From: Mucilaginibacter sp.
GTDB lineage: Bacteria; Bacteroidota; Bacteroidia; Sphingobacteriales; Sphingobacteriaceae
Reading direction: 5' to 3'
NCBI RefSeq assembly: GCF_028288205.1
Contig: NZ_JAQBOD010000062.1
Span: 124,001 to 188,000 of the forward strand
DNA length: 64,000 bases
Below the pieces are notes generated by a model that did no database searches, was not told the origin of the DNA, and worked only from the letters and a program-made list of their open reading frames with translations. Of this stretch, positions 1-64,000 are shown one piece after another. The stretch's first letter is position 1; each line of letters opens with the position of its first letter. The position numbers and the translations under genes were made by a program.

Positions 1-51
1 CACTTTACCTTTCTGCTTTTGCCTTTCATGCCTATTACCTAACTTAGTAAA

Positions 52-1023
52 ATGAAGTTAAAGAGATATCTACCGATTATATTTATTGCTGTCCTCCTGG
101 CATCGTGTCAATCCACTAAAAATAAGACCGTACCTGTTGTTGGTTTTGTTGATGCTTTTGAAGACGCTACCATAGCACAGGCAAGAACCGGTTTTACCGA
201 TGCCTTAAACAAAAAAGGCTTTAGCGAAGAGAAAAAAACAGTTCAAATAGAATATCGCAATGCACAGGGTAATATTCCAACGCTAACGCAGATAGTAAAT
301 TATTTTGTGTCAGAAAATGTTGATCTTTTGGCCACCTGTACCACGCTATCAACCATTACAGCAGTACAAAATACTAAAACAATTCCCATTTTTGAAATAG
401 TATCACCAACACCAGAGCGAATGAAGGTAGTAGGTGCCGATGGAAAATCCCCGGCTAATTTATTTGGCGTGATGGAGGACCTCCAATATATAGATACTTC
501 GTTTTCTATTATCCCTAAGCTGTTAAAGCCAAAAGGGGCAAAACTTGTTATTGGGATGATTTACAACCAGGTTGAACCGCAATCTGCCGATGCGATGGAA
601 CGGATAAAAGGATTGGCTGATAAATTAAATATTACTTTGGTTGCATTGCCGCTAAATTCATCAGCAGACGCACAACTGGTTACCCAATCTTTGTTAGGTA
701 AAAACATTGACGCCTTTTTTGCTAACCCAGATAATACTGTGTTTGCCTCGTTTGAAACAATATTAAAAAATTGCAATCAGGCTAATGTGCCCATATTTAC
801 CAGCGAAGCCGGTTTGGTACAACGCGGTGCAGTAGCGGCATTTGGAGCTGATATTTATCAATGGGGTTACCAGGCTGGTGAGCAGGCTGCCCAATATTTA
901 AAAACACATAAAACAAACGGCCTTAAACCAGAAATGGTTAAGATAAGAAAGCGCGTTTATAATGCAGCGGTAGCAAAAAAGTATAATATTACTATCCCGT
1001 CAAATTTTGAAGCTGTAAAGTAA
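52..1023 (+). CDS. ABC transporter substrate-binding lipoprotein (TrpX-like, ABC_sub_bind family)
   Basis: A 323-residue exported lipoprotein. A short basic N-terminus and hydrophobic stretch end in the lipobox LLASC, giving a lipidated Cys19. The rest has the two-lobed periplasmic-binding look of the PF04392 family, which captures small ligands such as tryptophan or other amino acids and hands them to a membrane permease. The stop codon overlaps the next gene's ATG by one base (TAATG), so the two are translationally coupled. The permease beside it supports a transport role. No matching ATPase gene follows, which is unusual. The ligand cannot be read from sequence. Family call confident; substrate unknown. 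Confidence 0.85.
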   Translation: MKLKRYLPIIFIAVLLASCQSTKNKTVPVVGFVDAFEDATIAQARTGFTDALNKKGFSEEKKTVQIEYRNAQGNIPTLTQIVNYFVSENVDLLATCTTLSTITAVQNTKTIPIFEIVSPTPERMKVVGADGKSPANLFGVMEDLQYIDTSFSIIPKLLKPKGAKLVIGMIYNQVEPQSADAMERIKGLADKLNITLVALPLNSSADAQLVTQSLLGKNIDAFFANPDNTVFASFETILKNCNQANVPIFTSEAGLVQRGAVAAFGADIYQWGYQAGEQAAQYLKTHKTNGLKPEMVKIRKRVYNAAVAKKYNITIPSNFEAVK

Positions 1024-1889
1024 TGGATTTTTACCTTACCGCATTATTACAAGGACTTTGCTTTTCGGGAATAGCGTTGGGGATATACATATCCATGAAA
1101 ATTTTCAATATCCCCGACATTACAACTGATGGAAGCTACACATTAGGTGGGGTTGTTACGGCCATTTTACTTACCCGGCATTTACCAGATTACTTAATTT
1201 TACCTATTGTTTTACTTTCCGGCGGCATTGCCGGTGCTATAACCGGTATTATACATACCAAGCTTAAAATTAACCCGTTACTTGCCGGCATATTAGTAAT
1301 GACAGCATTGTATTCTGTTAATTTAACATTAATGGGGCGGTCTAACCTGCCGTTAATTGGTACTTCATCCATATTCACATTGTTACAAATTTTGAGTGAT
1401 CCTAACCAAAATACCTTTATAATATTATCGTTATTTGTGCTTGTAATTACTTTGCTGATTGGCTACCTGTTAAAAACCGATTTTGGTTTAGCTATGCGTG
1501 CAACGGGCAATAGCGAATCGATGATAAGAGCGTTAGGAGTAAATACAGATAGAATGAAAATTATTGGCCTGGCATTAGCTAACGCTTTAACTGCTGTAAG
1601 CGGTTATTTAATAAGCCAGTTTCAGGGGTTTGCCGATATAAATATGGGTATTGGCATTGTAATAGTAGGGTTGGGGTCTGTTATTATAGCCGAAACTATA
1701 ATAAACTGGCTAAACATAACATCAGTTTGGATGAGCTTGGTTTTAGTTTTAACTGGTGCTGTATTATTTCAGCTGGTTTTGGCCTTAACCTTAAATATTG
1801 GTGTAGATGCAAATTTATTGAAGCTGGTAACGGCAATATTTGTATTATTGATAGTAAGCCTGCCCCGATTTAAATTAAAAAGTAAATAA
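1023..1889 (+). CDS. ABC transporter permease (BPD_transp_2, TrpY-like)
   Basis: A 288-residue polytopic inner-membrane protein of about eight hydrophobic segments, related to the LivH/TrpY permease family (PF02653). The segment around residues 150-190, with the GLAMRATGNSE-type cytoplasmic loop, is where such permeases contact their ATPase; AMRATG is plainly visible. It starts in the stop codon of the binding-protein gene, so they form one unit. In relatives a third gene encodes the ATPase, but here the next gene is a NIPSNAP protein. The permease would need an ATPase from upstream of the window or elsewhere on the chromosome. Confidence 0.85.
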   Translation: MDFYLTALLQGLCFSGIALGIYISMKIFNIPDITTDGSYTLGGVVTAILLTRHLPDYLILPIVLLSGGIAGAITGIIHTKLKINPLLAGILVMTALYSVNLTLMGRSNLPLIGTSSIFTLLQILSDPNQNTFIILSLFVLVITLLIGYLLKTDFGLAMRATGNSESMIRALGVNTDRMKIIGLALANALTAVSGYLISQFQGFADINMGIGIVIVGLGSVIIAETIINWLNITSVWMSLVLVLTGAVLFQLVLALTLNIGVDANLLKLVTAIFVLLIVSLPRFKLKSK

Positions 1890-1912
1890 CTTAGTATTAT
1901 AAAATAACAATT

Positions 1913-2710
1913 ATGAAAAAGTTCTATAAAAATTGCCCGGTTGTATTCATTGCCTTATTTGTATTTACAACCTGTCTATTCTCCGGATTATATGCGAAAG
2001 CAGCTTCACAATATTATTACCAGATAAAAATTTATCATTTTAAAAACGCGACGCAAGAAAGTCGCTTAGATGCTTACCTGCAAAATGCCTATATACCCGC
2101 GTTACATAAAGCCGGTGTAAAAAACGTTGGTGTTTTTAAGCTGATTAAACAAGATAGTTTGGATAGAAAAATTTATGTTTTTGTACCTTACCGTACCTGG
2201 GATGCCCTGGAAAATACTGATCAAAAAATATTAAAAGATCAAACATACCTGGACGCGGGTAAGGATTATTTGGAGGCTGCTTATAATAACTCACCTTATA
2301 CCCGTATAGAAACAATTATAACTCGCGCGTTTGTCAATGCTCCAGTGCCAAACATGCCAGACCTAACCGGAAAAAAAGCAGACAGGGTATATGAGTTACG
2401 CAGCTACGAAGGTGCTACCGAAAAATTACATGCCAGTAAAGTTAAAATGTTTAATATAGGCGATGAAATGGCCATATTTAAGAAGTATGGCATGAATGGC
2501 GTATTCTATTCTGAAGTGATTGCCGGTAGCCATATGCCTAATTTGATGTACATGACCACCTATAACACCAAACAGGATAATATCGACAAATGGAAACAGT
2601 TTGGTAAAGATCCGCAATTTGTTGCCTTAGGTAAAATGCCCGAGTACCAGCATAATGTATCAAAAGGCGAAAGCTTCTTTCTTTATCCGACTGATTATTC
2701 TGACTATTAA
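1913..2710 (+). CDS. Exported NIPSNAP-family protein
   Basis: A 265-residue protein with an N-terminal signal sequence (hydrophobic residues about 8-30, ending near YAKAAS). Two ferredoxin-like NIPSNAP halves follow: residues about 35-140 and 150-260, the second starting VYELRSYEG, a typical NIPSNAP strand. Family members are small dimeric alpha/beta-barrel proteins of poorly known function, found in many Bacteroidota as exported proteins. It lies 23 bp after the ABC permease. Its single stop codon is followed, in the same frame, by the next gene, so coupled translation is likely. Function unknown. Confidence 0.8.
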   Translation: MKKFYKNCPVVFIALFVFTTCLFSGLYAKAASQYYYQIKIYHFKNATQESRLDAYLQNAYIPALHKAGVKNVGVFKLIKQDSLDRKIYVFVPYRTWDALENTDQKILKDQTYLDAGKDYLEAAYNNSPYTRIETIITRAFVNAPVPNMPDLTGKKADRVYELRSYEGATEKLHASKVKMFNIGDEMAIFKKYGMNGVFYSEVIAGSHMPNLMYMTTYNTKQDNIDKWKQFGKDPQFVALGKMPEYQHNVSKGESFFLYPTDYSDY

Positions 2711-2713
2711 ATT

Positions 2714-4144
2714 TTGGAAAAACGCGATTTTGATGCAATAGTAGTAGGCTCAGGGCCAAATGGTTTGGCCGCCGCTATTTTATTGCAACAAAATGGGTTG
2801 TCGGTTTTATTAATAGAAGGAAAAGACGAGATAGGCGGAGGGTTACGTTCGGCTGAACTTACATTACCGGGCTTTACACATGATGTTTGTTCGGCCATAC
2901 ACCCGCTTGCTGTAGTTTCACCATATTTTAAAACGCTGCCTTTAGCGGCACACGGACTTGAGTATATCTATCCGGATATTGACGCGGCCCATCCTTTTGA
3001 TAATGGCACTGCTGCCATTATCAAAAGGTCGCTTAACGAAACCGCACAATTATTAGGTGAGGATAAAGAAGCCTATCTTGATCTGTTACAACCATTAGTA
3101 AACAATTGGCCAACTGTTTTACCCGATATTTTAGCGCCATTACATTTTCCTGAACATCCGCTGGCATTAGCAAAGTTTGGGTTAAAAGCGCTAACATCTG
3201 CAACACATTTAGCAAAACGATTTAATACAGTTGAAGCAAAAGGATTATTTGCCGGGATGGCTGCTCATTCCATGCAGCAATTATCAAATTTAACAACCTC
3301 GGCTATTGCATTGGTTTTGATGGCTTCGGGTCATCAACAGGGGTGGCCAATACCTAAAGGTGGCTCTAAGAACATAGCCAATGCGCTGGCATCTTATTTT
3401 ACTTCAATAGGCGGAAAGATAGAAACCGGGTTGTATATAAAGTCATTAGCGCAGTTACCATCAGCACACGCTGTTTTGTTTGATGTTACCCCGCGGCAGC
3501 TTCTGCAAATAGCCGGGCATAAATTTTCATCAATTTATAAATGGCAACTGGAGCGTTATCGTTACGGAATGGGTGTATTTAAGATTGATTGGGCATTAGA
3601 TGCACCAATACCATTTACAGCTGATGCATGCCGCCATGCCGGCACAGTTCATATAGGCAACACAATAGAAGAGATTACTGATAGTGAAAGGCAAATAGCT
3701 TTAGGCAAGCACCCCGAAAAACCATTTGTGCTATTGGCGCAGCAAAGTGTATTTGATGCTTCCCGTGCACCGCAAGGTAAACATACCGCCTGGGCATATT
3801 GCCATGTGCCTAATGGTTCTGTTGTTGATATGACCCGGGCTATTGAAAAACAGGTTGAACGTTTTGCGCCGGGTTTTAGAGCAGTTATATTAGCAAAACA
3901 CACTATAAATACCGCACAGCTTGAAGAATATAATCCTAATTATATTGGTGGCGATATTAACGGCGGCGCATTTGGTATAAATCAATTGTTTATACGGCCT
4001 GCATTAAGAGTTTCGCCCTATAAAACATCAGCAAAGGGCATTTACATCTGCTCTTCATCTACGCCGCCAGGCGGCGGTGTGCACGGTATGGCCGGCTACC
4101 ATGCTGCGAAAAAAGCATTGAAGCACACTTTCAGAATGCAATAG
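2714..4144 (+). CDS. FAD-dependent oxidoreductase, phytoene-dehydrogenase-like (PYROXD2/CrtI type)
   Basis: A 476-residue flavoprotein. The Rossmann dinucleotide motif GSGPNG (residues 12-17) follows a short leader, so the TTG at 2714 fits as the start; no ATG lies between the upstream stop and this motif. A second FAD contact, GGVHGMAGYHAA, lies near the C-terminus (about residues 454-465), as in carotenoid desaturases and PYROXD2. Relatives desaturate or isomerise isoprenoids, or act on unknown substrates. No other carotenoid gene is nearby. It is in the same reading frame as the NIPSNAP gene, separated only by TAA and one codon. Substrate unknown. Confidence 0.8.
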   Translation: MEKRDFDAIVVGSGPNGLAAAILLQQNGLSVLLIEGKDEIGGGLRSAELTLPGFTHDVCSAIHPLAVVSPYFKTLPLAAHGLEYIYPDIDAAHPFDNGTAAIIKRSLNETAQLLGEDKEAYLDLLQPLVNNWPTVLPDILAPLHFPEHPLALAKFGLKALTSATHLAKRFNTVEAKGLFAGMAAHSMQQLSNLTTSAIALVLMASGHQQGWPIPKGGSKNIANALASYFTSIGGKIETGLYIKSLAQLPSAHAVLFDVTPRQLLQIAGHKFSSIYKWQLERYRYGMGVFKIDWALDAPIPFTADACRHAGTVHIGNTIEEITDSERQIALGKHPEKPFVLLAQQSVFDASRAPQGKHTAWAYCHVPNGSVVDMTRAIEKQVERFAPGFRAVILAKHTINTAQLEEYNPNYIGGDINGGAFGINQLFIRPALRVSPYKTSAKGIYICSSSTPPGGGVHGMAGYHAAKKALKHTFRMQ

Positions 4145-4220
4145 ATTTATCGCGTTTAAATTTTTAACGCCTTAGGTTTATTATTACCTATTACTATATT
4201 TATTGCTTTGTAAGTTGTTT

Positions 4221-4829
4221 ATGAGATCAGTAAATGTAAATATGGGTAAAGGGAGATTAGAGGCCTTTAGTGATGGTGTTATAGCTATAATCATCACCAT
4301 TATGGTTTTAGAACTGAAGGTGCCTGCTAAACCTGATCTTGAAGCGTTATCTAAGGTATGGCCGGTTTTTATAAACTATGTTATGAGCTTTATTTATGTT
4401 GGCATTTACTGGAACAATCATCATCATATGTTCCATATAGTGCGATCAATAAATGGTGCAGTACTATGGGCCAACCTGCATTTACTTTTCTGGCTATCTA
4501 TGGTGCCGTTTGTAAGTAGCTGGATGGGCGAAAATCCATTTAGTGTTGTATGGCCAATGGCTTTATATGGATTTGTGCTTTTAATGAATGCTGTTGCTTA
4601 CAGCATATTAGTAGCTGTATTAATTAAGCATGAAGGAGAAAACTCTGCATTGGCAATTGCATTAGGCAAAGACTGGAAAGGAAAACTATCACTAATATGT
4701 TATATAGTGGCAATTGCGTTTGCCTGGGTAAATACGTATATAAGTTTTGGATTATATGTTGCTGTTGCATGTATTTGGTTCATTCCAGACAGACGCATAG
4801 AAAAGAAGATAGCAGACGATCAGGTTTAG
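4221..4829 (+). CDS. TMEM175/DUF1211-type potassium channel protein
   Basis: A roughly 202-residue integral membrane protein. Just after the start it carries RLEAFSDGVIAI, the FSDG signature on helix 1 of the TMEM175 family; the pore-lining hydrophobic residues follow it. About six transmembrane segments are predictable. Family members are K+ leak channels in bacteria and archaea. An upstream in-frame TTG at 4203 is less likely. ATG at 4221 and ATG at 4242 (giving MGKGRLEAF) are both possible, and the second matches most relatives. Its stop abuts the stop of the convergent cupin gene with no gap. Confidence 0.85.
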   Translation: MRSVNVNMGKGRLEAFSDGVIAIIITIMVLELKVPAKPDLEALSKVWPVFINYVMSFIYVGIYWNNHHHMFHIVRSINGAVLWANLHLLFWLSMVPFVSSWMGENPFSVVWPMALYGFVLLMNAVAYSILVAVLIKHEGENSALAIALGKDWKGKLSLICYIVAIAFAWVNTYISFGLYVAVACIWFIPDRRIEKKIADDQV

Positions 4830-5615
4830 TTAATCTGTTTTTAAATTATGCCACTGTATGGCTAAATAATAACACTGCTCATTGCTGATGTTTTTTGGCC
4901 CATGCAATATACCCGAAGAGAGATAGATACAATCGCCGGCATGAGCATCAAATTTATCCTGTGCAATTGTTTCCTGCACACTGCCGTTTAGCATCAATAT
5001 TAATTCTTCTACCCGGTGTGTATGCGGATCATGGCTGGCATAACCGGGGTTTAAAGCTGTAGCGTGCACATCAAATCTTCCAAACATAGATGTTGCCCGG
5101 TCAAATATAGCTCTTGTTTCACCTTTTGCTGATTTGTTTACTTTTAACAAACTCCAGTCCTTAATAACCGATGGCCCTGCATCATGCCCGCGCTTAATAT
5201 CTGCCGGATTTGTTGATTTATATTTAATCACATAAAAGGTTGCAGGTTCGCTTGCATTGTTTTTAAAACTGATCTTATCACCAGCCAATATTAATGCAAT
5301 GCTATAGGCACCTACTGTTTTAGCAGTATCGTTTAGTGTTAGTGTAACATTGCCGCTTTTTACTACTATTAACTGTTCAAATTGGCTATCAGTAATGGGT
5401 TGGGTGTAAACTTTATCTGCAGGAAGGGTAAAGGTAGCTATTTCAAATTTTAGCAGGTCTAAGGTCTTTCCGGTTATAATCGGTCTTTTTTCAACACCGC
5501 CTATATGAATCGTTTTGTTATTATCCAAGCTATAAACTCCGGCTTTTAAGGTATCGCTTTGCGCATTGGCACATAGTGAAATAACCATGAAAAAAATGGC
5601 AAAAATTATTTTCAT
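4830..5615 (-). CDS. Exported bicupin protein
   Basis: A 261-residue protein with a cleavable signal peptide (ends near CANAQ, residue 19). Two cupin barrels follow: an N-terminal one (about 60-130), which lacks the metal histidines, and a C-terminal one (about 180-258) with HDPHTHRVEELILMLNG, holding the His/His/Glu metal triad, and a later HGP histidine. This layout resembles (S)-ureidoglycine aminohydrolase-like bicupins, but those are usually cytoplasmic and no purine genes are nearby, so the reaction is unknown. It abuts the TMEM175 gene tail to tail. Confidence 0.75.
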   Translation of the reverse strand: MKIIFAIFFMVISLCANAQSDTLKAGVYSLDNNKTIHIGGVEKRPIITGKTLDLLKFEIATFTLPADKVYTQPITDSQFEQLIVVKSGNVTLTLNDTAKTVGAYSIALILAGDKISFKNNASEPATFYVIKYKSTNPADIKRGHDAGPSVIKDWSLLKVNKSAKGETRAIFDRATSMFGRFDVHATALNPGYASHDPHTHRVEELILMLNGSVQETIAQDKFDAHAGDCIYLSSGILHGPKNISNEQCYYLAIQWHNLKTD

Positions 5616-5657
5616 GAATGGTAATGTTTGGTTTATAGTTTATATAAATATCCTAAA

Positions 5658-7646
5658 TTATTGTTTAAAAGAAACGAAAAAACTGGTGCCTTTTTCCAGC
5701 TCGCTTTCTACCCATATTTTTCCGCCATTCCGTTCTACAAATTCCTTACAGAGCATCAGGCCAATGCTATTTCCTTTTTCGCTATCGGTACCTTGCATGC
5801 TTTCATTACCGGGTTCAAATATTCTATCCTGTAAAGATTTTGCTATGCCTATTCCATTATCTTTAATTGCAATTGTAGTAAAGCCTTTCGGATGGTCTAT
5901 AGTAGCCTCAATTTCTACAATACCGTTAGCATGTGTATATTTTGCTGCATTAGCCAGTAAATTTCTGATAACAAAATCAAAATGCGTTTGGTCTGCAAAA
6001 ATAAAGATATCATCAGGTGTCTTATCAATTAGTTGTATGTGCTTTTGTTCGGCGGTCTCTTTATGAAAAAGCAGCGATTGTGTAATTACATATTTGGCAT
6101 TAAAATAACTTTTGTTATAAGTTATGCCCTTTAACTGGGCTTGGCCCCATATCAACAATTTATCCATCACATCTAATGTAGATATACTGTGTTCCTTCAA
6201 TCGGGGTATAAATGAACGCATCTCTGTTATATCACTCTCATCCTCTAATACTTCCAATAAATTAACTATAGTAGCCACCGGCGATCGCAGGTCATGGCTA
6301 ATTATAGAAAACAATTTATCTTTAAAATTATTAAGGTTCTTTAATTCATCCTGTTGTATAAGTAATTGCTTATTAAGGTTTTTTGTTTTTTTATAAAACA
6401 AAACAACTATTAATAAAACAATTAATGAACAAACAGCCACAGCTAATGTAATCCATGTTTGATACTTATTTTGCTGATTAATGAGCTGCAATTTTTGCAC
6501 TTTAATTTTTGAATTAGCCAAATCATTGTTGGCTATTAAACCTGCTATATCTTTAGAGTTTTTAAGTGTAAAAAGACTGTCTTTTAAAGCATCCTTAAAT
6601 TCTAAGGTTTTTGCTGCTTCTTTAAAATTACCCTGCTGTTTGTATACATCTATCATGCCCTGGTAAACATCCAGCCGCAGATGATTTTGGTGCAGCATCC
6701 GGGTAATTGCTAATGATTGTTTTAATAAGATTAAACTGGTATCTGGCTTAGTTTTTGTTTTTAAGGATGCCAGGTTAATAAGCGTGGTGGCTTCGGCTTC
6801 GGGTAAATTTAATTTTCTTGCTATGGTTAATGATTCTAATTGATAATCAAAAGCTTTTTTGATGTTTCCTAATTGCTGATATACATCACCGGTATTCCCC
6901 AATATCATAGCAGTTAGCTCTGGTTCGTGATTATCAGCCTTTTTTAGTGCATCTAAAAAATATTGCAACGCCAGCTTCATCTGGTTTTTTTTACCATATA
7001 TGATGCCTACATCGTTTAAAAGGGTTGCTTCAGCATTTGATGGAGGGAGTTGTTTATTTAATTTAAGCGCAGTTTGATAATATTCTAAAGCCTTATCTAA
7101 ATTATTGATCTGCTCATTCAATACCCCAAGTTTAAGATATGATTGAACCAACCCATGTATGTCATTACTGGCCTGGTTTATTTTTAAAGAAGCTATAAAG
7201 TGTTGTGTAGCTTCTTTATATGAACCCATTTTAGCCAGGCAAATCCCTAAAGAATTATTTGCAGCAACTAAACCGGGATTGTTTTTTAATTTTTCAAAAA
7301 CAGACAAGGCAATTGTTAAATGATTTTTAGCCGAATCCATTTTACCAATAGCAATGTCAACAGCGCCAATTTGCCCGTGCATTAATCCAATACCTAAAGG
7401 ATAATTTAATTGGTTTGCTAATGCCAGCCCTTGTTGTGCATAAAATATGGCCGAATCTGGTTTTTCATTACGGTAATTTGTTACCAGAGCTTTATAAATA
7501 TGGATGCGGCTTGTATCAACTCGCGAATGTTTTAAACGTGCTAATAATAAAGTAGTTGATGGCAGTTGGGCATAGGTTACCGAATAGGTTATAAGTAACC
7601 CAATTATGCATAAGGCATATATGATAAGGTTGTTTTTCTTTGGCAT
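5658..7646 (-). CDS. TPR-repeat sensor histidine kinase
   Basis: A 662-residue membrane kinase. It has a signal/anchor (about 8-26), a sensor of around seven tetratricopeptide repeats (about 60-375), one transmembrane helix (about 398-418), and a HisKA domain with the phosphorylated His451 in FSIISHDLRSP. The ATPase domain has an N-box (NLLANAAKYT, 562-571), G1 (DNGIGI, 596-601) and G2 (GNSIGL, 625-630). All catalytic motifs look intact. No response regulator is adjacent, so it is an orphan kinase with a remote partner. TPR sensors of this kind are common in Bacteroidota. A perfect 36-bp palindrome lies 23 bp upstream of its ATG. Confidence 0.9.
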   Translation of the reverse strand: MPKKNNLIIYALCIIGLLITYSVTYAQLPSTTLLLARLKHSRVDTSRIHIYKALVTNYRNEKPDSAIFYAQQGLALANQLNYPLGIGLMHGQIGAVDIAIGKMDSAKNHLTIALSVFEKLKNNPGLVAANNSLGICLAKMGSYKEATQHFIASLKINQASNDIHGLVQSYLKLGVLNEQINNLDKALEYYQTALKLNKQLPPSNAEATLLNDVGIIYGKKNQMKLALQYFLDALKKADNHEPELTAMILGNTGDVYQQLGNIKKAFDYQLESLTIARKLNLPEAEATTLINLASLKTKTKPDTSLILLKQSLAITRMLHQNHLRLDVYQGMIDVYKQQGNFKEAAKTLEFKDALKDSLFTLKNSKDIAGLIANNDLANSKIKVQKLQLINQQNKYQTWITLAVAVCSLIVLLIVVLFYKKTKNLNKQLLIQQDELKNLNNFKDKLFSIISHDLRSPVATIVNLLEVLEDESDITEMRSFIPRLKEHSISTLDVMDKLLIWGQAQLKGITYNKSYFNAKYVITQSLLFHKETAEQKHIQLIDKTPDDIFIFADQTHFDFVIRNLLANAAKYTHANGIVEIEATIDHPKGFTTIAIKDNGIGIAKSLQDRIFEPGNESMQGTDSEKGNSIGLMLCKEFVERNGGKIWVESELEKGTSFFVSFKQ

Positions 7647-7669
7647 GGAAAATCCACGGAATATAGAAA

Positions 7670-7705
7670 ATTATTTGCTAATAAATTAATTTATTAGCAA
7701 ATAAT
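7670..7705. promoter_or_regulatory. Perfect 36-bp AT-rich palindrome upstream of the kinase gene
   Basis: Bases 7670-7687 are the exact reverse complement of 7688-7705, with no spacer and no mismatch. It is almost pure A/T with one GC pair cluster (TTTGC / GCAAA). It sits between the DoxX stop and the start of the histidine kinase gene, so it could be an operator for a dimeric regulator or an RNA hairpin in the leader. It lacks a GC stem plus U tract, so it is a poor terminator. Confidence 0.7.
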
Positions 7706-7743
7706 AAGTACAGAGAATAGTCTGATTGTAAAGCTGAAATTTT

Positions 7744-8193
7744 CTATTCAGATTTTCCCTTTTTTTCATTAAGCAAGTTATCCAGCGATAAGGGTCCGGA
7801 CCCAATTATTACAAATAATAGTAATAACGCCAGGACAATTATGGATAACCAAAGCTCAGAACTAACCAAAGGATTTAAAATGTTAACATAAAATACAGCT
7901 CCTAATATAATTGGAAGCTGCATAAGTGATGCTATTCGGGTAAATAAACCTAAAAATATAAGTATACCCCCAACCATGTGCATATAGGTTACATAATGTA
8001 AAATGATAGTAATTTCCAGTCCAGATAAATGCACGGATTGGTTTTGTAAAAGCAGATCAAGAAGAAAAGGGGTGTTGTGCATAAATTCTACACCTTTCAT
8101 CACTAAAAAAATGCCTAATATTATACGTATAAAGTCTAATATTTTAGGGTGGTGTTTATTACCCCAGTTTTCAATTTTGCTCACAAAGTTCAT
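7744..8193 (-). CDS. DoxX-family membrane protein
   Basis: A 149-residue protein with four hydrophobic helices. The first carries RIILGIFLVMKGVEFM, the DoxX-family start region, and later helices include the GGILIFLGLFTRIASL segment typical of DoxX/SURF4 proteins. Family members are small membrane proteins linked to redox or thiosulfate/quinone functions; the exact role here is not known. It is followed on the minus strand by the histidine kinase gene after 97 bp that contain a large palindrome. Function of the family is loosely defined. Confidence 0.8.
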   Translation of the reverse strand: MNFVSKIENWGNKHHPKILDFIRIILGIFLVMKGVEFMHNTPFLLDLLLQNQSVHLSGLEITIILHYVTYMHMVGGILIFLGLFTRIASLMQLPIILGAVFYVNILNPLVSSELWLSIIVLALLLLFVIIGSGPLSLDNLLNEKKGKSE

Positions 8194-8296
8194 AGTATCA
8201 AATTAATTGTTGACTCGATTGGCAGAGTTGTACGAATTTAGATAATTTCAAAAGATCAATGCAACACTTTAGGTAATGCTTACATTTTAAAGATAT

Positions 8297-9754
8297 TTAA
8301 AAATTTAAAGAGTATCGGGTTGATATCTTAAAATAAGGATAGTTTCTGCCTACATCGGCATATTTTTGATAGCTACCATGCAAATTAAAATAACCTGATT
8401 CTGCACTTAACGAAAATTCTTTTGAAGCTTTAATATTGATTTCGCTCGAAAGTGTATGTAAAAAATAATGAGACGGATGCCCGTTAATTGTTACCATCCA
8501 ACCACCCCGGTAATTGATACTGTAAAAAAACCTATTGGCAATAGTTATTTGCCCGCTGCCATTAACAGAGAACCCCGGGCCGTAATCATAATTTCTGCCA
8601 TGGGAGAGATAAAGGTAAGGATCGGGTATGGCAGCTAAAAGAATAGGGCCGGCACCAAATATGGTATTGACCTTTATTTTTTCTGTTATATCGTATTCTG
8701 AGAGCAAATTTATTTTAACACTCTGGCCGCCGTAAAAAAAAGCTGCATTATGTATAAAGTCATAATTTGCCGAAAGGATTGCCAGATGCTGTAGTTTCTC
8801 TGTCGATTCAATTTCCCAACCGGCTAATGAACCATATACGCTAACAATATTAACTTTTGAGCTATCATCCTTGCCAACCTCAACATTTATAGCAATATTA
8901 CTAAAGGGTGTATCATAATCCTTATAAGGTGTGCCATATAATATTTTAATATGTCCAAACCAGCCAAAGTCTCCGTTTTTAATAAAATTAGTATTGTTAG
9001 CATTAAACCGTCTAAAACCTATATCAAAATCGACACTTATTTTAGAAGAATCTTTATTTTGCTGATGAGTTACTTTTCCCCATTTTCCATCCAATATACG
9101 GTTCAAACCATTTACCGGGTTAATTAAAAATCCCAGTACTTCTGACGCTTGTCTTCTTAAACCGCTTCTATTGCTGTTGATCAATTTATTTGACAGGCGA
9201 TGGGTCATTTCGCCAAGTACTATGCCACCAAAGCTGGTATTAATAAAATCATTTATAGCAGGTGGTTGATTTTCGGCCGTACTCTCCCAAACATAGCTGC
9301 CAACAAAAACTGCCGGGGCCGATTGCCAAAGGCTATAACCGTTAGATCTGAATGAATTATAAAATTGACTGCCATGAAAAGGGTGACCAAACTGATTGGT
9401 TTGAAAATTATCATCATCCCAGGTCCAGCTGGCGGGCTTTAAGTTATTGCCAACGGTTTTAAATGATATGTTAGTGTAGTCTGCTTTTTTAAGAAATTTA
9501 TCAAATGTCCATGGCAATATTTCTACAAACGCCAATTCGCCGGCAGCGCGGCCAAAATGCTTCTTTTGTGGCGATAAGCCACTATGTAAATATGATTTAG
9601 GTAAACTGTCTTTTATCCTATGTTGCTCATAACCGGGCAAGGTTTGTGCAGCAGCGGACATTGATGTGCATAGCAAAACAAAAATTGCTATTAAACTTTT
9701 ATCGTTTGATACTTTTTTGCAGAAATAAGTAAAGTAAGTAAAGGTTGATATCAT
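8297..9754 (-). CDS. DUF3943 exported protein
   Basis: About 485 residues. ATG at 9754 was preferred to an upstream in-frame TTG at 9805 because a signal peptide follows (SLIAIFVLL... to SAAAQ, about residues 21-37). The central region has the DUF3943 hallmarks: FQTNQFGHPFHGSQFYNSFRSNG and SFGGIVLGEMTHRLSN style segments (only parts quoted). The C-terminal half alternates polar and hydrophobic residues and ends in F, like an outer-membrane beta-barrel. Function of the family is unknown; the sequence suggests an outer-membrane protein. Gene stands alone. Confidence 0.75.
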   Translation of the reverse strand: MISTFTYFTYFCKKVSNDKSLIAIFVLLCTSMSAAAQTLPGYEQHRIKDSLPKSYLHSGLSPQKKHFGRAAGELAFVEILPWTFDKFLKKADYTNISFKTVGNNLKPASWTWDDDNFQTNQFGHPFHGSQFYNSFRSNGYSLWQSAPAVFVGSYVWESTAENQPPAINDFINTSFGGIVLGEMTHRLSNKLINSNRSGLRRQASEVLGFLINPVNGLNRILDGKWGKVTHQQNKDSSKISVDFDIGFRRFNANNTNFIKNGDFGWFGHIKILYGTPYKDYDTPFSNIAINVEVGKDDSSKVNIVSVYGSLAGWEIESTEKLQHLAILSANYDFIHNAAFFYGGQSVKINLLSEYDITEKIKVNTIFGAGPILLAAIPDPYLYLSHGRNYDYGPGFSVNGSGQITIANRFFYSINYRGGWMVTINGHPSHYFLHTLSSEINIKASKEFSLSAESGYFNLHGSYQKYADVGRNYPYFKISTRYSLNF

Positions 9755-9846
9755 AATACAGACATCAGAAATAACTACTGCCTGTAAACAAAAGTGTACA
9801 AGCAAAAGAATTGTTTTAGAGATATATAATTAAAACACAAAGTTTA

Positions 9847-9854
9847 TATATTTG
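9847..9854 (+). promoter_or_regulatory. Bacteroidota -7 box for the 71-aa membrane protein
   Basis: TATATTTG matches TAnnTTTG exactly and lies 20 bp before the ATG at 9874. No convincing -33 TTTG is seen at the usual distance. Confidence 0.45.
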
Positions 9855-9873
9855 TGCCTTTGAATATCCGAAT

Positions 9874-10089
9874 ATGAAAAAGACTTTAGGACTTGTTATA
9901 ACAGCAATTGGAATATTAATAATTACCGGTGCTTTTACCCTTACACCGGTACACGCACTAAACCCTGCCGATTCAGGAAGTGGATTAAGCGCATCTGCGG
10001 GATTAGCATATGGCGGCTTTATTGTTTTTGGTATTGGCATAGTGCTTTACATATCAAGCCTTCCATACGCCGGCGAAAAAACCAAATAG
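9874..10089 (+). CDS. Small two-helix membrane protein, unknown function
   Basis: A 71-residue protein with two hydrophobic helices (about 5-24 and 44-63) joined by a Gly/Ser-rich loop, and a basic C-terminal tail. It starts with the Met-Lys-Lys typical of inserted proteins and is preceded by an exact -7 promoter box, which supports it being real. The minus-strand reading of the same DNA is less protein-like. No family recognised; could be an assembly or stress-related small protein. Confidence 0.6.
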   Translation: MKKTLGLVITAIGILIITGAFTLTPVHALNPADSGSGLSASAGLAYGGFIVFGIGIVLYISSLPYAGEKTK

Positions 10090-10230
10090 TTTTTCTCTGT
10101 TACTATCTCACTTTTAACTTACCGCCTAACCATGTGCATGGCAGTGAAGTTATTGCTAATGCAATAGGGTACCAATGCTGATAAATTCCAACCCACAATA
10201 ACACCTATCACAGCATTTATAATGCCCTAT

Positions 10231-11991
10231 TTATATTTTAGGTGTATTTGGCTTAAAAGGTTTATCAAATGAGTTGGCACCTTTTACACCAACCTTGCGG
10301 CGATATACTTTGTCTTTTACTGATACATATAGTATATCAAAATTAGGCCCGCCAAAGCATAGATTTGATGGGCTGCCGTTAGGCGTAGGCATAATGCTGA
10401 TTACCCTGCCAATTTCGTCCAATATTTGTATACCTAAACGGGTGGCTACATAAATACGGTTATTTATATCGCATTTTGCACCGTCAGACCACGCGTTCTC
10501 TGCTGTATCCGGCACATGCAACCAGCCAAAACGTTGTTTGGCAGATAATGTACCATCAGCCTTAACCTGGAACGCATATACCCAATGAGTTGAAGACTCT
10601 GTAACGTACAATTCGGTTTGATCCGGGCTAAGCGTTAATCCATTGGCATATTTTATACCCTCATCAACTATAGTTTTTTCGCCGTTTGGCTTTATCAGGT
10701 ATATTTTGCTGGGTTTATCTGTGCCATCAGGTACGGTTACATACACGTTTCCATTATTTGCAACGGTAAGGTCATTGCCTGCTATATCACTTGCAATTAC
10801 AGTCTCTTTATTATCTGCATCGTAACTTAATATTTGTTTGGTGCCGCCTGCTACAGTATAACGCTTTCCATCTGGGCCAAAAGCTGTACCGCTTGCTTTT
10901 TTTGCATCCAGTTTAAGTGTGGTTAGTTTACCGTTAACATCAACTTTATAAGTTTTTGAATTGGGTATATCCTGATAAAAAACCTCGCCGGCTGCATTTA
11001 CAGCAGTACCTTCTGCAAAGCCATAGCCTTCGCCAACCAGTTCCCAACCCTGGCCGGGCAATATAACGGTATTTGTAAATGCATTTTTAGATACGCCTAC
11101 GGCTACCGGTTTAGGATAATCCTTCCATAAAAAACGCATTGCCTGCGGGAAGATCGCGGTAGCCTGAACGCCGTTATGGCCGCCTTCGCCCCAGGCATGA
11201 TCTACTTCATAACCTGCAAACTGAAAAGCTCTTTCCATCATTTGTGCGGTTATCCACCAATCGCCAACATAGTTATTAAGGTCATTTGTTCCATCCTGCA
11301 TAAATATGCGTAGTGGCTTAGGTTCATATTTCCTTATTAAAGTAGGGAACCTTTCTGCACCGCGGAAACCCACGTAAGTGCCAATAGAACTAAATATCCT
11401 GGTAAATTGGTCGGGCCTTTCCCACGCTGCATTAAATGCAGCTATGGCGCCACTGCTTGAGCCGCCAATAGCACGGTCGTTTGCATTTTTTGATAACAGG
11501 ATGGGCCTGCCATCTGCTGTTTTTTGTTTTTCAACTTCCGGTAAAAGCTCATTTAATAAAAACTTTATATAGGTGTCGCCAATGCTATCATATTCATAGC
11601 TGCGGTTGTTGCGGTTTATCGAGGTCTGCCTGTCGGAGGCGGCAACCTGTCCCGGTGCAATAAATACTGCTATGGTTACCGGAATTTCTTTATTATTTAT
11701 CAAATTATCAAAAACAGTAGGAGCTTTAAATTGAACACCATCCTGATTTACATACAGGCAAGCGGGTTTTTTACCATCATATTGGGCAGGTACATAAATA
11801 GTAACATTACGTGTGGTGCCCGGGTATATTTTCGAGTCGTTAAATTTTAATTGGACCAATTCGCCTTTAGGCACACCGGCATGAATTACCGAAGCAGAAT
11901 CAACCGGGTATTTTTCAACAGGGGCCTGGGCAAATGCACTTAATTGCGGTGCAAAAAGTACTGCAAAGAGCAGGGCTTTAATCTTGTTCAT
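10231..11991 (-). CDS. Exported esterase fused to an SMP-30/gluconolactonase propeller
   Basis: A 586-residue protein with a signal peptide (ends near AFAQ, residue 22). Residues about 50-290 form an esterase-D-type alpha/beta hydrolase: nucleophile Ser179 in GGSSSG, likely acid near Asp233/Asp237, and His272 in GGHNG. Residues about 305-580 form an SMP-30/gluconolactonase-like beta-propeller (DGKRYTVAGG, GLTLSPDQTELYVTESS, DGAKCDINNRIYVATRLGIQI patterns). The pairing suggests removal of an ester or acyl group from a sugar followed by lactone hydrolysis, or paired polysaccharide decoration steps, in the periplasm. This coupling is inference. Gene stands alone. Confidence 0.85.
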   Translation of the reverse strand: MNKIKALLFAVLFAPQLSAFAQAPVEKYPVDSASVIHAGVPKGELVQLKFNDSKIYPGTTRNVTIYVPAQYDGKKPACLYVNQDGVQFKAPTVFDNLINNKEIPVTIAVFIAPGQVAASDRQTSINRNNRSYEYDSIGDTYIKFLLNELLPEVEKQKTADGRPILLSKNANDRAIGGSSSGAIAAFNAAWERPDQFTRIFSSIGTYVGFRGAERFPTLIRKYEPKPLRIFMQDGTNDLNNYVGDWWITAQMMERAFQFAGYEVDHAWGEGGHNGVQATAIFPQAMRFLWKDYPKPVAVGVSKNAFTNTVILPGQGWELVGEGYGFAEGTAVNAAGEVFYQDIPNSKTYKVDVNGKLTTLKLDAKKASGTAFGPDGKRYTVAGGTKQILSYDADNKETVIASDIAGNDLTVANNGNVYVTVPDGTDKPSKIYLIKPNGEKTIVDEGIKYANGLTLSPDQTELYVTESSTHWVYAFQVKADGTLSAKQRFGWLHVPDTAENAWSDGAKCDINNRIYVATRLGIQILDEIGRVISIMPTPNGSPSNLCFGGPNFDILYVSVKDKVYRRKVGVKGANSFDKPFKPNTPKI

Positions 11992-12156
11992 AACTAACTG
12001 GTAATTAAAAAGGTTTATATAAATAATAGGTTCTCAAATATATAAAATAGATCAGAAAATCATAATTATTACAACCGCGATAATGTACACGACAGGGCAT
12101 CATATACATGTATTGTAACAAACCTGAAAGTTAGAACGGCAGCTAACGTTTTTTAA

Positions 12157-12164
12157 TAGCTTTG
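12157..12164 (+). promoter_or_regulatory. Bacteroidota -7 box upstream of the sorbosone-dehydrogenase-like gene
   Basis: TAGCTTTG fits TAnnTTTG exactly. It lies about 60 bp before the ATG at 12227. A weak -33 candidate (TTAG) is at 12131-12134. Confidence 0.45.
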
Positions 12165-12226
12165 TGTGTTGTTTATAAAACACGCCAATCAAACCAAAAG
12201 CTAATTTTTAACAAAAAACAACTTTC

Positions 12227-13492
12227 ATGAATAAAATAGTTCTTCGGGTAACTTGCCTGTTATGTGCAATTACGGCTTTAGCCAGTTTTTCAGTCTTCAA
12301 TAATGCTAATAAAAACACTGCACCTTTTCCGGCAAATCTTAAACTTCCGGCAGGGTTTTCTGCAACAATAATAGCCGACTCGCTTGGGTCATTAAGGCAT
12401 TTGGTTGTCACCGATCACGGAGATATTTATGTAAAATTAAATTCGATTAAAAAAGGAAATGGAATTTACTTTCTGAGCGATACCAATCATGATGGCAGAC
12501 TTGATAAAAAAAAGAGTTTTGCAAAGTATCCCGGCACAGGTATAAAAATAAAAGGGCAATATCTTTACTCAGCCTCTAATACCGGTGTATACCGATATAA
12601 ATTGAATGATAAGCAGGAAGTAATTGATCCTGATAATCCCGAGCTAATTGTACAGGGATTAGTAGATAAAAGACGCGATAATTCAAAATCTATTGCCTTA
12701 GATGATAAGGATAATTTATATGTAACCGTTGGTTCTTATTCTGATGCATGCAGGCAGACCGGTTCAGGGCAAGGAATACCCGGTTGCCCGCTTTTAGACT
12801 CGGTAGGAGGGATATGGAAATTTAAAGCCAACAAGCTTAATCAAAGTTATGGCGACGGGGTTCATTACGCGAAAGGGATTAAAAATGCAGTTGGAATAGA
12901 CTGGAATACCAGTACAAAAACTTTATTTTCAACAGAGCATGGCCGTGGTAGCTTTGATGATAAGTTCCCCCAATATTATACCGCCAAACAAAGCGCCGAT
13001 TTACCGGCCGAAACGCTGTACGAGTTGCACCAGGGGGTAGATGCAGGCTGGCCATTTATTTATTATGATCAGATCCAGAAGAAGAAAATGCTTGCGCCGG
13101 AATATGGCGGAGACGGTAAGATAACAGTTGAAGATAAATATATTGACCCTATTGCTGCTTTCCCCGCGCATCTTGCGCCGAACGATCTGCTGTTTTATAC
13201 CGGCAATATGTTTCCCGAAAGATATAAGAACGGTGCTTTCCTGGCTTTTCATAGCCAGTCCTCGCAAAAAATAGGTTATTTAGTGGCCTTTGTTCCTTTT
13301 AAAAATGGTAAACCATCAGGAGATTGGGAGATTTTTGCAGATAATTTTACAGGTCAGAACCTGGCAAAACCTACCGGGCCATTTCAATACCGCCCCATCG
13401 GATTAGCTCAGGGACCCGACGGCGCTTTATATGTGGCCGATGATTTGAAAGGCGCTATTTTTAAAATCACTTATTCGGTTAAAGGAAAATAA
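12227..13492 (+). CDS. Exported PQQ-dependent sugar dehydrogenase-like (sorbosone dehydrogenase) propeller protein
   Basis: A 421-residue protein with a signal peptide (about 1-22). The mature part is a six-bladed propeller of the glucose/sorbosone dehydrogenase class: LKLPAGFSATIIAD opens the domain, STEHGRGSFDD carries the usual catalytic-region His, and RPIGLAQGPDGALYVADD is the final blade hallmark. Family enzymes oxidise sugars in the periplasm using PQQ. No haem-binding CXXCH domain is attached and no PQQ synthesis genes are nearby, so the electron route is unknown. A strong terminator follows at 13550. Confidence 0.8.
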   Translation: MNKIVLRVTCLLCAITALASFSVFNNANKNTAPFPANLKLPAGFSATIIADSLGSLRHLVVTDHGDIYVKLNSIKKGNGIYFLSDTNHDGRLDKKKSFAKYPGTGIKIKGQYLYSASNTGVYRYKLNDKQEVIDPDNPELIVQGLVDKRRDNSKSIALDDKDNLYVTVGSYSDACRQTGSGQGIPGCPLLDSVGGIWKFKANKLNQSYGDGVHYAKGIKNAVGIDWNTSTKTLFSTEHGRGSFDDKFPQYYTAKQSADLPAETLYELHQGVDAGWPFIYYDQIQKKKMLAPEYGGDGKITVEDKYIDPIAAFPAHLAPNDLLFYTGNMFPERYKNGAFLAFHSQSSQKIGYLVAFVPFKNGKPSGDWEIFADNFTGQNLAKPTGPFQYRPIGLAQGPDGALYVADDLKGAIFKITYSVKGK

Positions 13493-13549
13493 CATAATTC
13501 CGGCAAACCCAATTTTTTGATGTTAGCCGGGTAAATCAAGACTATTGTC

Positions 13550-13584
13550 AGCGCTTGTTCTTTTGAACAAGCGCTATTTTTTTT
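13550..13584 (+). terminator. Rho-independent terminator
   Basis: Arms 13550-13560 and 13565-13575 pair perfectly over 11 bp (AGCGCTTGTTC with its complement) around a TTTT loop, followed by A and eight T. It ends the sorbosone-dehydrogenase-like transcript. Confidence 0.9.
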
Positions 13585-13596
13585 GGCGGGATTATT

Positions 13597-13629
13597 GTTT
13601 AAACTTGTTGATGTTTGTTTAAACATCAA
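13597..13629. promoter_or_regulatory. Paired GTTTAAAC palindromes, possible operator
   Basis: TTGTTTAAAC occurs at 13595-13604 and again at 13615-13624, exactly 20 bp (two helical turns) apart, each containing the palindrome GTTTAAAC. The second copy also sits inside a 9-bp hairpin (13608-13616 with 13621-13629). This ends 17 bp before the monooxygenase ATG, where a repressor could act. Confidence 0.45.
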
Positions 13630-13646
13630 TTGTAAAACATAATAGT

Positions 13647-14669
13647 ATGGAAATAGGAATAGATAGTTTTGCCGCGGCTACATTTAATGATGCCAAAGAT
13701 ACGGCCACCCGAAATGTAAATGTAATAGCCCAATTATTAGAAAGAATTGAACATGCAGATCAGGCAGGATTGGATGTGTTTGGCATTGGCGAACATCACC
13801 GGAAGGAATTTTTAGATTCGGCACCAACCATTATCCTTGCAGCTGCGGCAGCACGCACCAAACGAATCCGGTTAACCAGTGCGGTAACTGTTATCAGCGC
13901 GGCCGACCCGGTAAGGGTATTTCAAAACTTTGCTACATTAGATCTCATTTCCAATGGCCGTGCAGAAATTGTAGCAGGGCGCGGCTCATTTATTGAGGCA
14001 TACCCGCTTTTTGGTTATAAGCTACAAGATTATGATCCGCTTTTTGCCGAAAAGCTTGATTTGTTATTAAAAATAAGGGATAATGAAGTAGTTACATGGT
14101 CAGGCAAGTTCCGTGCGGCGCTAACTGGCCAGGCAATTTACCCACGGCCCGTACAACCCTCGTTGCCTATCTGGTTAGGCGTTGGCGGTACTCCACAGTC
14201 TTTTATACGTGCCGGTGCATTAGGGCTTCCATTAATGGTTGCTGTTATCGGTGGCGAAACACATCGCTTCAGGCCATTGATAGATCTTTACCGCGAAGCC
14301 GGGGAAAAAGCCGGGCATTCGCCTGATAAGTTAAAAGTTGGCTTACATTCAATCGGTTATGTAGGAAATACATCACAGGAAGCCAGAAATGATTTTTACC
14401 CCGGATATGCCGAGGTATTTACCAAAATAGGAAGAGAACGTGGATGGGCGCCTGTAACCCGTGCGCAATATGATGCACAAACCGGCCCAACCGGTGCCTT
14501 GTTGATTGGAAGTCCACAGGAAGTGGCCGAAAAAATACTTCGCCACAGCGAAGCTTTAGGCGGTATTTCCCGTGTGACATTTCAAATGGATCAGGCAGCG
14601 CTTCCGCAAGAGAAACTATTGAAATCTATTGAGCTAATTGGTGAACATTTAGTTCCGCTCATTCGTTAG
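13647..14669 (+). CDS. LLM-class flavin-dependent oxidoreductase
   Basis: A 340-residue bacterial-luciferase-like TIM barrel. Visible features are the FGIGEHHRKEF segment (about 45-55), the TSAVTVISAADPVRVFQ strand with its non-prolyl cis-peptide region, GRAEIVAGRGSF, and PLPIWLGVGGTPQS-like phosphate-contact region near residue 175. Members use reduced FMN to oxidise diverse substrates, including cleavage of C-S or C-O bonds. No reductase is adjacent. Paired palindromes directly upstream suggest repressor control. It converges on the coiled-coil gene across a shared terminator. Confidence 0.85.
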   Translation: MEIGIDSFAAATFNDAKDTATRNVNVIAQLLERIEHADQAGLDVFGIGEHHRKEFLDSAPTIILAAAAARTKRIRLTSAVTVISAADPVRVFQNFATLDLISNGRAEIVAGRGSFIEAYPLFGYKLQDYDPLFAEKLDLLLKIRDNEVVTWSGKFRAALTGQAIYPRPVQPSLPIWLGVGGTPQSFIRAGALGLPLMVAVIGGETHRFRPLIDLYREAGEKAGHSPDKLKVGLHSIGYVGNTSQEARNDFYPGYAEVFTKIGRERGWAPVTRAQYDAQTGPTGALLIGSPQEVAEKILRHSEALGGISRVTFQMDQAALPQEKLLKSIELIGEHLVPLIR

Positions 14670-14684
14670 CATAGGAGGTATCAT

Positions 14685-14706
14685 AAAAGGGACTATCGTC
14701 CCTTTT
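14685..14706. terminator. Bidirectional hairpin terminator
   Basis: AAAAGGGAC (14685-14693) pairs perfectly with GTCCCTTTT (14698-14706) around TATC. The A run and T run serve both converging genes. Confidence 0.8.
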
Positions 14707-14714
14707 AACAAATG

Positions 14715-15206
14715 TTAGTTTTTGGTCGCAGATACCGGCTTAATTCCATCTTTCGGAGGATCTGCCGGTTTGGCATCCTTTGGAGCTATACCGGCATCAG
14801 CTGGTTTTGGTTTTAGGGAATTAACCTCTAACGTTAATGCTTCATTTTTACTTGCCCATTCCTTTTGCTGCGCCTGTAATCCATTAAGATCCGCATTTAA
14901 TTGTGTTATTTTAGCTAGCTGGTTTTCAACGGTCATATTACTAACAATCAATTCTTCTTTTAAACTGTCAGCCTTATTTTCAAATCGTTGGATTTGTTCA
15001 TTATGGGCATCTTTTGTACCCTCCAGCCTGGCTAATTTTATTTTTAACTGAACTATGCTATCATTCCTGAGAGACAGTGTTTTTTCAAGACTATCCGTTC
15101 TTTGAGTTAACATCTCAATTTTTTCTTTTTTGCTTTGCGCACCTGCGCTTATTATTCCCGATACTACCATGCCAATCATTAAGATGACTACCTTTCCCTT
15201 TTTCAT
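14715..15206 (-). CDS. Exported coiled-coil protein, unknown function
   Basis: A 163-residue protein with a signal peptide (about 1-24, ending SAGAQ). Residues about 25-130 show heptad spacing of Leu/Ile between charged residues, so a long coiled coil is likely. The C-terminal 30 residues are rich in Pro, Lys, Ala and Asp and are probably disordered. No enzymatic motif is seen. It may be a periplasmic structural or scaffold protein. Convergent with the monooxygenase gene. Confidence 0.7.
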   Translation of the reverse strand: MKKGKVVILMIGMVVSGIISAGAQSKKEKIEMLTQRTDSLEKTLSLRNDSIVQLKIKLARLEGTKDAHNEQIQRFENKADSLKEELIVSNMTVENQLAKITQLNADLNGLQAQQKEWASKNEALTLEVNSLKPKPADAGIAPKDAKPADPPKDGIKPVSATKN

Positions 15207-15441
15207 GTTAATTAAATTTAATTGCCAAACATTAAGTTATATAATCTATTTAGATAAATTAGCGTATCAAAATGGTTTAAATGAGGGGAAAGTATCGGAT
15301 ACTAATTGAAAGCAGATTACGGGGAAGCTTCTTGTATATTATACATTTAAGAAAAATAATTGTTTATGAATTTATAAATTTTATCACTTTGCCAGGGCGG
15401 GCTGCAAAAATATCCTGCGTTGAGCTAATGCATTAAAACAG

Positions 15442-15471
15442 CAAGGCCCGATACTTTCGTATCGGGCCTTG
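15442..15471 (-). terminator. tRNA-Leu terminator hairpin
   Basis: A perfect 13-bp stem (15442-15454 with 15459-15471, core GGCCCGATAC) with a four-base loop directly abuts the 3' end of the tRNA gene, followed on the minus strand by a T-rich stretch. Confidence 0.85.
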
Positions 15472-15551
15472 TACCCAGCGCCGGAGTCGAACCGGCACGG
15501 TTTCCCACAGGTGTTTGAGACCAGCGCGTCTACCAATTCCGCCAGCTGGGC
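15472..15551 (-). tRNA. tRNA-Leu (anticodon CAA)
   Basis: On the minus strand GCCCAGC pairs with GCTGGGT to form the acceptor arm (last pair G-T). The D arm reads GAATTGGTAGACGC, the T arm GTTCGACTC inside GCCGG/CCGGC. The anticodon loop is CTCAAAC, giving CAA, which reads UUG. A long variable arm marks it as class II. The anticodon stem holds one T-T mismatch. CCA is not encoded. A hairpin terminator follows immediately. Confidence 0.9.
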
Positions 15552-15585
15552 TTGCTTGCTTTTATCCGAGGGTGGATTTAAGTCC

Positions 15586-16113
15586 TCAGAAGCGGGACGC
15601 AAATGTATTTAAACTCTCCTTAATTCGCAACAGGTATTTTTGGCGATAATAAATATTTGCAATATCATTCAAACGGCTTGCTTTAGCGGTATCATCCAAC
15701 TGCTCATAATCATTAGTTAAGACCGATAAGCCTTCATCTATATCACTTTCAACAGCAAGCACTTCCGCAGTTATATGTCCCAATTCTACGGCATTATCTA
15801 CCTCCATTAAGCGTTCGTTAATATCCATCATCTCCATTAAAAAATCTGCGGGAAGCTGTGGTTTTGCCCCCTCGAAAACCAGGTCATACAGTCTGAGTAT
15901 GTATTCCAACCGCTTATTAGGATTAGAAAGTGTTTGATATGCTTTATTATTTAAGGTAGATAGTTCAAGTATTTCCTGCTGTTTCGTTTCATCCTCATTA
16001 GCATAAAAATCAGGATGATATTGTTTGCTTAACTCGTAAAACTTCTTTTTTAGGAAAGCCTGATCAGGGTTGAATGATTCGGGTATGGCGTAAAAATCAA
16101 AATAATTAATCAT
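15586..16113 (-). CDS. hscB: Fe-S cluster assembly co-chaperone HscB (J-domain)
   Basis: A 175-residue protein. Residues 1-75 are a J-domain with the HPD tripeptide at 33-35 (QYHPDFY), which stimulates an Hsp70 partner. Residues about 85-175 form the three-helix HscB oligomerisation domain that contacts the Fe-S scaffold; ADFLMEMMDINERLMEV is a characteristic stretch. Members help transfer clusters from IscU-like scaffolds. No isc genes adjoin here. It is divergent from kdsA. A DnaJ-like protein of another type is possible, but length and C-terminus fit HscB. Confidence 0.85.
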   Translation of the reverse strand: MINYFDFYAIPESFNPDQAFLKKKFYELSKQYHPDFYANEDETKQQEILELSTLNNKAYQTLSNPNKRLEYILRLYDLVFEGAKPQLPADFLMEMMDINERLMEVDNAVELGHITAEVLAVESDIDEGLSVLTNDYEQLDDTAKASRLNDIANIYYRQKYLLRIKESLNTFASRF

Positions 16114-16178
16114 GGTGCAAAGTTAGGCGTAAGAAAATGCAATTAGTGCTTAAACATAAAATTTCTCATCTTTGTTGC

Positions 16179-16958
16179 ATGACATTGTTTGAACAGATAC
16201 AACAGAAGCCTTTTTTTATATTGGGCCCATGCGTAATGGAAAATCAGGAACTGCTTTATACCGTTGCTGATAAAGTTGCCGAAATAGGGCAGAAGTACTC
16301 AATCACCGTAATATTTAAATCATCATTTGATAAGGCTAACCGAACATCAATACACTCGTACCGCGGGCCCGGTATTGAAAAGGGCATGGAAATGCTGCAA
16401 AAAATAAAAGAAAAATTTAACCTGCCCGTTACTACCGATATCCACGAGCCATATCAGGCCGCTATTGCTGCCGAAGTTGTTGATATTTTACAAATCCCCG
16501 CGTTTTTATGCCGCCAAACTGATCTGTTGGTTGCAGCTGCAAAAACCGGTAAGGTTGTGAATGTTAAAAAAGCCCAATTTTTATCAGGGCATGATATGTT
16601 TTACCCGGCTCAAAAAGTTGTTGAAGCAGGTAATACACAGGTAATTTTAACCGAACGCGGTAATATGTACGGCTATAATAACCTTGCTGTAGATTTTAGG
16701 AATATTTATGACATGAAAGGTTTTGGTTATCCTGTTTGTATGGATTGTACCCACTCTGTACAGCGTCCCGGCGGTGCGGGGGGTAAAACCGGTGGCGACC
16801 GTACCTTTGTGCCTATGATGGCCCTTGCTGCCAAAGCTTTTGGTGCCGATGGTTATTTCATGGAAGCACACCCTGACCCGGATAATGCTTTGAGTGATGG
16901 CCCCAATATGGTGAAGCTGCATCAATTGGAAGAGGTAATTAAGCCATTGATAGGATAA
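16179..16958 (+). CDS. kdsA: 3-deoxy-8-phosphooctulonate synthase (KDO8P synthase)
   Basis: Joins phosphoenolpyruvate and arabinose-5-phosphate to make KDO8P for lipopolysaccharide, in the cytoplasm. The ATG at 16179 gives a 259-residue protein starting MTLFEQIQQKPF; an upstream in-frame ATG at 16137 would add 14 unlikely residues. Signature runs are KSSFDKANRTS, TDIHE, QIPAFLCRQTDLL and RPGG. Cys18, His192, Glu229 and Asp240 lie at a constant offset of seven from the metal ligands known in the Aquifex enzyme, so this is the metal-dependent class. Divergent from hscB, convergent with rseP. Confidence 0.93.
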   Translation: MTLFEQIQQKPFFILGPCVMENQELLYTVADKVAEIGQKYSITVIFKSSFDKANRTSIHSYRGPGIEKGMEMLQKIKEKFNLPVTTDIHEPYQAAIAAEVVDILQIPAFLCRQTDLLVAAAKTGKVVNVKKAQFLSGHDMFYPAQKVVEAGNTQVILTERGNMYGYNNLAVDFRNIYDMKGFGYPVCMDCTHSVQRPGGAGGKTGGDRTFVPMMALAAKAFGADGYFMEAHPDPDNALSDGPNMVKLHQLEEVIKPLIG

Positions 16959-16972
16959 ACTGTTTCAATTTT

Positions 16973-17012
16973 GTTTCACGCGAGGGTGAAACTTGGTTCA
17001 TACTCGCGTGAA
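16973..17012. terminator. Overlapping alternative hairpins between kdsA and rseP
   Basis: GTTTCAC (16973-16979) can pair with GTGAAAC (16986-16992), or TTCACGCGAG (16975-16984) can pair with CTCGCGTGAA (17003-17012). The two folds exclude each other. The latter 10-bp stem likely acts as terminator between the convergent genes, although the T tract is weak. Confidence 0.5.
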
Positions 17013-17036
17013 GCAAACAACGTTTTTGTCATGAAC

Positions 17037-18374
17037 TTATGGTTTATTCTTCATAACCTGTTTAACAATATCATTGCCAAACACAAATACCATTAATGAT
17101 ATTAATAAAACAAAGCCAACTATCTGGGCGCGTTCCAGGAACTTATCGCTTAATGGCTTACCCTTTATCATCTCTATAATTAAAAATACCGCGTGGCCAC
17201 CATCAAGCGCGGGGATAGGCAATAGATTAGTAAAGGCAAGTACCATAGATAAGAAACCAACCAGACTCCAGAAATGTATCCAGTCTATATGGCTGCCAAA
17301 CATGTTTGCAATAGCAACAGGGCCGCCAACTACTTTGTTAAACTTAGCCTCGCCCTTAAACACCTTGCCAATGGCCCTGGCATTAACAGAGAATGTGCCC
17401 CAGGCTTTATTGGCACCAACAGGTAATGAACCAAAAAAACCATAGTTAATTGTCTTTTCATCGGGCATATTGGGTTTTATTGATATCCCTATTGTGCCCT
17501 CGCTGGTAACATGCGATTTTAACTGTAATGTATCGCCGTTGCGCTTAACAGTCAAATCAACCAGTTTATTGCCATTTGCTTTTATTTGCGCCTGGAATTG
17601 GTCATAAAATTGAATTTTAGTTCCATTTACTGCGGTTACACTGTCGCCTTTTATTAGCCCGGCTATTTGCGCGTTACTTTTGGGTACTACAGAATCAACA
17701 GCAAAAGTGGTACGCGGGAAACTGCTTATAAACTGCTCAATACCATAGTCAGACAGATCATTTATAATATTTGCCGGCACGGTTAGGTTCATAGTTTTAT
17801 CACCTCTTTGCAAGGTTAATACCGTATGATCCAGTAATACTTTTGAGCTCATCAGGTCCTCAAAGCGGTCAACAGGTTTGCCGTTTACTGCAATAATTTT
17901 ATCGCCGGCTTCAAGCCCCATCTTTTTACCGATGGTGCCCGGTACAATGCCATACTTTATACTGGAGTTTGGTATGTAGCTTTCGCCCAAACGCGCGGTA
18001 AGCATCCAAAAAATAAATATACCCAGTACAACATTTACAAAAATACCACCCAGCATTACTATTAAACGCTGCCATGCCGGTTTTGAACGAAACTCCCACG
18101 GCTGCGGCGGACCGGCCAGCTGTTCGGTATCCATTGATTCATCTATCATGCCGGCAATTTTTACATAGCCACCAAGCGGCAACCATCCTATGCCATATTC
18201 AACACCTTTATAGTTAAACTTGAACAGGCTAAAGCCCCATGCATCAAAAAACAGGTAAAATTTATCTACTTTAATACCAAACGCCCTTGCAGCTAAAAAA
18301 TGGCCCAGCTCATGCAAAATCACTAAAATCGAAAGTCCCAGTACTAACTGGCCAACCATAATTACTATACTCAT
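17037..18374 (-). CDS. rseP: RIP metalloprotease RseP (site-2 protease)
   Basis: A 445-residue inner-membrane zinc protease. The HELGH zinc motif is at residues 21-25 in the first helix and the third ligand motif LDG at 390-392. Two PDZ domains occupy about 140-200 and 222-290. It cleaves membrane-anchored anti-sigma factors and signal-peptide remnants within the membrane. It follows dxr with a gap of one base, the pairing usual in this phylum, so they form one transcript. Length and motifs are normal for the family. Confidence 0.93.
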   Translation of the reverse strand: MSIVIMVGQLVLGLSILVILHELGHFLAARAFGIKVDKFYLFFDAWGFSLFKFNYKGVEYGIGWLPLGGYVKIAGMIDESMDTEQLAGPPQPWEFRSKPAWQRLIVMLGGIFVNVVLGIFIFWMLTARLGESYIPNSSIKYGIVPGTIGKKMGLEAGDKIIAVNGKPVDRFEDLMSSKVLLDHTVLTLQRGDKTMNLTVPANIINDLSDYGIEQFISSFPRTTFAVDSVVPKSNAQIAGLIKGDSVTAVNGTKIQFYDQFQAQIKANGNKLVDLTVKRNGDTLQLKSHVTSEGTIGISIKPNMPDEKTINYGFFGSLPVGANKAWGTFSVNARAIGKVFKGEAKFNKVVGGPVAIANMFGSHIDWIHFWSLVGFLSMVLAFTNLLPIPALDGGHAVFLIIEMIKGKPLSDKFLERAQIVGFVLLISLMVFVFGNDIVKQVMKNKP

Positions 18375-18375
18375 T

Positions 18376-19563
18376 CTATATCAAATTGTATGCCTTTGCG
18401 GGCATTTGTTTTATTAAATTTTGCGCAAATATGCGTGTTTCTTTGTCAGTATTCAAATAATCGTCAAGGGTAGGATGAGTTTTAAAGCTGATATGTTTCA
18501 TACAGCCTTCAATAACATCGCTCATTGCCAAAAAACTAATCTTATTATCTAAAAACCCCGCTACAGCAATTTCGTTTGCCGCATTTATTATACAGGGCAT
18601 ATTACCACTCGTGTTTAATGCCTCGAAAGCTAAACCCAAATTACGGAAAGTTTCCAGGTCTGGTTTTTCAAAGGTAAGGTTAGGATAATCTGTAAAATTA
18701 AACCGCTTAAAGTTGTTTTTTAAACGATTAGGATGTGCCAATGCGTATTGTATCGGCAGTTTCATATCGGGCAGACCCATTTGTGCTTTTATGGAGCCGT
18801 CTTCAAACTGAACCATAGAGTGGATGATAGACTGCGGGTGTACAATTACCTCTATCTGTTTAGCTTCCAGATCAAACAGCCATTTTGCTTCAATTACCTC
18901 CAGGCCTTTATTCATTAACGTAGCCGAATCGATAGTTATTTTGGCACCCATTACCCAGTTAGGATGTTTTAGCGCATTTTCGCGGGTTACATCAGCTAAA
19001 AAAGATGTTGTTTTTCCTCTGAACGGCCCGCCTGAAGCGGTTAATATGATCTTTTCTATCGGGTTATGCTCTTCGCCCGCAAGGCATTGATAAATTGCCG
19101 AATGCTCAGAGTCTACCGGTAAAATTTTAACGTTATGCTGTTTGGCTAAACCGGTTATCAATTCGCCGGCAACAACCAGGGTTTCCTTATTTGCTAACGC
19201 GATGTCTTTACCCGCTTTTATAGCCGCGATGGTAGGTTCTAAACCGGCAAAGCCAACCATAGCGGTTATTACGGTATCTATTTCCTGTTGGGTAACAACA
19301 TTATTTATAGCTTGTATACCAGCCAGAACTTTTACAGCTGTATTAGCCAATGCTTGTTTTACCTCCTGATATTTACTTTCATCGCAAATAACTACATAGG
19401 CAGGATTAAACTGCAGCGCCTGTTTTACTAATAGTGCGGCATTGTTTTTGGCTGTTAAAACATAGGCTTTAAATAATGATGGGTTTTCACCTATCACCGC
19501 TAAGGCTTGTGTTCCAATGCTGCCGGTTGAGCCAAGAATGGCTATATTTTTTATGGTACTCAA
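18376..19563 (-). CDS. dxr: 1-deoxy-D-xylulose-5-phosphate reductoisomerase
   Basis: Second step of the MEP isoprenoid pathway: rearranges and reduces DXP to MEP with NADPH. No ATG is available; TTG at 19563 gives MSTIKNIAILGSTGSIG, placing the NADPH loop where the family has it. A further in-frame TTG at 19623 lies inside a repeat element and would add 20 residues of repeat-coded sequence. Metal ligands Asp151 and Glu153 (VDSEHSA) match E. coli Asp150/Glu152. About 395 residues, normal length. Followed by rseP. Confidence 0.93.
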   Translation of the reverse strand: MSTIKNIAILGSTGSIGTQALAVIGENPSLFKAYVLTAKNNAALLVKQALQFNPAYVVICDESKYQEVKQALANTAVKVLAGIQAINNVVTQQEIDTVITAMVGFAGLEPTIAAIKAGKDIALANKETLVVAGELITGLAKQHNVKILPVDSEHSAIYQCLAGEEHNPIEKIILTASGGPFRGKTTSFLADVTRENALKHPNWVMGAKITIDSATLMNKGLEVIEAKWLFDLEAKQIEVIVHPQSIIHSMVQFEDGSIKAQMGLPDMKLPIQYALAHPNRLKNNFKRFNFTDYPNLTFEKPDLETFRNLGLAFEALNTSGNMPCIINAANEIAVAGFLDNKISFLAMSDVIEGCMKHISFKTHPTLDDYLNTDKETRIFAQNLIKQMPAKAYNLI

Positions 19564-19603
19564 TTCTTTTATATAGTTCCCGTTATTGATTTGCAAGTAT
19601 AGA

Positions 19604-19627
19604 GATTGCTTCGTTCCTCGCAATGAC
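19604..19627. repeat. Partial copy of the CATTGCGAG/GAAGCAATC repeat family
   Basis: The minus strand reads GTCATTGCGAGGAACGAAGC and continues AATC, the same half-element found at 43575-43606. It sits between the GH3-type gene stop and the dxr start and supplies the false upstream start for dxr. Confidence 0.7.
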
Positions 19628-19638
19628 GGGAGGGTAAT

Positions 19639-21141
19639 TTAATTTGTAATATACAAAGATAACTTTTCTGCTATCTTCCTGTCGTTAGCCAGCCGTGGCA
19701 CTTTATTTTGTCCGCCAAGTTTTCCTTGCGAACGCATATAATTAATAAACGCATCCTTTTTCAGGCTTTGGATGATCAAAGGTTGCAAAATGTTACCGTC
19801 GATAAGGTCAAAATAGTAAATATTTTTTTCTTGCAGTGCTTTATCAACCTTTAAAGCGAAGTTTTTTACATCCTTTGGAGCTGCTCCAAACTCTATAAAC
19901 CACTCGTGGTAAGGTAATTCGCCCTGCGGAGGATTTACCTGCGGGGCCACGGTAAACTCAATAATCTCTACACCCTCTTCATTTGCCACACTCATTAGGG
20001 CCTGCTCCACTTCCTCACCAATAACATGTTCTCCAAACGCAGAAATGTAATGTTTAATACGCCCGGTCACTAATATTTTATAAGGGTTCTTTGATATGAA
20101 TTTTACTGTATCGCCTAAACTATAACCCCAAAGACCGGCATTTGTATTTAATATCAGTGCATAATTTTTATCCAGCTCAACATCCTGTAAGCAAATACGC
20201 GTTGGGTTTTCATTAAAATATTCATCGGTTGGAATGAATTCATAAAATATACCCGAATCAACCAATAACAATAACCCTTTACTTTTTTGCGAGTCCTGAA
20301 AAGCTATAAAGCCTTCGGATGCCGGATAAGTTTCTATCGAATCAATAGCAAAGCCAATACTTTCTTGCATACGTGCACGGTAAGGCTCAAAATTTACACC
20401 ACCATATACAAATAGCTTAAAGTTAGGGAAGATATCTTTTATTTTTTTATCGCCCGAAACAGCCGAGAGCCTGTCGAAATACATCTGACACCAGGGTGGT
20501 ATGCCGGATATCAGGCGCATATCTTCATTAACCGTCTCCTGTACAATAGCATCAACCTTTTGCTCCCAATCTTCAATACAATTTACGTCATAGCTTGGCA
20601 AACGGTTTTTTTGCAGATAGGCGGGCACATGATGCGCCACAATACCTGATAGCCTGCCGGTTGGTATTCCTGCTTTTTCAGATAGCACAGGGCTGCCTTG
20701 TAAAAATATCATCTTACCATCTAAAAAACCGGCTTTACCGGTTTCATGAATATAGCTTAATAGCGCGTTTCGGGCAGCCTTAATATGTTCGGGCATGCTT
20801 TCCTTGCTTATGGGGATGTATTTAACGCCTGATGTAGTGCCCGATGTTTTAGTGAGATAAGTTGGTTTACCCGGCCAAAGCACATTTTCCTCGCCGTTGG
20901 CTACGCGTTTGATGTAGGAACTGAGCTCTTCATAATCGCGTATAGGTACGTGCTTTTTAAAATCTTCGTATGTTTTTATTTGAGCGAACCTATGATCTTT
21001 ACCAAACGCCGTGTTTTTTGCTTTATCAAGTAATTGCTCAAAAGTTTTTTGCTGCAGTGCTACCGCGTTTTTGCGGATGTGGTTCAAGTCTGTATTAACC
21101 CACGCCGCGAATACCTTACTTAACAGAACTTTTAAACCCAT
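19639..21141 (-). CDS. GH3-family acyl-acid adenylating enzyme
   Basis: A 500-residue protein of the GH3 auxin-responsive family (PF03321), related to the acyl-adenylate/thioester-forming superfamily. It carries a P-loop-like TKTSGTTSGVKYIPIS motif around residue 95-110, YPASEGFIAFQ near 270, and a C-terminal acceptor-binding region. Plant members conjugate amino acids to jasmonate or auxin using ATP; the bacterial substrate is unknown. It lies between dxr and a membrane protein gene, all on the minus strand with short gaps. The GH3 family is distinct from glycoside hydrolase family 3. Confidence 0.85.
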   Translation of the reverse strand: MGLKVLLSKVFAAWVNTDLNHIRKNAVALQQKTFEQLLDKAKNTAFGKDHRFAQIKTYEDFKKHVPIRDYEELSSYIKRVANGEENVLWPGKPTYLTKTSGTTSGVKYIPISKESMPEHIKAARNALLSYIHETGKAGFLDGKMIFLQGSPVLSEKAGIPTGRLSGIVAHHVPAYLQKNRLPSYDVNCIEDWEQKVDAIVQETVNEDMRLISGIPPWCQMYFDRLSAVSGDKKIKDIFPNFKLFVYGGVNFEPYRARMQESIGFAIDSIETYPASEGFIAFQDSQKSKGLLLLVDSGIFYEFIPTDEYFNENPTRICLQDVELDKNYALILNTNAGLWGYSLGDTVKFISKNPYKILVTGRIKHYISAFGEHVIGEEVEQALMSVANEEGVEIIEFTVAPQVNPPQGELPYHEWFIEFGAAPKDVKNFALKVDKALQEKNIYYFDLIDGNILQPLIIQSLKKDAFINYMRSQGKLGGQNKVPRLANDRKIAEKLSLYITN

Positions 21142-21144
21142 GGC

Positions 21145-21879
21145 TTAATTAGTTTCGGCAATATCATCGTCTATATCCAGGTGGCTATAAACAAGCTTGC
21201 GGTAAGTTACCGCTAATATAATATTAACAAAAGGGTAGGTAAATATAATGGCTATTGATATAAATCCAAACCCGTTATATTGTGACAATGCAGCCGGAAG
21301 CGCAATAAATAATAAGATTATGCCCAACATTATTAATACTTTAAAAAAATAGCCTTTAGTAAGCTGGAAGCTTTGACGGATAGACTCAATAGCGCCCGAC
21401 TGATCATCAACTATAAACGTGATAAAGAACATAACACGCAAGGCTATATAAAGAGTAACTATTGCAGCAATATTTTCAAGTAAGGTTTGGATGTTAGGAT
21501 AGTCATTTAACCGCACCATTAAAAAGTGAAACGTAGTAATCAAAAATGCGATAAAGAACACTACCACAAGATAACTTACTATACCTTTAAATGCCGGTAA
21601 TACCTGCCTGAATTCAAATTCGTAATATTCACTGTCAATTACAGTAAATATAAGTTTATAAAGGCCAAGTGTGGTGTAGGCTTGTATAAGTATCATTATA
21701 AACGACACAGCCATTTTACCCCAAAATGCTTCAGGTGAAATTAGATATTCAGTTATGATCCCTAAAATAGATAGCAGGAAAAACGATATAAATGAGTAAA
21801 CAATTATAGTTACAAAGTTTTTCTTAAAAATAGTCCATGCAGTTTTAGTGGTCTCTGCAACAGAAAAGGGATGATACAT
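21145..21879 (-). CDS. Integral membrane protein, unknown function
   Basis: A 244-residue protein with about six transmembrane helices and short loops, beginning MYHPFSVAETTKTAWTIFKK, a pattern shared with DUF975/GlpQ-membrane-domain-like proteins. Position 3 bp upstream of the GH3-type gene and 7 bp downstream of a glycosyltransferase suggests one transcript for cell-envelope work. No catalytic motif is seen. No function is claimed. Confidence 0.7.
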   Translation of the reverse strand: MYHPFSVAETTKTAWTIFKKNFVTIIVYSFISFFLLSILGIITEYLISPEAFWGKMAVSFIMILIQAYTTLGLYKLIFTVIDSEYYEFEFRQVLPAFKGIVSYLVVVFFIAFLITTFHFLMVRLNDYPNIQTLLENIAAIVTLYIALRVMFFITFIVDDQSGAIESIRQSFQLTKGYFFKVLIMLGIILLFIALPAALSQYNGFGFISIAIIFTYPFVNIILAVTYRKLVYSHLDIDDDIAETN

Positions 21880-21886
21880 ATATTAT

Positions 21887-22855
21887 TTACGATCTTTTTA
21901 ATATTATCCGCTTCCAAAAATCTTGCATAAAACCAAGTCCATAAGCAGTTAGTTGAATGAAGGAAGCTACCAAGCTCAAAAATGCAATTTTTGCCGACTT
22001 ATTTTTAATCCACGCGTGAAAAAATATCAACAAAATAATAAGTGCTAAAATAACGTTGCATAATACAGCTATTCGCCAGTTAAAGATATTAGAAATAGCT
22101 GTAAATAACAGCGATAAGGTAAAAAAAGCCGGAAAAAAATGTATTAATTTTAGTTGAGTAGGATGAAACTTATAAACATTAATACGCGCCCGGCCAAAAA
22201 AGTGTATCTGTTTATAAAATTGCAAGAAGTTGGTGCGGCGTTTATGGTACACTTTGGCATCAGGAATTAAACCTATTTTAAAACCCAATGAGTGGATACG
22301 GATGCTATATTCCAGATCTTCGGCCAGGCGGGTAATGATAAAGCCGCCTGCTTTTTCCCACACCTGCCTTGATATACCCATATTAAAGCTACGCGGATGA
22401 AACTGGCCAATTCCTTTTTTATTGCCCCGTATACCACCGGTTGTAAAAGGCGAGGTCATGGAATAACTAATGGCTTTTTGAGTAGGGGTGAATGAAGGGT
22501 GTGCATCGTCCGGGCCGCCATAGGCATCCAGCCAGTTTTTTGTTAACGAGTTGTTAACGATCTGTAAATAATCCTCAGGAATAAGGCAATCAGAATCGAA
22601 TATGATAAAATAATCGCCTTTGGCACGTTCGAACGCGAAGTTGCGGGCAAAACCCTGGCCTGCATTTTCTTTTACAAAGTATCTTACATCCAGTTGGCCG
22701 ACAAAGCTTTTTACTATTTCTTCCGCGTCATTAACAGATCCATCTTCAATAACCAATACCTCGAAGTTTTTATAACTCTGCAACGTAAGCGTTTGCAACA
22801 GTTCTTTAATTTCCTGCGGGCGGTTGTATAAAGGTATGATAATGGAAAAAAACAT
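21887..22855 (-). CDS. Membrane-anchored glycosyltransferase family 2
   Basis: A 322-residue GT-A enzyme. It starts FFSIIIPLYNRP, the nucleotide-sugar binding strand; the DXD motif is FDSDC with Asp87/Asp89; RLAEDLEYSIR carries the ED motif near residue 200. Three hydrophobic segments at the C-terminus (about 250-320) anchor it in the membrane. It probably transfers a sugar to a lipid-linked or surface glycan. Donor and acceptor cannot be read. First of a minus-strand cluster after a large palindromic repeat. Confidence 0.85.
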   Translation of the reverse strand: MFFSIIIPLYNRPQEIKELLQTLTLQSYKNFEVLVIEDGSVNDAEEIVKSFVGQLDVRYFVKENAGQGFARNFAFERAKGDYFIIFDSDCLIPEDYLQIVNNSLTKNWLDAYGGPDDAHPSFTPTQKAISYSMTSPFTTGGIRGNKKGIGQFHPRSFNMGISRQVWEKAGGFIITRLAEDLEYSIRIHSLGFKIGLIPDAKVYHKRRTNFLQFYKQIHFFGRARINVYKFHPTQLKLIHFFPAFFTLSLLFTAISNIFNWRIAVLCNVILALIILLIFFHAWIKNKSAKIAFLSLVASFIQLTAYGLGFMQDFWKRIILKRS

Positions 22856-22859
22856 ATTT

Positions 22860-22895
22860 TGGATGTGCAGATATGCTGATGTGCAAATGTGCAGA
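22860..22895. repeat. Short degenerate tandem repeat (GTGCAGAT type)
   Basis: Within 36 bp the units GTGCAGATATGC, GATGTGCAAAT and GTGCAGAT follow each other, then a T run. It sits just upstream of the glycosyltransferase ATG and next to the large nested palindrome. No function is evident. Confidence 0.4.
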
Positions 22896-22931
22896 TTTTT
22901 TTTAATAGGGATTAATGAAGATTAAATAGTG

Positions 22932-23046
22932 ATTGTCATTTCGAACGATAGTGAGAAATCTTATACACTGTGCAAATTTTGCGATGCATGGTGTATAAGA
23001 TTTCTCTTCACACCGGAGGCCTACGCTTGCTCATCGAAATGACAAT
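22932..23046. repeat. Nested inverted-repeat element (115 bp)
   Basis: Outer arms 22932-22944 and 23034-23046 pair perfectly over 13 bp (ATTGTCATTTCGA and complement). Inner arms 22954-22968 and 22991-23005 pair perfectly over 15 bp (core AATCTTATACAC). Architecture and outer sequence resemble the 43.6-kb repeats, suggesting one REP-like family. It separates the two GT2 genes and would fold into a long cruciform or RNA hairpin. Confidence 0.8.
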
Positions 23047-23065
23047 ATAATAATTCTAACATACA

Positions 23066-24025
23066 TTAAATAACATCCTCTATCTGGTACTTATTCCGCT
23101 CGGGGGCGCTGCGGGCAACCAGTTCGGCAACAAAGCCGGTTAAAAACAGTTGGGAGCCAATTATAATGGCTACCAGCGCTATATAAAATAAAGGCTGCGC
23201 TGTTACTTCACGCGTAATTTTTATGTGATGGGCTATATAATAAAGCTTTTCGCTAATTATCCAGATTGCGCAAACTAACCCGGCAAAAAAACTTAAGCTT
23301 CCCATTGCTCCAAAAAAATGCATGGGGCGTTTGCCAAATTTGCCTACAAAAAATATCGAAAGCAGGTCTAAAAAGCCATTTACAAAACGGCTCATGCCAA
23401 ACTTTGTTGTGCCATATTTACGTGCACGGTGTTCGACTACTTGCTCGCCAATTTTAGTGAACCCGGCCCACTTGGCAATAACCGGTATATAACGGTGCAT
23501 TTCGCCATAAACCTCTATGTTTTTTACTACCGCTTTACGATAAGCCTTTAAACCGCAGTTAAAATCGTGCAGGTTATCTATCCCCGACATTTTTCGCGTG
23601 GCTAAATTAAATAGTTTTGTGGGAACGGTTTTAGTTATAGGGTCATACCTTTTAGCTTTCCAGCCGGATATAAGGTCGTATTTTTCTTCGACGATGCGGC
23701 GATACAGCTCCGGAATTTCATCAGGGCTGTCCTGTAAGTCTGCATCCATCGTTATTATCACATTACCCTGTGCGGCATCAAAACCAACGTTTAAAGCGGC
23801 GGATTTACCATAATTGCGCCTGAATTTAATACCCTTTATAAAAGGATTATTTAAACGCAGTTTAGCAATCATATCCCATGAGCCGTCTATACTGCCATCG
23901 TCAATTAATATAATCTCATACAAAAAGCCATTTTCATCCATAACACGGCTTATCCATGAGGTAAGCTCGGGCAATGATTCAACTTCGTTATAAAGTGGTA
24001 CTACAACTGATATATCCATTGACAA
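23066..24025 (-). CDS. Glycosyltransferase family 2, DPM1/GtrB type
   Basis: A 319-residue GT-A enzyme. SVVVPLYNE begins the domain, DDGS lies at about 42-45 and the DAD motif at 94-96 in TMDADLQDSPDE. Two C-terminal helices (about 235-258 and 277-302) anchor it, as in enzymes that move a sugar onto undecaprenyl or dolichyl phosphate. It likely makes a lipid-linked sugar for surface glycans. The ATG was chosen since the domain begins four residues later. It is the most upstream gene of the minus-strand run. Confidence 0.88.
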   Translation of the reverse strand: MSMDISVVVPLYNEVESLPELTSWISRVMDENGFLYEIILIDDGSIDGSWDMIAKLRLNNPFIKGIKFRRNYGKSAALNVGFDAAQGNVIITMDADLQDSPDEIPELYRRIVEEKYDLISGWKAKRYDPITKTVPTKLFNLATRKMSGIDNLHDFNCGLKAYRKAVVKNIEVYGEMHRYIPVIAKWAGFTKIGEQVVEHRARKYGTTKFGMSRFVNGFLDLLSIFFVGKFGKRPMHFFGAMGSLSFFAGLVCAIWIISEKLYYIAHHIKITREVTAQPLFYIALVAIIIGSQLFLTGFVAELVARSAPERNKYQIEDVI

Positions 24026-24332
24026 GTGATAGGGTTGGAGCTGATGCCCCTGATTTTTTCAAACCCATGCAAAAATATAAAAAATGCGCATTGGTTTTAT
24101 GGTAGATTTTTAGGTGGTGGTTAAATTATGTTAAATACAATTTTACTCTGCATTTTCGATGATCAGTGTAAACTCCACAATGAATAAAAATACAAAATTA
24201 ACAATGATAATTATTAAGAATAAGATGCAATCACTACCGAGTTGATGCTATAATGTTAAGTAATGTTAAAGTTTTAATAGTCAATATGATATGTTTTATT
24301 TTAGACTGAAATTAAACTAAACCTATCACTGC
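24026..24332. other. Intergenic region, no gene recognised
   Basis: This 307-bp AT-rich stretch lies between divergent genes and should hold both promoters. No exact TAnnTTTG box with a -33 partner and no convincing hairpin was found. Confidence 0.4.
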
Positions 24333-25070
24333 ATGAGGCTTGCCGGTATATTGATATTGCTATTTTTTACCGGCAGGCTTAGTGCACAACAATTAAATGG
24401 AACTGTATTAGATTTAATTACAAAGTTGCCGGTAACAAATGCTACTTTGGTATCTAAAATGGGAGCAGGCTTCACTTCGTCAACCGGGAGTTTTAGATTA
24501 AATTATGCTCCTGCGGGCGACACTATAACTATTACTCATATCGGCTATAAAACATATAAATTTGGAGTAGGGAACGGATTAATACCAACTACTATTTATC
24601 TTCAATCGGCTAATATCTTATTGAATGAAGTATCTATCAGGGGAATGCGTAATTATAAAAAAGACTCGGTAGATAACCGCCGTGAATTTGCACGGATCTT
24701 TAATTACAAGGCCCCCGGTATAAAAAGCATTTTTGTTAAACGGTCGCCGTATGTTAATACCGGCAGGCCCAATAATACGAGCGAACTGGTAAGTTTAAAT
24801 GTTTTGAAATTAGTTAGCTTGTTTTCAAGAAATAAAAAAAACACACTGCAAAAAGCAATGTTAAGGGATGAGCAGGATGGTTTTGTGTTTAGTATGTTCT
24901 CGAAAGAAAGGATACAAGCGTTAACATCTTTAAAAGGAGATTCGTTGCAAAATTTTATGATTAAGTACAGCCCCTCGCCTTATGAGATAAGAAAGATGAC
25001 GATGTACGATATGATGATCTATATAAAAAAAAGTTATGCTGATTTTAGTAAACCCGCAGAAAAAAAATAA
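24333..25070 (+). CDS. Exported protein with carboxypeptidase-regulatory-like domain
   Basis: A 245-residue protein with a signal peptide (about 1-18, ending LSAQ). Residues about 20-95 form a CarboxypepD_reg-like beta-sandwich: LNGTVLDLITKLPVTNATL and the ITHIGYKTYKF strand are typical. In this phylum the domain often opens TonB-dependent receptors, but here only about 150 further residues with no barrel follow, so it is a free-standing surface or periplasmic protein. Its stop abuts that of the next, convergent gene. Confidence 0.75.
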   Translation: MRLAGILILLFFTGRLSAQQLNGTVLDLITKLPVTNATLVSKMGAGFTSSTGSFRLNYAPAGDTITITHIGYKTYKFGVGNGLIPTTIYLQSANILLNEVSIRGMRNYKKDSVDNRREFARIFNYKAPGIKSIFVKRSPYVNTGRPNNTSELVSLNVLKLVSLFSRNKKNTLQKAMLRDEQDGFVFSMFSKERIQALTSLKGDSLQNFMIKYSPSPYEIRKMTMYDMMIYIKKSYADFSKPAEKK

Positions 25071-25661
25071 CTAATCAAACTGATTTTGCAGGCGAATAAG
25101 GCGGTCAATCATCAGGTTAAGTTTTTCCTGTTCGCTTTTAACAAACCGCCCCTTTAAATAAAAAGTACAGAACATTAACCAGGCAATTGTTAAACCATAC
25201 GCCACCACCTTAAACGTTGCCGATGCGCTTTGTAATACTTCAAAAAAGTATAATAACAAACCGGTGCTTATTAATATAACATATAGGTAGTATAACCAGC
25301 CATAAATGGCTGCCCGGTTTTTTTGATATACTTTTAAGTCTTGCAAATAATCTGCAGGATTAATGGTTACATCCTGTTTGCTTATAATGCGGTAATCCCT
25401 TATCATCATCATAACATACAATATCATAGTAACCATTATAATAACTATGCCTAAATAAGTTACCCACGAGTTAAAAACAAAAAATAACATCACCACAAGC
25501 AGCCCTGCAAAAGATATGCCCATGCTGGTAATATTCCATAGCAATTTCCTGCTAATACTGTTCATTCCCTTCTTCACCTGCTTCAGCACATCGTCCACTG
25601 AAAGCTGATCTTTTTTTGGCTGTTCCTGCCAAACCGACATTAAATGATCAAAGTCTTTCAT
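25071..25661 (-). CDS. Four-helix membrane protein, putative anti-sigma partner
   Basis: A 196-residue protein with a cytoplasmic N-terminus of about 45 residues and four transmembrane helices (about 42-60, 66-86, 117-140, 150-168). The start overlaps the end of the ECF sigma gene by 14 bp, so translation is coupled. Many ECF factors are paired this way with a membrane anti-sigma factor that binds them through its soluble N-terminus. No zinc-binding anti-sigma motif is visible, so the role is inferred from position only. Confidence 0.65.
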   Translation of the reverse strand: MKDFDHLMSVWQEQPKKDQLSVDDVLKQVKKGMNSISRKLLWNITSMGISFAGLLVVMLFFVFNSWVTYLGIVIIMVTMILYVMMMIRDYRIISKQDVTINPADYLQDLKVYQKNRAAIYGWLYYLYVILISTGLLLYFFEVLQSASATFKVVAYGLTIAWLMFCTFYLKGRFVKSEQEKLNLMIDRLIRLQNQFD

Positions 25662-26145
25662 ACTGATTATATAATTCTGTCAATTTTTGTTTAATGCGGA
25701 AAATTTTAACCCGCAAATTACCTTCAGATATGCCTGATATTTCTGCTATTTCGGGGTAAGGCATTTCATCCAGCACCATAGTTATTATTATTCTTTCTGA
25801 TTCTTCTAATTTTGATATACACTTATATAGCAATGTAACCTGCTCGTTCTTATCAGATACCTCTTCCATTTTGGTTTCGGCTATCTGGGGTGTAAGCTCT
25901 TCCTTTGCTTGTCGTTTCTCTGATCTTAAATACGTAAGGCAAGTATTTACAGCGATACGATATATCCAGGTTGATATCATTGCCTGGTTACGGAATTTAT
26001 CAAGGTTTTGCCAAACTTTTAAAAATGTTTCTTGTAATAGGTCGTTCGCAGCATCATCATCACCCGTATAACCATAGCACAAATGGTAGATTTTTTTTGA
26101 ATTAGCTTCAAATATTTGCTTAAAGACCAGTTCTTTATCAGCCAC
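25648..26145 (-). CDS. ECF-type RNA polymerase sigma factor
   Basis: A 165-residue sigma-70 family factor. Region 2 lies at about 10-80 (DLLQETFLKVWQNLDKFR, then WIYRIAVNTCLTYLRS), and region 4 at about 105-160 (EIAEISGISEGNLRVKIFRIKQKL as helix-turn-helix; only part quoted). Sigma region 3 and region 1 are absent, as in the ECF group. It directs RNA polymerase to stress or envelope genes. It is the first gene of a two-gene unit with an overlapping membrane protein. Confidence 0.9.
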   Translation of the reverse strand: MADKELVFKQIFEANSKKIYHLCYGYTGDDDAANDLLQETFLKVWQNLDKFRNQAMISTWIYRIAVNTCLTYLRSEKRQAKEELTPQIAETKMEEVSDKNEQVTLLYKCISKLEESERIIITMVLDEMPYPEIAEISGISEGNLRVKIFRIKQKLTELYNQYERL

Positions 26146-26189
26146 GTGCAGGTTAGTTTGTTTTATTAGATGCTAAGATAGGGGGAATG

Positions 26190-26717
26190 TTACAACAAGA
26201 AAGCATTCTTATTAAACCAGGTGAGTTTTTTTTCGGCATCATCCAGCAATAAATTATAGTCATTACTAAAATCAAATTGCAGGTCTTCGTGCAATTTGCC
26301 TGTTAATGTTTTTATCTTTTCCAATTGTCGGGTTAAAATAAGTCGCAGGGGTTTATAGGTTGCACGTTTGTCGGCATATTGCAAATAGTTGGTGCAAAAA
26401 TTTAAAAGTAAGGTAATCTCGGCTTCCTTTGAAGCCATGAATTTGGTGTACTTACTAAGTAGTCTTAATATTTTTCGAAGATATTTAGCGGCCTCATAAC
26501 TTCTTACAGGCAATTGGCTAAACATAAATCCAGCCTCGGCTTTTATTTTTTCAATAAAAACCGCTTCGTTATCAGCTTCAAATAATAAATAAGCAAGCAG
26601 CTCTTTATTCTCTTTTTTATGACGGGCTAATCGCAAACATAAGTCGGCAATTTTGGGGCCCGATAGGTGCTGCAATTCTTTTTTTATATCCTGTAAGCCA
26701 TAGGTGGCAGTGTTCAT
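26190..26717 (-). CDS. Helical protein of unknown function
   Basis: A 175-residue protein with no signal peptide and mainly helical composition, rich in Leu, Lys and Ala; SGPKIADLCLRLARHKKENKE and KLTWFNKNAFLL are notable stretches (only part of the former quoted as a motif). It resembles hypothetical proteins of Sphingobacteria, but I recognise no named domain. It is divergent from the dicarboxylate symporter gene. Cytoplasmic location is likely. Confidence 0.6.
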   Translation of the reverse strand: MNTATYGLQDIKKELQHLSGPKIADLCLRLARHKKENKELLAYLLFEADNEAVFIEKIKAEAGFMFSQLPVRSYEAAKYLRKILRLLSKYTKFMASKEAEITLLLNFCTNYLQYADKRATYKPLRLILTRQLEKIKTLTGKLHEDLQFDFSNDYNLLLDDAEKKLTWFNKNAFLL

Positions 26718-26783
26718 TATATTAGATTGAATATTTTTAACAAAATAGTAAATAGTTTTAGTTTCGCCGTCTTATATTTAGCG

Positions 26784-28190
26784 ATGCAAAAAAATAAACT
26801 TACGCTCTATATTTTTATCGCACTTATTTTAGGTGTGATAGTTGGTTACATCTACAACGCAAATGTAATTAATACCTATAATAACAATGTCAGTGCTGCG
26901 GAAACCGCCATCAAAATTATTGATAACAAACTGGTTCTATTAAAAGACAGCACATCGGCAAATTTCAAGGAACTAAAATCACAACGTATAACCCAAGCCA
27001 AAATACGTAAAGTAAATGATGTCATACGTGAGGATAAAGTAATGTATTTCACTGTTTTAAGTGATATATTTTTGAGGTTAATAAAGATGATCGTAGCGCC
27101 ATTGGTGTTCACCACGTTAGTAGTTGGTGTGGCTAAAGTTGGCGATATTAAAGCAGTTGGCCGTATTGGCGGCAAGACCCTGCTTTGGTTTTTAAGTGCT
27201 ACATTGATCTCCCTGTTATTGGGGATGATACTGATTAATTTATTTCAACCGGGCCGCGAAATGCACCTGATGCTACCCGACAGTCATTTAGGTACAGAGA
27301 TACAAAAAACGTCGCTTTCCTTAAGAGATTTCATCAGTCATGTGTTCCCAAAGAGCTTTTTTGAGTCAATGTCTAACAATGAGATACTGCAAATAGTTGT
27401 TTTTGCCTTATTTTTTGGTGTGGCCACCGCTGCAATTGGCGAAAAGGGCCAAGTTGTAGTTAAAGCTTTCGATGCTATTGCTCACGTTATTTTAAAAATA
27501 ACCGGTTACGTAATGAAGCTGGCCCCGTTAGCGGTATTTGGGGCAATTACAGCTATAGTTGCTAAACAAGGTGTAGGGATATTATCAACTTATGCCATAT
27601 TTATCGGCGAGTTTTACTTCTCGCTTATTATACTTTGGCTGGTAATTATTCTGGCTGGATTTTTTGTATTAAAAGGCAGGGCATTTACGCTGGTAAATAA
27701 TATAAAAGATGCCATGCTGGTTGCTTTCGGTACCTCAACCAGCGAAGCGGCTTATCCACGTGTGCTGATAGAGATGGAGCGTTTTGGCTGCAGCAATAAA
27801 ATTGTAAGCTTTGTGTTGCCGCTGGGTTATTCGTTTAATCTGGACGGTTCTATGATGTATATGACTTTTGCGTCGTTATTCCTGGCACAATCGTATGGCA
27901 TACACCTATCAATTGCGCAGCAACTTACCATGTTGTTAACTTTAATGTTAACCAGTAAAGGAATTGCGGGGGTACCGCGTGCATCGTTAGTGGTAATTGC
28001 CGGTACTATTGCCATGTTTAATATTCCTGAGGCCGGGCTTGCACTTTTAATAGGTATTGACCCGTTATTAGATATGGGCCGTTCTGCTACAAATGTTTTA
28101 GGTAATGCTATGGCTACCGCGGTTGTTAGCAAATGGGAGGGAGAACTTACTGACGGTAACCCGATTGATATCGATATTGAAATGATTTAA
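26784..28190 (+). CDS. Dicarboxylate/amino acid:cation symporter (DAACS, GltP/DctA type)
   Basis: About 468 residues with start ATG at 26784 (MQKNKLTLYIFIALILGVIVG), preferred to an upstream TTG at 26727 that would add a poor leader. Eight helices plus two re-entrant loops. The serine-rich re-entrant loop is FGTSTSEAAYPR and the helix-7 core is NLDGSMMYMT, the Na+/substrate sites of the GltPh family. An insert of about 70 charged residues follows the first helix, seen in some Bacteroidota members. It imports glutamate, aspartate or C4-dicarboxylates. Confidence 0.88.
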   Translation: MQKNKLTLYIFIALILGVIVGYIYNANVINTYNNNVSAAETAIKIIDNKLVLLKDSTSANFKELKSQRITQAKIRKVNDVIREDKVMYFTVLSDIFLRLIKMIVAPLVFTTLVVGVAKVGDIKAVGRIGGKTLLWFLSATLISLLLGMILINLFQPGREMHLMLPDSHLGTEIQKTSLSLRDFISHVFPKSFFESMSNNEILQIVVFALFFGVATAAIGEKGQVVVKAFDAIAHVILKITGYVMKLAPLAVFGAITAIVAKQGVGILSTYAIFIGEFYFSLIILWLVIILAGFFVLKGRAFTLVNNIKDAMLVAFGTSTSEAAYPRVLIEMERFGCSNKIVSFVLPLGYSFNLDGSMMYMTFASLFLAQSYGIHLSIAQQLTMLLTLMLTSKGIAGVPRASLVVIAGTIAMFNIPEAGLALLIGIDPLLDMGRSATNVLGNAMATAVVSKWEGELTDGNPIDIDIEMI

Positions 28191-28209
28191 CTTATAATAA
28201 CTACCCTAC

Positions 28210-28713
28210 ATGTCATCCAAAGCAAAAAAAATATTTCTTGCCTTAAGTATCTTCTTGCCTTTTTTATTCTACTGTATCTATTACTATGGTATGGTATTAA
28301 AAAATGCTCCGTATAAGTTTGTTGAGTTTGATTCTATCGTTTTTCAATATGGCGACAGGGATAGTATGCTGAACAAATACAATTCAAAAACCGGCGATTA
28401 TCAATATTTAAATGTAAAAGACTCGTTAGTGAAAATGCATTTACACTTAAATCAAAAAGAACTGCTTTACCTGCACCGTAAGGCTGCCGACCTTGGTTTT
28501 TGGGATTTCCCTGCTGATGAAACCGGCGACAGTGTAAAAACCGGCCCTAAGCCGCCGCGTTATGTAATAGAGTTTAACTATAAACGAAAAAGCAAAAAAG
28601 TAATATTTGATGCTAATTATTATGGTGATCCAAAGTTGGTAGATGCTAATCAACACCTGATAAAAGAAATAATGCAGGTTTTAGCCAGCGAAGAGACTAA
28701 TCAGAAAAAATAA
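28210..28713 (+). CDS. Membrane-anchored protein of unknown function (DUF6438-like)
   Basis: A 167-residue protein with one N-terminal hydrophobic segment (about 8-28) and a soluble remainder of beta-rich character. LHLNQKELLYLHRKAADLGFWDFP and PPRYVIEFNYKRKSKKVIFD resemble DUF6438-type proteins (parts quoted). It follows the symporter by 19 bp and precedes rplU. Likely periplasmic. The family name is a tentative match from memory. Confidence 0.55.
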   Translation: MSSKAKKIFLALSIFLPFLFYCIYYYGMVLKNAPYKFVEFDSIVFQYGDRDSMLNKYNSKTGDYQYLNVKDSLVKMHLHLNQKELLYLHRKAADLGFWDFPADETGDSVKTGPKPPRYVIEFNYKRKSKKVIFDANYYGDPKLVDANQHLIKEIMQVLASEETNQKK

Positions 28714-28720
28714 AAGGTGT

Positions 28721-28752
28721 ATTGTATATTGAAAATGTAATACCTATATTTG
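28721..28752 (+). promoter_or_regulatory. Bacteroidota promoter for rplU-rpmA
   Basis: An ATTG -33 box at 28721-28724 and an exact TATATTTG -7 box at 28745-28752 are separated by 20 bp, the usual layout. The rplU ATG at 28786 lies 34 bp downstream. Confidence 0.6.
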
Positions 28753-28785
28753 CACCTCGAATTTTAAAACATTAATTAACAAACC

Positions 28786-29094
28786 ATGTACGCAATAGTA
28801 AGTATAGCAGGACAGCAATTTAAGGTTGCTAAAGACCAGCAGATCTTTGTACACAGATTACAAGGAGATGAGGGCGCTAATATTGAATTTGACAATGTGT
28901 TGTTAGCAGAAAACGAAGGTAAATTCAAATTGGGAACCGATTTGAAAAGCGCTAAAGTATCAGCTAAGATCGTGTCTCATTTAAAAGGTGATAAAGTAAT
29001 TATCTTCAAAAAGAAAAGAAGAAAAGGTTACAAAAAGAAAAACGGTCACCGTCAGCAATTTACCAAGATCGAGATAACCGGTATAACTTTATAA
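28786..29094 (+). CDS. rplU: 50S ribosomal protein L21
   Basis: A 102-residue ribosomal protein binding 23S rRNA in the large subunit. It starts MYAIVSIAGQQFKVAKDQ, typical of L21 (family begins MYAIIETGGKQ), and has the conserved KVIIFKKKRRKGYKKKNGHRQ basic patch (part quoted) near residues 66-86. Usual length. It is followed after 46 bp by rpmA, the standard L21-L27 pair. Confidence 0.95.
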   Translation: MYAIVSIAGQQFKVAKDQQIFVHRLQGDEGANIEFDNVLLAENEGKFKLGTDLKSAKVSAKIVSHLKGDKVIIFKKKRRKGYKKKNGHRQQFTKIEITGITL

Positions 29095-29140
29095 TCAGAT
29101 TTTTAAAACAAGGCTTTACAGCTTTATAAAAATATAAGAA

Positions 29141-29590
29141 ATGGCACACAAAAAAGGGGCCGGTAGTTCAAGAAACGGCCGCGAGTCACATAGCAAACGT
29201 TTAGGTATCAAGATATTTGGTGGTCAGCCGGCAATTGCCGGTAATATCATCGTTCGTCAGCGTGGTACTAAACACAATCCGGGCCTTAACGTAGGTATCG
29301 GCAGAGATCATACCTTATTTGCTTTAACAGCAGGCGAAGTAGTTTTCAAAAAGAAAGCAGATAACCGTTCATACGTATCTGTAATTCCTTTTGCAATTGC
29401 ACCCGTAGCAGAAGATGCTGCACCGGCGCCTAAAGCAAAAGCAGCAGCTAAACCGGTTGTTGAAAAAGCACCTGAAGTTGTTGCGGAAGCAGCAGCAGCG
29501 CCTGTAGCTGAAGAAGCTGCAGCTCCAAAGAAAAAAGCAGCTCCTAAAAAGAAAGCTGCAGGTACTGAAGAAGCACCTGCAGCTGAGTAA
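29141..29590 (+). CDS. rpmA: 50S ribosomal protein L27 with Ala/Pro/Lys-rich extension
   Basis: A 149-residue protein. Residues 1-82 are a complete L27 ([15 protein letters not shown] start; [23 protein letters not shown] end) placed at the peptidyl-transferase region of the large subunit. Residues about 84-149 are a low-complexity tail of Ala, Pro, Lys, Glu and Val, absent from standard L27 (about 85-95 residues). The tail is probably disordered. A strong hairpin terminator follows. The usual obg neighbour is absent. Confidence 0.95.
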
Positions 29591-29610
29591 TTAGTAAAGC
29601 TTATAATATT

Positions 29611-29642
29611 AAAAAGCCCGTATCATTGATACGGGCTTTTTT
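29611..29642. terminator. Bidirectional terminator after rpmA
   Basis: Arms 29611-29624 and 29628-29641 pair perfectly over 14 bp (GCCCGTATC core) around ATT and end in a T run; the A run on the other side serves the convergent GH92 gene. Confidence 0.92.
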
Positions 29643-29676
29643 GTTTGCAATAGTAGGGTGTTGCCCTGGGGGCCCT

Positions 29677-31983
29677 TTAAGCCTTCAATGGCATTTCTCC
29701 CATCTCCAAAACTAACGTCCCCCCATTTACCAGATCGCTATGCGAAAACCATAATGTATCCAGTTTCTTCCCGTTCATTTTAGCTGATTGAATATACTTA
29801 TGAGTTTTTGAACAACCATTTGCTATCAGCGTAAACATTTTGCCATTCGGCAGATCAATAGTTATCTTACTAAACACCGGGCTGGTAATGGTATACATAG
29901 GCACACCTGGTTTAACAGGAAAAAATCCCATTGCTGAAAATACTACTACTGCCGACATGGATCCGCCATCTTCGTCACCCGGAACGCCTAATACATTATC
30001 CTTGAACCAGGTATCTAACACATACCGTGTCCATTTCTGTGTTTTCCACGGCGAATTGGTATAGTTATATAAATATGGAATATAGAACGCGCATTGATTA
30101 CCCATAGAGAATTGCCCTGTTAATGCCGTCATATCCTGGAACTTTGCCAGGAACGATGCACGGTTAGATTCTAATCCGTCCCTAAAAAATTGGTCAAGCT
30201 CTTGTTCGAATTTTTCTTTCCCACCCATTAAGGCTATTACACCTTCAACATCGTGTTGTATATTCCATTTATAAGTTAAGCCGTTATTCTCGTTATAGTA
30301 AGCGCCCCCTTCTGTTTTTGGGTTAATATTTATCCAATCGCCTTTAGCGTCCTTAGGCAAAAAAAGCATTGCTTCTTTGTTCCATAGGTTCTTATAATTA
30401 TTGGCTCGCGGAGCGTGGCGGTTATACACTGGAGTATTCCCTAACTCCTTTGCCATTTCGCTTAAGGCCCAGGCATCATAGCTACCCGCCAATGTAACTG
30501 CAACTGCCGAACGCTGGCCATGCCTTGCAATTGGGTCGGTTTCAGCTTCGCCGGGGTGTAAGGCAGGGTAATAACCCTTTTCATAATAAAAATCCTCTAA
30601 TGCGCCCTTAGGGCCATTTCTTGATGGGAGCATAGTAGCTTGTTCTGCACTCTTTAACATGCCTTCAAGCGCTTTATTAGCATCGAAATTGCGAATACCC
30701 TTTCGGTATGCATCCAAAAACATAATAGACGAATGAAAACTTAGCATCCCTTCACGGTCGCCAAAGGTTTTAGGGTACTCAGGCACCCAACCGCTTTGCT
30801 GATACACAATGACATAAGACTGTAGCATATCTCCCTCCGCTTTTGGATCAAGGATGGTACGCAAGGGGTGCATCGCTATAAAATTTCCCCAGCTATAATC
30901 ATCTGTATAAAATGGCCGTTTATCTTCATGAACCTGACCATCATAGGCACTAAAATATTTTCCATCTTCTGTTATGTTGATCATCCGGGCATAACAGCGG
31001 TACAGGGCTGTATAAAATGTGCGTTTTTGCCCAACAGTACCTCCTTCAACTTTTATCTGGCCGATAACCTTTTTCCAGGCTGCTTTGCTTTTATCCGCTA
31101 ACTGCTGAAATGTGATGGTTAAAAGTTCTTCATTATAATTCTTTTCAGCCTGTTCTTCACTGATAAAAGAAGTAGCATACCTAAATTCTATAACTGATGG
31201 TTCATTTTCGCTATAGCTCATCCAAGCTTTTTCGCCCGCCATCGTTTTAGGTTTTGGCTTTGGGCCACCCGCATTATATTTGCCCCAGTCTTTTTCGCCT
31301 GCTGATTTTCCGCTTATGGGTTTCCCGGAGAAAATGCCATACATATAGGCTTTACCTTTTTGTTGATGGATAGCATCTATCACAAATTCGGTTCCTGATA
31401 TTTTATTTCCGTTAGTAATGGTGAATATCCCATTTTCATAACAATGATTCAACAGGATATTTTTCTTAACCCCTTTTGGAAACGTAAACCTATAAATACC
31501 GCCGTTTTTACCTACAGTATGCTCCACCCTTATATCCTCATCAATAAGAGTTGTTGCGTAATACCAGGGGCGCGTAATTTCCAGATCATGGTCATAGGTC
31601 ATTCTTCCGTTCCAGTCTGTATCAGTTATTACACCTTTTGATGGCTTTATAGAAAAAATAACCTGTGGTGTTATAATGTTTAAAGCCAGCAGTGGGAAGC
31701 CTGTTATCTGGTCATCGGTATAATCCTGCCGGCGCGGAAACGTCCGCACCATTTGGTTAGGTAAATGCACTACCGGGCGGTTTGTATTGAGCAACGGGGC
31801 TATATTACCAATTATTGGATCAATATATTGTAAATAGTCTTCTTCGCTTTTGGCGTGATTTTGTTCGTCAGTAGCATCAACTGATCTGTTAATTTCCTTT
31901 GGTATAATAGCTGTAGCAGCTATCATCCCACCGGCTTGTACAAATTTTCGCCTTGATATGCCGTCTTTAGGTTCTTCTTTCAT
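29677..31983 (-). CDS. GH92-family glycosidase (alpha-1,2-mannosidase type), Tat-exported
   Basis: A 768-residue exported glycosidase. SRRKFVQ at residues 10-16, followed by a hydrophobic stretch, is a twin-arginine signal. The mature part matches GH92: an N-terminal beta-sandwich and a catalytic (alpha/alpha)6 barrel with YSWGNFIAMHPL and GDEDGGSMSAVVVFSAMGFFP (part quoted), where the catalytic acids lie. Family enzymes trim alpha-mannose from glycoproteins or polysaccharides using calcium. It is two bases downstream of another Tat protein, so they form one unit. Confidence 0.88.
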   Translation of the reverse strand: MKEEPKDGISRRKFVQAGGMIAATAIIPKEINRSVDATDEQNHAKSEEDYLQYIDPIIGNIAPLLNTNRPVVHLPNQMVRTFPRRQDYTDDQITGFPLLALNIITPQVIFSIKPSKGVITDTDWNGRMTYDHDLEITRPWYYATTLIDEDIRVEHTVGKNGGIYRFTFPKGVKKNILLNHCYENGIFTITNGNKISGTEFVIDAIHQQKGKAYMYGIFSGKPISGKSAGEKDWGKYNAGGPKPKPKTMAGEKAWMSYSENEPSVIEFRYATSFISEEQAEKNYNEELLTITFQQLADKSKAAWKKVIGQIKVEGGTVGQKRTFYTALYRCYARMINITEDGKYFSAYDGQVHEDKRPFYTDDYSWGNFIAMHPLRTILDPKAEGDMLQSYVIVYQQSGWVPEYPKTFGDREGMLSFHSSIMFLDAYRKGIRNFDANKALEGMLKSAEQATMLPSRNGPKGALEDFYYEKGYYPALHPGEAETDPIARHGQRSAVAVTLAGSYDAWALSEMAKELGNTPVYNRHAPRANNYKNLWNKEAMLFLPKDAKGDWININPKTEGGAYYNENNGLTYKWNIQHDVEGVIALMGGKEKFEQELDQFFRDGLESNRASFLAKFQDMTALTGQFSMGNQCAFYIPYLYNYTNSPWKTQKWTRYVLDTWFKDNVLGVPGDEDGGSMSAVVVFSAMGFFPVKPGVPMYTITSPVFSKITIDLPNGKMFTLIANGCSKTHKYIQSAKMNGKKLDTLWFSHSDLVNGGTLVLEMGEMPLKA

Positions 31984-31985
31984 AC

Positions 31986-33530
31986 TTATCCTTTCATAGC
32001 CTCACGTATCGCGCGTCCGGCGGCATCTATGTGCTCCAGTTTCATTTCAGAATATTTACGCGATAGGATCACGCCATTGGCACCTGCCTTATAAGCAGCA
32101 AGCGTAGCATTGTAAACATCGTCGGGCGTTTGCTGGTGACTTTTTTTACCTACCGGGATGCCAATATCAATACCGGGCAGGATAGGGCACTTGCCTTTTA
32201 CACCGGCAATTGCACGTTGAGTTTCGCGGAAAACATAATCAGGAGATAATCCCTCAATAGCCAGCTTATCTAAGGCAGCCTCTTTTTCACTATAACCAAG
32301 CAGGTGATTATTGAAACGCATCAATTCTTCGGGCGGTACATCTTTAAATATGGTCGACGCTATATTATGGATGAACCTGGCATAACGTTCGCCGCCAACA
32401 TTGTTGTACATAACCACTTTTAAAAAGTCTACACGCTGAGCCAAATTCTCATAATCCCTGGTAGCTCTAAAAAACGGATTAAATGAATTTACATGCTCAA
32501 TATGTAAACCAACCAATTGTTTTTTGCCTATGGCTTTTACCGCTTTGTAAACATCATCAACTATTTGGTGCTTGCCAATATCAAACAGTTTATCCCAGGC
32601 TACTATCTCCGGGTACTCCAGCATAATACGCTGAAATTCTACATAATAACCGTCACTTGGTCTTAGATCTTTTAATGCTGCTTTAGCAAATTCATCCAGC
32701 TTGTGGTAGCCTTCTTTTGCCCGCTCAAAATTAATGTTGTATTTCTTTGCCTCCTGCTGGTGATAATTGCAAAAACAAGTAGACTTTGACGGGTCGATAT
32801 TAGTAACAATATGGCTCGCTCCAAGCGCGTTTAACAGCGGTCCGTTACGCTCATTAAATACTACAATACCATCAACATCATAGGATGTGCAGGTATCAGT
32901 TGCCAGCGCCGTCCAAAACTCGCGTACATTAGGATTGAAAAGGCATAGCGTTACAGCTTTACGGCCCAACAGGTCTATCTCGCGGCATTCATCTATTCCG
33001 GGTACATCATTGCGCCATTGGTCTTCAATGGTAGCAAATACTTTCATACCGCGCTTTTTTGATGCTTTTAATACTTCGGCTACAATGTCACGGTCGCCAT
33101 ATTCCGGCGAATGGGTATCCTTTAATACAGTATTTTTGTAGTATTTAGCATGAGGTATGGCATAATTACCGCCATGAAAGTTTTTATCAGGCTCCTGCGG
33201 ACCGTGATCCGGGAACGGATTACCGGTGATCATCCGGCTGGCAAGACCGGTGCCATAAGTAAATGTATTTAAAAATACGGTATTGATAGATCCGCGTTTT
33301 TGCAAAATATCTAATACGTTATCAACGCCTTCTTCTACAAATGAGTTAACACCTACCTGTAACGCGTTAATCATATCTTTGCCCGGTTTATTGGCAGCAA
33401 AAATTGCCGACATATTTATAAACGGCCCGGCAGCAGCCAATGCAGCCAGCGTTGCACTGTTTTTAATAAATATACGACGTGAATTTTTTCCATCAGCCAA
33501 AGCAGCCGTTGATCGCTTTTGTGGTTTCAT
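31986..33530 (-). CDS. Tat-exported TIM-barrel glycosidase-like protein
   Basis: A 514-residue protein with the twin-arginine signal NSRRIFIKNS (residues 16-25) and a hydrophobic core (about 26-42). The body shows TIM-barrel-like alternation, with YDVDGIVVFNERNGPLL near residues 215-230 and YVEFQRIMLEYPE; Asp and Glu in these strands are candidates for catalysis. No carbohydrate-active family could be named. Its neighbour GH92 suggests it acts in the same glycan-degrading step. Function uncertain. Confidence 0.7.
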   Translation of the reverse strand: MKPQKRSTAALADGKNSRRIFIKNSATLAALAAAGPFINMSAIFAANKPGKDMINALQVGVNSFVEEGVDNVLDILQKRGSINTVFLNTFTYGTGLASRMITGNPFPDHGPQEPDKNFHGGNYAIPHAKYYKNTVLKDTHSPEYGDRDIVAEVLKASKKRGMKVFATIEDQWRNDVPGIDECREIDLLGRKAVTLCLFNPNVREFWTALATDTCTSYDVDGIVVFNERNGPLLNALGASHIVTNIDPSKSTCFCNYHQQEAKKYNINFERAKEGYHKLDEFAKAALKDLRPSDGYYVEFQRIMLEYPEIVAWDKLFDIGKHQIVDDVYKAVKAIGKKQLVGLHIEHVNSFNPFFRATRDYENLAQRVDFLKVVMYNNVGGERYARFIHNIASTIFKDVPPEELMRFNNHLLGYSEKEAALDKLAIEGLSPDYVFRETQRAIAGVKGKCPILPGIDIGIPVGKKSHQQTPDDVYNATLAAYKAGANGVILSRKYSEMKLEHIDAAGRAIREAMKG

Positions 33531-33641
33531 ATATGGTTTATATTGGGAAATATAAATATGCTAAATCTAATTAGCATACCATACTATGAAGCCGTAAAAA
33601 AGCTGATACGATTATTCAGACGTTTATAATTTATAGCTTAT

Positions 33642-34052
33642 CTAAGACTTTATCAGCTTAAAATTAATAGGAATAGAACATAATACACGTACTGGTTTTC
33701 CAGCCCGCATACCCGGCTTCCATTTATTTAACCTTTTTATAACCCTTAATATTTCATGGTCTTGTTTCTCAGAAAAGCCGTGTAATACCTTTAGGTTAGA
33801 TATGCTGCCGTCCTTTTCTATAACCATCATTACAATTACTCGGCCCTGGCGTTCGCCTATCCTATCTGTAAATGTGTAGGGGATACGATGCAAACGGGCA
33901 TAGAACCTATCCATACCATCTTTAAATTCGGGTGCTACATCAATATTGGTGGTAAAAATTGTGTCTTGATCGGGCGAGGTTATGGCTTGGACCTGCGCTT
34001 GGGTTTTAAGTGCAAATAGGGTAGTAATTAGAATGAATAGAACCGTTTTCAT
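33642..34052 (-). CDS. Exported TonB C-terminal-like protein
   Basis: A 136-residue protein with a signal peptide (about 1-19, ending KTQAQ) and a TonB C-terminal-like fold (about 45-133): RQGRVIVMMVIEKDGSISNLKVLHG and the WKPGMRAGKPVR strand are family hallmarks (part quoted). TonB itself has a transmembrane anchor and a long linker; neither is present here, so this is a free-standing domain that may be a periplasmic or outer-membrane-interacting adaptor. It lies beside the prenyl synthase gene, same strand. Confidence 0.75.
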   Translation of the reverse strand: MKTVLFILITTLFALKTQAQVQAITSPDQDTIFTTNIDVAPEFKDGMDRFYARLHRIPYTFTDRIGERQGRVIVMMVIEKDGSISNLKVLHGFSEKQDHEILRVIKRLNKWKPGMRAGKPVRVLCSIPINFKLIKS

Positions 34053-34102
34053 ATCTAATATAAATTGTCAATAACAACCAGGAATTACAATACCTAAAGT
34101 TA

Positions 34103-35077
34103 CTAATTTTCCCTCACCATTAACCCATCTGCAAAATCACGCAGGTATTGTTTATTTTCTTCGGGCAGGTTTATTTTTTCAAGAGCTCCAAAGGCTTTAT
34201 CGGCATAAGCATGCATGGCTGTCTCTGCATATTGTCTTACCTGTACAGCGCTGTATATTGCTGTAACGGCTTCTACTTTTTCCTGCTGATCAAACTGTTT
34301 TAAATTTATCCAGTGGTTTAGTTCGGCAGTTTGCTTATCGTTAGCCAGTTCAAGCGTTTTTATAAGCAGGTAAGTTTTTTTGTTTGATATAATATCGCCG
34401 CCAACCTGTTTGCCAAATTTTTCGGGCGAGCCGTAAACATCCAGGATATCATCCTGCAATTGAAAGGCTAAACCTAAATTCTCGCCAAAATCAGCTATTA
34501 ATTCCGCATCTTTCATATCGGCCCCGCCTAATATCGATCCTATTTTTAAAGCGCCGCCTAATACCACAGCGGTTTTAAGGCGTATCATATAAATGTATTC
34601 GTCAATTTTTACATCATTACGCATTTCAAAATCCATATCCAACTGCTGCCCCTCACAAACACCCACAGCTGTTTTATTAAAAATATCAAGTATAACGCGC
34701 AGCAAATGATCTTCAACTTGCATCATCAGCTTATAACCTTCAATCAACATTACATCGCCTGATAGTATGGCCGCGTTTTGGTTCCAGCGTTCATGTACAG
34801 TCGCTTTGCCACGACGTAATGGGGCATTGTCCATTATATCATCATGCATCAAAGTAAAATTGTGAAATACCTCAATAGCAAGGGCAGGGGGAAGGGCCTT
34901 CTCAACATCGCCGCCAAACAGATCGCAAGCCATTAAAAGCAGCGCCGGGCGCATACGTTTGCCGCCCATTTTTAAGATATAGCTTATAGGCTCATACAAT
35001 TCGGCAGGATAGGCAGGATAGGTAAGTTTGGTAACCGCGTTATCAATTAGCAGCTGTAAATCTTTTAGTTCTTTCAT
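34103..35077 (-). CDS. Polyprenyl synthetase (trans-isoprenyl diphosphate synthase)
   Basis: A 324-residue enzyme that condenses isopentenyl diphosphate with allylic diphosphates in the cytoplasm. The first aspartate-rich motif is DDIMD (79-83), the second DDILD (209-213), with RLKT near 176 and a KK pair near 230 also typical. Phe74 stands five residues before the first motif, which in related enzymes limits product length to about C20, so a GGPP-type product is possible but unproved. Upstream of RNase R on the same strand. Confidence 0.88.
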   Translation of the reverse strand: MKELKDLQLLIDNAVTKLTYPAYPAELYEPISYILKMGGKRMRPALLLMACDLFGGDVEKALPPALAIEVFHNFTLMHDDIMDNAPLRRGKATVHERWNQNAAILSGDVMLIEGYKLMMQVEDHLLRVILDIFNKTAVGVCEGQQLDMDFEMRNDVKIDEYIYMIRLKTAVVLGGALKIGSILGGADMKDAELIADFGENLGLAFQLQDDILDVYGSPEKFGKQVGGDIISNKKTYLLIKTLELANDKQTAELNHWINLKQFDQQEKVEAVTAIYSAVQVRQYAETAMHAYADKAFGALEKINLPEENKQYLRDFADGLMVREN

Positions 35078-35183
35078 TTTTTGTGGAATGGTGAATTATT
35101 GATTGAGTTAAGTGGTTGCTTGATTTATTATTAACCAAGCTTATTTAACTTAATCAACCTAATCCAACTTAATTAACTGCAAA

Positions 35184-37322
35184 CTAATCCTGTACTAATG
35201 AAAAATCAATTTGCTTTTTAGTGAGATCGACGTTTTTTACACGTATTTGCACCTCATCTCCCAGCTGATAAACCTTCTTTTTACGCTGACCGATAATGGC
35301 ATAATTTTTCTCGTCTAAAGTATAAAAATCATCAGAAATATCACGCAAACGAATCATGCCCTCGCATTTATTTTCAATTATTTCTACATACATGCCCCAT
35401 TCTGTAACGCCTGATATCACCCCGCTGTAAATATTACCTACCTGGTCTTTTAAAAACTCGGCCTGTTTGTATTTAACTGATGAGCGTTCGGCATCAGCAG
35501 CTTTTTTCTCCATTTGCGATGCATACTGACACATTTTTTCATAATGATCTGCATTAACCGACTGGCCGCCATCTAAATAATGCTGCAATAACCTATGCAC
35601 CATCACATCCGGATAACGGCGAATGGGAGAGGTGAAGTGTGTATAATGATCAAACGCCAAACCGTAATGGCTACTGGTTTTGGTGGTATAAATAGCTTTC
35701 GCCATTGACCGTATAGCCAGGTGAGTTAATACATTTTGTTCTTTTTTGCCTTCTACGTCCTCCATCAAAAAATTAAGAGATTTAGCCGTTTCTTTATCAG
35801 ATTTAGTATTGATCTTATATCCAAACCTGGCGGCAAACAGCGCAAAATTGGCTAATGATTCGGGTTTAGGCGAATCATGGGCACGGTATACAAAGGTGTA
35901 TTTATTTTTGCCTTTGCCTTTATTGCTTACAAATTCGGCAACCTTACGATTAGCCAATAGCATAAAATCCTCTATTAGCTTATGTGCATCCTTACGTTCT
36001 TTTACATATACGCCGGTTGGTTTGCCTTTTTCATCCAGCATGAATTTCACTTCGGTAGTTTCAAAACTAATGGCGCCGTTTTTAAATTTACGGTCGCGCA
36101 GTATATAAGCCAGCTCATTTAATTTTAATATTTCGCTGGTATAATCTCCTTGCTTGGTTTCTATAACTTCCTGCACTTCTTCATAGGTGAAGCGCCTGTT
36201 GGAGTGGATAACCGTTTTACCAAACCATTCGTTAACAATATGCGCCTGCTCATCCAGCTCAAATACGGCTGCAAAGCAAAGTTTATCTTCATTAGGGCGC
36301 AAAGAGCATAGTCCATTTGATAAGCGCTCAGGGAGCATAGGAATAACTCTGTCGACCAAATAAACCGAGGTTCCGCGGTCAAAGGCTTCTTTATCTAAGG
36401 CAGAATCCGGTATAATATAGTGCGACACGTCTGCTATATGTACGCCAACTTCATAGTTGCCATTTTCTAAAATTTTAAATGATAGGGCATCATCAAAATC
36501 CTTTGCATCAAAAGGGTCAATAGTAAATGTAATAACCTCCCTGAAATCGCGTCTTTTTGCTGTTTCCTGCGATGTTATATCTGCTGATATCGCTTCGGCA
36601 CCATGTTCAACCTCGGCAGGAAAAGATAAAGGAAAACCATATTCCGCCAGGATAGCGTTCATTTCGGTATCATTCTCGCCCTGTGTGCCTAAAATGTGTT
36701 TAATGCGGCCAACCGGGTTTTTAGCCTGTGCGGGCCAATCGGTAATTTCAGCAACTGCTTTAATACCATTCTTTGCCCCGTTAAGCTCGCTCATCGGGAT
36801 AAAGATATCATGCATCATTTTGCGGTCATCAGGAATGAAAAAGGCAAAACGTTCTGATAGTTTAACTATACCTGTAAATTCCATTTTAGCGCGCTGCAAT
36901 ATTTCTATTACCTCGCCTTCCTGGCGTTTGCCCTTACTTTTAGCATATACATAAACTTTAACACGGTCGCCGTTTAGGGCGTTACGTAGTTTACGCGGGG
37001 CTACAAAAATGTCGGTCTCATCCGGGTCATCGGTAACGATGAAGGCCGAGCCATCATTGGTAAGGTCAACCTTACCTTCAATAAATGTTTTTAATTCTAA
37101 TAACTGGAATTTTCCGGGAGAAACTTCTTTTAAAACCTGTTTAAAGGTTTCTTCCTTTAAAATATCATATATGGTGTTTTTTGCATCAGGATCGCGCACA
37201 TTTAGTTTAGCCGAAACCTGTTTGTAGTTTAGTGGGGTATTGGCATTCTGTTCAAATATATCAAGAACCATTTGCGTTAGCACCTGGTCTATTGTAGAGC
37301 TTTTTTTCTTTTTGTTAGACAT
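35184..37322 (-). CDS. rnr: Ribonuclease R (RNB family exoribonuclease)
   Basis: A 712-residue 3'-to-5' exoribonuclease that degrades structured RNA. Cold-shock domains lie at about 60-220, the RNB catalytic domain about 255-585 (TIDPFDAKDFDDALSF with the catalytic Asp cluster; HIADVSHYI; TSPIRRYPDVMVHRLL), and a C-terminal S1 domain about 620-708. Length and motifs are standard. Transcription continues toward the prenyl synthase. An imperfect inverted repeat lies upstream at 37362-37415. Confidence 0.95.
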   Translation of the reverse strand: MSNKKKKSSTIDQVLTQMVLDIFEQNANTPLNYKQVSAKLNVRDPDAKNTIYDILKEETFKQVLKEVSPGKFQLLELKTFIEGKVDLTNDGSAFIVTDDPDETDIFVAPRKLRNALNGDRVKVYVYAKSKGKRQEGEVIEILQRAKMEFTGIVKLSERFAFFIPDDRKMMHDIFIPMSELNGAKNGIKAVAEITDWPAQAKNPVGRIKHILGTQGENDTEMNAILAEYGFPLSFPAEVEHGAEAISADITSQETAKRRDFREVITFTIDPFDAKDFDDALSFKILENGNYEVGVHIADVSHYIIPDSALDKEAFDRGTSVYLVDRVIPMLPERLSNGLCSLRPNEDKLCFAAVFELDEQAHIVNEWFGKTVIHSNRRFTYEEVQEVIETKQGDYTSEILKLNELAYILRDRKFKNGAISFETTEVKFMLDEKGKPTGVYVKERKDAHKLIEDFMLLANRKVAEFVSNKGKGKNKYTFVYRAHDSPKPESLANFALFAARFGYKINTKSDKETAKSLNFLMEDVEGKKEQNVLTHLAIRSMAKAIYTTKTSSHYGLAFDHYTHFTSPIRRYPDVMVHRLLQHYLDGGQSVNADHYEKMCQYASQMEKKAADAERSSVKYKQAEFLKDQVGNIYSGVISGVTEWGMYVEIIENKCEGMIRLRDISDDFYTLDEKNYAIIGQRKKKVYQLGDEVQIRVKNVDLTKKQIDFSLVQD

Positions 37323-37361
37323 AGATAGTATTAAGTATTATGTAAAGATACGGAAAAGATG

Positions 37362-37415
37362 AATGCGGAAGTCGGAATGCCGATTGCGGAAGTTTATAAT
37401 TCCGACTTTCGCATT
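37362..37415. repeat. Inverted repeat between rnr and the ABC ATPase gene
   Basis: Arms 37362-37378 and 37399-37415 pair over 16 of 17 bases (AATGCGGAAGTCGGAAT and near-complement). The right arm covers the ABC gene's stop codon. It may be the transcript end hairpin or a further intergenic repeat. Confidence 0.6.
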
Positions 37416-39105
37416 AAATCTCTGCGATTGAATTAATCAGTCTTTTGGTATACTCTTCTTTTGGATGATAATAAATCTCATCAGGATCGCCAATTTCAAC
37501 TATTTGGCCTTTATTCATTACCATCATGCGGTCTGAGATATGTTTAATAACTGATAGATCATGCGAGATGAAAATATAGGTCAAATTAAATTCTTGCTGC
37601 AATTCACGTATAAGGTTTAATACTTGTGCCTGTACAGAAACATCCAGCGCCGATACAGACTCATCGCAGATAATAAATTTAGGTTGCAGGGCCAGCGCCC
37701 TGGCTATTACTATCCGTTGCCGTTGGCCACCCGAAAACTCATGCGGATAACGGTTAAAATGTTCAGGCAGCAGGTTTACACGCTGTAATAGTTCTAATAC
37801 TTTTTTCTTGCGTTGAGTGTCGTTATCGTAAAAATTATGTACTTGCAGAGGCTCCATAATTGACTCGCCCACAGTTAAGCGCGGGTTGAGTGAGGAATAA
37901 GGGTCCTGGAAAATGATTTGAATATCGCGGCGCATCCGGCGCATATCATTTTTGTTTAGGCTGCGCAGATCAGTATCCTCAAAATTTATGTTGCCTGATG
38001 TTGGTTCTATCAATCGCAAAACACTTCGGCCCAGGGTGGTTTTTCCGCAGCCTGATTCGCCAACTAAACCCAATGTCTCGCCGGGATAAACATCAAAGCT
38101 TACTTTGTTTACTGCCTTTACCATGTTTTTTGACTGACCGAATATCCCCGAACTAACGGGGAACCAGGTACTCAAATCATTTATCTTTAATAGGGGTTGC
38201 TGGCTGTATAGTTTCTTTTTACGTTCTGTTATTTCTTTTTTGGGATAGGTGTATTTGTCGCGTATTTGTTCAATAGTTGCACTGCCACTCATAAAATCGG
38301 CAATTACAGGCAGCTTTTTAAGGTGGTATTTAACTGATGGCCGGCAAGCTAACAAGCCTTTGGTATAAGGATGCTGCGGGTTTTTAAATAAGGTTTTTAC
38401 CTGCGCATCCTCAACAACTTTGCCTTTGTACATTACTAAAACACGGTCGGCTATTTCACTAACCACGCCCAGATCATGCGATATAAATATCAGGCTCATG
38501 CCACGTTCGGCCTTTAGTTTTTTTAACAGGTCGATGATGGTTTTTTGTACAGTTACATCAAGGGCGGTAGTGGGCTCATCTGCAATTAGTATTTCGGGGT
38601 TACAGGATAGTGCCATAGCTATCAGTACCCGTTGCTTTTGTCCGCCTGATAGTTGGTGCGGGTAACTATCAAATATCGCTTCAGGGCGGGGGAGTTGCAC
38701 CTCTTCAAACAGTTTTATTGTTTGAGCCTTTGCTTTGGCTTTAGTTGAGCCCAAATGCAGTTGTATAGCTTCGGTAACCTGGAAACCACAAGTTAACACC
38801 GGGTTAAGCGATGTCATCGGTTCCTGGAATATCATGGCCATTTTGTTGCCGCGGATGGCTCGCATTTCATCTTCAGGGAGTTCAAATAGATTAATGCCGC
38901 CTAAAGTTACCTGCCCGTTAACTACTGAATTACTCTTATCCAGTAAACGCATTAACGCAAGTGAGGTAACCGATTTACCCGAACCCGATTCGCCGACTAC
39001 GCCAATGGTTTCGCCTTTTGCAAGATTGAAATTGATGCCCTTTACCGCATCAAATAAACCATTTGGGGTTTTAAATTGAATAGTAAGGTTAGTTACGCTA
39101 AGCAT
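37414..39105 (-). CDS. Double ABC ATPase, oligopeptide/dipeptide type (DppD-DppF-like fusion)
   Basis: A 563-residue protein with two complete ABC modules. Module 1 has Walker A GESGSGKS (about 37-44), signature LSGGQKQR and Walker B ILIADEPT; module 2 (from about 295) has GESGCGKT, signature FSGGQRQR and ADESVSAL-like Walker B. The insert with conserved [17 protein letters not shown] is typical of oligopeptide ATPases. It powers a peptide or nickel-type importer or efflux system; no permease is adjacent. Two bases separate it from the exonuclease gene. Confidence 0.9.
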
Positions 39106-39106
39106 A

Positions 39107-39817
39107 TTACCCTACTATGGTGATGTTGTCATCTGCTATTAATTCTTCGCCGCGATAGCGCCTGAGCAGTTGGGCCGTTGCTACTACATCTTTCTGGCAA
39201 TAGGTACAAATGCGTTCCAGTTGGTTCTCTTTCCAGTAAACCGAGCCAACCATGCTGCCGTCAATATCATCTTTGGGGGTTGGTATGTTAAATATAGCGG
39301 TAAGCAGGTTTAATGAGGTATAACTTTTATAATCGCCAAACTTCCATAGTTCCATAGTGTCGAGGTGATTAATCTCCCAGGGCTTTTTACCGGCTATTTC
39401 TAATTGCATGGGTAGTTTAAGGCCGTTTACCAACATGCGGCGGCAGATGTACGGAAAATCAAACTCCTTACCATTGTGCGCAACCAATACCAGGCTTGCG
39501 GGCTGACCGGATAACATATTAGAAAACCTTTCCAGCAATTCCTTCTCATCATGCCCTGCGAATGATTTTATGCGCATGCCGGGATGGTTTTTGCCACCCG
39601 TAAATACGCCTGCCGAAATGCAGATGATCTTACCAAACTCGGCCCAGATGCCGGCGCGCTCGTAAAATGTTTCGGCGGTTTCTTCTTTGCGTTGATTTTG
39701 GGTTTTTAGGTCCCAGAGTTTTTTGAAATGGTCGGGCAGTTCATCGTGCGTGCTGTATTGGGGCACCGTTTCAATGTCTAACACCAGTAAATTACTCAGA
39801 TCGTACTGTTCAAGCAT
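39107..39817 (-). CDS. PolB-type 3'-5' exonuclease (PF10108)
   Basis: A 236-residue RNase H-like nuclease. The Exo I motif is VLDIET with Asp14 and Glu16, Exo II is HNGKEFDFPYI, and Exo III is YCQKDVVATAQLL with its conserved Asp. This matches the free-standing predicted exonuclease related to the PolB domain, which probably trims or repairs DNA. It is the first gene of a minus-strand unit with the ABC ATPase. A gene-poor region with repeats lies upstream. Confidence 0.85.
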   Translation of the reverse strand: MLEQYDLSNLLVLDIETVPQYSTHDELPDHFKKLWDLKTQNQRKEETAETFYERAGIWAEFGKIICISAGVFTGGKNHPGMRIKSFAGHDEKELLERFSNMLSGQPASLVLVAHNGKEFDFPYICRRMLVNGLKLPMQLEIAGKKPWEINHLDTMELWKFGDYKSYTSLNLLTAIFNIPTPKDDIDGSMVGSVYWKENQLERICTYCQKDVVATAQLLRRYRGEELIADDNITIVG

Positions 39818-39844
39818 CCGGATAGATAATTATAGCACAGCCAA

Positions 39845-39905
39845 TATAATGATTGAGCGCGAACAATTAAACTAATATAAATCTACTGACAGCAGTCTGA
39901 CAGTA
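39845..39905. repeat. Imperfect direct repeat, left copy
   Basis: Blocks TATAATGATTGA (39845-39856) and AAATCTACTGACAG (39879-39892) recur at 40601 and 40635 with the same 34-bp spacing, followed by TGACNGTA in both. Confidence 0.7.
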
Positions 39906-39942
39906 TGGATATTTAAATCCAACTGCTTAATTCGACACAAAA

Positions 39943-40141
39943 GTGTTTCACAAAAATATGAAACAGATGAAACACTATTTTATGTTAACCTATTGATATA
40001 TAGCAATTTGACAAAATGAGTGAAACACTTTGAAACAGTACAAATACTTTAGGTAAAGTAGTATAAGTATCTTATAATTAGAATATTATGCTATTTTATA
40101 GATTTTTGCAGATATGGAGTGAAACACCTGATGTGAAACAC
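39943..40141. repeat. Cluster of seven TGAAACA(C/G) octamers
   Basis: Copies: 39943-39950 (minus orientation), 39959-39966 (G variant), 39968-39975, 40021-40028, 40031-40038 (G variant), 40120-40127, 40134-40141. Six lie in three pairs with 9, 10 and 14 bp period. They are in an AT-rich, gene-free stretch. They could be binding sites for one regulator. Confidence 0.6.
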
Positions 40142-40303
40142 TTTGTATTTCAAAGTATATAGGTAAAAAAATAAAATTTTGCTTCGTTAGCAAAAACGGC
40201 TTAATAGACAAAGCTGTTTCTTCGCAGAAAATCAACCGATAACATAAAAAAAGTAGCGGTATGTCGCTTTTAACATTTCTTAACATTGATCTTTTCCAGA
40301 TTT

Positions 40304-40415
40304 GGGCTGTATCAAAATAAAAATTTAACGCAGAGACCGCAAAGGAGACACAAAGAGCATAAAGGCCAATTATTATTTTGTTGCTATTTACTGTTGAAGG
40401 CTTTTGATACAGTCT
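40304..40415. mobile_element. MITE-like element with terminal inverted repeats
   Basis: Left end GGGCTGTATCAAAA (40304-40317) and right end TTTTGATACAGTCT (40402-40415) share an 11-bp perfect terminal inverted core. The 84-bp interior is non-coding and contains TTAACGCAGAGACCGCAAAG, a type of sequence often found dispersed in bacterial genomes. No clear target-site duplication is seen. It lies inside the direct-repeat-bounded interval. Confidence 0.55.
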
Positions 40416-40452
40416 GTAAATATATTAAGGAACAGCAATACTGAATGCTGAA

Positions 40453-40542
40453 ATGTTGGTTATGAAAAAGATATTTTATACTATATTGGGAATGATGATT
40501 TTAATAATCGGACTCGTATTGATTCGCTTTAAAGATGATTAG
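40453..40542 (+). CDS. Possible 29-residue hydrophobic peptide
   Basis: ATG at 40453 opens MLVMKKIFYTILGMMILIIG and continues LVLIRFKDD to a TAG stop. It is one transmembrane helix with a charged tail, the shape of small membrane proteins and type I toxins. It has no visible promoter box and lies between repeats, so it could be chance. Not recognised as any family. Confidence 0.25.
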   Translation: MLVMKKIFYTILGMMILIIGLVLIRFKDD

Positions 40543-40600
40543 CGCATTTTGCTGTATAATTCAGGGACAAGTGAATTTATATGCTCTTTTTGAGCATTGG

Positions 40601-40660
40601 TATAATGATTGAAGCAAAAAGAATAGAGATTATTAAATCTACTGACAGATATTGACGGTA
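40601..40660. repeat. Imperfect direct repeat, right copy
   Basis: Matches 39845-39905 in TATAATGATTGA (40601-40612), AAATCTACTGACAG (40635-40648) and a nearby TGACNGTA. The two copies bracket about 700 bp with the octamers, the MITE-like element and the tiny peptide. Confidence 0.7.
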
Positions 40661-40696
40661 CTGTTGGTAATACTTATCAAAATTCTGTTCAAACGA

Positions 40697-40921
40697 CTAC
40701 TTATCTAATTCATCTAATAATTCAGCAATTGGCCTAATTAAGTAGGAATTTTTTTCTAAGTCAGCAAGATGCGCGTCTATGAGTTCTTTATGCCATTGAG
40801 GTAATTTCGCCTCTAAATGATCTATGTCTGGGTATTTGCTTTTTATTATTTCCCATTCTTTGATAAGTAGTTGGACTGCAGTAATCTGTCCCTTTTCATC
40901 AGAAAGATATTGTACGCTCAT
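40697..40921 (-). CDS. Antitoxin-like protein, orphan
   Basis: A 74-residue protein that begins MSVQYLSDEKGQITAVQLLI and reads on as an amphipathic helical protein with acidic character. This start resembles Bacteroidota type II antitoxins that precede a RelE/ParE-like toxin (from memory). No toxin gene follows in the next 250 bp on the minus strand, where only repeats lie. It may be the survivor of a lost toxin-antitoxin pair. Family call tentative. Confidence 0.5.
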   Translation of the reverse strand: MSVQYLSDEKGQITAVQLLIKEWEIIKSKYPDIDHLEAKLPQWHKELIDAHLADLEKNSYLIRPIAELLDELDK

Positions 40922-41418
40922 ACTATCAATTTTAAATAATTATTATTAAACCGCCAAGAGAGGGATATTTTAATTGAAAAATAAAGCTCGATAATTTGAT
41001 AGTGGAGAAATATCCAATTTTTTTAAGTATACTTCTATATTTCTACTTTGTTATAGATTAAGCAGTTAACGCAGTGTAAAACGATTCTACCCTAATATTC
41101 AAATTTTATTTTATTTAATAATGCAAATAAAATGCAATATCCAGCTATTAACAACGTATTAATACATACAAAAAAGTTGTTAAAAGTCAAATTTTAAAAG
41201 TCAAACATCGTAATACCCACAAAAAAAAATGTCATAAACTTAACTTAAAGTTATAGATATGTACTACTCTTTATAATATCAGCCTATCTGCTGTAATTTC
41301 ATAATTTTCTTTTTTATCAAAGCCGGGTTACCGGCGTTTTAAACATGCCTGCTATTTTAGGGTATGCGCCACGTATGAATTAACAATAAATTTTTAACAT
41401 ATATTAATCTTCAAATTA
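40922..41418. other. Gene-poor AT-rich region
   Basis: No coding frame of note in 497 bp. It has a 12-bp direct repeat TTAAAAGTCAAA at 41180-41191 and 41194-41205, and a small GCCGG-GTTA-CCGGC hairpin (41322-41335) followed by GTTTT. Confidence 0.5.
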
Positions 41419-41931
41419 ATGGAAACACAAACAATGAAAGCAACAAATTTAAAGCTCAAGGAGTTTTTTGTTAACCAGTTAAGAGATATTTATTGGGCAG
41501 AAAAGAAGTTGTTCAGCGCGCTACCTAAGTTACAGGAAGCAGCGACTACGCCGGAATTGAAAGACGCTTTCGGTCAAAACCGAAACCAGGCACAAACCCA
41601 TGTCGACCGGCTTGAGCAGGTTTTTGGCATGGTCAATGAAAAAGTTAACTCCGGTAAGTGCCCGGCAATCGCCGATATTGTGGAAGAGGGCGTAGATATG
41701 ATTGGAGAAACTAACAAAGGCTCTGTACAACGGGATACGGGACTCATATTCGCCGGTAAAAAAGCCGAGCATTATAAAATAGCTACTTATGATGCGATGG
41801 TTAACCTGGCTAATAACATGGGTTACCGTCAGGCAGCTGATATTTTAGGTGAGACATTGGCGGATGACAAGGCAGCCGATGCCCTGCTGACCCGGATCGC
41901 TGAAAAAAATATCAATTACAAATTAAATTAA
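41419..41931 (+). CDS. Ferritin-like DUF892 (YciE/YciF) stress protein
   Basis: A 170-residue four-helix bundle protein with the DUF892 start KLKEFFVNQLRDIYWAEKKL and EHYKIATYDAMVNLANNMG in the third helix (parts quoted); the repeated Glu/His pattern of ferritin-like metal sites is visible. Such proteins are induced by stress in many bacteria; the precise role is unknown. It is isolated, downstream of a gene-poor patch, and ends at a strong terminator. Confidence 0.85.
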   Translation: METQTMKATNLKLKEFFVNQLRDIYWAEKKLFSALPKLQEAATTPELKDAFGQNRNQAQTHVDRLEQVFGMVNEKVNSGKCPAIADIVEEGVDMIGETNKGSVQRDTGLIFAGKKAEHYKIATYDAMVNLANNMGYRQAADILGETLADDKAADALLTRIAEKNINYKLN

Positions 41932-41970
41932 GGTAAAATAACCTTATTTTATTTCCTGATTAAATCGGGT

Positions 41971-42001
41971 AAGCCAGTATCCTGTAAGGATACTGGCTTT
42001 T
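41971..42001 (+). terminator. Terminator after the DUF892 gene
   Basis: Arms 41971-41983 and 41987-41999 pair perfectly over 13 bp (AAGCCAGTATCCT and complement) with a three-base loop and a trailing T run. Confidence 0.88.
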
Positions 42002-42061
42002 CACATTAGTCTTAATGTGCCATCATTTTTAAAAATGCGCCGTAGGTGTCGGGGGAAAGGT

Positions 42062-43456
42062 TTACGTAGTATACCCCAATATCTTCAACACCTGCTTACT
42101 ATTCTGCTCCTCGCCAAATACCTCGAAGTTAAATGTCTCATCGCGGTTGCGGCGGATAATAACATGCTTGGGCGATGGCAACAGGCAGTGGTGTATGCCG
42201 CCGTATCCGCTTAAAACTTCCTGGTAGGCGCCGGTATTAAAAAAGCCCAGGTATTGCACCTTACGGGTCTTAGGCATAAATACGCTATTCATGTGCGCTT
42301 CCTGATTGTAATAGTCCTGCCCGTCGCAGGTTATACCGCCCAGGTTAACACGTTCGTATTCAGAGTCCCAGTTGTTAACAGGTAGCAGGATGTATTTTTG
42401 GTTCAGTGCCCAAACATCGGGCAGGTTGGTTATGAACGAGCCATCCAGCATTAGCCATTTTTCGCGGTCATTTTGTTGTTTACGGCCCAATACCTTGTAT
42501 AATATGCCCGAAGCTTCGGCAACGGTATATTTACCAAATTCGGTAATAATATCAGGTTCTTCAGTATCGTTATCGGCACAGATCTCCTTTATGCGGCTCA
42601 CAATTTCATTGATCATGTATTCATAATCAAAATCAAAAACCAACGAATCTTTAAATGGCATACCCCCGCCAATATCCAATGTATCTAAAGCCGGGTTTAT
42701 TTTTTTGAATTTGCAATAAAGCGTAACATACTTCTCTAACTCGTTCCAGTAATACGGTGTATCAGATATACCCGAATTGATAAAGAAATGCAGCAGCTTA
42801 ACCTGGAAATTGGGGTTCTTCTCTATCTTATTATAATAAAAATCAATAATATCCTCCATACGCACACCTAAACGCGAGGTATAAAATTGCGAATCGGGCT
42901 GCTCTTCAGCAGCTATACGGATACCCAGGTTGCATGGGGTAGGCATTTCCACCTCATCATCATACAGGTTAAATTCTTCTTTATTATCCAATACCGGGAT
43001 GATGTTTTTAAAGCCATCATGCAGCATATCAATAATATATTGCTTGTACTGGAAAGTTTTAAAACCGTTACATATTACAGTAACATCTTTACTTAGCGCG
43101 CCTTTTTTCTCTAACGCGTCAATCATCGGCATATCAAATGCTGATGATGTTTCCAGGTGAATTTCGTTTTTAAGCGCTTCTTCAACAATATGCTTAAAGT
43201 GCGAGCTTTTGGTGCAATAGCAATATTTATAGCTTCCGCGATAATTATTTTTTATTATAGCCTGTTGAAACAGCAGCTTAGCCTGTTGTATTTTTTTGGT
43301 GATTATAGGCAGGTAAGTAAAACGCAAGGGGGTGCCATACGTTTCTATCATCTCCATTAAATTAAGATCATGGAAATATAATTCATCATCAATGATCTCG
43401 AATCCTTCCTGTGGGAAGCCTACACTCAAGTCAAGAAATTCCTGGTAACTCTGCAT
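42062..43456 (-). CDS. Arginine decarboxylase, PLP fold III (biosynthetic)
   Basis: A 464-residue enzyme of the alanine racemase-like fold that likely converts arginine to agmatine for polyamine synthesis. The PLP lysine is Lys83 in YCTKSSHF; the phosphate loop is GGGMPF (263-268); EFGK (306-309) replaces the usual EPGR; the active-site Cys377-Asp378 of CDGQD equals the dimer-face cysteine of relatives. It is shorter than E. coli SpeA and matches the Bacteroidota form. Downstream on the same strand side lie CtlX and arginine deiminase. Substrate call is inferred. Confidence 0.8.
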   Translation of the reverse strand: MQSYQEFLDLSVGFPQEGFEIIDDELYFHDLNLMEMIETYGTPLRFTYLPIITKKIQQAKLLFQQAIIKNNYRGSYKYCYCTKSSHFKHIVEEALKNEIHLETSSAFDMPMIDALEKKGALSKDVTVICNGFKTFQYKQYIIDMLHDGFKNIIPVLDNKEEFNLYDDEVEMPTPCNLGIRIAAEEQPDSQFYTSRLGVRMEDIIDFYYNKIEKNPNFQVKLLHFFINSGISDTPYYWNELEKYVTLYCKFKKINPALDTLDIGGGMPFKDSLVFDFDYEYMINEIVSRIKEICADNDTEEPDIITEFGKYTVAEASGILYKVLGRKQQNDREKWLMLDGSFITNLPDVWALNQKYILLPVNNWDSEYERVNLGGITCDGQDYYNQEAHMNSVFMPKTRKVQYLGFFNTGAYQEVLSGYGGIHHCLLPSPKHVIIRRNRDETFNFEVFGEEQNSKQVLKILGYTT

Positions 43457-43575
43457 TAATTAAATTTTTGGCAAAAATGTGATTTTAAAACGGAATAAAG
43501 CGCTATTTGTTAGTGGAAATTTTATAGTTGAATTGTAATTTGTTTAGTTCCAATTGTTTTTGCCGAAAAAAGATT

Positions 43576-43827
43576 GTCATTGCGAGGAGGAACGACGAAG
43601 CAATCGCTGACTATGTATCGTCTGCTTAGCTTCCTTGCGATTGCCACGCTACGCTCGCAAGGACAAGAAAACGGGGAGGAACGACGAAGCAATTGCTGAC
43701 TATGTATCGTCTGCTTAGCTTCCTTGCGATCGCCACGCTACGCTCGCAAAGACGAAGCAATCGCTGCTGACTTTGCATCGCTTGCTTAACTTCCTTGCGG
43801 TTGTCCGCGTTACGCTCAAAATGGCAA
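43576..43827. repeat. Tandem palindromic repeats (three copies)
   Basis: Three tandem copies of a unit GACGAAGCAATCGCTGACTA...CGATTGCCACGCTACGCTCGC start at 43594, 43683 and 43751 (spacing 89 and 68 bp). TTGTCATTGCGAG at the left pairs with CTCGCAAGGACAA at the right of copy one (12 of 13), and GCAATCGC with GCGATTGC internally. The third copy is diverged. It directly precedes the GIY-YIG gene. Confidence 0.8.
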
Positions 43828-43846
43828 GAATTATTTATTATTGTAT

Positions 43847-44146
43847 ATGTATAAAATGCATCTATATTATGTTTACATGGTTACCAATAAAGGAAACACA
43901 GTAATTTATATTGGCGTTACTAATGATGTTCGACGTAGAATTTGGGATCATAAACAAGGAGTAAACAATGGCTTTACAAAACGATACGGATGTAATAAAT
44001 TAATTTACTACGAAGAATTTCAATGGATACAAGATGCTATTGCCCGGGAAAAGCAGCTAAAAGCTGGTTCAAGACAAAAGAAGGTTGATTTAATAAATTT
44101 TGAAAATCCTGAATGGTCAGATTTGAGTGAAGGATGGTATGATTAA
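43847..44146 (+). CDS. GIY-YIG nuclease domain protein
   Basis: About 99 residues, a single-domain GIY-YIG protein (PF01541). YYVYMVTNKGNTVIYIGVTN holds the GIY (YVY) and YIG strands; Arg in RRRIWDHK and Glu in AREKQLK fit the catalytic Arg and Glu, so it should be an active nuclease. ATG at 43847 was chosen; ATG at 43856 is equally possible and TTG at 43841 less so. The gene is flanked on both sides by copies of one repeat family. Small members of this family have unknown targets. Confidence 0.85.
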   Translation: MYKMHLYYVYMVTNKGNTVIYIGVTNDVRRRIWDHKQGVNNGFTKRYGCNKLIYYEEFQWIQDAIAREKQLKAGSRQKKVDLINFENPEWSDLSEGWYD

Positions 44147-44189
44147 ATAAATACTTGCCGGGATTGAGGGGACGCCTAACACGAATTAA

Positions 44190-44325
44190 CACGTCTGCTT
44201 AGCCTCCTTGCGATTGCCACGCTACGCTCGCAAGGACAGGTTAGAGATAGGGGACACCTAACACGAATTAGCATATGGTTGCTTAGCTTCCCTGCGGTTG
44301 TCCGTGCTACGCTCATAATAGCAGG
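44190..44325. repeat. Diverged repeat copies after the GIY-YIG gene
   Basis: GTCTGCTTAGCCTCCTTGCG and following CGATTGCCACGCTACGCTCG (44194-44235) and a second copy (44278-44325) repeat the 43.6-kb unit. A shared leader GGGGAC(G/A)CCTAACACGAA at about 44169 and 44249 gives a period of about 80 bp. The right copy enters the ctlX C-terminus. Confidence 0.75.
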
Positions 44326-45248
44326 TTGGCCACCGGCAAATGCACCTCCGCTATCATGCACCTGGCACTGCCGCCGCCATTATTTTCAATGGTATGTATA
44401 TCGGCATAAACCAACTTGCCGTATTTGGAAAGGGTTGCTTTTTGCTGATCGGTAAGTGAAGTATAGGCGCTTTGAGACATTACAATTAATGTGTCACTAT
44501 CCATATTTTTTACTTCCAGCATATTGCCCGCGAAATGGTTCATTTGGTAAAAACTTATAGGGATAAGCTCTTTGCCGGTTCTTTCAATTTGGGATATAAC
44601 TATTTGTTTTTCAATATCATTATTTATGCTATCTAAACAAATAACCACGAATTTACTGCCTACACACATCAAAACATTGGTATGGTAAATAGCCAGGCCT
44701 TTTTCGTCAGCAGCATAAAAACTTACAGCTTTATAACCGGTTTGCTCACAAAATACAGCCAATACCCTTTCATCGGTTCGGGGAGATAAGCAGGCATAGA
44801 CAATTTTATTCTCCCGGTCGAGCACCATACTGCCGGTGCCTTCTAAAAATTTGTTTTCATGCTCAAAGCGGCTGAGGTCAATTATATGCTTTACTTGAAA
44901 AGTATCTTCCAGTTTCCTGATAATATCCTCCCGACGCTCTAAACGTCGGTTCTCGGCTTGCATCGGGTACAAAAACACATCACCATCTGTATGAAAAGAT
45001 ACCCAGTTGTTTGGGAATATAGAATCGGGGGTATGCGGTTCGGCAGTATCATCAATAACGGTTACATTCACGCCATTGTCTCTTAAAACTCTTACTAATC
45101 CATCAAATTCGGCCAAAGCATTAGCTTGTACCTGTTGCTGATCGGCATCACGGGTCTGAAAAGCGTTGCTCTCTGCAGTTTGCTCGTTAAAGCCGAAGCT
45201 TACCGGGCGAATCATCAGGATGTTGGATGTTGATTGTTGGTTGGTCAT
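44313..45248 (-). CDS. ctlX: Citrulline/arginine-type amidinohydrolase CtlX-like
   Basis: A 311-residue pentein-fold enzyme. MIRPVSFGFNEQTAESNAFQ starts the domain; FPNNWVSFHTDG, FLEGTGSMV, an Asp/His pair near IYHTNVLM, and Cys297 in SARCM are the catalytic elements of dimethylarginine/citrulline-type hydrolases. CtlX is reported to hydrolyse citrulline, supporting nitrogen use. It lies 109 bp downstream of the deiminase gene, and the two likely act in sequence on arginine and citrulline. Its last codons overlap a repeat element. Confidence 0.82.
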   Translation of the reverse strand: MTNQQSTSNILMIRPVSFGFNEQTAESNAFQTRDADQQQVQANALAEFDGLVRVLRDNGVNVTVIDDTAEPHTPDSIFPNNWVSFHTDGDVFLYPMQAENRRLERREDIIRKLEDTFQVKHIIDLSRFEHENKFLEGTGSMVLDRENKIVYACLSPRTDERVLAVFCEQTGYKAVSFYAADEKGLAIYHTNVLMCVGSKFVVICLDSINNDIEKQIVISQIERTGKELIPISFYQMNHFAGNMLEVKNMDSDTLIVMSQSAYTSLTDQQKATLSKYGKLVYADIHTIENNGGGSARCMIAEVHLPVANLLL

Positions 45249-45261
45249 TAGCTTCGCTCAT

Positions 45262-45360
45262 TAGTCATTGGTCATTTGCTTCGCGTCATTGGGTCATTTC
45301 GTTTTGCTGTCATTAATTATTGAACTATGTAATGACTAATGACACAATGACCAATGACTA
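45262..45360. repeat. Inverted repeat between the deiminase and ctlX genes
   Basis: TAGTCATTGGTCATT (45262-45276) is the exact reverse complement of 45346-45360. The intervening region has several more TCATT/AATGA units. The right arm includes the deiminase stop codon. Confidence 0.6.
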
Positions 45361-46809
45361 TATAATATCCCTTTGCAGCGGCATACTCATACAATGGAAA
45401 CCACCGCGAGCCCTTGAAAGCTCTGCCGAAGGCATTAAAATTAGTGTATCCTTCATGCTTTGCGGGTCAAGCTCGTCGTTTTCAAACTTTCTGAGCAGCT
45501 CTTTAACCTTTATCACCTGGAAACCGTTCTTTTTAAATGCCTCAATGGTTTTATCATTACGGTCATAGCCTAAAACAACGCCTTCTTTAATAGCTAACAG
45601 GTTACAAGAATCGGTCCATTGTTCACGGGCATCATAGGGAAAAGTATCATTGCCAGAATATATGAAGGTTGTTTTCTCTTTGCTTTGCAGGTCATTCTCA
45701 CTAATATCTGTAAGCAAATCTTCTAAACAATTAAATGCGCGTGGTTTTTTCTTTCCTTTTTCAAACTGTATAATATCTGTTCTGTCTTTATCCTTTTGTT
45801 TTTTGTCGGCGAACCATGCTATGGGCTCACTATCTTCAACCGGGTTTTGTGATATCCCCAGCGAATGCAGCAGCACCCAAACATTGCGTTTCACCTGCGT
45901 AAATACAGTATCTATGTGCATATAATCCCGTTTATGCGGAATTTTGACTATCGTTATTTTTTTAACCACATCATTTGCAAATAACAACTTAATGGCCTCA
46001 TTGGCCCCACTGTTTGAGGTGCGTTCGCTACAGCCAATTATTAAATGCTCGGGGCTTATCATCATTACATCGCCGCCTTCTAAGGTGGTTTTTTCATCCT
46101 GGTCTTCGCCGGGGCGTAAAAACTGTTGTACGGTTTCGGGTATTTCTAAAATATTATCGCGGTAAGCAGCAAATAGTGGGTGATTAAAGAAAATATATCT
46201 TGCCAATAAAGTTTCGCGCGCCCTTGCTTTCTTTGCAGGTTTATTAAGCAACATGTAGTTATTTATGGCTATACCTATATCGCGCGAAAAAATTAAATTA
46301 GGAATAGGAGCGAATATCATCTCATTACTGTTTAACGAGCCCGAGATAAATATTTTAGCCAGCTCGACCGGGGCGGTATCTGTTAATGTTTCCTGCAGGC
46401 GATAATTGCAGCTTTCTATAGCGCAAACAGAGGCTACCAGTTTATTGCGGATATCTTCATCTTCTAAAATATCAGCCAGCAGGCTTTGTATCTCAATTAC
46501 TTTGTCTGATGCATGGAAGCCTTTATTATCGGGCTTATAAAAATCGCGGTTGTTTTCTTTGGCATCAATGTCTTTTAGCTTACCTTTTATTTTATACGGA
46601 TCAAGAAAGTACAGCAGCAGTTTAACGTAATAGTCGTACTCGTTTTTGCGCATGCTATCCAGGTGCACAATATCCTCAAACAGCCAATCCTGCGCCTTTG
46701 AGGGTACTACACGGCCCAATCCGTTATCGGGGCTATGGATCAACAGGGAACGCAGGTTGCCAATTTCAGAACTTACATTTATTTTAAAATTGTTATTATG
46801 TAGTATCAT
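45358..46809 (-). CDS. arcA: Arginine deiminase-family enzyme
   Basis: A 483-residue pentein-fold enzyme that hydrolyses arginine to citrulline and ammonia. HLDSMRKNEYD, NLIFSRDIGI, LEGGDVMM, HIDTVF and the C-terminal RARGGFHCMSMP with Cys473 match the arginine deiminase catalytic set. It is longer than the typical 410 residues, with an extra charged stretch around 80-110 and 330-370. Beside ctlX and the decarboxylase it forms an arginine-use group. Exact substrate remains to be tested. Confidence 0.82.
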   Translation of the reverse strand: MILHNNNFKINVSSEIGNLRSLLIHSPDNGLGRVVPSKAQDWLFEDIVHLDSMRKNEYDYYVKLLLYFLDPYKIKGKLKDIDAKENNRDFYKPDNKGFHASDKVIEIQSLLADILEDEDIRNKLVASVCAIESCNYRLQETLTDTAPVELAKIFISGSLNSNEMIFAPIPNLIFSRDIGIAINNYMLLNKPAKKARARETLLARYIFFNHPLFAAYRDNILEIPETVQQFLRPGEDQDEKTTLEGGDVMMISPEHLIIGCSERTSNSGANEAIKLLFANDVVKKITIVKIPHKRDYMHIDTVFTQVKRNVWVLLHSLGISQNPVEDSEPIAWFADKKQKDKDRTDIIQFEKGKKKPRAFNCLEDLLTDISENDLQSKEKTTFIYSGNDTFPYDAREQWTDSCNLLAIKEGVVLGYDRNDKTIEAFKKNGFQVIKVKELLRKFENDELDPQSMKDTLILMPSAELSRARGGFHCMSMPLQRDII

Positions 46810-47019
46810 GTGTAGCTTTTAACTATACAAAGCTATTCAGAATTATCTGGATATTTTAAACTGCAAAAAATAGTCTTCTTTAAAAAAGACATTTAATTCC
46901 TAATTAAAATATTATAGCTTTAGGAGCCATAACCAATAATACCTGTTTAATAAGTTTAATACTTGATAGTGAACTGTAAATGAATTATTTACTTTCTTTT
47001 TTAAGTACGCTCATAATTC

Positions 47020-47275
47020 ATGAAACAAAAGTTGATTAAACGCCTGCTGATTTTTATTTCTGTTTTTTTATTTAACAGCCACGCTATGGCTGATGAAATA
47101 AAGAGTATTGGTGTTCCTCATATCCAAAATTATTCAAAATCCGCTTATCTATCCGGTAATCAAAATTGGTCTATATCTAAAGATAAAAATGGAATAATGT
47201 ATTTTGGCAATGCCGAGGGCCTGTTAACTTATGATGGAAAGTATTGGCAACAATATGAAATGCCTAACCGGTCGG
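47020..47275 (+). pseudogene. Truncated sensor-protein N-terminus (two-component propeller type)
   Basis: A signal peptide (residues about 1-25) and the start of a Reg_prop-like propeller (GVPHIQNYSKSAYLSGNQNW; NGIMYFGNAEGLLTYDGKYW) run to MPNRS. There the frame meets a beta-glucosidase C-terminus at the 9-bp shared sequence ACCGGTCGG (47267-47275) and stops soon after in this frame (47299-47301). In relatives this is the start of a long sensor of many hundred residues. The gene is a truncated remnant. Confidence 0.75.
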
Positions 47276-47734
47276 CTATATGTTGGCAATTTTATGAATA
47301 AATACAAATCGCGTTATATAGATAGCCCGAATGAACCTTTATATCCTTTTGGATATGGCTTAAGTTATACTACGTTTAGTTACTCACCCATTAAACTGAA
47401 TACCAATGTAATGAATAACGCAGGGAATATTCGGGCATCTATTACAGTGAGCAACACGGGCGATCATGATGGTGAAGAAGTGGTACAAATGTATATACAG
47501 GACATCTATGGCTCAATTACCCGGCCCGTAAAAGAATTAAAAGGGTTTCAAAAAATATTTCTAAAAAAGGGGGAGAGTAAAGTTGTAACATTTAATATAA
47601 ATGTGAACGATCTTAAATTTTATAATGCAGACCTTAAATATACTGCGGAGCCTGGCGATTTTAAAATTTTTATCGGAACGAACTCAAGCGATGTGATTGA
47701 ATCTAAATTTAAATTAGTTACTCAGACTGGATAG
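47267..47734 (+). pseudogene. C-terminal fragment of a family 3 glycoside hydrolase (beta-glucosidase)
   Basis: From TGRLYVGNFMNKYKSRYID the sequence reads as the last 155 residues of a GH3 beta-glucosidase (BglX-like): PLYPFGYGLSYTTFSYSPI, then the fibronectin-like domain GEEVVQMYIQD and RPVKELKGFQKI. The catalytic domains, about 600 residues, are missing. It joins the sensor fragment at ACCGGTCGG, where a Pro codon seems to have become Leu. A deletion between two formerly separate genes is the simplest reading. Confidence 0.75.
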
Positions 47735-47764
47735 ATTGTACCTGTATATTTACTGCACATTAAT

Positions 47765-49552
47765 TTATTCATTATTGCTTAATACGCGTATTTCGGTTCG
47801 CCTGTTTATTTGGTGTTCTGCTTCGGTACAGTACTCACCTTTGGCACATTTATTTAGCAAATGGGTATCACCATAACCTTTAGCTACCAATCTGTTGGGC
47901 GCAATACCTTGTTTAACCAAATAAGCAACTACTAAGGCTGCCCTGCGGTTAGATAGGGCCATATTATAGGATGAAGGTGAGCGCGAATCTGTGTGTGCGC
48001 CTACCTCTATACGCGAAGAGGGGTGTTGTTTTAAAATTAACGCCAATTTATCAAGCTCAACTGCTGCATCCGGGCGAATGTCAGCCTTGTTAACATCATA
48101 ATAAATGTTATTAACAATAAAATTTTCACCTTTTTTTAATACGCTTGTAGGTGTTAGCACCTGTGGTTTTGTAATTTCAACAGGAGGGACAGTGTTTTTC
48201 GACGATGCCGCAGAAATATTAAGCGGGCGTTTATAGCTGCTATTATAACTAAAGCTATAAATATCATCATTACCTGTTCCGCCATCGCGATTTGATGAAA
48301 AATATCCACTTAAGCTATCGCGGGTTATATAAGAAAAATCATCACTGGTACTGTTAACAGGATATTTTAAATTTTCAGGCTTGCTCCATTTTGATCTTTC
48401 ACCTTTTACTTTGTAAATATCATAGCCACCCATACCCGGTAAACCCGTTGATGAATAATATAAAGCGCCATCACCACTTATAATAGGGAAAGCTTCGTCT
48501 TCATCAGTATTTATTAGTTTGCCACAATTAACAGGTTTATCCCATGTGCCATTTGCTAATTTTTCGCAATACCATATATCTGTTTTACCTTCTCCTCCCG
48601 GCATGTCAGACGTGAAGTATATAATATTTCCATTTTTTGATAAGGTAGCATGACCTATAGAATACTCTTTTATATTATTGTACTGGAAACTTTTAAATTT
48701 ATTCCATTGGTCATTTGTTTTGGTTGCTATTATTAACTGTAGCCTACGTGTATATAATTGCTGGGTACTGCCTTTAATTTTTTTATCAACAGCTAATTGA
48801 TCTTTAGGAACCGTTGTAGTTATGGTAATATACGCGGTGTCTCCGGCTGTATTAAAAGCTATTGGCCCAATATGATAATTGGTGGTAAATAATGGATTAT
48901 CCTTTGTTTGTAATGGGAGAGGAACCACCTGGTCGCCACTTGAGTAATATAAATTAAAGTAACCGTCGCCATTACGGCTGTAAGTATCCTTTTGTTTATC
49001 GCTTACTTTACGATCTGATGTAAAAATAAACTCTGTTTTGCCATAATAATTTAGGCCCCAATCAGAATATTTACTATTATATTTTTGTTCGTTTTTTATA
49101 GTAAATGCGTTAATGGGCGATTGCATCCATTTTTCAGCCGAATCACACGTTGCCTGTTTAAATTTAAGCTTAGTTGTATTGCCTGTTTTATCATAATACA
49201 ATTTAAACTGCTCCCTGGCTTCCTTTATATTTTTATTATGTAGCAATGTTTCGGCATAGTAATAAGTATCGATCAAGGATGCGTTAGGGTAGGTTATGGC
49301 CTTTTTATACCATATTTCTGCATTTTCGTAATTATTCATCAAACGATAACAATCCGCAACGCGTTCAACTACTTGTAGTTTAGGGTTGTTTCTTCCTGCA
49401 AGTACAAGGTATATGTTCAGGCTTTTAAAATATTCGTAACGTTCAAAAAGAATATCAGCAATTTCTCTCTTGTTAAGCGCTTCCTGTGCTATTGCCTGTA
49501 TTATTAGACCATTTATTAATAGGATAAGGATTATTATCTTTTTCATGATCAT
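47765..49552 (-). CDS. OmpA-family outer-membrane protein with TPR and PD40 repeats (PorE/RemF-like)
   Basis: A 595-residue exported protein. After the signal peptide (about 1-22), TPR-like helices (about 25-140) precede a beta-propeller of PD40/WD40-like repeats (about 165-445; IYFTSDMPGGEGKTDIWY, LYYSSTGLPGMGGYDIY). The C-terminal OmpA domain (about 475-590; NIYYDVNKADIRPDAAVELD, GAHTDSRSP, GYGDTHLLN) binds peptidoglycan. It is the third gene of a T9SS-associated unit and likely holds the surface apparatus to the wall. The PorP stop directly precedes its start. Confidence 0.85.
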   Translation of the reverse strand: MIMKKIIILILLINGLIIQAIAQEALNKREIADILFERYEYFKSLNIYLVLAGRNNPKLQVVERVADCYRLMNNYENAEIWYKKAITYPNASLIDTYYYAETLLHNKNIKEAREQFKLYYDKTGNTTKLKFKQATCDSAEKWMQSPINAFTIKNEQKYNSKYSDWGLNYYGKTEFIFTSDRKVSDKQKDTYSRNGDGYFNLYYSSGDQVVPLPLQTKDNPLFTTNYHIGPIAFNTAGDTAYITITTTVPKDQLAVDKKIKGSTQQLYTRRLQLIIATKTNDQWNKFKSFQYNNIKEYSIGHATLSKNGNIIYFTSDMPGGEGKTDIWYCEKLANGTWDKPVNCGKLINTDEDEAFPIISGDGALYYSSTGLPGMGGYDIYKVKGERSKWSKPENLKYPVNSTSDDFSYITRDSLSGYFSSNRDGGTGNDDIYSFSYNSSYKRPLNISAASSKNTVPPVEITKPQVLTPTSVLKKGENFIVNNIYYDVNKADIRPDAAVELDKLALILKQHPSSRIEVGAHTDSRSPSSYNMALSNRRAALVVAYLVKQGIAPNRLVAKGYGDTHLLNKCAKGEYCTEAEHQINRRTEIRVLSNNE

Positions 49553-50536
49553 TTAAAAAAAACGTGGACTTAATATTCTTTCTCTACTTCTTCCAAAACT
49601 TAAACTAAATGATAGCTCATGCGAACCGCTTTGATAACCGGGAAGTGCGGTAGTAACAAAATCATACGAATAGCCAATGCGGCAGCGCGGAGTTACATTT
49701 ACAGCAACGCTGGCCGTAAGTGCGGCGGTTCTGTTTAAAACAACCGGTAAATCAGGCTTATTCAATAATAGTACGCCCGAGCTATAAGCTGCCCCAACCC
49801 ATAATACTTTATTAAAAACTAAATAGCTTGCTACATCCATGTTGGTAGGTCCTTTAAGATCCTCCTTAAACATTATTGAGGGTTTTAAGCTAAGTTCTGG
49901 GGTTAATGGTAAAATCAATCCGCCCGTCGCATAGTAAGTTCTTACCGGTATAATAAATATCGAATTTGGATCTAACCCAACCTGAGGCAGTAAATTAAGC
50001 GCAGATACTCCAACATACATTAATGGTGTATAATAATAAATGCCCGCCCTAAAATCGGGCGAAACTTTATTTTGTATACCTGAAGGAACGGTAGGATCAG
50101 TGGTATTTGCAGGATTAAATAGCGAACCATCTATACTATATTGAATTGCACCTGCAGCTATACCAAAACATAAACGTTGTGAGTCTTCTTCATTTAGCCG
50201 TAATCGGTACGCATAGTTAATATACACTGATGAATTATTTTCGGGGCCAAGCCTGTCATTATTAACAAGAAAGCCTAAACCAATATTTTTTGTATCGCCA
50301 TTTGTTACCCCATCTATTGATAGGCTATTGGTTTTTGGGGCCCCATCTACACCTGCCCATTGCAAGCGGCTACCCAAGCTTAATGTCCAATCTTCTTTAT
50401 AGCCTGCATAAGCAGGATTTACTGCTAAACCATTAAACATATATTGGCTATATTGTAAGGTTTGCTGGGCAAAGCTTTTAGTAAAACCAAAAAGTATAAA
50501 TAGCAAAGTATATTTTCTCACGCTTCTAATCCTCAT
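49553..50536 (-). CDS. PorP/SprF-family type IX secretion membrane protein
   Basis: A 327-residue outer-membrane barrel protein (PF11751) with a signal peptide ending FAQ. The start ATG at 50536 overlaps the upstream stop by ATGA; a further in-frame ATG at 50554 would add six residues and overlap more. QTLQYSQYMFNGLAVNPAYAGYKEDW is the family's opening hallmark (part quoted). PorP/SprF proteins help place T9SS substrates on the cell surface and occur next to large adhesin genes, as here. Confidence 0.88.
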   Translation of the reverse strand: MRIRSVRKYTLLFILFGFTKSFAQQTLQYSQYMFNGLAVNPAYAGYKEDWTLSLGSRLQWAGVDGAPKTNSLSIDGVTNGDTKNIGLGFLVNNDRLGPENNSSVYINYAYRLRLNEEDSQRLCFGIAAGAIQYSIDGSLFNPANTTDPTVPSGIQNKVSPDFRAGIYYYTPLMYVGVSALNLLPQVGLDPNSIFIIPVRTYYATGGLILPLTPELSLKPSIMFKEDLKGPTNMDVASYLVFNKVLWVGAAYSSGVLLLNKPDLPVVLNRTAALTASVAVNVTPRCRIGYSYDFVTTALPGYQSGSHELSFSLSFGRSRERILSPRFF

Positions 50537-53067
50537 CGTTTTAAATATATCCAACCTTTAAAAGTTGTAATGGTACCTGTTTTTTCTTTCCTGTTAAGGA
50601 TATAAAAATAGGTACCTTCTGCCAGCCCTTTACCATCCCATGTATTCGCGTAATTTTCTGATCGGTAAACTTCATTACCCCACCTGTTATATACCAGGAA
50701 CTGGCTGCCGGGATAAAGCGTTATCCCCGCTATTTCGTAAACATCATTCTTGCCATCACCATTTGGAGTAAAAATATTTGGAGTTGATACATTAGCTGTA
50801 ATTGCTTTAACGGCAACAGTATCTGCGCAGCCATTAGTGTTAGTAAAAACAAAATTATATGTACCTATAGTTGTTAGGCCGGTTATTGTAGTAGTGGCGC
50901 TTGCCGGTGCATTTATATTTGCTATAGCAGGCGTAATACCCAATTGTGTCCATGTGCCATTTGTATTAGCAGTAAGTGTTGCAGTTGTGTTTACTTCGAC
51001 TAACTGGTCGGGTCCGGCATTAGGGGCTGCAAGAAGCGGGAGAGTATTTGTTTTAATATTGTTACAGCCATTACCGGATGGTGAAGAATTACATTCTGCC
51101 AACGGATCAGAAGGAATAGCGCCATCAGGATTGGTAGCATCAGGGTCAGTAACATCTGCCGGACGTAAAATGGCGGCTGTTACACTCAAATCATTACTGG
51201 TTGGCAAAGCAGTTACCGTTCCGGTAATAGAAAAAGTTCTGGTTGCTCCATTTGTCATATTCAGTGTAGCCTTGTATGAATTTGCCGATGTTGTTTCGGC
51301 ACTTACACTGGCAGTACCTGCGGTTTGCGTGCTTGTTACCACAAGCCCCGATAGTTCATTTGGAAAGGTAAACGAAAAAATAGCACCGTTAACGTCACTC
51401 GGTCCATTATTTTTTACCAATATAGTATAGTTTACTTTTTGACCAACGCACCCACCGGTGGAATTAGATGTTAAGTTTACTACTTCCAGATCTGCTTCCT
51501 GTACAATAAAATTTACTGTTGCTGTTAAGGGTGGGCTGGTTACATACGACCAGGTATCTATGCTTTTGTTGTTGCCAAAATCGATATCGGCGTTAGGATC
51601 AATTGTGGGGCTTCCCCATTTATGACCATTTATTAAACTATTAATACCGGTTAAGTTTTGCAACGGATTTGAAGGCGTACCTGATATAGTTAGCTGGCTA
51701 TCATCCCAATAAACTGTATTGTCAGGAGAATTAGCACCGCTCGTTCGGGTTAGTTTAATACCGTTAACATTCCTTTCCACATCAAAAAACGGGAAGTGAA
51801 CCTCGGCGCTGTATAATAATAAAGTTATGTTTGCCGTATAGCTTACTGTACCTGCAGGTACTTTATTGCCTAATCCATCCAATCCATCCCAACTAACCTG
51901 GTTAGGTCCTGTATTAGCAATGCCGGTTAGTTTGCGGTCAATAGCATCAGTAAAAGTTCCATTATGATCAATATCAATTGCAATTGTATAACTACCATTG
52001 CTTGTAGCTGTAAAACTAATAGTACCACCTAACGGTGATGTACCGGTTTTACCAACAGATCCTTCATTTCCTGTAAAACTAATAGCGCTGATACTTGGTA
52101 TAAACGGAGGATTTATTAGCCATGTACTACCTCCACCAGGCGTGCTTGCAGTTGCGGGAAGATCAGCAGCCGGTGCATTGAAGAATATTTTGTCGGTAAT
52201 ATCTGTTTGTGTATCCGAGGCCCTCGGATCTTGTACGTTTGGAGTATTGGTGCTATTAATACTTAAATAACTTGCAGTTCCACCGGCATTTCTAAAACCT
52301 TTATTATTTACAAAAAACGAAAACCCATTTCCTGCTTGCCCGTTGTTATCCAGATCATATTTATAACCATCTTTTGTGAGAATATGCATTATGGCGTTAA
52401 AACCGCCGTTATAAGCACTTATTATGCCGCAAAAAATATTAGTAAATACCCGGCCGGTTAAGAAAGATGAATTACTTGCATCGCGTACTGATATATCAAA
52501 TGCAGCTATATATTGGCCTGAAGGTTGAACCCAATTGCCATTTGCAGCAATAGCGACAGGATTTGACTCCGGATCATTTCCATTACTGGGCGCTATAAAA
52601 TCAATTTCCCAAATGCCGGCCTGGGCGGCTGTAACTAAACGTGTATAGGGGGTATATCCGCCGGCATTAGGTTGCGGACCGGCCAACTCCTGGCTCCGGT
52701 TAGTAATTAAACCTACAGTTGCTGATGTACCACTGGTATAAGTATTGCCGTCGGGCGCTCTTAAGTTAATAGTTCCGGAGCCTATGCCTTGTGCACTTGA
52801 TCCTATATATAGAGTTTCACCGGCTTTAACATAAACCTTCATTGTGCCAAAAGTAGGGAAGGGAAACGCTAAGCTACTGGTATTGCTTGAATATAGAAAG
52901 GCACGATTGCCGCCATTTTCAGCAAGTTGTTTACTCCCTTCAGCCAAAACAGCCAGGGGCAAGAATAATAATAAAAGTAGATGACTATAAAGAGACCAAT
53001 TTCTTACCGAAGAGCTTAACCGGGTTATGAAAACATTATAGATATAGGCAGATTGCTGTCGCCGCAT
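50533..53067 (-). CDS. Large T9SS type B-sorted surface protein (gliding-motility C-terminal domain)
   Basis: An 844-residue protein with an N-terminal hydrophobic segment (about 28-44) and a long Ser/Thr/Asn-rich beta-structured body containing a DUF11-like repeat (LEVVNLTSNSTGGCVGQKVN to about 640). The C-terminus STPNIFTPNGDGKNDVYEIA to WIYLKR is the CHU_C/type B sorting domain (parts quoted) that directs export by type IX secretion and surface attachment. It heads the trio with PorP/SprF and OmpA proteins, and is likely an adhesin. Confidence 0.88.
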   Translation of the reverse strand: MRRQQSAYIYNVFITRLSSSVRNWSLYSHLLLLLFLPLAVLAEGSKQLAENGGNRAFLYSSNTSSLAFPFPTFGTMKVYVKAGETLYIGSSAQGIGSGTINLRAPDGNTYTSGTSATVGLITNRSQELAGPQPNAGGYTPYTRLVTAAQAGIWEIDFIAPSNGNDPESNPVAIAANGNWVQPSGQYIAAFDISVRDASNSSFLTGRVFTNIFCGIISAYNGGFNAIMHILTKDGYKYDLDNNGQAGNGFSFFVNNKGFRNAGGTASYLSINSTNTPNVQDPRASDTQTDITDKIFFNAPAADLPATASTPGGGSTWLINPPFIPSISAISFTGNEGSVGKTGTSPLGGTISFTATSNGSYTIAIDIDHNGTFTDAIDRKLTGIANTGPNQVSWDGLDGLGNKVPAGTVSYTANITLLLYSAEVHFPFFDVERNVNGIKLTRTSGANSPDNTVYWDDSQLTISGTPSNPLQNLTGINSLINGHKWGSPTIDPNADIDFGNNKSIDTWSYVTSPPLTATVNFIVQEADLEVVNLTSNSTGGCVGQKVNYTILVKNNGPSDVNGAIFSFTFPNELSGLVVTSTQTAGTASVSAETTSANSYKATLNMTNGATRTFSITGTVTALPTSNDLSVTAAILRPADVTDPDATNPDGAIPSDPLAECNSSPSGNGCNNIKTNTLPLLAAPNAGPDQLVEVNTTATLTANTNGTWTQLGITPAIANINAPASATTTITGLTTIGTYNFVFTNTNGCADTVAVKAITANVSTPNIFTPNGDGKNDVYEIAGITLYPGSQFLVYNRWGNEVYRSENYANTWDGKGLAEGTYFYILNRKEKTGTITTFKGWIYLKR

Positions 53068-53468
53068 TTGTAAAGGCTTAGATAGATTTATAAATTTAAA
53101 GATAAATAAATAAATATTACAACATCATTTTTATATTATCGCATAACCAGTTCAGCCTCAATAAATTGATTATGCAAAGAAAGCATTTTCCTAAATGGGC
53201 AGCGATTGGATCTGCTTTTATTGGATTCCGTTACTAAAAACAGAAGCGGAATCACATTTAAAAATCACTAAAATAAAGTAATATATGGCTACTATGCATA
53301 CAAAAGCTGGTGGTTATAATATTAATTTACCATTTGCGCACGTACCCACTTATTATTATTCTGCTTATACGTAATGCAAAGTAATTTAGTTTAACTTATT
53401 TAATGTAATAAAAAGGCCGGTCATTAGTGATTTGATCGACCATTGTTAATAATTTTTCCTATGGAGTA
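53068..53468. other. Intergenic region, nothing recognised
   Basis: This 401-bp AT-rich gap holds no credible gene; two tiny frames of 21 and 29 codons (53162, 53287) look like chance. A short imperfect hairpin GGTC/GACC at about 53413-53443 may mark a transcript end. Confidence 0.4.
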
Positions 53469-53762
53469 TTATCTCCAATAACCTCTGTGCCATGCATAAC
53501 CACTTGAGCCCGGATGCCAACTACCTCTAACCCAAACCCGGCCGTTACGTGGTCTTTCCCAATGACCGCCTATATAAGAGTATCTTCCGTTGTTCCATTC
53601 CCATTCGCCGTCAATCCAAACAGCACCATAATAGGGTGATGCGGGCCTAATATAATAAGGTTCTGCCGGGCGTGTTCTAACATAATAATATCCCCCGTAG
53701 CACGAGGTTAAAAGGCTGCCGGCTAAAGCTAATAATATTCCGGTTTTTGCTATAGTTTTCAT
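53469..53762 (-). CDS. YXWGXW-repeat lipoprotein
   Basis: A 97-residue lipoprotein: LAGSLLTSC gives lipid-bearing Cys21. The mature part is rich in Tyr, Trp and Gly in a repeated pattern (WIDGEWEWNNGRYSYIGGHW; GSWHPGSSGYAWHRGYWR), the YXWGXW-repeat family. Such small aromatic-rich lipoproteins are of unknown function, probably envelope-associated. Isolated gene. Confidence 0.8.
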   Translation of the reverse strand: MKTIAKTGILLALAGSLLTSCYGGYYYVRTRPAEPYYIRPASPYYGAVWIDGEWEWNNGRYSYIGGHWERPRNGRVWVRGSWHPGSSGYAWHRGYWR

Positions 53763-53805
53763 TTGTCATCAATTTTTCTTTTTGACAAGTATGTTTTTAA
53801 AAAGT

Positions 53806-54705
53806 TTAAATATTGGTTTTTCTAAATTTATCGGCTACTATTAATTCCTTACTTCCGACAGTATATTTATAAAATCCACTTCCTGATTTTATACCCAAAC
53901 AGCCTGCAGAAACTAACTCTGTAAGCAGCGGGCATGGCCTATATTTTTCATTGTTAAAACCAATATATAGTACATTTAATATAGCCAAACATACATCAAG
54001 GCCAATAAAATCGGCAAGTTGCAAAGGGCCCATGGGATGAGACATGCCTAATTTCATTACGGTATCTATTTCTTTAACACCGGTAATTCCTTCATGCAAA
54101 GTATATATTGCTTCATTTATCATAGGCATTAAAATTCTATTTGCCACAAATCCAGGCGCATCATTTACCTCAACCGGAATTTTATCAAGTTGCTTAGAAA
54201 GCTCCATAATGGTAAGGGTAACTTTGTCGGTGGTTTCTTTCCCCCTGATTACTTCAACCAGTTTCATTAATGGTACCGGATTCATAAAATGCATGCCTAT
54301 TACATTACCCGGGTTTTTTGTAACCGCTGCTATTTCTGTAATAGATATAGAGGAAGTGTTAGATGCCAGTATGGTATGTGCCGCACATAAGTTACTTAAC
54401 TGCTTAAATAAATTCAATTTAATATCACGGCTCTCTGTTGCCGCTTCAACAACCAGGTCGGCGTTTGCAGTGCCAGATTTTATATCTATATAGGTTTTAA
54501 TATTACTTAAAGTATTTGTTTTTGTCTGTTCATCAATAGTGCCTTTTTTTACCTGTTTATCTAAATTATTACCTATGGTTTGCAGTGCGCGCTGTAACGC
54601 ATCGTTATTAATATCAACCAATGCAACATTAAAACCGTACTGCGCAAAAGTATGGGCTATACCATTACCCATTGTTCCTGAGCCTATTACTGTTATATTT
54701 CTCAT
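53806..54705 (-). CDS. 3-hydroxyacyl/3-hydroxybutyryl-CoA dehydrogenase
   Basis: A 299-residue NAD-dependent enzyme that oxidises 3-hydroxyacyl-CoA (or reduces acetoacetyl-CoA). The Rossmann motif is GSGTMG (8-13), Asp31 follows for NAD selectivity, and the catalytic His139 sits in GMHFMNPV with Asn142. FVANRILMPMINEA and GMSHPMGPLQLADFIGLD are typical of the C-terminal dimerisation domain. It acts in fatty acid or butyrate metabolism. It is a lone gene, divergent from a secreted protein gene. Confidence 0.88.
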   Translation of the reverse strand: MRNITVIGSGTMGNGIAHTFAQYGFNVALVDINNDALQRALQTIGNNLDKQVKKGTIDEQTKTNTLSNIKTYIDIKSGTANADLVVEAATESRDIKLNLFKQLSNLCAAHTILASNTSSISITEIAAVTKNPGNVIGMHFMNPVPLMKLVEVIRGKETTDKVTLTIMELSKQLDKIPVEVNDAPGFVANRILMPMINEAIYTLHEGITGVKEIDTVMKLGMSHPMGPLQLADFIGLDVCLAILNVLYIGFNNEKYRPCPLLTELVSAGCLGIKSGSGFYKYTVGSKELIVADKFRKTNI

Positions 54706-54789
54706 AATTACAAAACACCCTCTGTATTAAAAGTGTTACTTTTTGTGTTTAACTATATAATGTGTTATACTATCATAAATATTATAGTA

Positions 54790-54797
54790 TATATTTG
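54790..54797 (+). promoter_or_regulatory. Bacteroidota -7 box
   Basis: TATATTTG, an exact TAnnTTTG match, ends 20 bp before the ATG at 54818. No clean -33 box. Confidence 0.5.
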
Positions 54798-54817
54798 TAT
54801 ACATCAATTATAAACAT

Positions 54818-55519
54818 ATGAAATCCAATTTAAAAACTGTTGCCGCATTATTAATTTTTAGTGCCATAGCTACTGTAACCAAAGCGCAACTTACCAGTTC
54901 TTATAACCAAGGGTCAGGTTCTGGCACAATTGTAGATGACGCAGGCAATGTTAGAAGAGCTACCGAATATTCAGGTTTGGTGGGTTCGCCATATTTTATT
55001 GTTGATTGGAGCAAGGCCGATGTTACTTTTGCCGATGGCTCTGTACAAAAGGACAAAGTTGTAAAATATGATGAGTTAAAAGATAAACTCTTTACACAAA
55101 TCAAGGATGATAAAATGGGCGAATTTGATACACCGGTTGCCGATTTTACAATTACAGCTGCTGATGGTACGGTAGCGAAATTTGGCAAAATACCGGGTAA
55201 CGGAAAGTTTGGTGACGATGCATTTTTTGAAATACTAAGCGACGGAAAAGTTAAATTAATTAGAAAAAATGCTAAATCAATATCAGAATACAAGAAAGAC
55301 CTGGGCACCGCTGTTACAACAAGGGAAGTGGTTGATAATATTGATTACTACCTGGTAGTATCGGGTAAACTTGTACGCATTAAAAAAGATAAAAAATCTG
55401 TAGAGGCGGCTTTGGGTGCCAAACAAACTGAATTAGATGCTTATATAAAAAGCAATAATCTTAATTTAAAGAATGATGCCGATCTGGCTAAGCTAATTAC
55501 TCAATACAATACCTTATAG
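54818..55519 (+). CDS. Exported protein, unknown function
   Basis: A 233-residue protein with a signal peptide (about 1-23, ending TKAQ). It begins with a Gly/Ser-rich segment and continues as a mixed alpha/beta protein rich in Lys and Asp; the C-terminal 60 residues look helical. A strand-rich middle (FTITAADGTVAKFGKIPG) gives no family match I can name. An exact promoter box lies upstream. Its stop overlaps that of bioD by six bases, and its terminator lies inside bioD. Confidence 0.7.
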   Translation: MKSNLKTVAALLIFSAIATVTKAQLTSSYNQGSGSGTIVDDAGNVRRATEYSGLVGSPYFIVDWSKADVTFADGSVQKDKVVKYDELKDKLFTQIKDDKMGEFDTPVADFTITAADGTVAKFGKIPGNGKFGDDAFFEILSDGKVKLIRKNAKSISEYKKDLGTAVTTREVVDNIDYYLVVSGKLVRIKKDKKSVEAALGAKQTELDAYIKSNNLNLKNDADLAKLITQYNTL

Positions 55520-56122
55520 TTCTATTTTTTGCAGCGCTATATTTTCTTTATTGATCCTATCAATTACTGTAATTGATAGGATTTTTTTTGTTCCGGCGTA
55601 TTTAACTATTACTTGCTCTGCATACGCATCACTATCGCCATTAAATACCACCGCATTTACAGGAATATTTCTATTGGCTAATGCTTCTAACGATAACAGC
55701 GTATGATTAATACTGCCCAGATAATGTTTTACTACCAGGATAACTTCAGCATCTAACTGCTTAATCAGATCTATCATTAAAAAATCATCATTAAGCGGAA
55801 CCATTAAACCTCCGGCGCCTTCAATAATTAATTGATTATCAGTTTCAGGAAGATGAATACTTTTAGGATCTATTATTATGCCATCAATAGCTGCGGATTT
55901 ATGCGGCGAAAAAGGCTGAGTTAAACAATAAGCTTCGGGATGAAATTTTGATCTGTTATTAGATACCAGGCTTTTAACCTTTAAAGTATCACTATTATCC
56001 AGATCGCCGGATTGTATAGGTTTCCAATAATCGGCTTTTAATTGTTCAGTTAAAATAGCCGATATTATTGTTTTGCCAATACCTGTACCAATGCCGGTTA
56101 TAAATAATGGTTTAGCCTGCAT
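55514..56122 (-). CDS. bioD: Dethiobiotin synthetase
   Basis: Closes the ureido ring in biotin synthesis with ATP and CO2. The P-loop is GTGIGKT (12-18) in a 202-residue protein; KPIQSGD and EGAGGLMVP are further family motifs. It overlaps bioF by 11 bp, so translation is coupled. The last ten codons contain a perfect palindrome that reads as the terminator of the convergent gene. No bioA or bioB is in the window. Confidence 0.93.
   Translation of the reverse strand: MQAKPLFITGIGTGIGKTIISAILTEQLKADYWKPIQSGDLDNSDTLKVKSLVSNNRSKFHPEAYCLTQPFSPHKSAAIDGIIIDPKSIHLPETDNQLIIEGAGGLMVPLNDDFLMIDLIKQLDAEVILVVKHYLGSINHTLLSLEALANRNIPVNAVVFNGDSDAYAEQVIVKYAGTKKILSITVIDRINKENIALQKIEL
55554..55589 (+). terminator. 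Terminator of the 54.8-kb gene inside bioD
   Basis: Arms 55554-55567 and 55569-55582 pair perfectly over 14 bp (ATCCTATCAATTAC and complement) around a single base, then eight T. It serves the plus-strand gene although it lies in bioD codons. Confidence 0.75.
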
Positions 56123-57242
56123 ATAATAAATTATTAATTGTATTAGTTAATAATGTCAAGTCATTAACTGTATTAAAAGCGTGCAGACATATTCTTATTC
56201 TTTCACTGCCCTGCGCAACTGTTGGACTGAGTATAGCCCTAACATCCAAACCGTTATCCTGCAAATACATTGCCGTTTTTTTAGCCCATTCATTGCTTTT
56301 TAGCAGGATACACTGAATAGCGCTTTCACTATTAATTAATGGATATGCTTTGGATGCAGTTAGCATTTGTTTAAATAAATTAATATTATTTTGAAGTGCG
56401 GCTATCTCTTTGGCAGATTGCTGCAATAATTTACAGGCCATTTTTATAGATGCCAGCTGGTGTAGTGGGGCAGCCGTGGTATATATAAACGACCGTGCAA
56501 AATTTATCAAATATTCACGCAATAAATTATTGCCTAATACTACAGCGCCATGGCATCCTAATGCTTTGCCAAAGGTCACTATCCTGGCAAAGACGCGTTT
56601 TTCGAGTTTAAGCCGGGTTATAATTCCTGTTTTATACAGACCAACTGCATGTGCCTCGTCAACAATTAAATGCGCGCCATATTTTTCTGTTAGGTCTAAT
56701 AGCTCAATTATGGGTGGCGTATCGCCATCCATGGAATATACGCTTTCTATTACCACATAACAATTGCCTTTGGCTTGCTTTAATTTAGCTTCAAGACTGG
56801 CTATATCATTATGTTTAAAGGTGTAACGGTTAGCATGGCTTAGTCGAGCGCCATCAATTATAGAGGCGTGTATAAGTTCATCTGTTATTATAGTATCACC
56901 ACGTTGGGGTAGGGAAGAGAGCAACCCTAAATTAGCATCATAGCCCGAGTTAAACAATAAACCCGCCTCACTGTTAAACAGATCAGCAATTTCTTTTTCC
57001 AGTTTATCTGTATAATTCAAATTTCCTGATATTAACCTCGAACCGGTTGCACCATTTAAAACAAGGTTACTATTATTTATTTCCTCATCTATTTTATTTT
57101 TTAAGATCGATGACCTTGAAAAACCTAAATAATCGTTTGAGCAAAAATCAACCAGGCTATTTTCAGGCTTTAAAATCCTGTAAGAGCCAGCTATACGCCT
57201 GTCATTAAGCCGCTGTTCGATATATTTCTCTGCCGATGCCAA
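56112..57242 (-). CDS. bioF: 8-amino-7-oxononanoate synthase
   Basis: PLP enzyme joining pimeloyl thioester and alanine in biotin synthesis. In 376 residues the PLP lysine is Lys226 (TFGKALGCHGAVV), and DEAHAVG near 195 holds the cofactor Asp and His. FCSNDYLGF and RLISGNLNYTDKLE are usual motifs. It is the first gene of the bioF-bioD pair, just after a strong terminator. A related acyl-CoA:amino-acid synthase such as Kbl is less likely given bioD beside it. Confidence 0.92.
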   Translation of the reverse strand: MASAEKYIEQRLNDRRIAGSYRILKPENSLVDFCSNDYLGFSRSSILKNKIDEEINNSNLVLNGATGSRLISGNLNYTDKLEKEIADLFNSEAGLLFNSGYDANLGLLSSLPQRGDTIITDELIHASIIDGARLSHANRYTFKHNDIASLEAKLKQAKGNCYVVIESVYSMDGDTPPIIELLDLTEKYGAHLIVDEAHAVGLYKTGIITRLKLEKRVFARIVTFGKALGCHGAVVLGNNLLREYLINFARSFIYTTAAPLHQLASIKMACKLLQQSAKEIAALQNNINLFKQMLTASKAYPLINSESAIQCILLKSNEWAKKTAMYLQDNGLDVRAILSPTVAQGSERIRICLHAFNTVNDLTLLTNTINNLLYAG

Positions 57243-57266
57243 TGTGTAATTTTAGGTAAAAATAAA

Positions 57267-57292
57267 AAAAGCCCCGGTTTATCGGGGCTTTT
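57267..57292. terminator. Terminator between bioF and the first Spy-like gene
   Basis: Ten-base arms AAAAGCCCCG (57267-57276) and CGGGGCTTTT (57283-57292) pair perfectly around GTTTAT, with A and T runs outside. Confidence 0.85.
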
Positions 57293-57312
57293 CTTTTATC
57301 AGTCTTGCAGTA

Positions 57313-57672
57313 TTAGTTACCGCCTTGTTGCATTTTAGCGCGCATTTCATCCTGTCCTTTTTTTAACGCTGCGGCTTGTTCAGGGGTTAAGATAGCATTA
57401 ACTTTCGCTGTAAGCGCTGTTCTTAATGCAGTTTGTGCAGGCATACGTGCATCTCTGTCTGGTACAGCTGTTCTTAAGCTATCGGTGCTTTTAGTATTAG
57501 CTGTATAAACAGCAGTAAGTTTAGTAGCCTGGTCATCAGTAAGCGTTAATGGTGCTATCATCGTTTTAACCGACGCTAATTGTTGTTCAGGCGTCATTCT
57601 CTGTCTGCCTTGTGCAAGGCTAACTGCGCTAACTCCTAATACGAAGGCGCATACTAATAATAATTTTTTCAT
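57313..57672 (-). CDS. Spy/CpxP-like exported protein, paralogue 1
   Basis: About 119 residues from ATG at 57672 (an upstream in-frame ATG at 57708 adds 12 residues before the signal peptide). Signal peptide MKKLLLVCAFVLGVSAVSLAQ, then a small helical protein: TPEQQ, an LTLTDDQATKL helix, SLRTA and LTPEQAAALKK end with MRAKMQQGGN. The pattern of TDDQ and LTPEQ helices resembles LTXXQ/Spy-type periplasmic chaperones. First of four tandem paralogues. Function inferred only. Confidence 0.75.
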   Translation of the reverse strand: MKKLLLVCAFVLGVSAVSLAQGRQRMTPEQQLASVKTMIAPLTLTDDQATKLTAVYTANTKSTDSLRTAVPDRDARMPAQTALRTALTAKVNAILTPEQAAALKKGQDEMRAKMQQGGN

Positions 57673-57742
57673 TTCTTTTAGGTTTAATTGTTTTAAAAAA
57701 TACTTCACTAATATATAGCTATTTATACACCAACATGTAATA

Positions 57743-57772
57743 AAAAAGCCCCGGTTTATAGGAGCTTTTCTT
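57743..57772. terminator. Decayed terminator copy
   Basis: AAAAGCCCCGGTTTATAGGA and following GCTTTT is a one-to-two base mutated copy of the 57267 terminator in the same place relative to paralogue 2. The stem is weakened by mismatches. Confidence 0.55.
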
Positions 57773-57789
57773 TTATCAGATTTTAACGA

Positions 57790-58167
57790 TTAATTACCGC
57801 CTTGCATAAATTGTTTCATTCTTTCAGCTTGCGCATCTATTTGTTTTTGAAATGTAGCAGCCTGGTCAGCGGTTAAAATAGCTTTGATTTTAGCATTGGT
57901 AGCATTTGTAATTGGAGTTCTTTTTGCCATCATTACAGTCCTGTCAGGTGCATCACCGCCAGCAGTCATGGCTGTTCTTAAGCTGTCCATACTTTTTGCT
58001 TGCACGTCATAAATTGTTTTAACTTTAGCTGTTTGGTCATCATTAAGAGTTAAAGATGTTTTTAAAGCTGTAGTTAATTCTTCAGGAGTTCGTTGTTGTC
58101 TGCCCTGGGCAAAACTAACCGCGCAAATTCCCATTACGAATGCGCATACAAATAATAACTTTTTCAT
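57790..58167 (-). CDS. Spy/CpxP-like exported protein, paralogue 2
   Basis: A 125-residue protein with the same signal peptide type (MKKLLFVCAFVMGICAVSFA) and helices (LTLNDDQTAKVKTIYD; SLRTA; ILTADQAATFQKQ). It ends FMQGGN, like its neighbours. It shares with paralogue 1 an almost identical upstream 15-mer (CACTAATATATAACT at 58199-58213), so promoter and gene were copied together. Function unknown; periplasmic helper by inference. Confidence 0.75.
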   Translation of the reverse strand: MKKLLFVCAFVMGICAVSFAQGRQQRTPEELTTALKTSLTLNDDQTAKVKTIYDVQAKSMDSLRTAMTAGGDAPDRTVMMAKRTPITNATNAKIKAILTADQAATFQKQIDAQAERMKQFMQGGN

Positions 58168-58323
58168 GTCTTTTGGTTTAATTGTTAAATATTATATACA
58201 CTAATATATAACTATTGGTGGTGTTTATTAAAATAAATGCGACCAATGGGCACATTTTATCGACCATTCGAAGAAAAAGTTGCGGTTTATCAAAGCCTGT
58301 GTTTTTTATTTTGTCAGCGTTGA

Positions 58324-58695
58324 TTAGTTACCGCCTTGTTGCATCTTAGCCCGCATTTCATCCGTGTATTTTTTATATGCGGCGGCTTGCTCCGGGGTTA
58401 AAATAGCATTAACTTTAGTGTTTGTAGCTGTCATCATAGGCATCATTTTCTCTCTCATTGCACTTCTGTCATCTCCTGCAGCAGTTCGCAAACTATCCAT
58501 ACTTTTAGAAGAAGCAGTATAAACTACGGTAAGTTTTGCAACCTGGTCATCAGTAAGAGTTAATGGTGCTATAGCTGTTTTAAGCATTGTTAAACGTTGC
58601 TCTGGAGTTCCGCCGCCTCTTCTTTGTCCGCCCTGCGCAAAGCTAACCGCGCTAATTCCTATTAAGAATGTGCACACTAATAATAATTTTTTCAT
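58324..58695 (-). CDS. Spy/CpxP-like exported protein, paralogue 3
   Basis: A 123-residue protein, signal peptide MKKLLLVCTFLIGISAVSFA, then LTLTDDQVAKLTVVY, SLRTAAGDDRSAM and ILTPEQAAAYKKY, ending MRAKMQQGGN as in paralogue 1. Closest by eye to paralogue 1 in the C-terminus. The upstream region carries TATCTTTA, as does that of paralogue 4. A large terminator lies between it and paralogue 4. Confidence 0.75.
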   Translation of the reverse strand: MKKLLLVCTFLIGISAVSFAQGGQRRGGGTPEQRLTMLKTAIAPLTLTDDQVAKLTVVYTASSKSMDSLRTAAGDDRSAMREKMMPMMTATNTKVNAILTPEQAAAYKKYTDEMRAKMQQGGN

Positions 58696-58789
58696 TTTGT
58701 TTGGGTTTTATTTGTTTGATATGTTAAAGATATGCGCCTGCCGATTATGTACAATGATGTAACTTAAATGTTGCCTGATCAAAATTTAA

Positions 58790-58833
58790 GGCAAAAAAAA
58801 GCGTCCACCGGTTTGGGGACGCTTTTTTTTGCC
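58790..58833. terminator. Strong bidirectional terminator between paralogues 3 and 4
   Basis: Arms 58790-58806 and 58817-58833 pair perfectly over 17 bases (GGC, eight A, GCGTCC against GGACGC, eight T, GCC) around a ten-base loop. Confidence 0.9.
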
Positions 58834-58843
58834 TTAGAAATGA

Positions 58844-59224
58844 TTAGTTACCACCACCGCCACCACCACCTTGGGCGCGTCTCGCAGCCGCTTCATCCTG
58901 GATCTTTTTATAAGCAGCAGCTTGATCTGGAGTTAAAATAGCCATGATCTTAGCAGTTTGTGCTGTTCTTAAGGCAGTTTGTGCTGGCCTCATTGCGGCC
59001 CTGTCTGTACCGGCAGCAGTTGCAGCGGCCCTTAAACTATCCTGGCTTTTTGCTGATGCAGTAAAAATAGTTGTAGCCTTAGCTACCTGGTCATCAGTTA
59101 AACCTGTTATTTGTGTTTTTAACCTTTCTACCTGTTGTGCAGGAGTTTGTTGTTGCCTGCCCTGGGCAAAGCTTACTGCACTAACTCCAATTACGAAAGC
59201 GCATACTAATAATAACTTTTTCAT
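58844..59224 (-). CDS. Spy/CpxP-like exported protein, paralogue 4
   Basis: A 126-residue protein, signal peptide MKKLLLVCAFVIGVSAVSFA, then ITGLTDDQVAKATTIF, SLRAAATAAGTDRAAM, ILTPDQAAAYKKIQDEAA and a glycine-rich end (GGGGGGGN). It has the longest Gly tail of the four. A charged Lys/Glu-poor helix pair is conserved. First of the array in transcriptional order. Function inferred from family shape only. Confidence 0.75.
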   Translation of the reverse strand: MKKLLLVCAFVIGVSAVSFAQGRQQQTPAQQVERLKTQITGLTDDQVAKATTIFTASAKSQDSLRAAATAAGTDRAAMRPAQTALRTAQTAKIMAILTPDQAAAYKKIQDEAAARRAQGGGGGGGN

Positions 59225-59292
59225 ATTCTTTATGTTTATTGTTTTGGTTATGATAAAGATATATGCTTAAGGTTTAATATTTACTTTGTAAC

Positions 59293-60066
59293 TTAATTGT
59301 TGCCCTCTAATTTAGCTATTGATCGTTGCATTTGCGCCATCATGCTTGTAAGACTTTCCATAGTTGGCTCGGGTGTTGGTAATGGAAGATGAGTAGATAT
59401 ATATGCCTTTGCTTTCCATATCTCTAAAATATCTTCTCCGTTTATTTCGTAAGGTTCATATACGGGATTGTCTGATATCAGTTTCAATTTCTTGTTATCC
59501 TTAAATTTATTGCCAATGCGCTTATATACTACACCATCACTTTTTGATAGAATAACATAAGTTTCAGATGGCTTTACGTCGGCCCAATTCTCTACATACT
59601 CGCCTATAATAGTTGTACCCGATACCAGCGGAAGCATAGAATCGCCCTTTATCTCAAAGCCCCTGTAAGTGCCCTGTTTAAACATTGGTAAATATAGCTT
59701 AGGTAATTGGGCAACATATTCCGGGTCGGCATAGCCGTTCATATATCCGGCGCTGGCTTTTAACGGAACCATTTCTATATTCTCATTATCTTCCTTATCA
59801 ACTGATATACTTAGTATACGTAAATTATTCTGGTTGCCCTTTGGTTTGGCAATCCACTTATCATCAATTGTTTCGTTTATAAAGTCATCAAGCGATATAT
59901 CAAAAAATAATGCTATGGTTTTTAGCAATTCATACTTGGGTTCGGCCCTTTCTTCCTCATAAGCACCAACCAGCGACCGTTTTATACCAACCTGATCAGC
60001 AAACTGTTGCTGGGTTAAACCTTTCTTTTTCCTTAGAAATTTAATATTTGATGAAATTTTTGCCAT
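59293..60066 (-). CDS. XRE-type repressor with S24 peptidase (LexA/CI-like) domain
   Basis: About 257 residues from ATG at 60066 (MAKISSNIKF; an upstream ATG at 60108 adds 14 poor residues). An XRE helix-turn-helix (about 5-60; LTQQQFADQVGIKRSLVGAY) is followed by an S24 peptidase domain with Ser143 in GDSM and Lys182 in VVYKRI, and a candidate Ala106-Gly107 cleavage bond (SAGY). This matches self-cleaving repressors of the LexA/CI type that respond to DNA damage. A C-terminal Met/Gln-rich tail is unusual. Divergent from a GIY-YIG-like gene. Confidence 0.85.
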   Translation of the reverse strand: MAKISSNIKFLRKKKGLTQQQFADQVGIKRSLVGAYEEERAEPKYELLKTIALFFDISLDDFINETIDDKWIAKPKGNQNNLRILSISVDKEDNENIEMVPLKASAGYMNGYADPEYVAQLPKLYLPMFKQGTYRGFEIKGDSMLPLVSGTTIIGEYVENWADVKPSETYVILSKSDGVVYKRIGNKFKDNKKLKLISDNPVYEPYEINGEDILEIWKAKAYISTHLPLPTPEPTMESLTSMMAQMQRSIAKLEGNN

Positions 60067-60082
60067 AAAATTTGCATTTGCT

Positions 60083-60121
60083 AAAATTATTAGTAATTTT
60101 ATGCTCATAAAATTAGTAATT
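60083..60121. promoter_or_regulatory. Operator-like pair between the repressor and the GIY-YIG-like gene
   Basis: The decamer ATTAGTAATT occurs at 60089-60098 and 60112-60121, 23 bp apart. The left copy is part of a palindrome AAAATTA-TTAG-TAATTTT (60083-60100), the right one of AATTAGTAATT (60111-60121). They lie between the two divergent start codons. Confidence 0.6.
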
Positions 60122-60150
60122 ATTTTTTAACCAGCAAATTTTATTATCAA

Positions 60151-60507
60151 ATGAAACGCTTTATCTACATTATTACAGACAGAAACAGGAATAACCTGCA
60201 CGTTGGGCTATGTTCAGACCTATTAAAGACCCTTAAATTTTATGGCGATATGCCTACTTTATTCTTTGACAGCGCGCAGCAATTGAACAGGCTGGTTTAT
60301 TTTGAAGAGATAAATACAGAAGAGCAGGCAATGGAGCGTTTTAAAACAGTGAGCACTTTTACAAGGCCCCAAAAAGAAAAAATGATCAGACCTGTTAACC
60401 CGGATTGGGTAGATCTGACCATTGGCTTAAATTTTGAAAGCGGTTTACGCACCAGGCCGCAATTGCGCCCTTCAATAAACGCATTACGCAGATCGGTTAC
60501 TTTTTAA
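60151..60507 (+). CDS. Degenerate GIY-YIG-fold protein
   Basis: A 118-residue protein that aligns by eye with the 43.8-kb GIY-YIG nuclease: FIYIITDRNRNNLHVGLCSD versus YVYMVTNKGNTVIYIGVTN, YFEEINTEEQAMERF versus YYEEFQWIQDAIARE, and NPDWVDL versus NPEWSDL. Catalytic positions are altered: YIG is HVG, the Arg region is KTLKFYG, and the Glu position is Phe. It is therefore probably not a nuclease but may bind DNA or the repressor. Divergent from the XRE-S24 gene; overlaps the tail of msrB by 11 bp. Confidence 0.7.
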   Translation: MKRFIYIITDRNRNNLHVGLCSDLLKTLKFYGDMPTLFFDSAQQLNRLVYFEEINTEEQAMERFKTVSTFTRPQKEKMIRPVNPDWVDLTIGLNFESGLRTRPQLRPSINALRRSVTF

Positions 60508-60973
60508 TAAATTTTAACGCGCCCGAATTCATGCAATATCTTTTACCACCCCTGTCGGCAGGGCCGTCATCAAAAACATGGCCCAGGTGCAGGCCCGTGC
60601 TTTTTTCAATAACTTCCTGGCGGGTTTCGCCAAAGCTATTGTCAACTACTATTGCAATTTTTTTAGGATCAACCGGTTTAACGAAGCTTGGCCACCCGGT
60701 TCCGCTCTCAAACTTATCATCCGATGAGAATAATACATCGCCTGTAGCAGCACTTACATACACGCCCTTTTCGTGGTTATTATAATAGGCATTATGAAAA
60801 GGCGGCTCTGTTCCGCTTTCTACCATTATATAATAGGCATTAGCGCTCAACTGCTTTTTCCATTCGGCCGCAGGTTTACTTAATCTTTTGGTATTGTTTT
60901 GCCCATTACTGTTTTGACATCCAAATGCGGCAACAACAAATAATATTACTATTGCAAAAATTGATCTTTTCAT
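60497..60973 (-). CDS. msrB: Peptide-methionine (R)-S-oxide reductase MsrB, lipoprotein
   Basis: Repairs oxidised methionine-R-sulfoxide. In 158 residues a lipobox FGC places lipid Cys19; the SelR domain follows (FHNAYYNNHEKGVY, SGTGWPSF, LGHVFDDGP, RYCMNSGALKF). Catalytic Cys147 is in RYCMNSG. The two CxxC zinc pairs of many MsrB proteins are absent, so this is a zinc-less form. Envelope location fits repair of exported proteins. Convergent with the GIY-YIG-like gene. Confidence 0.9.
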   Translation of the reverse strand: MKRSIFAIVILFVVAAFGCQNSNGQNNTKRLSKPAAEWKKQLSANAYYIMVESGTEPPFHNAYYNNHEKGVYVSAATGDVLFSSDDKFESGTGWPSFVKPVDPKKIAIVVDNSFGETRQEVIEKSTGLHLGHVFDDGPADRGGKRYCMNSGALKFIKK

Positions 60974-61043
60974 TTTTTTATATTTAAGTTATAACTTAAA
61001 TTACGTAATAAAATTTTACGTGGTTTGTCATGAACATGACAGC

Positions 61044-61667
61044 TTATATATTTTTGAAGTTAGGTATTAGTACCGAATTTATAATATGTACTAACCCATT
61101 GCTTTGCTTAATATTAAGTCTGCTGATAGTACTTTTGCCGCCATTCTCATCAATTAAAACAATATTTCTATTTTCATCAAGTTTAGCCATTAGCTTGCTT
61201 CCGGCGAGTGTAATAAATGTAGCCAGGCCTTTGTGCGAAATGATTTTATGCGTAATATTTCTTCCTGTAATTTTTCCGGCAATAACATGATAGCTAACTA
61301 AGGCTATAAGGTCATACTTACGTTCGGGAGTTAATAAGCTATCTAATTTATCGGGAGAAAGATTTGAAAACGCCTGGTTATTGGGTGCAAAAACTGTAAT
61401 AGGGCCAATACATTTAAATGATTCTGTAAAGCCGGTTATATTTATGGTTTTATTAAATGTACTTAACTCTTTACAACGGGCAATATTTGTGGCAACATCA
61501 TTTGTTGGCAGCATATTGGCACCATCAGTTAATTTTAAGTTTGATGAATTTAATTTGTTTGGTTTTGATGCTGTTGAATCGGTTTTTTTTGATGCAACAG
61601 GAGGAGCCTGAGCAAATAATAAGCAGGTGTTTAAAATAAGGCAAATAAATAAGATGGGGCTTTTCAT
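61044..61667 (-). CDS. Exported fasciclin-domain protein
   Basis: A 207-residue protein with a signal peptide (about 1-20, ending FAQ) and one FAS1 domain (about 75-205): ITVFAPNNQAFSNLSPDKLDSLL and ALVSYHVIAGKI and GLVHIINSVLIP are the H1/H2 landmarks (parts quoted). Such domains mediate adhesion or matrix contacts. A Lys/Ser-rich linker lies between the signal peptide and the domain. Lone gene. Confidence 0.85.
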   Translation of the reverse strand: MKSPILFICLILNTCLLFAQAPPVASKKTDSTASKPNKLNSSNLKLTDGANMLPTNDVATNIARCKELSTFNKTINITGFTESFKCIGPITVFAPNNQAFSNLSPDKLDSLLTPERKYDLIALVSYHVIAGKITGRNITHKIISHKGLATFITLAGSKLMAKLDENRNIVLIDENGGKSTISRLNIKQSNGLVHIINSVLIPNFKNI

Positions 61668-61797
61668 AACTATACTACAAATATAGCTAAAGCCTAAAAT
61701 GTTTTGATTTTAGTTACCGGATAATATTAACATATGTGGCTAAAAAAACAATTAGAAATAATGTAACAAACTGATTATGAATAGACCTTTGTGAAAG

Positions 61798-61836
61798 AAA
61801 TCCGCCCCGGAAATTATACCAGGGCGGATTTTTTTG
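61798..61836 (-). terminator. Hairpin terminator after the M28 peptidase gene
   Basis: AAATCCGCCC (61798-61807) pairs with GGGCGGATTT (61822-61831), 10 bp perfect, with A and T runs outside. The arrangement would serve the minus-strand peptidase transcript and possibly transcripts in the other direction. Confidence 0.75.
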
Positions 61837-61850
61837 TTTTATGTTTTGTA

Positions 61851-63410
61851 TTACTTATTCAATCCGCCGCGGCGCATTGCTTTAACAGGCTCGGGCCATT
61901 TTAAGCCGTCTGCTTTAATGTTTTTTGTTTTGGCGGGGTCTTCGCTGGCCATGTAAGCCATGATAGCGGCCAATACCGCATTGTTTTTCACATCGTCAAA
62001 GATCAGTTTATCGTAAGTATCACGGTTTGTGTGCCAGGTGTAATTAAAATAAGCCCAATTAAGCGAACCCAAAGAAAAGCCCGGTGCACCAACCGCATCA
62101 AAAGACGCATAATCAGATCCGCCGCCGCCCGGCAAACCCGGGAAGGTTGTTTTAATGCGGTTCTTAATAGTATCAGGCACTGCCGCTAACCATCGGGGTA
62201 AGAAATCTTTTGCATCCGCATAACCTGATCCTGAAAGGCTTATTATCCTTCCGGTTCCATTATCCTGGTTAAACAGGGCCTGCAAATTTTTAACTATTTC
62301 AGGATGATCTTCAACAAAAGCACGCGAACCATTCAAGCCCTCTTCTTCACTGCCCCAATGGCCAACTAATATGGTACGTTTTGGATGAGGATAAAATTTC
62401 TTTAATAAACGCAAGGCTTCCATCATAGTAAGCGTGCCGGTACCATTATCTGTTGCGCCTGTACCGCCATCCCACGAATCAAAGTGAGCGGATAGCATTA
62501 CATATTCATCGGGTTTTTCGGTACCCCTTATTTCGGCAATGGTATTAAAGGCGGGCATTGCGCCCAGTTCTTTTGATTCGGTATGAATACTGATTGTAGG
62601 AGGGACGCCCGATTCTGTTAATCTATATAATATGCCATAGTCTTCCAGTGCAATATCCACAGTAGGTACTTTTTTAGTATAGGCACTAAATATTTTATCA
62701 ACCCCAAACCCGGCAGACCAGTAATTGCTTATTACACCCACGGCACCGGCATTTTCTAATGCAACCGGCAGGGTTCTTAACGTGTAACCTGTTTTTTTAA
62801 TGCGTTTTGCCCACGCTGTGGTCATTGCAGTGCGCTCCGCCTTCATTTTATCAAATGATTCCTTTAAGGCAAATTGCTGCCAGTTGTCATCGGGCCGTCC
62901 GGTGGGCTGGCACATAGATATCATTACCAATTTGCCCTTAACGCTTGGCAGCCATTTTTCAAAGGCAACAGAATCTTCAAGATCAGGTATAATTATGGTT
63001 TGGGCAGTAACTGTTTTCTTACCCATGCCCGGGCTCCAGGCCAGTTGGGTGCCTTCCAATGATTTTACACGCGGCGATATCATATCAATATGCGATATGC
63101 CTCTTTCCCAGCCGCGCCATACGCCCCAGTTTTCTTTATGGGCAGTTATATCCCAGCTTTTATATTTAGCTATGGCCCAATCGGCAGCCTTAACCATTTG
63201 CGGCGTGCCCACTAAACGGGGGCCAACGCCATCAAAAAGCTCATGTGCCAATGGTTGTATTTGTGAATTAGTTGCTTCTTCTTGCATAATACCATCTATG
63301 ACGGATTTATCAGGAGTTTGAGCGAATGTAATGCTGCTGAGCAGCAGGCAGGCAAAAGACATAGCGAGTCTTAACCAGCGGTTTAAGTGGTGAGTTAGAT
63401 CAGTTTTCAT
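61851..63410 (-). CDS. Exported M28-family zinc peptidase
   Basis: A 519-residue metallopeptidase with a signal peptide (about 10-31). A PA-like domain (about 120-290) interrupts the catalytic M28 domain. Zinc ligands appear as His309 (SAHFDSW), Asp321 (TGATDNG), Glu356/Glu357 (WGSEEEG), Asp383 (NQDNG) and His460 (YTWHTNRD). Members are aminopeptidases or carboxypeptidase Q-like enzymes that trim peptides outside the membrane. Lone gene, divergent from pstS. Confidence 0.88.
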   Translation of the reverse strand: MKTDLTHHLNRWLRLAMSFACLLLSSITFAQTPDKSVIDGIMQEEATNSQIQPLAHELFDGVGPRLVGTPQMVKAADWAIAKYKSWDITAHKENWGVWRGWERGISHIDMISPRVKSLEGTQLAWSPGMGKKTVTAQTIIIPDLEDSVAFEKWLPSVKGKLVMISMCQPTGRPDDNWQQFALKESFDKMKAERTAMTTAWAKRIKKTGYTLRTLPVALENAGAVGVISNYWSAGFGVDKIFSAYTKKVPTVDIALEDYGILYRLTESGVPPTISIHTESKELGAMPAFNTIAEIRGTEKPDEYVMLSAHFDSWDGGTGATDNGTGTLTMMEALRLLKKFYPHPKRTILVGHWGSEEEGLNGSRAFVEDHPEIVKNLQALFNQDNGTGRIISLSGSGYADAKDFLPRWLAAVPDTIKNRIKTTFPGLPGGGGSDYASFDAVGAPGFSLGSLNWAYFNYTWHTNRDTYDKLIFDDVKNNAVLAAIMAYMASEDPAKTKNIKADGLKWPEPVKAMRRGGLNK

Positions 63411-63586
63411 GAAACCAATTTAAAAATTTGAGATGAACTATGCTAATTTATTTTGGGGGTGTAATGTAGCCTACACCCATATGTTCTTCGCTGACATATA
63501 GTCATCAAATTATTCATCAAAAATGCCAACAAATCGAGCTCGTAATTGTAATACATTGACATTATAACCATTAAGTATAAAAGATT

Positions 63587-64000
63587 ATGAAATTTAAATT
63601 TTTAAACAGTAAAATCTTCATTATTGCAGGTGCAATCATAATAAGCGCTTTTGTTTTTGGATGTGGCGGAAATTATAACAAATCAAAAAGCGATAGTGCT
63701 GCCACCTCAACTACTGATGTAAAAGATGCAAATACTTTATTAGGTGCCGGCAGTACCTTTGTATATCCACTGTTTTCAAAAATGTTTGCCGAATATGATA
63801 AACAAACCGGGATACGGGTAAATTATCAATCAATTGGTTCTGGTGGTGGTATACTCCAGCTAACAAACAAAACAATAGATTTTGGCGATTCGGATGCTCC
63901 CTTAAATGATGAGCAAACTAAAAAAATTAACGCTGATGTACTACATATCCCGATGTGTTCGGGCGCAGTTGTTATAAGCTATAATCTTCCTGATTTAAAA
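63587..64000 (+). CDS. pstS: Phosphate ABC transporter substrate-binding protein PstS (partial)
   Basis: Truncated by the window end after 138 codons. ATG at 63587 gives MKFKFLNSKIFIIAGAII and a lipobox ending FGCGG (Cys26). LLGAGSTFVYPLFSKMFAEY, YQSIGSGGGILQL and DFGDSDAPLND are the PstS phosphate-binding motifs (parts quoted). The protein captures phosphate in the periplasm for the PstCAB importer, whose genes should lie beyond the right end. Divergent from the M28 peptidase gene. Confidence 0.92.
   Translation, partial: MKFKFLNSKIFIIAGAIIISAFVFGCGGNYNKSKSDSAATSTTDVKDANTLLGAGSTFVYPLFSKMFAEYDKQTGIRVNYQSIGSGGGILQLTNKTIDFGDSDAPLNDEQTKKINADVLHIPMCSGAVVISYNLPDLK

Follow-up and report, generated by a model that had tools for sequence, protein, structure and literature searches.

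A small GIY-YIG nuclease gene bracketed by CGTC-type REPs: a probable mobile REP element with an enzyme unrelated to RAYTs

The described systems closest to the locus reported here are the REP/RAYT (TnpA-REP) elements, REPtrons and REPINs, in which, according to the portions of that literature drawn on here and partly as general background, a small gene is bracketed by inverted palindromes that carry a fixed unpaired tag, solitary repeat dimers are numerous, and enzyme and repeats diversify together. The RAYT enzyme is an HUH tyrosine (Y1) transposase, and the tag of its repeats is GTAG. Another superfamily, the CGTC-REPs, was said to “apparently lack a dedicated transposase” (Di Nocera et al. 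2013, PMC3733652); the sections of that paper used here place these repeats in several phyla, count among them the dRS3 repeats of Neisseria (CGTC-1 of the Neisseriae) and RPE-4 and RPE-6 of Rickettsia, report no tyrosine transposase gene flanked by CGTC-REPs, and contain no mention of GIY-YIG proteins.

We analyzed a 64,000-nucleotide stretch of a Mucilaginibacter genome (the window), in which a GIY-YIG nuclease gene is flanked by GTC-tagged palindromes (Table 1). The locus shares with the RAYT systems a small gene flanked by inverted palindromes of constant tag, the many solitary dimers and the co-diversification of gene and repeat, and the gene is bracketed by REPs that match its clade, as a RAYT or REPtron would be, which is a likeness of working and not homology. 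The enzyme, however, is a GIY-YIG nuclease whose nearest fold is itself that of a GIY-YIG protein, and the repeats carry GTC and a stem that starts with AT; within 250 bp of 72 nuclease genes (from the best 80 of 581 relatives), strictly defined hairpins tagged GTAG numbered 0 and those tagged GTC by the same definition numbered 96. The preliminary description of this locus had likened it to RAYTs: the likeness of working has held up, in the association of gene and repeats, their co-diversification, their joint absence at several orthologous sites and the lack of such repeats beside Y1 genes, whereas membership was rejected because the protein has a GIY-YIG family match and fold and because the repeats are tagged GTC. 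Among openly licensed PMC papers (preprints excluded), we found no report linking GIY-YIG genes to REPs, and what would be new here is the arrangement of REPs with a dedicated enzyme unrelated to RAYTs.

Table 1. Positions of the nuclease gene and of the repeats within the window
Feature	Coordinates	Strand	Details
GIY-YIG nuclease gene	43856..44146	+	96 aa; Pfam match, residue alignment, AlphaFold2 model
Palindromic CGTC-type REP dimer 1	43575..43665	+	Units 43576-43605 (+) and 43639-43664 (-, tag GTCC); fold z -2.7
REP dimer 2	43672..43753	+	95% identity to dimer 1; left tag decayed
Degenerate REP dimer 3	43748..43826	+	Overlaps end of dimer 2
Right-hand half unit	44192..44238	-	Unit 44212-44237; tag points away from gene; 98% over 47 nt
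Diverged right-hand half unit	44279..44323	-	Sequence comparison
Solitary REP unit, ATTGC type	19604..19627	-	Same type as copies at nuclease gene
REP dimer, ATTTC type	22932..23045	+	Includes unit 22935-22960; fold z -8.2

The start of the nuclease gene, whose neighbors we take to be speA and ctlX, was taken as the ATG at 43856 (MHLYYVY...), with same-frame alternatives at ATG 43847 and TTG 43841; the open reading frame ends at 44146. PF01541 (GIY-YIG) is the sole Pfam family detected in the protein (64.1 bits; cut-off, 22.6), and the AlphaFold2 model forms one domain with a mean pLDDT of 94.9. In an alignment with 71 relatives, Y7, Y18, G20, R28, E65 and N84 are invariant and H32 is conserved in at least 90%, all of which we take to be GIY-YIG catalytic positions; the catalytic Tyr, Arg and Glu that had been read from the sequence of the window nuclease are among the invariant residues. 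Eight of 15 pairs of nuclease genes gave dN/dS values of 0.04-0.19, the other pairs being saturated at synonymous sites and yielding no value; the gene is under purifying selection, and its active site is intact. The closest solved structure is UPF0213 protein BH0048 (1zg2; E of 1.2e-4 by fold and 1.2e-9 by profile), and by these structure and profile comparisons the protein resembles the small GIY-YIG proteins of UPF0213/YhbQ type in fold and size. Slx1 (0.027) and the GIY-YIG domain of UvrC (0.12) matched the fold below significance, and defence-system models gave only weak matches to the nuclease family. Slx1 is a nuclease that cuts branched DNA (PMC6902002, in the part of that paper used here), and the modeled likeness to it is compatible with hairpin or cruciform substrates while proving nothing.

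Purifying selection, a single small domain and some likeness to Slx1 are what would be expected of a domesticated nuclease for resolving cruciforms formed by REPs, or of one for which REPs serve as terminators or regulators of its own gene. Such a housekeeping role is nevertheless very improbable, given that the gene has a patchy distribution (found in 162 of 296 Bacteroidota genomes at E<=1e-12), often occurs in several copies of which some are broken, is absent at orthologous sites and, in Azospirillum lipoferum, is situated between sufB and sufC.

Each palindrome consists of two inverted units, a unit being GTC plus a small hairpin that usually starts with AT. The 3.9-Mb window genome contains 174 units of the form GTCATTKCGA-N8-24-GMAATC and 0 of the reversed pattern, so that the units are not due to chance. 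Their variable stem positions covary: 110 pairs are G..C, 48 are T..A and 0 are mismatched in 158 distinct unit contexts of the fetched loci, and at least one mismatched G/T..C/A unit occurs among the genome-wide matches listed. The genome-wide search for repeats and GIY-YIG paralogues that had been proposed as a check returned, besides these units, nine GIY-YIG matches, of which seven are small, and all seven small ones have a genus-type unit (ATTKC; one mismatch allowed in this count) within 250 bp. Around the six other small copies, the inverted arms outscored all 30 shuffles in five (L002 to L006; L006 narrowly, 18 against 15); L008, near a contig end, had no clean inverted-arm pair around its nuclease gene when compared with 30 shuffles. 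The window gene scored 9 against a best of 14 among 30 shuffles and, because it has no single clean pair of inverted arms, is an untidy, rearranged example of the gene with its repeats. At L004 (1400-1480), a neighboring gene, presumably lnt (apolipoprotein N-acyltransferase), has a REP unit at its 3' end, and the frame of this gene seems to extend into the repeat and stop there.

The repeat copies near the window gene are roughly 80-90 nt long. Three of them stop 20-29 bp short of the ATG starts, and the first of two diverged ones lies about 46 bp past the stop codon, close to the 20 and 50 bp originally estimated; the further copies noted at 19604, beside what was labeled as, and is presumably, dxr, and in related form at 22932 likewise proved real. 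The latter is of the ATTTC type, which in the window genome accompanies the other nuclease clade (L004). Single-strand folding is modest for the copies around the gene (z of -2.7, -0.6, -0.9 and -2.1).

Relatives were found by protein alone, through a scan of a species-genome collection with a 22-protein alignment, and repeats were counted at the 72 loci that had 250 bp on both sides of the gene among the best 80 of 581 relatives. A GTC unit lies within 250 bp at 65 of these 72 loci and on both sides at 46, and in 42 the tags point outward with the gene between them, an arrangement absent in the other 30; each of 12 control three-base tags gave the outward arrangement at 0 of the 72, units on both sides at 0-4 and any unit at 3-22. 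In the same set, from the best 80 of 581 relatives, GTC units reach a density of 4.83/kb near the gene versus 0.47/kb beyond 1 kb, and the 12 other tags range from 0.08 to 0.69/kb near the gene. The unit was present in 20 of the 21 named phylum- or class-level groups represented among these best 80 of 581, and the outward arrangement in 17, with nine loci from unnamed bacteria set aside in both counts. Another set, comprising 28 loci from Bacteroidota, had a unit on any side in 23, on both sides in 16 and in the outward arrangement in nine, the corresponding ranges for control tags being 1-7, 0-1 and 0. Genes with no repeats beside them, which had been named as grounds for abandoning the link, do exist: seven of the 72 loci from the best 80 of 581 relatives (L157, L160, L161, L198, L208, L214 and L220) have no unit within 250 bp, but they are exceptions to the 65 that do.

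Across 60 genomes, at least three genus-type units (ATTKC) occur in 41 of 44 gene-positive genomes (match at E<=1e-15) and in three of 16 gene-negative ones (Fisher p of 5e-8, which ignores kinship; the cut-offs were chosen by us), and co-occurrence in relatives is thus borne out for genomes as it is for loci. Repeats in relatives that lack the gene, the other ground for doubt raised at the outset, occur at this cut-off in three gene-negative genomes, G017 (467 units), G051 (14) and G049 (5); a PF01541 search of G017 and G051 found only other GIY-YIG proteins and no nuclease of the window type. Three genomes (G038, G041 and G058) have the gene and no ATTKC unit, and other stem types occur in their fetched loci L311 (G038), L312 (G058) and L315 and L316 (two of the four of G041). 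The 467 units of G017 could reflect either loss of the nuclease after their spread or another mobilizer.

A RAYT or other transposase might instead move the REPs, with the nuclease gene riding between them or landing in REP hot spots. Y1_Tnp matches are present in 52 of the 60 relatives, REPs are targets for insertion sequences (PMC1525189, as stated in its title), and G017 has units and no nuclease, all of which agree with a passenger gene. The control genes argue against it. A genus-type unit lies within 250 bp of the nuclease at 28 of 30 loci (three from other families, one repeating an own-genome copy), in addition to the seven own copies, but at 0 of the 30 best Y1 loci (19 from the genus and 11 from other families, some of the latter wholly without genus-type units) and 0 of 20 RAYT-like loci (weaker Y1 matches, mostly 176-209 aa, all from the genus). 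Anywhere in the roughly 3-kb loci, such a unit occurs in 29 of 30, 0 of 30 and two of 20, respectively. Under a looser definition of the GTC tag, 21 of the 30 nuclease loci have at least one unit and 16 show the arrangement, compared with any unit in two of 30 Y1 loci and one of 20 RAYT-like loci (on one side) and the arrangement in none; control genes were taken as the longest frame over the match, possibly the wrong frame in a few. Five genomes (G002, G023, G032, G036 and G045) have units and the nuclease and no Y1 match, and the match between nuclease clade and stem type inside one genome (see below) would go unexplained unless gene and repeats always travel as one unit. We consider a passenger nuclease quite unlikely, and spread driven by a RAYT was dropped from consideration in view of the empty Y1 and RAYT-like loci.

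Nor is the association a property of small GIY-YIG genes in general, a proposition that we rejected. Unlike the nuclease, another GIY-YIG orthologue of the genus (20 loci, all from the genus, mostly about 118 aa) has a genus-type unit at 0 of 20 loci, both within 250 bp and anywhere in 3 kb, and under the looser definition any unit at three of 20 and the arrangement at none. The window contains a second GIY-YIG gene at 60145-60420 (+), with a 136-aa open frame, whose presumed orthologues are these 20 loci. Six further GIY-YIG loci, small or partial, come from G003, G007 and G017; among them, L382 has a CGTC-like unit close by, and L379 has loose matches only; by the 83-aa GIY-YIG frame of the latter (L379, 1131-1802, in G017) are three identical stretches that resemble tRNA T-arms, and most of its loose matches are tRNA-arm-like.

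Gene and repeats are also absent together at several orthologous sites. In A. lipoferum 4B, a REP pair, the gene and another REP pair lie between sufB and sufC, a site at which A. oryzae, A. ramasamyi and strain B510 have neither gene nor REP. A Shinella site is filled in WSC3-e and HZN7 and empty in H4-D48. At a Sphingobium site, the element is present in three strains (in TYG73 with a frameshifted gene), a single closed palindrome takes its place in TYG64 and TYG74, and TYG72 and TYG65 have no palindrome; Sinorhizobium strain K101 likewise has one closed palindrome in place of REP-gene-REP. At the window site, the flanking genes are adjacent in 23 of 29 relatives' loci, with spacings of 85-216 bp in 17 and 560-1444 bp in six (856 bp in the window); at this site, 0 of the 29 match the window gene at the nucleotide level, and only one, L253 (gap of 1180 bp), has a repeat match there. 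The 50-kb segments of Sphingobium hold two to seven units each, and a 50-kb stretch of A. lipoferum holds only three, all at the nuclease gene, versus 0 in its A. oryzae counterpart. Overall, there is good support for the gene and its repeats being a single mobile unit.

The presence of dimers varies as well. Six REP sites were taken from two 20-kb stretches of the window genome; at all five with alignable flanks, one or more relatives lack the own dimer, and a different or decayed palindrome is sometimes found in its place. At one site (L364, 4889-5022), relative G064 (L375) has a GTCATGCT-type unit where the window genome has an ATTGC-type dimer, placing two REP types at one site. No exact insertion border or target-site duplication could be read in Sphingobium, Azospirillum or the nearest relatives within the genus, in the last case because the spacers are too diverged. 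We compared the inner ends of eight solitary own-genome dimers of 118-134 bp, drawn from 18 gene-less pairs (shorter ones and one of 259 bp were left out), with those of the gene element: in six, one inner end resembles the 5' side of the gene element and the other its 3' side (each p<=0.006), and the L018 and L027 dimers match in part. In Sinorhizobium meliloti Ak57, a 3' remnant of the gene persists inside a REP pair, next to an intact REP-gene-REP. On the strength of these ends and this remnant, the six dimers look like internally deleted, non-autonomous copies of gene elements. Terminal inverted repeats and non-autonomous derivatives, by which insertion sequences and their MITEs are classically recognized, are both present, and like bacterial MITEs these derivatives are short and keep both ends; here, however, the parent is without a known transposase, and a target duplication was not seen, the spacers being too diverged.

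The closed palindromes bear on a further reading, that of homing, in which the nuclease would cut a closed REP palindrome and the gene would be copied into the loop by break repair, with the arms as homology, thereby spreading itself and not the repeats. GIY-YIG is a classic homing-endonuclease domain, and it occurs here with its residues intact in a mobile gene whose only product is a nuclease; TIGR01453 matches weakly in eight of 22 members and a PADLOC homing-endonuclease model in two of 22; and TYG64, TYG74 and K101 have a closed palindrome at sites where relatives have REP-gene-REP. Such palindromes may equally be deletion products, however, and we dropped the view that they can only be sites of insertion because deletion yields an identical picture. 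No closed palindrome is found in Azospirillum, Shinella or most relatives at the window site. Unlike the genes of GIY-YIG homing endonucleases, the gene is bracketed by its own repeat family, is intergenic and has gene-less derivatives, and because its distinct inner ends recur in the dimers, dimers arise from gene elements at least as much as gene elements do from dimers. Homing is, on balance, unlikely.

Nuclease clades and REP stem types tend to correspond. A wide tree comprises 123 genes, of which 96 carry a single clear stem label, and needs 17 changes of stem type, compared with a mean of 40.5 and a minimum of 35 when labels are shuffled. A tree of the genus (58 genes, 51 labeled; 100 columns, with many weak forks) needs seven, against a mean of 21.2 and a minimum of 16 for free shuffles and a mean of 16.8 and a minimum of 8 for shuffles within the 12 genomes that have at least two types; 0 of 2000 shuffles of either kind reach seven. 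The WNYNFYVYI clade pairs with GTCATTTC, the GGCVYI and HQYYVYI clades pair with GTCATTGC, the KQGYVYIMSN clade has mostly GTCATGC, and the YNFFTYILTN clade has a mixture of GTCATCCT, ATTCT and ATGCT; L294 and L318 have a stem type unlike that of their own clade. Nuclease clade and REP stem therefore co-diversify, also within genomes, a pattern that joint travel of a gene with its flanking units explains as well as direct recognition does.

Judged by their sequences, the units of the window genome fit the published CGTC-REP superfamily, with which, as the relevant sections of Di Nocera et al. (2013) describe it, they have the tag, the dimer layout and usually the AT stem start in common. For the unpaired CGTC or TGTC tag, the GTC tag is enriched near the genes and TGTC occurs in the window; an AT start is usual, although the right-hand units of the window read GTCC; and dimers in the window genome are mostly inverted. 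The units differ in that many stems are shorter or interrupted compared with the 8-9 bp of CGTC-REPs, and their tails are TCT or CCA, often not the CCA of CGTC-REPs. A gonococcal relative of the nuclease gene (40.7% identity) lies among 16 units of ATTCCC-N8-GGGAAT within 2264 bp, a form that we take to be dRS3. Since CGTC-1 of the Neisseriae is dRS3 (PMC3733652, in the sections used here), this array would link dRS3 to the same gene family.

Taken with the alternatives above, the most economical reading, and in our view probably the correct one, is that the nuclease is the enzyme moving the REPs, the whole being an autonomous REP element analogous to RAYTs but with an unrelated enzyme. The minimal mobile element would comprise an outward-tagged REP unit, the nuclease gene and a second REP unit. 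The nuclease would recognize the hairpin of its own REP type, single-stranded or as a cruciform, and cut near the unpaired GTC foot, after which host repair may help to copy or insert the released or broken ends elsewhere. GIY-YIG enzymes hydrolyze DNA without a covalent intermediate, and rejoining would therefore need other proteins. Internally deleted copies that keep both ends could be moved in trans and so accumulate as solitary REP dimers, with single units as further remnants. We lean, by a little, toward a broader proposal: that these elements are a class of their own among autonomous bacterial transposable elements, with a single-domain GIY-YIG nuclease as sole enzyme, which makes and spreads CGTC-REPs (dRS3, RPE and relatives) over some twenty phyla through cuts at the hairpin foot and host repair, as a second, unrelated invention of the role that RAYTs play for GTAG-REPs.

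If the GIY-YIG gene encodes the enzyme, the question of a CGTC-REP transposase that PMC3733652 left open could be put to the test using synthetic hairpins and a protein of 96 residues. An unrelated nuclease fold would then be able to support the spread of REPs, genes annotated merely as “GIY-YIG nuclease family protein” would gain a role, and very small nuclease-hairpin pairs would be at hand whose specificity differs by clade inside one genome.

Several loci show nuclease genes close together. At L306 and in genome G037 (C5:13130-14016), two equally scoring nuclease genes lie about 600 bp apart, suggesting tandem duplication, and clusters of three occur in G146 (C86) and G133 (C31). In a plasmid collection, the 11 loci examined (from 11 of 32 matching records) have a unit in 10 and the arrangement in seven, with unit sequences that vary by lineage; R. 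tumorigenes (L141) has no inverted arms around the gene. One of these records (CP090106, L137), named as Sinorhizobium meliloti “plasmid pSymB,” may be a chromosome because it is 3.7 Mb long and carries lpxB, and the collection includes other chromosome-sized records too. On a Planktothrix plasmid (L134, 1684-2600), the nuclease gene lies between an MmeI-like gene and the DISARM gene drmA.
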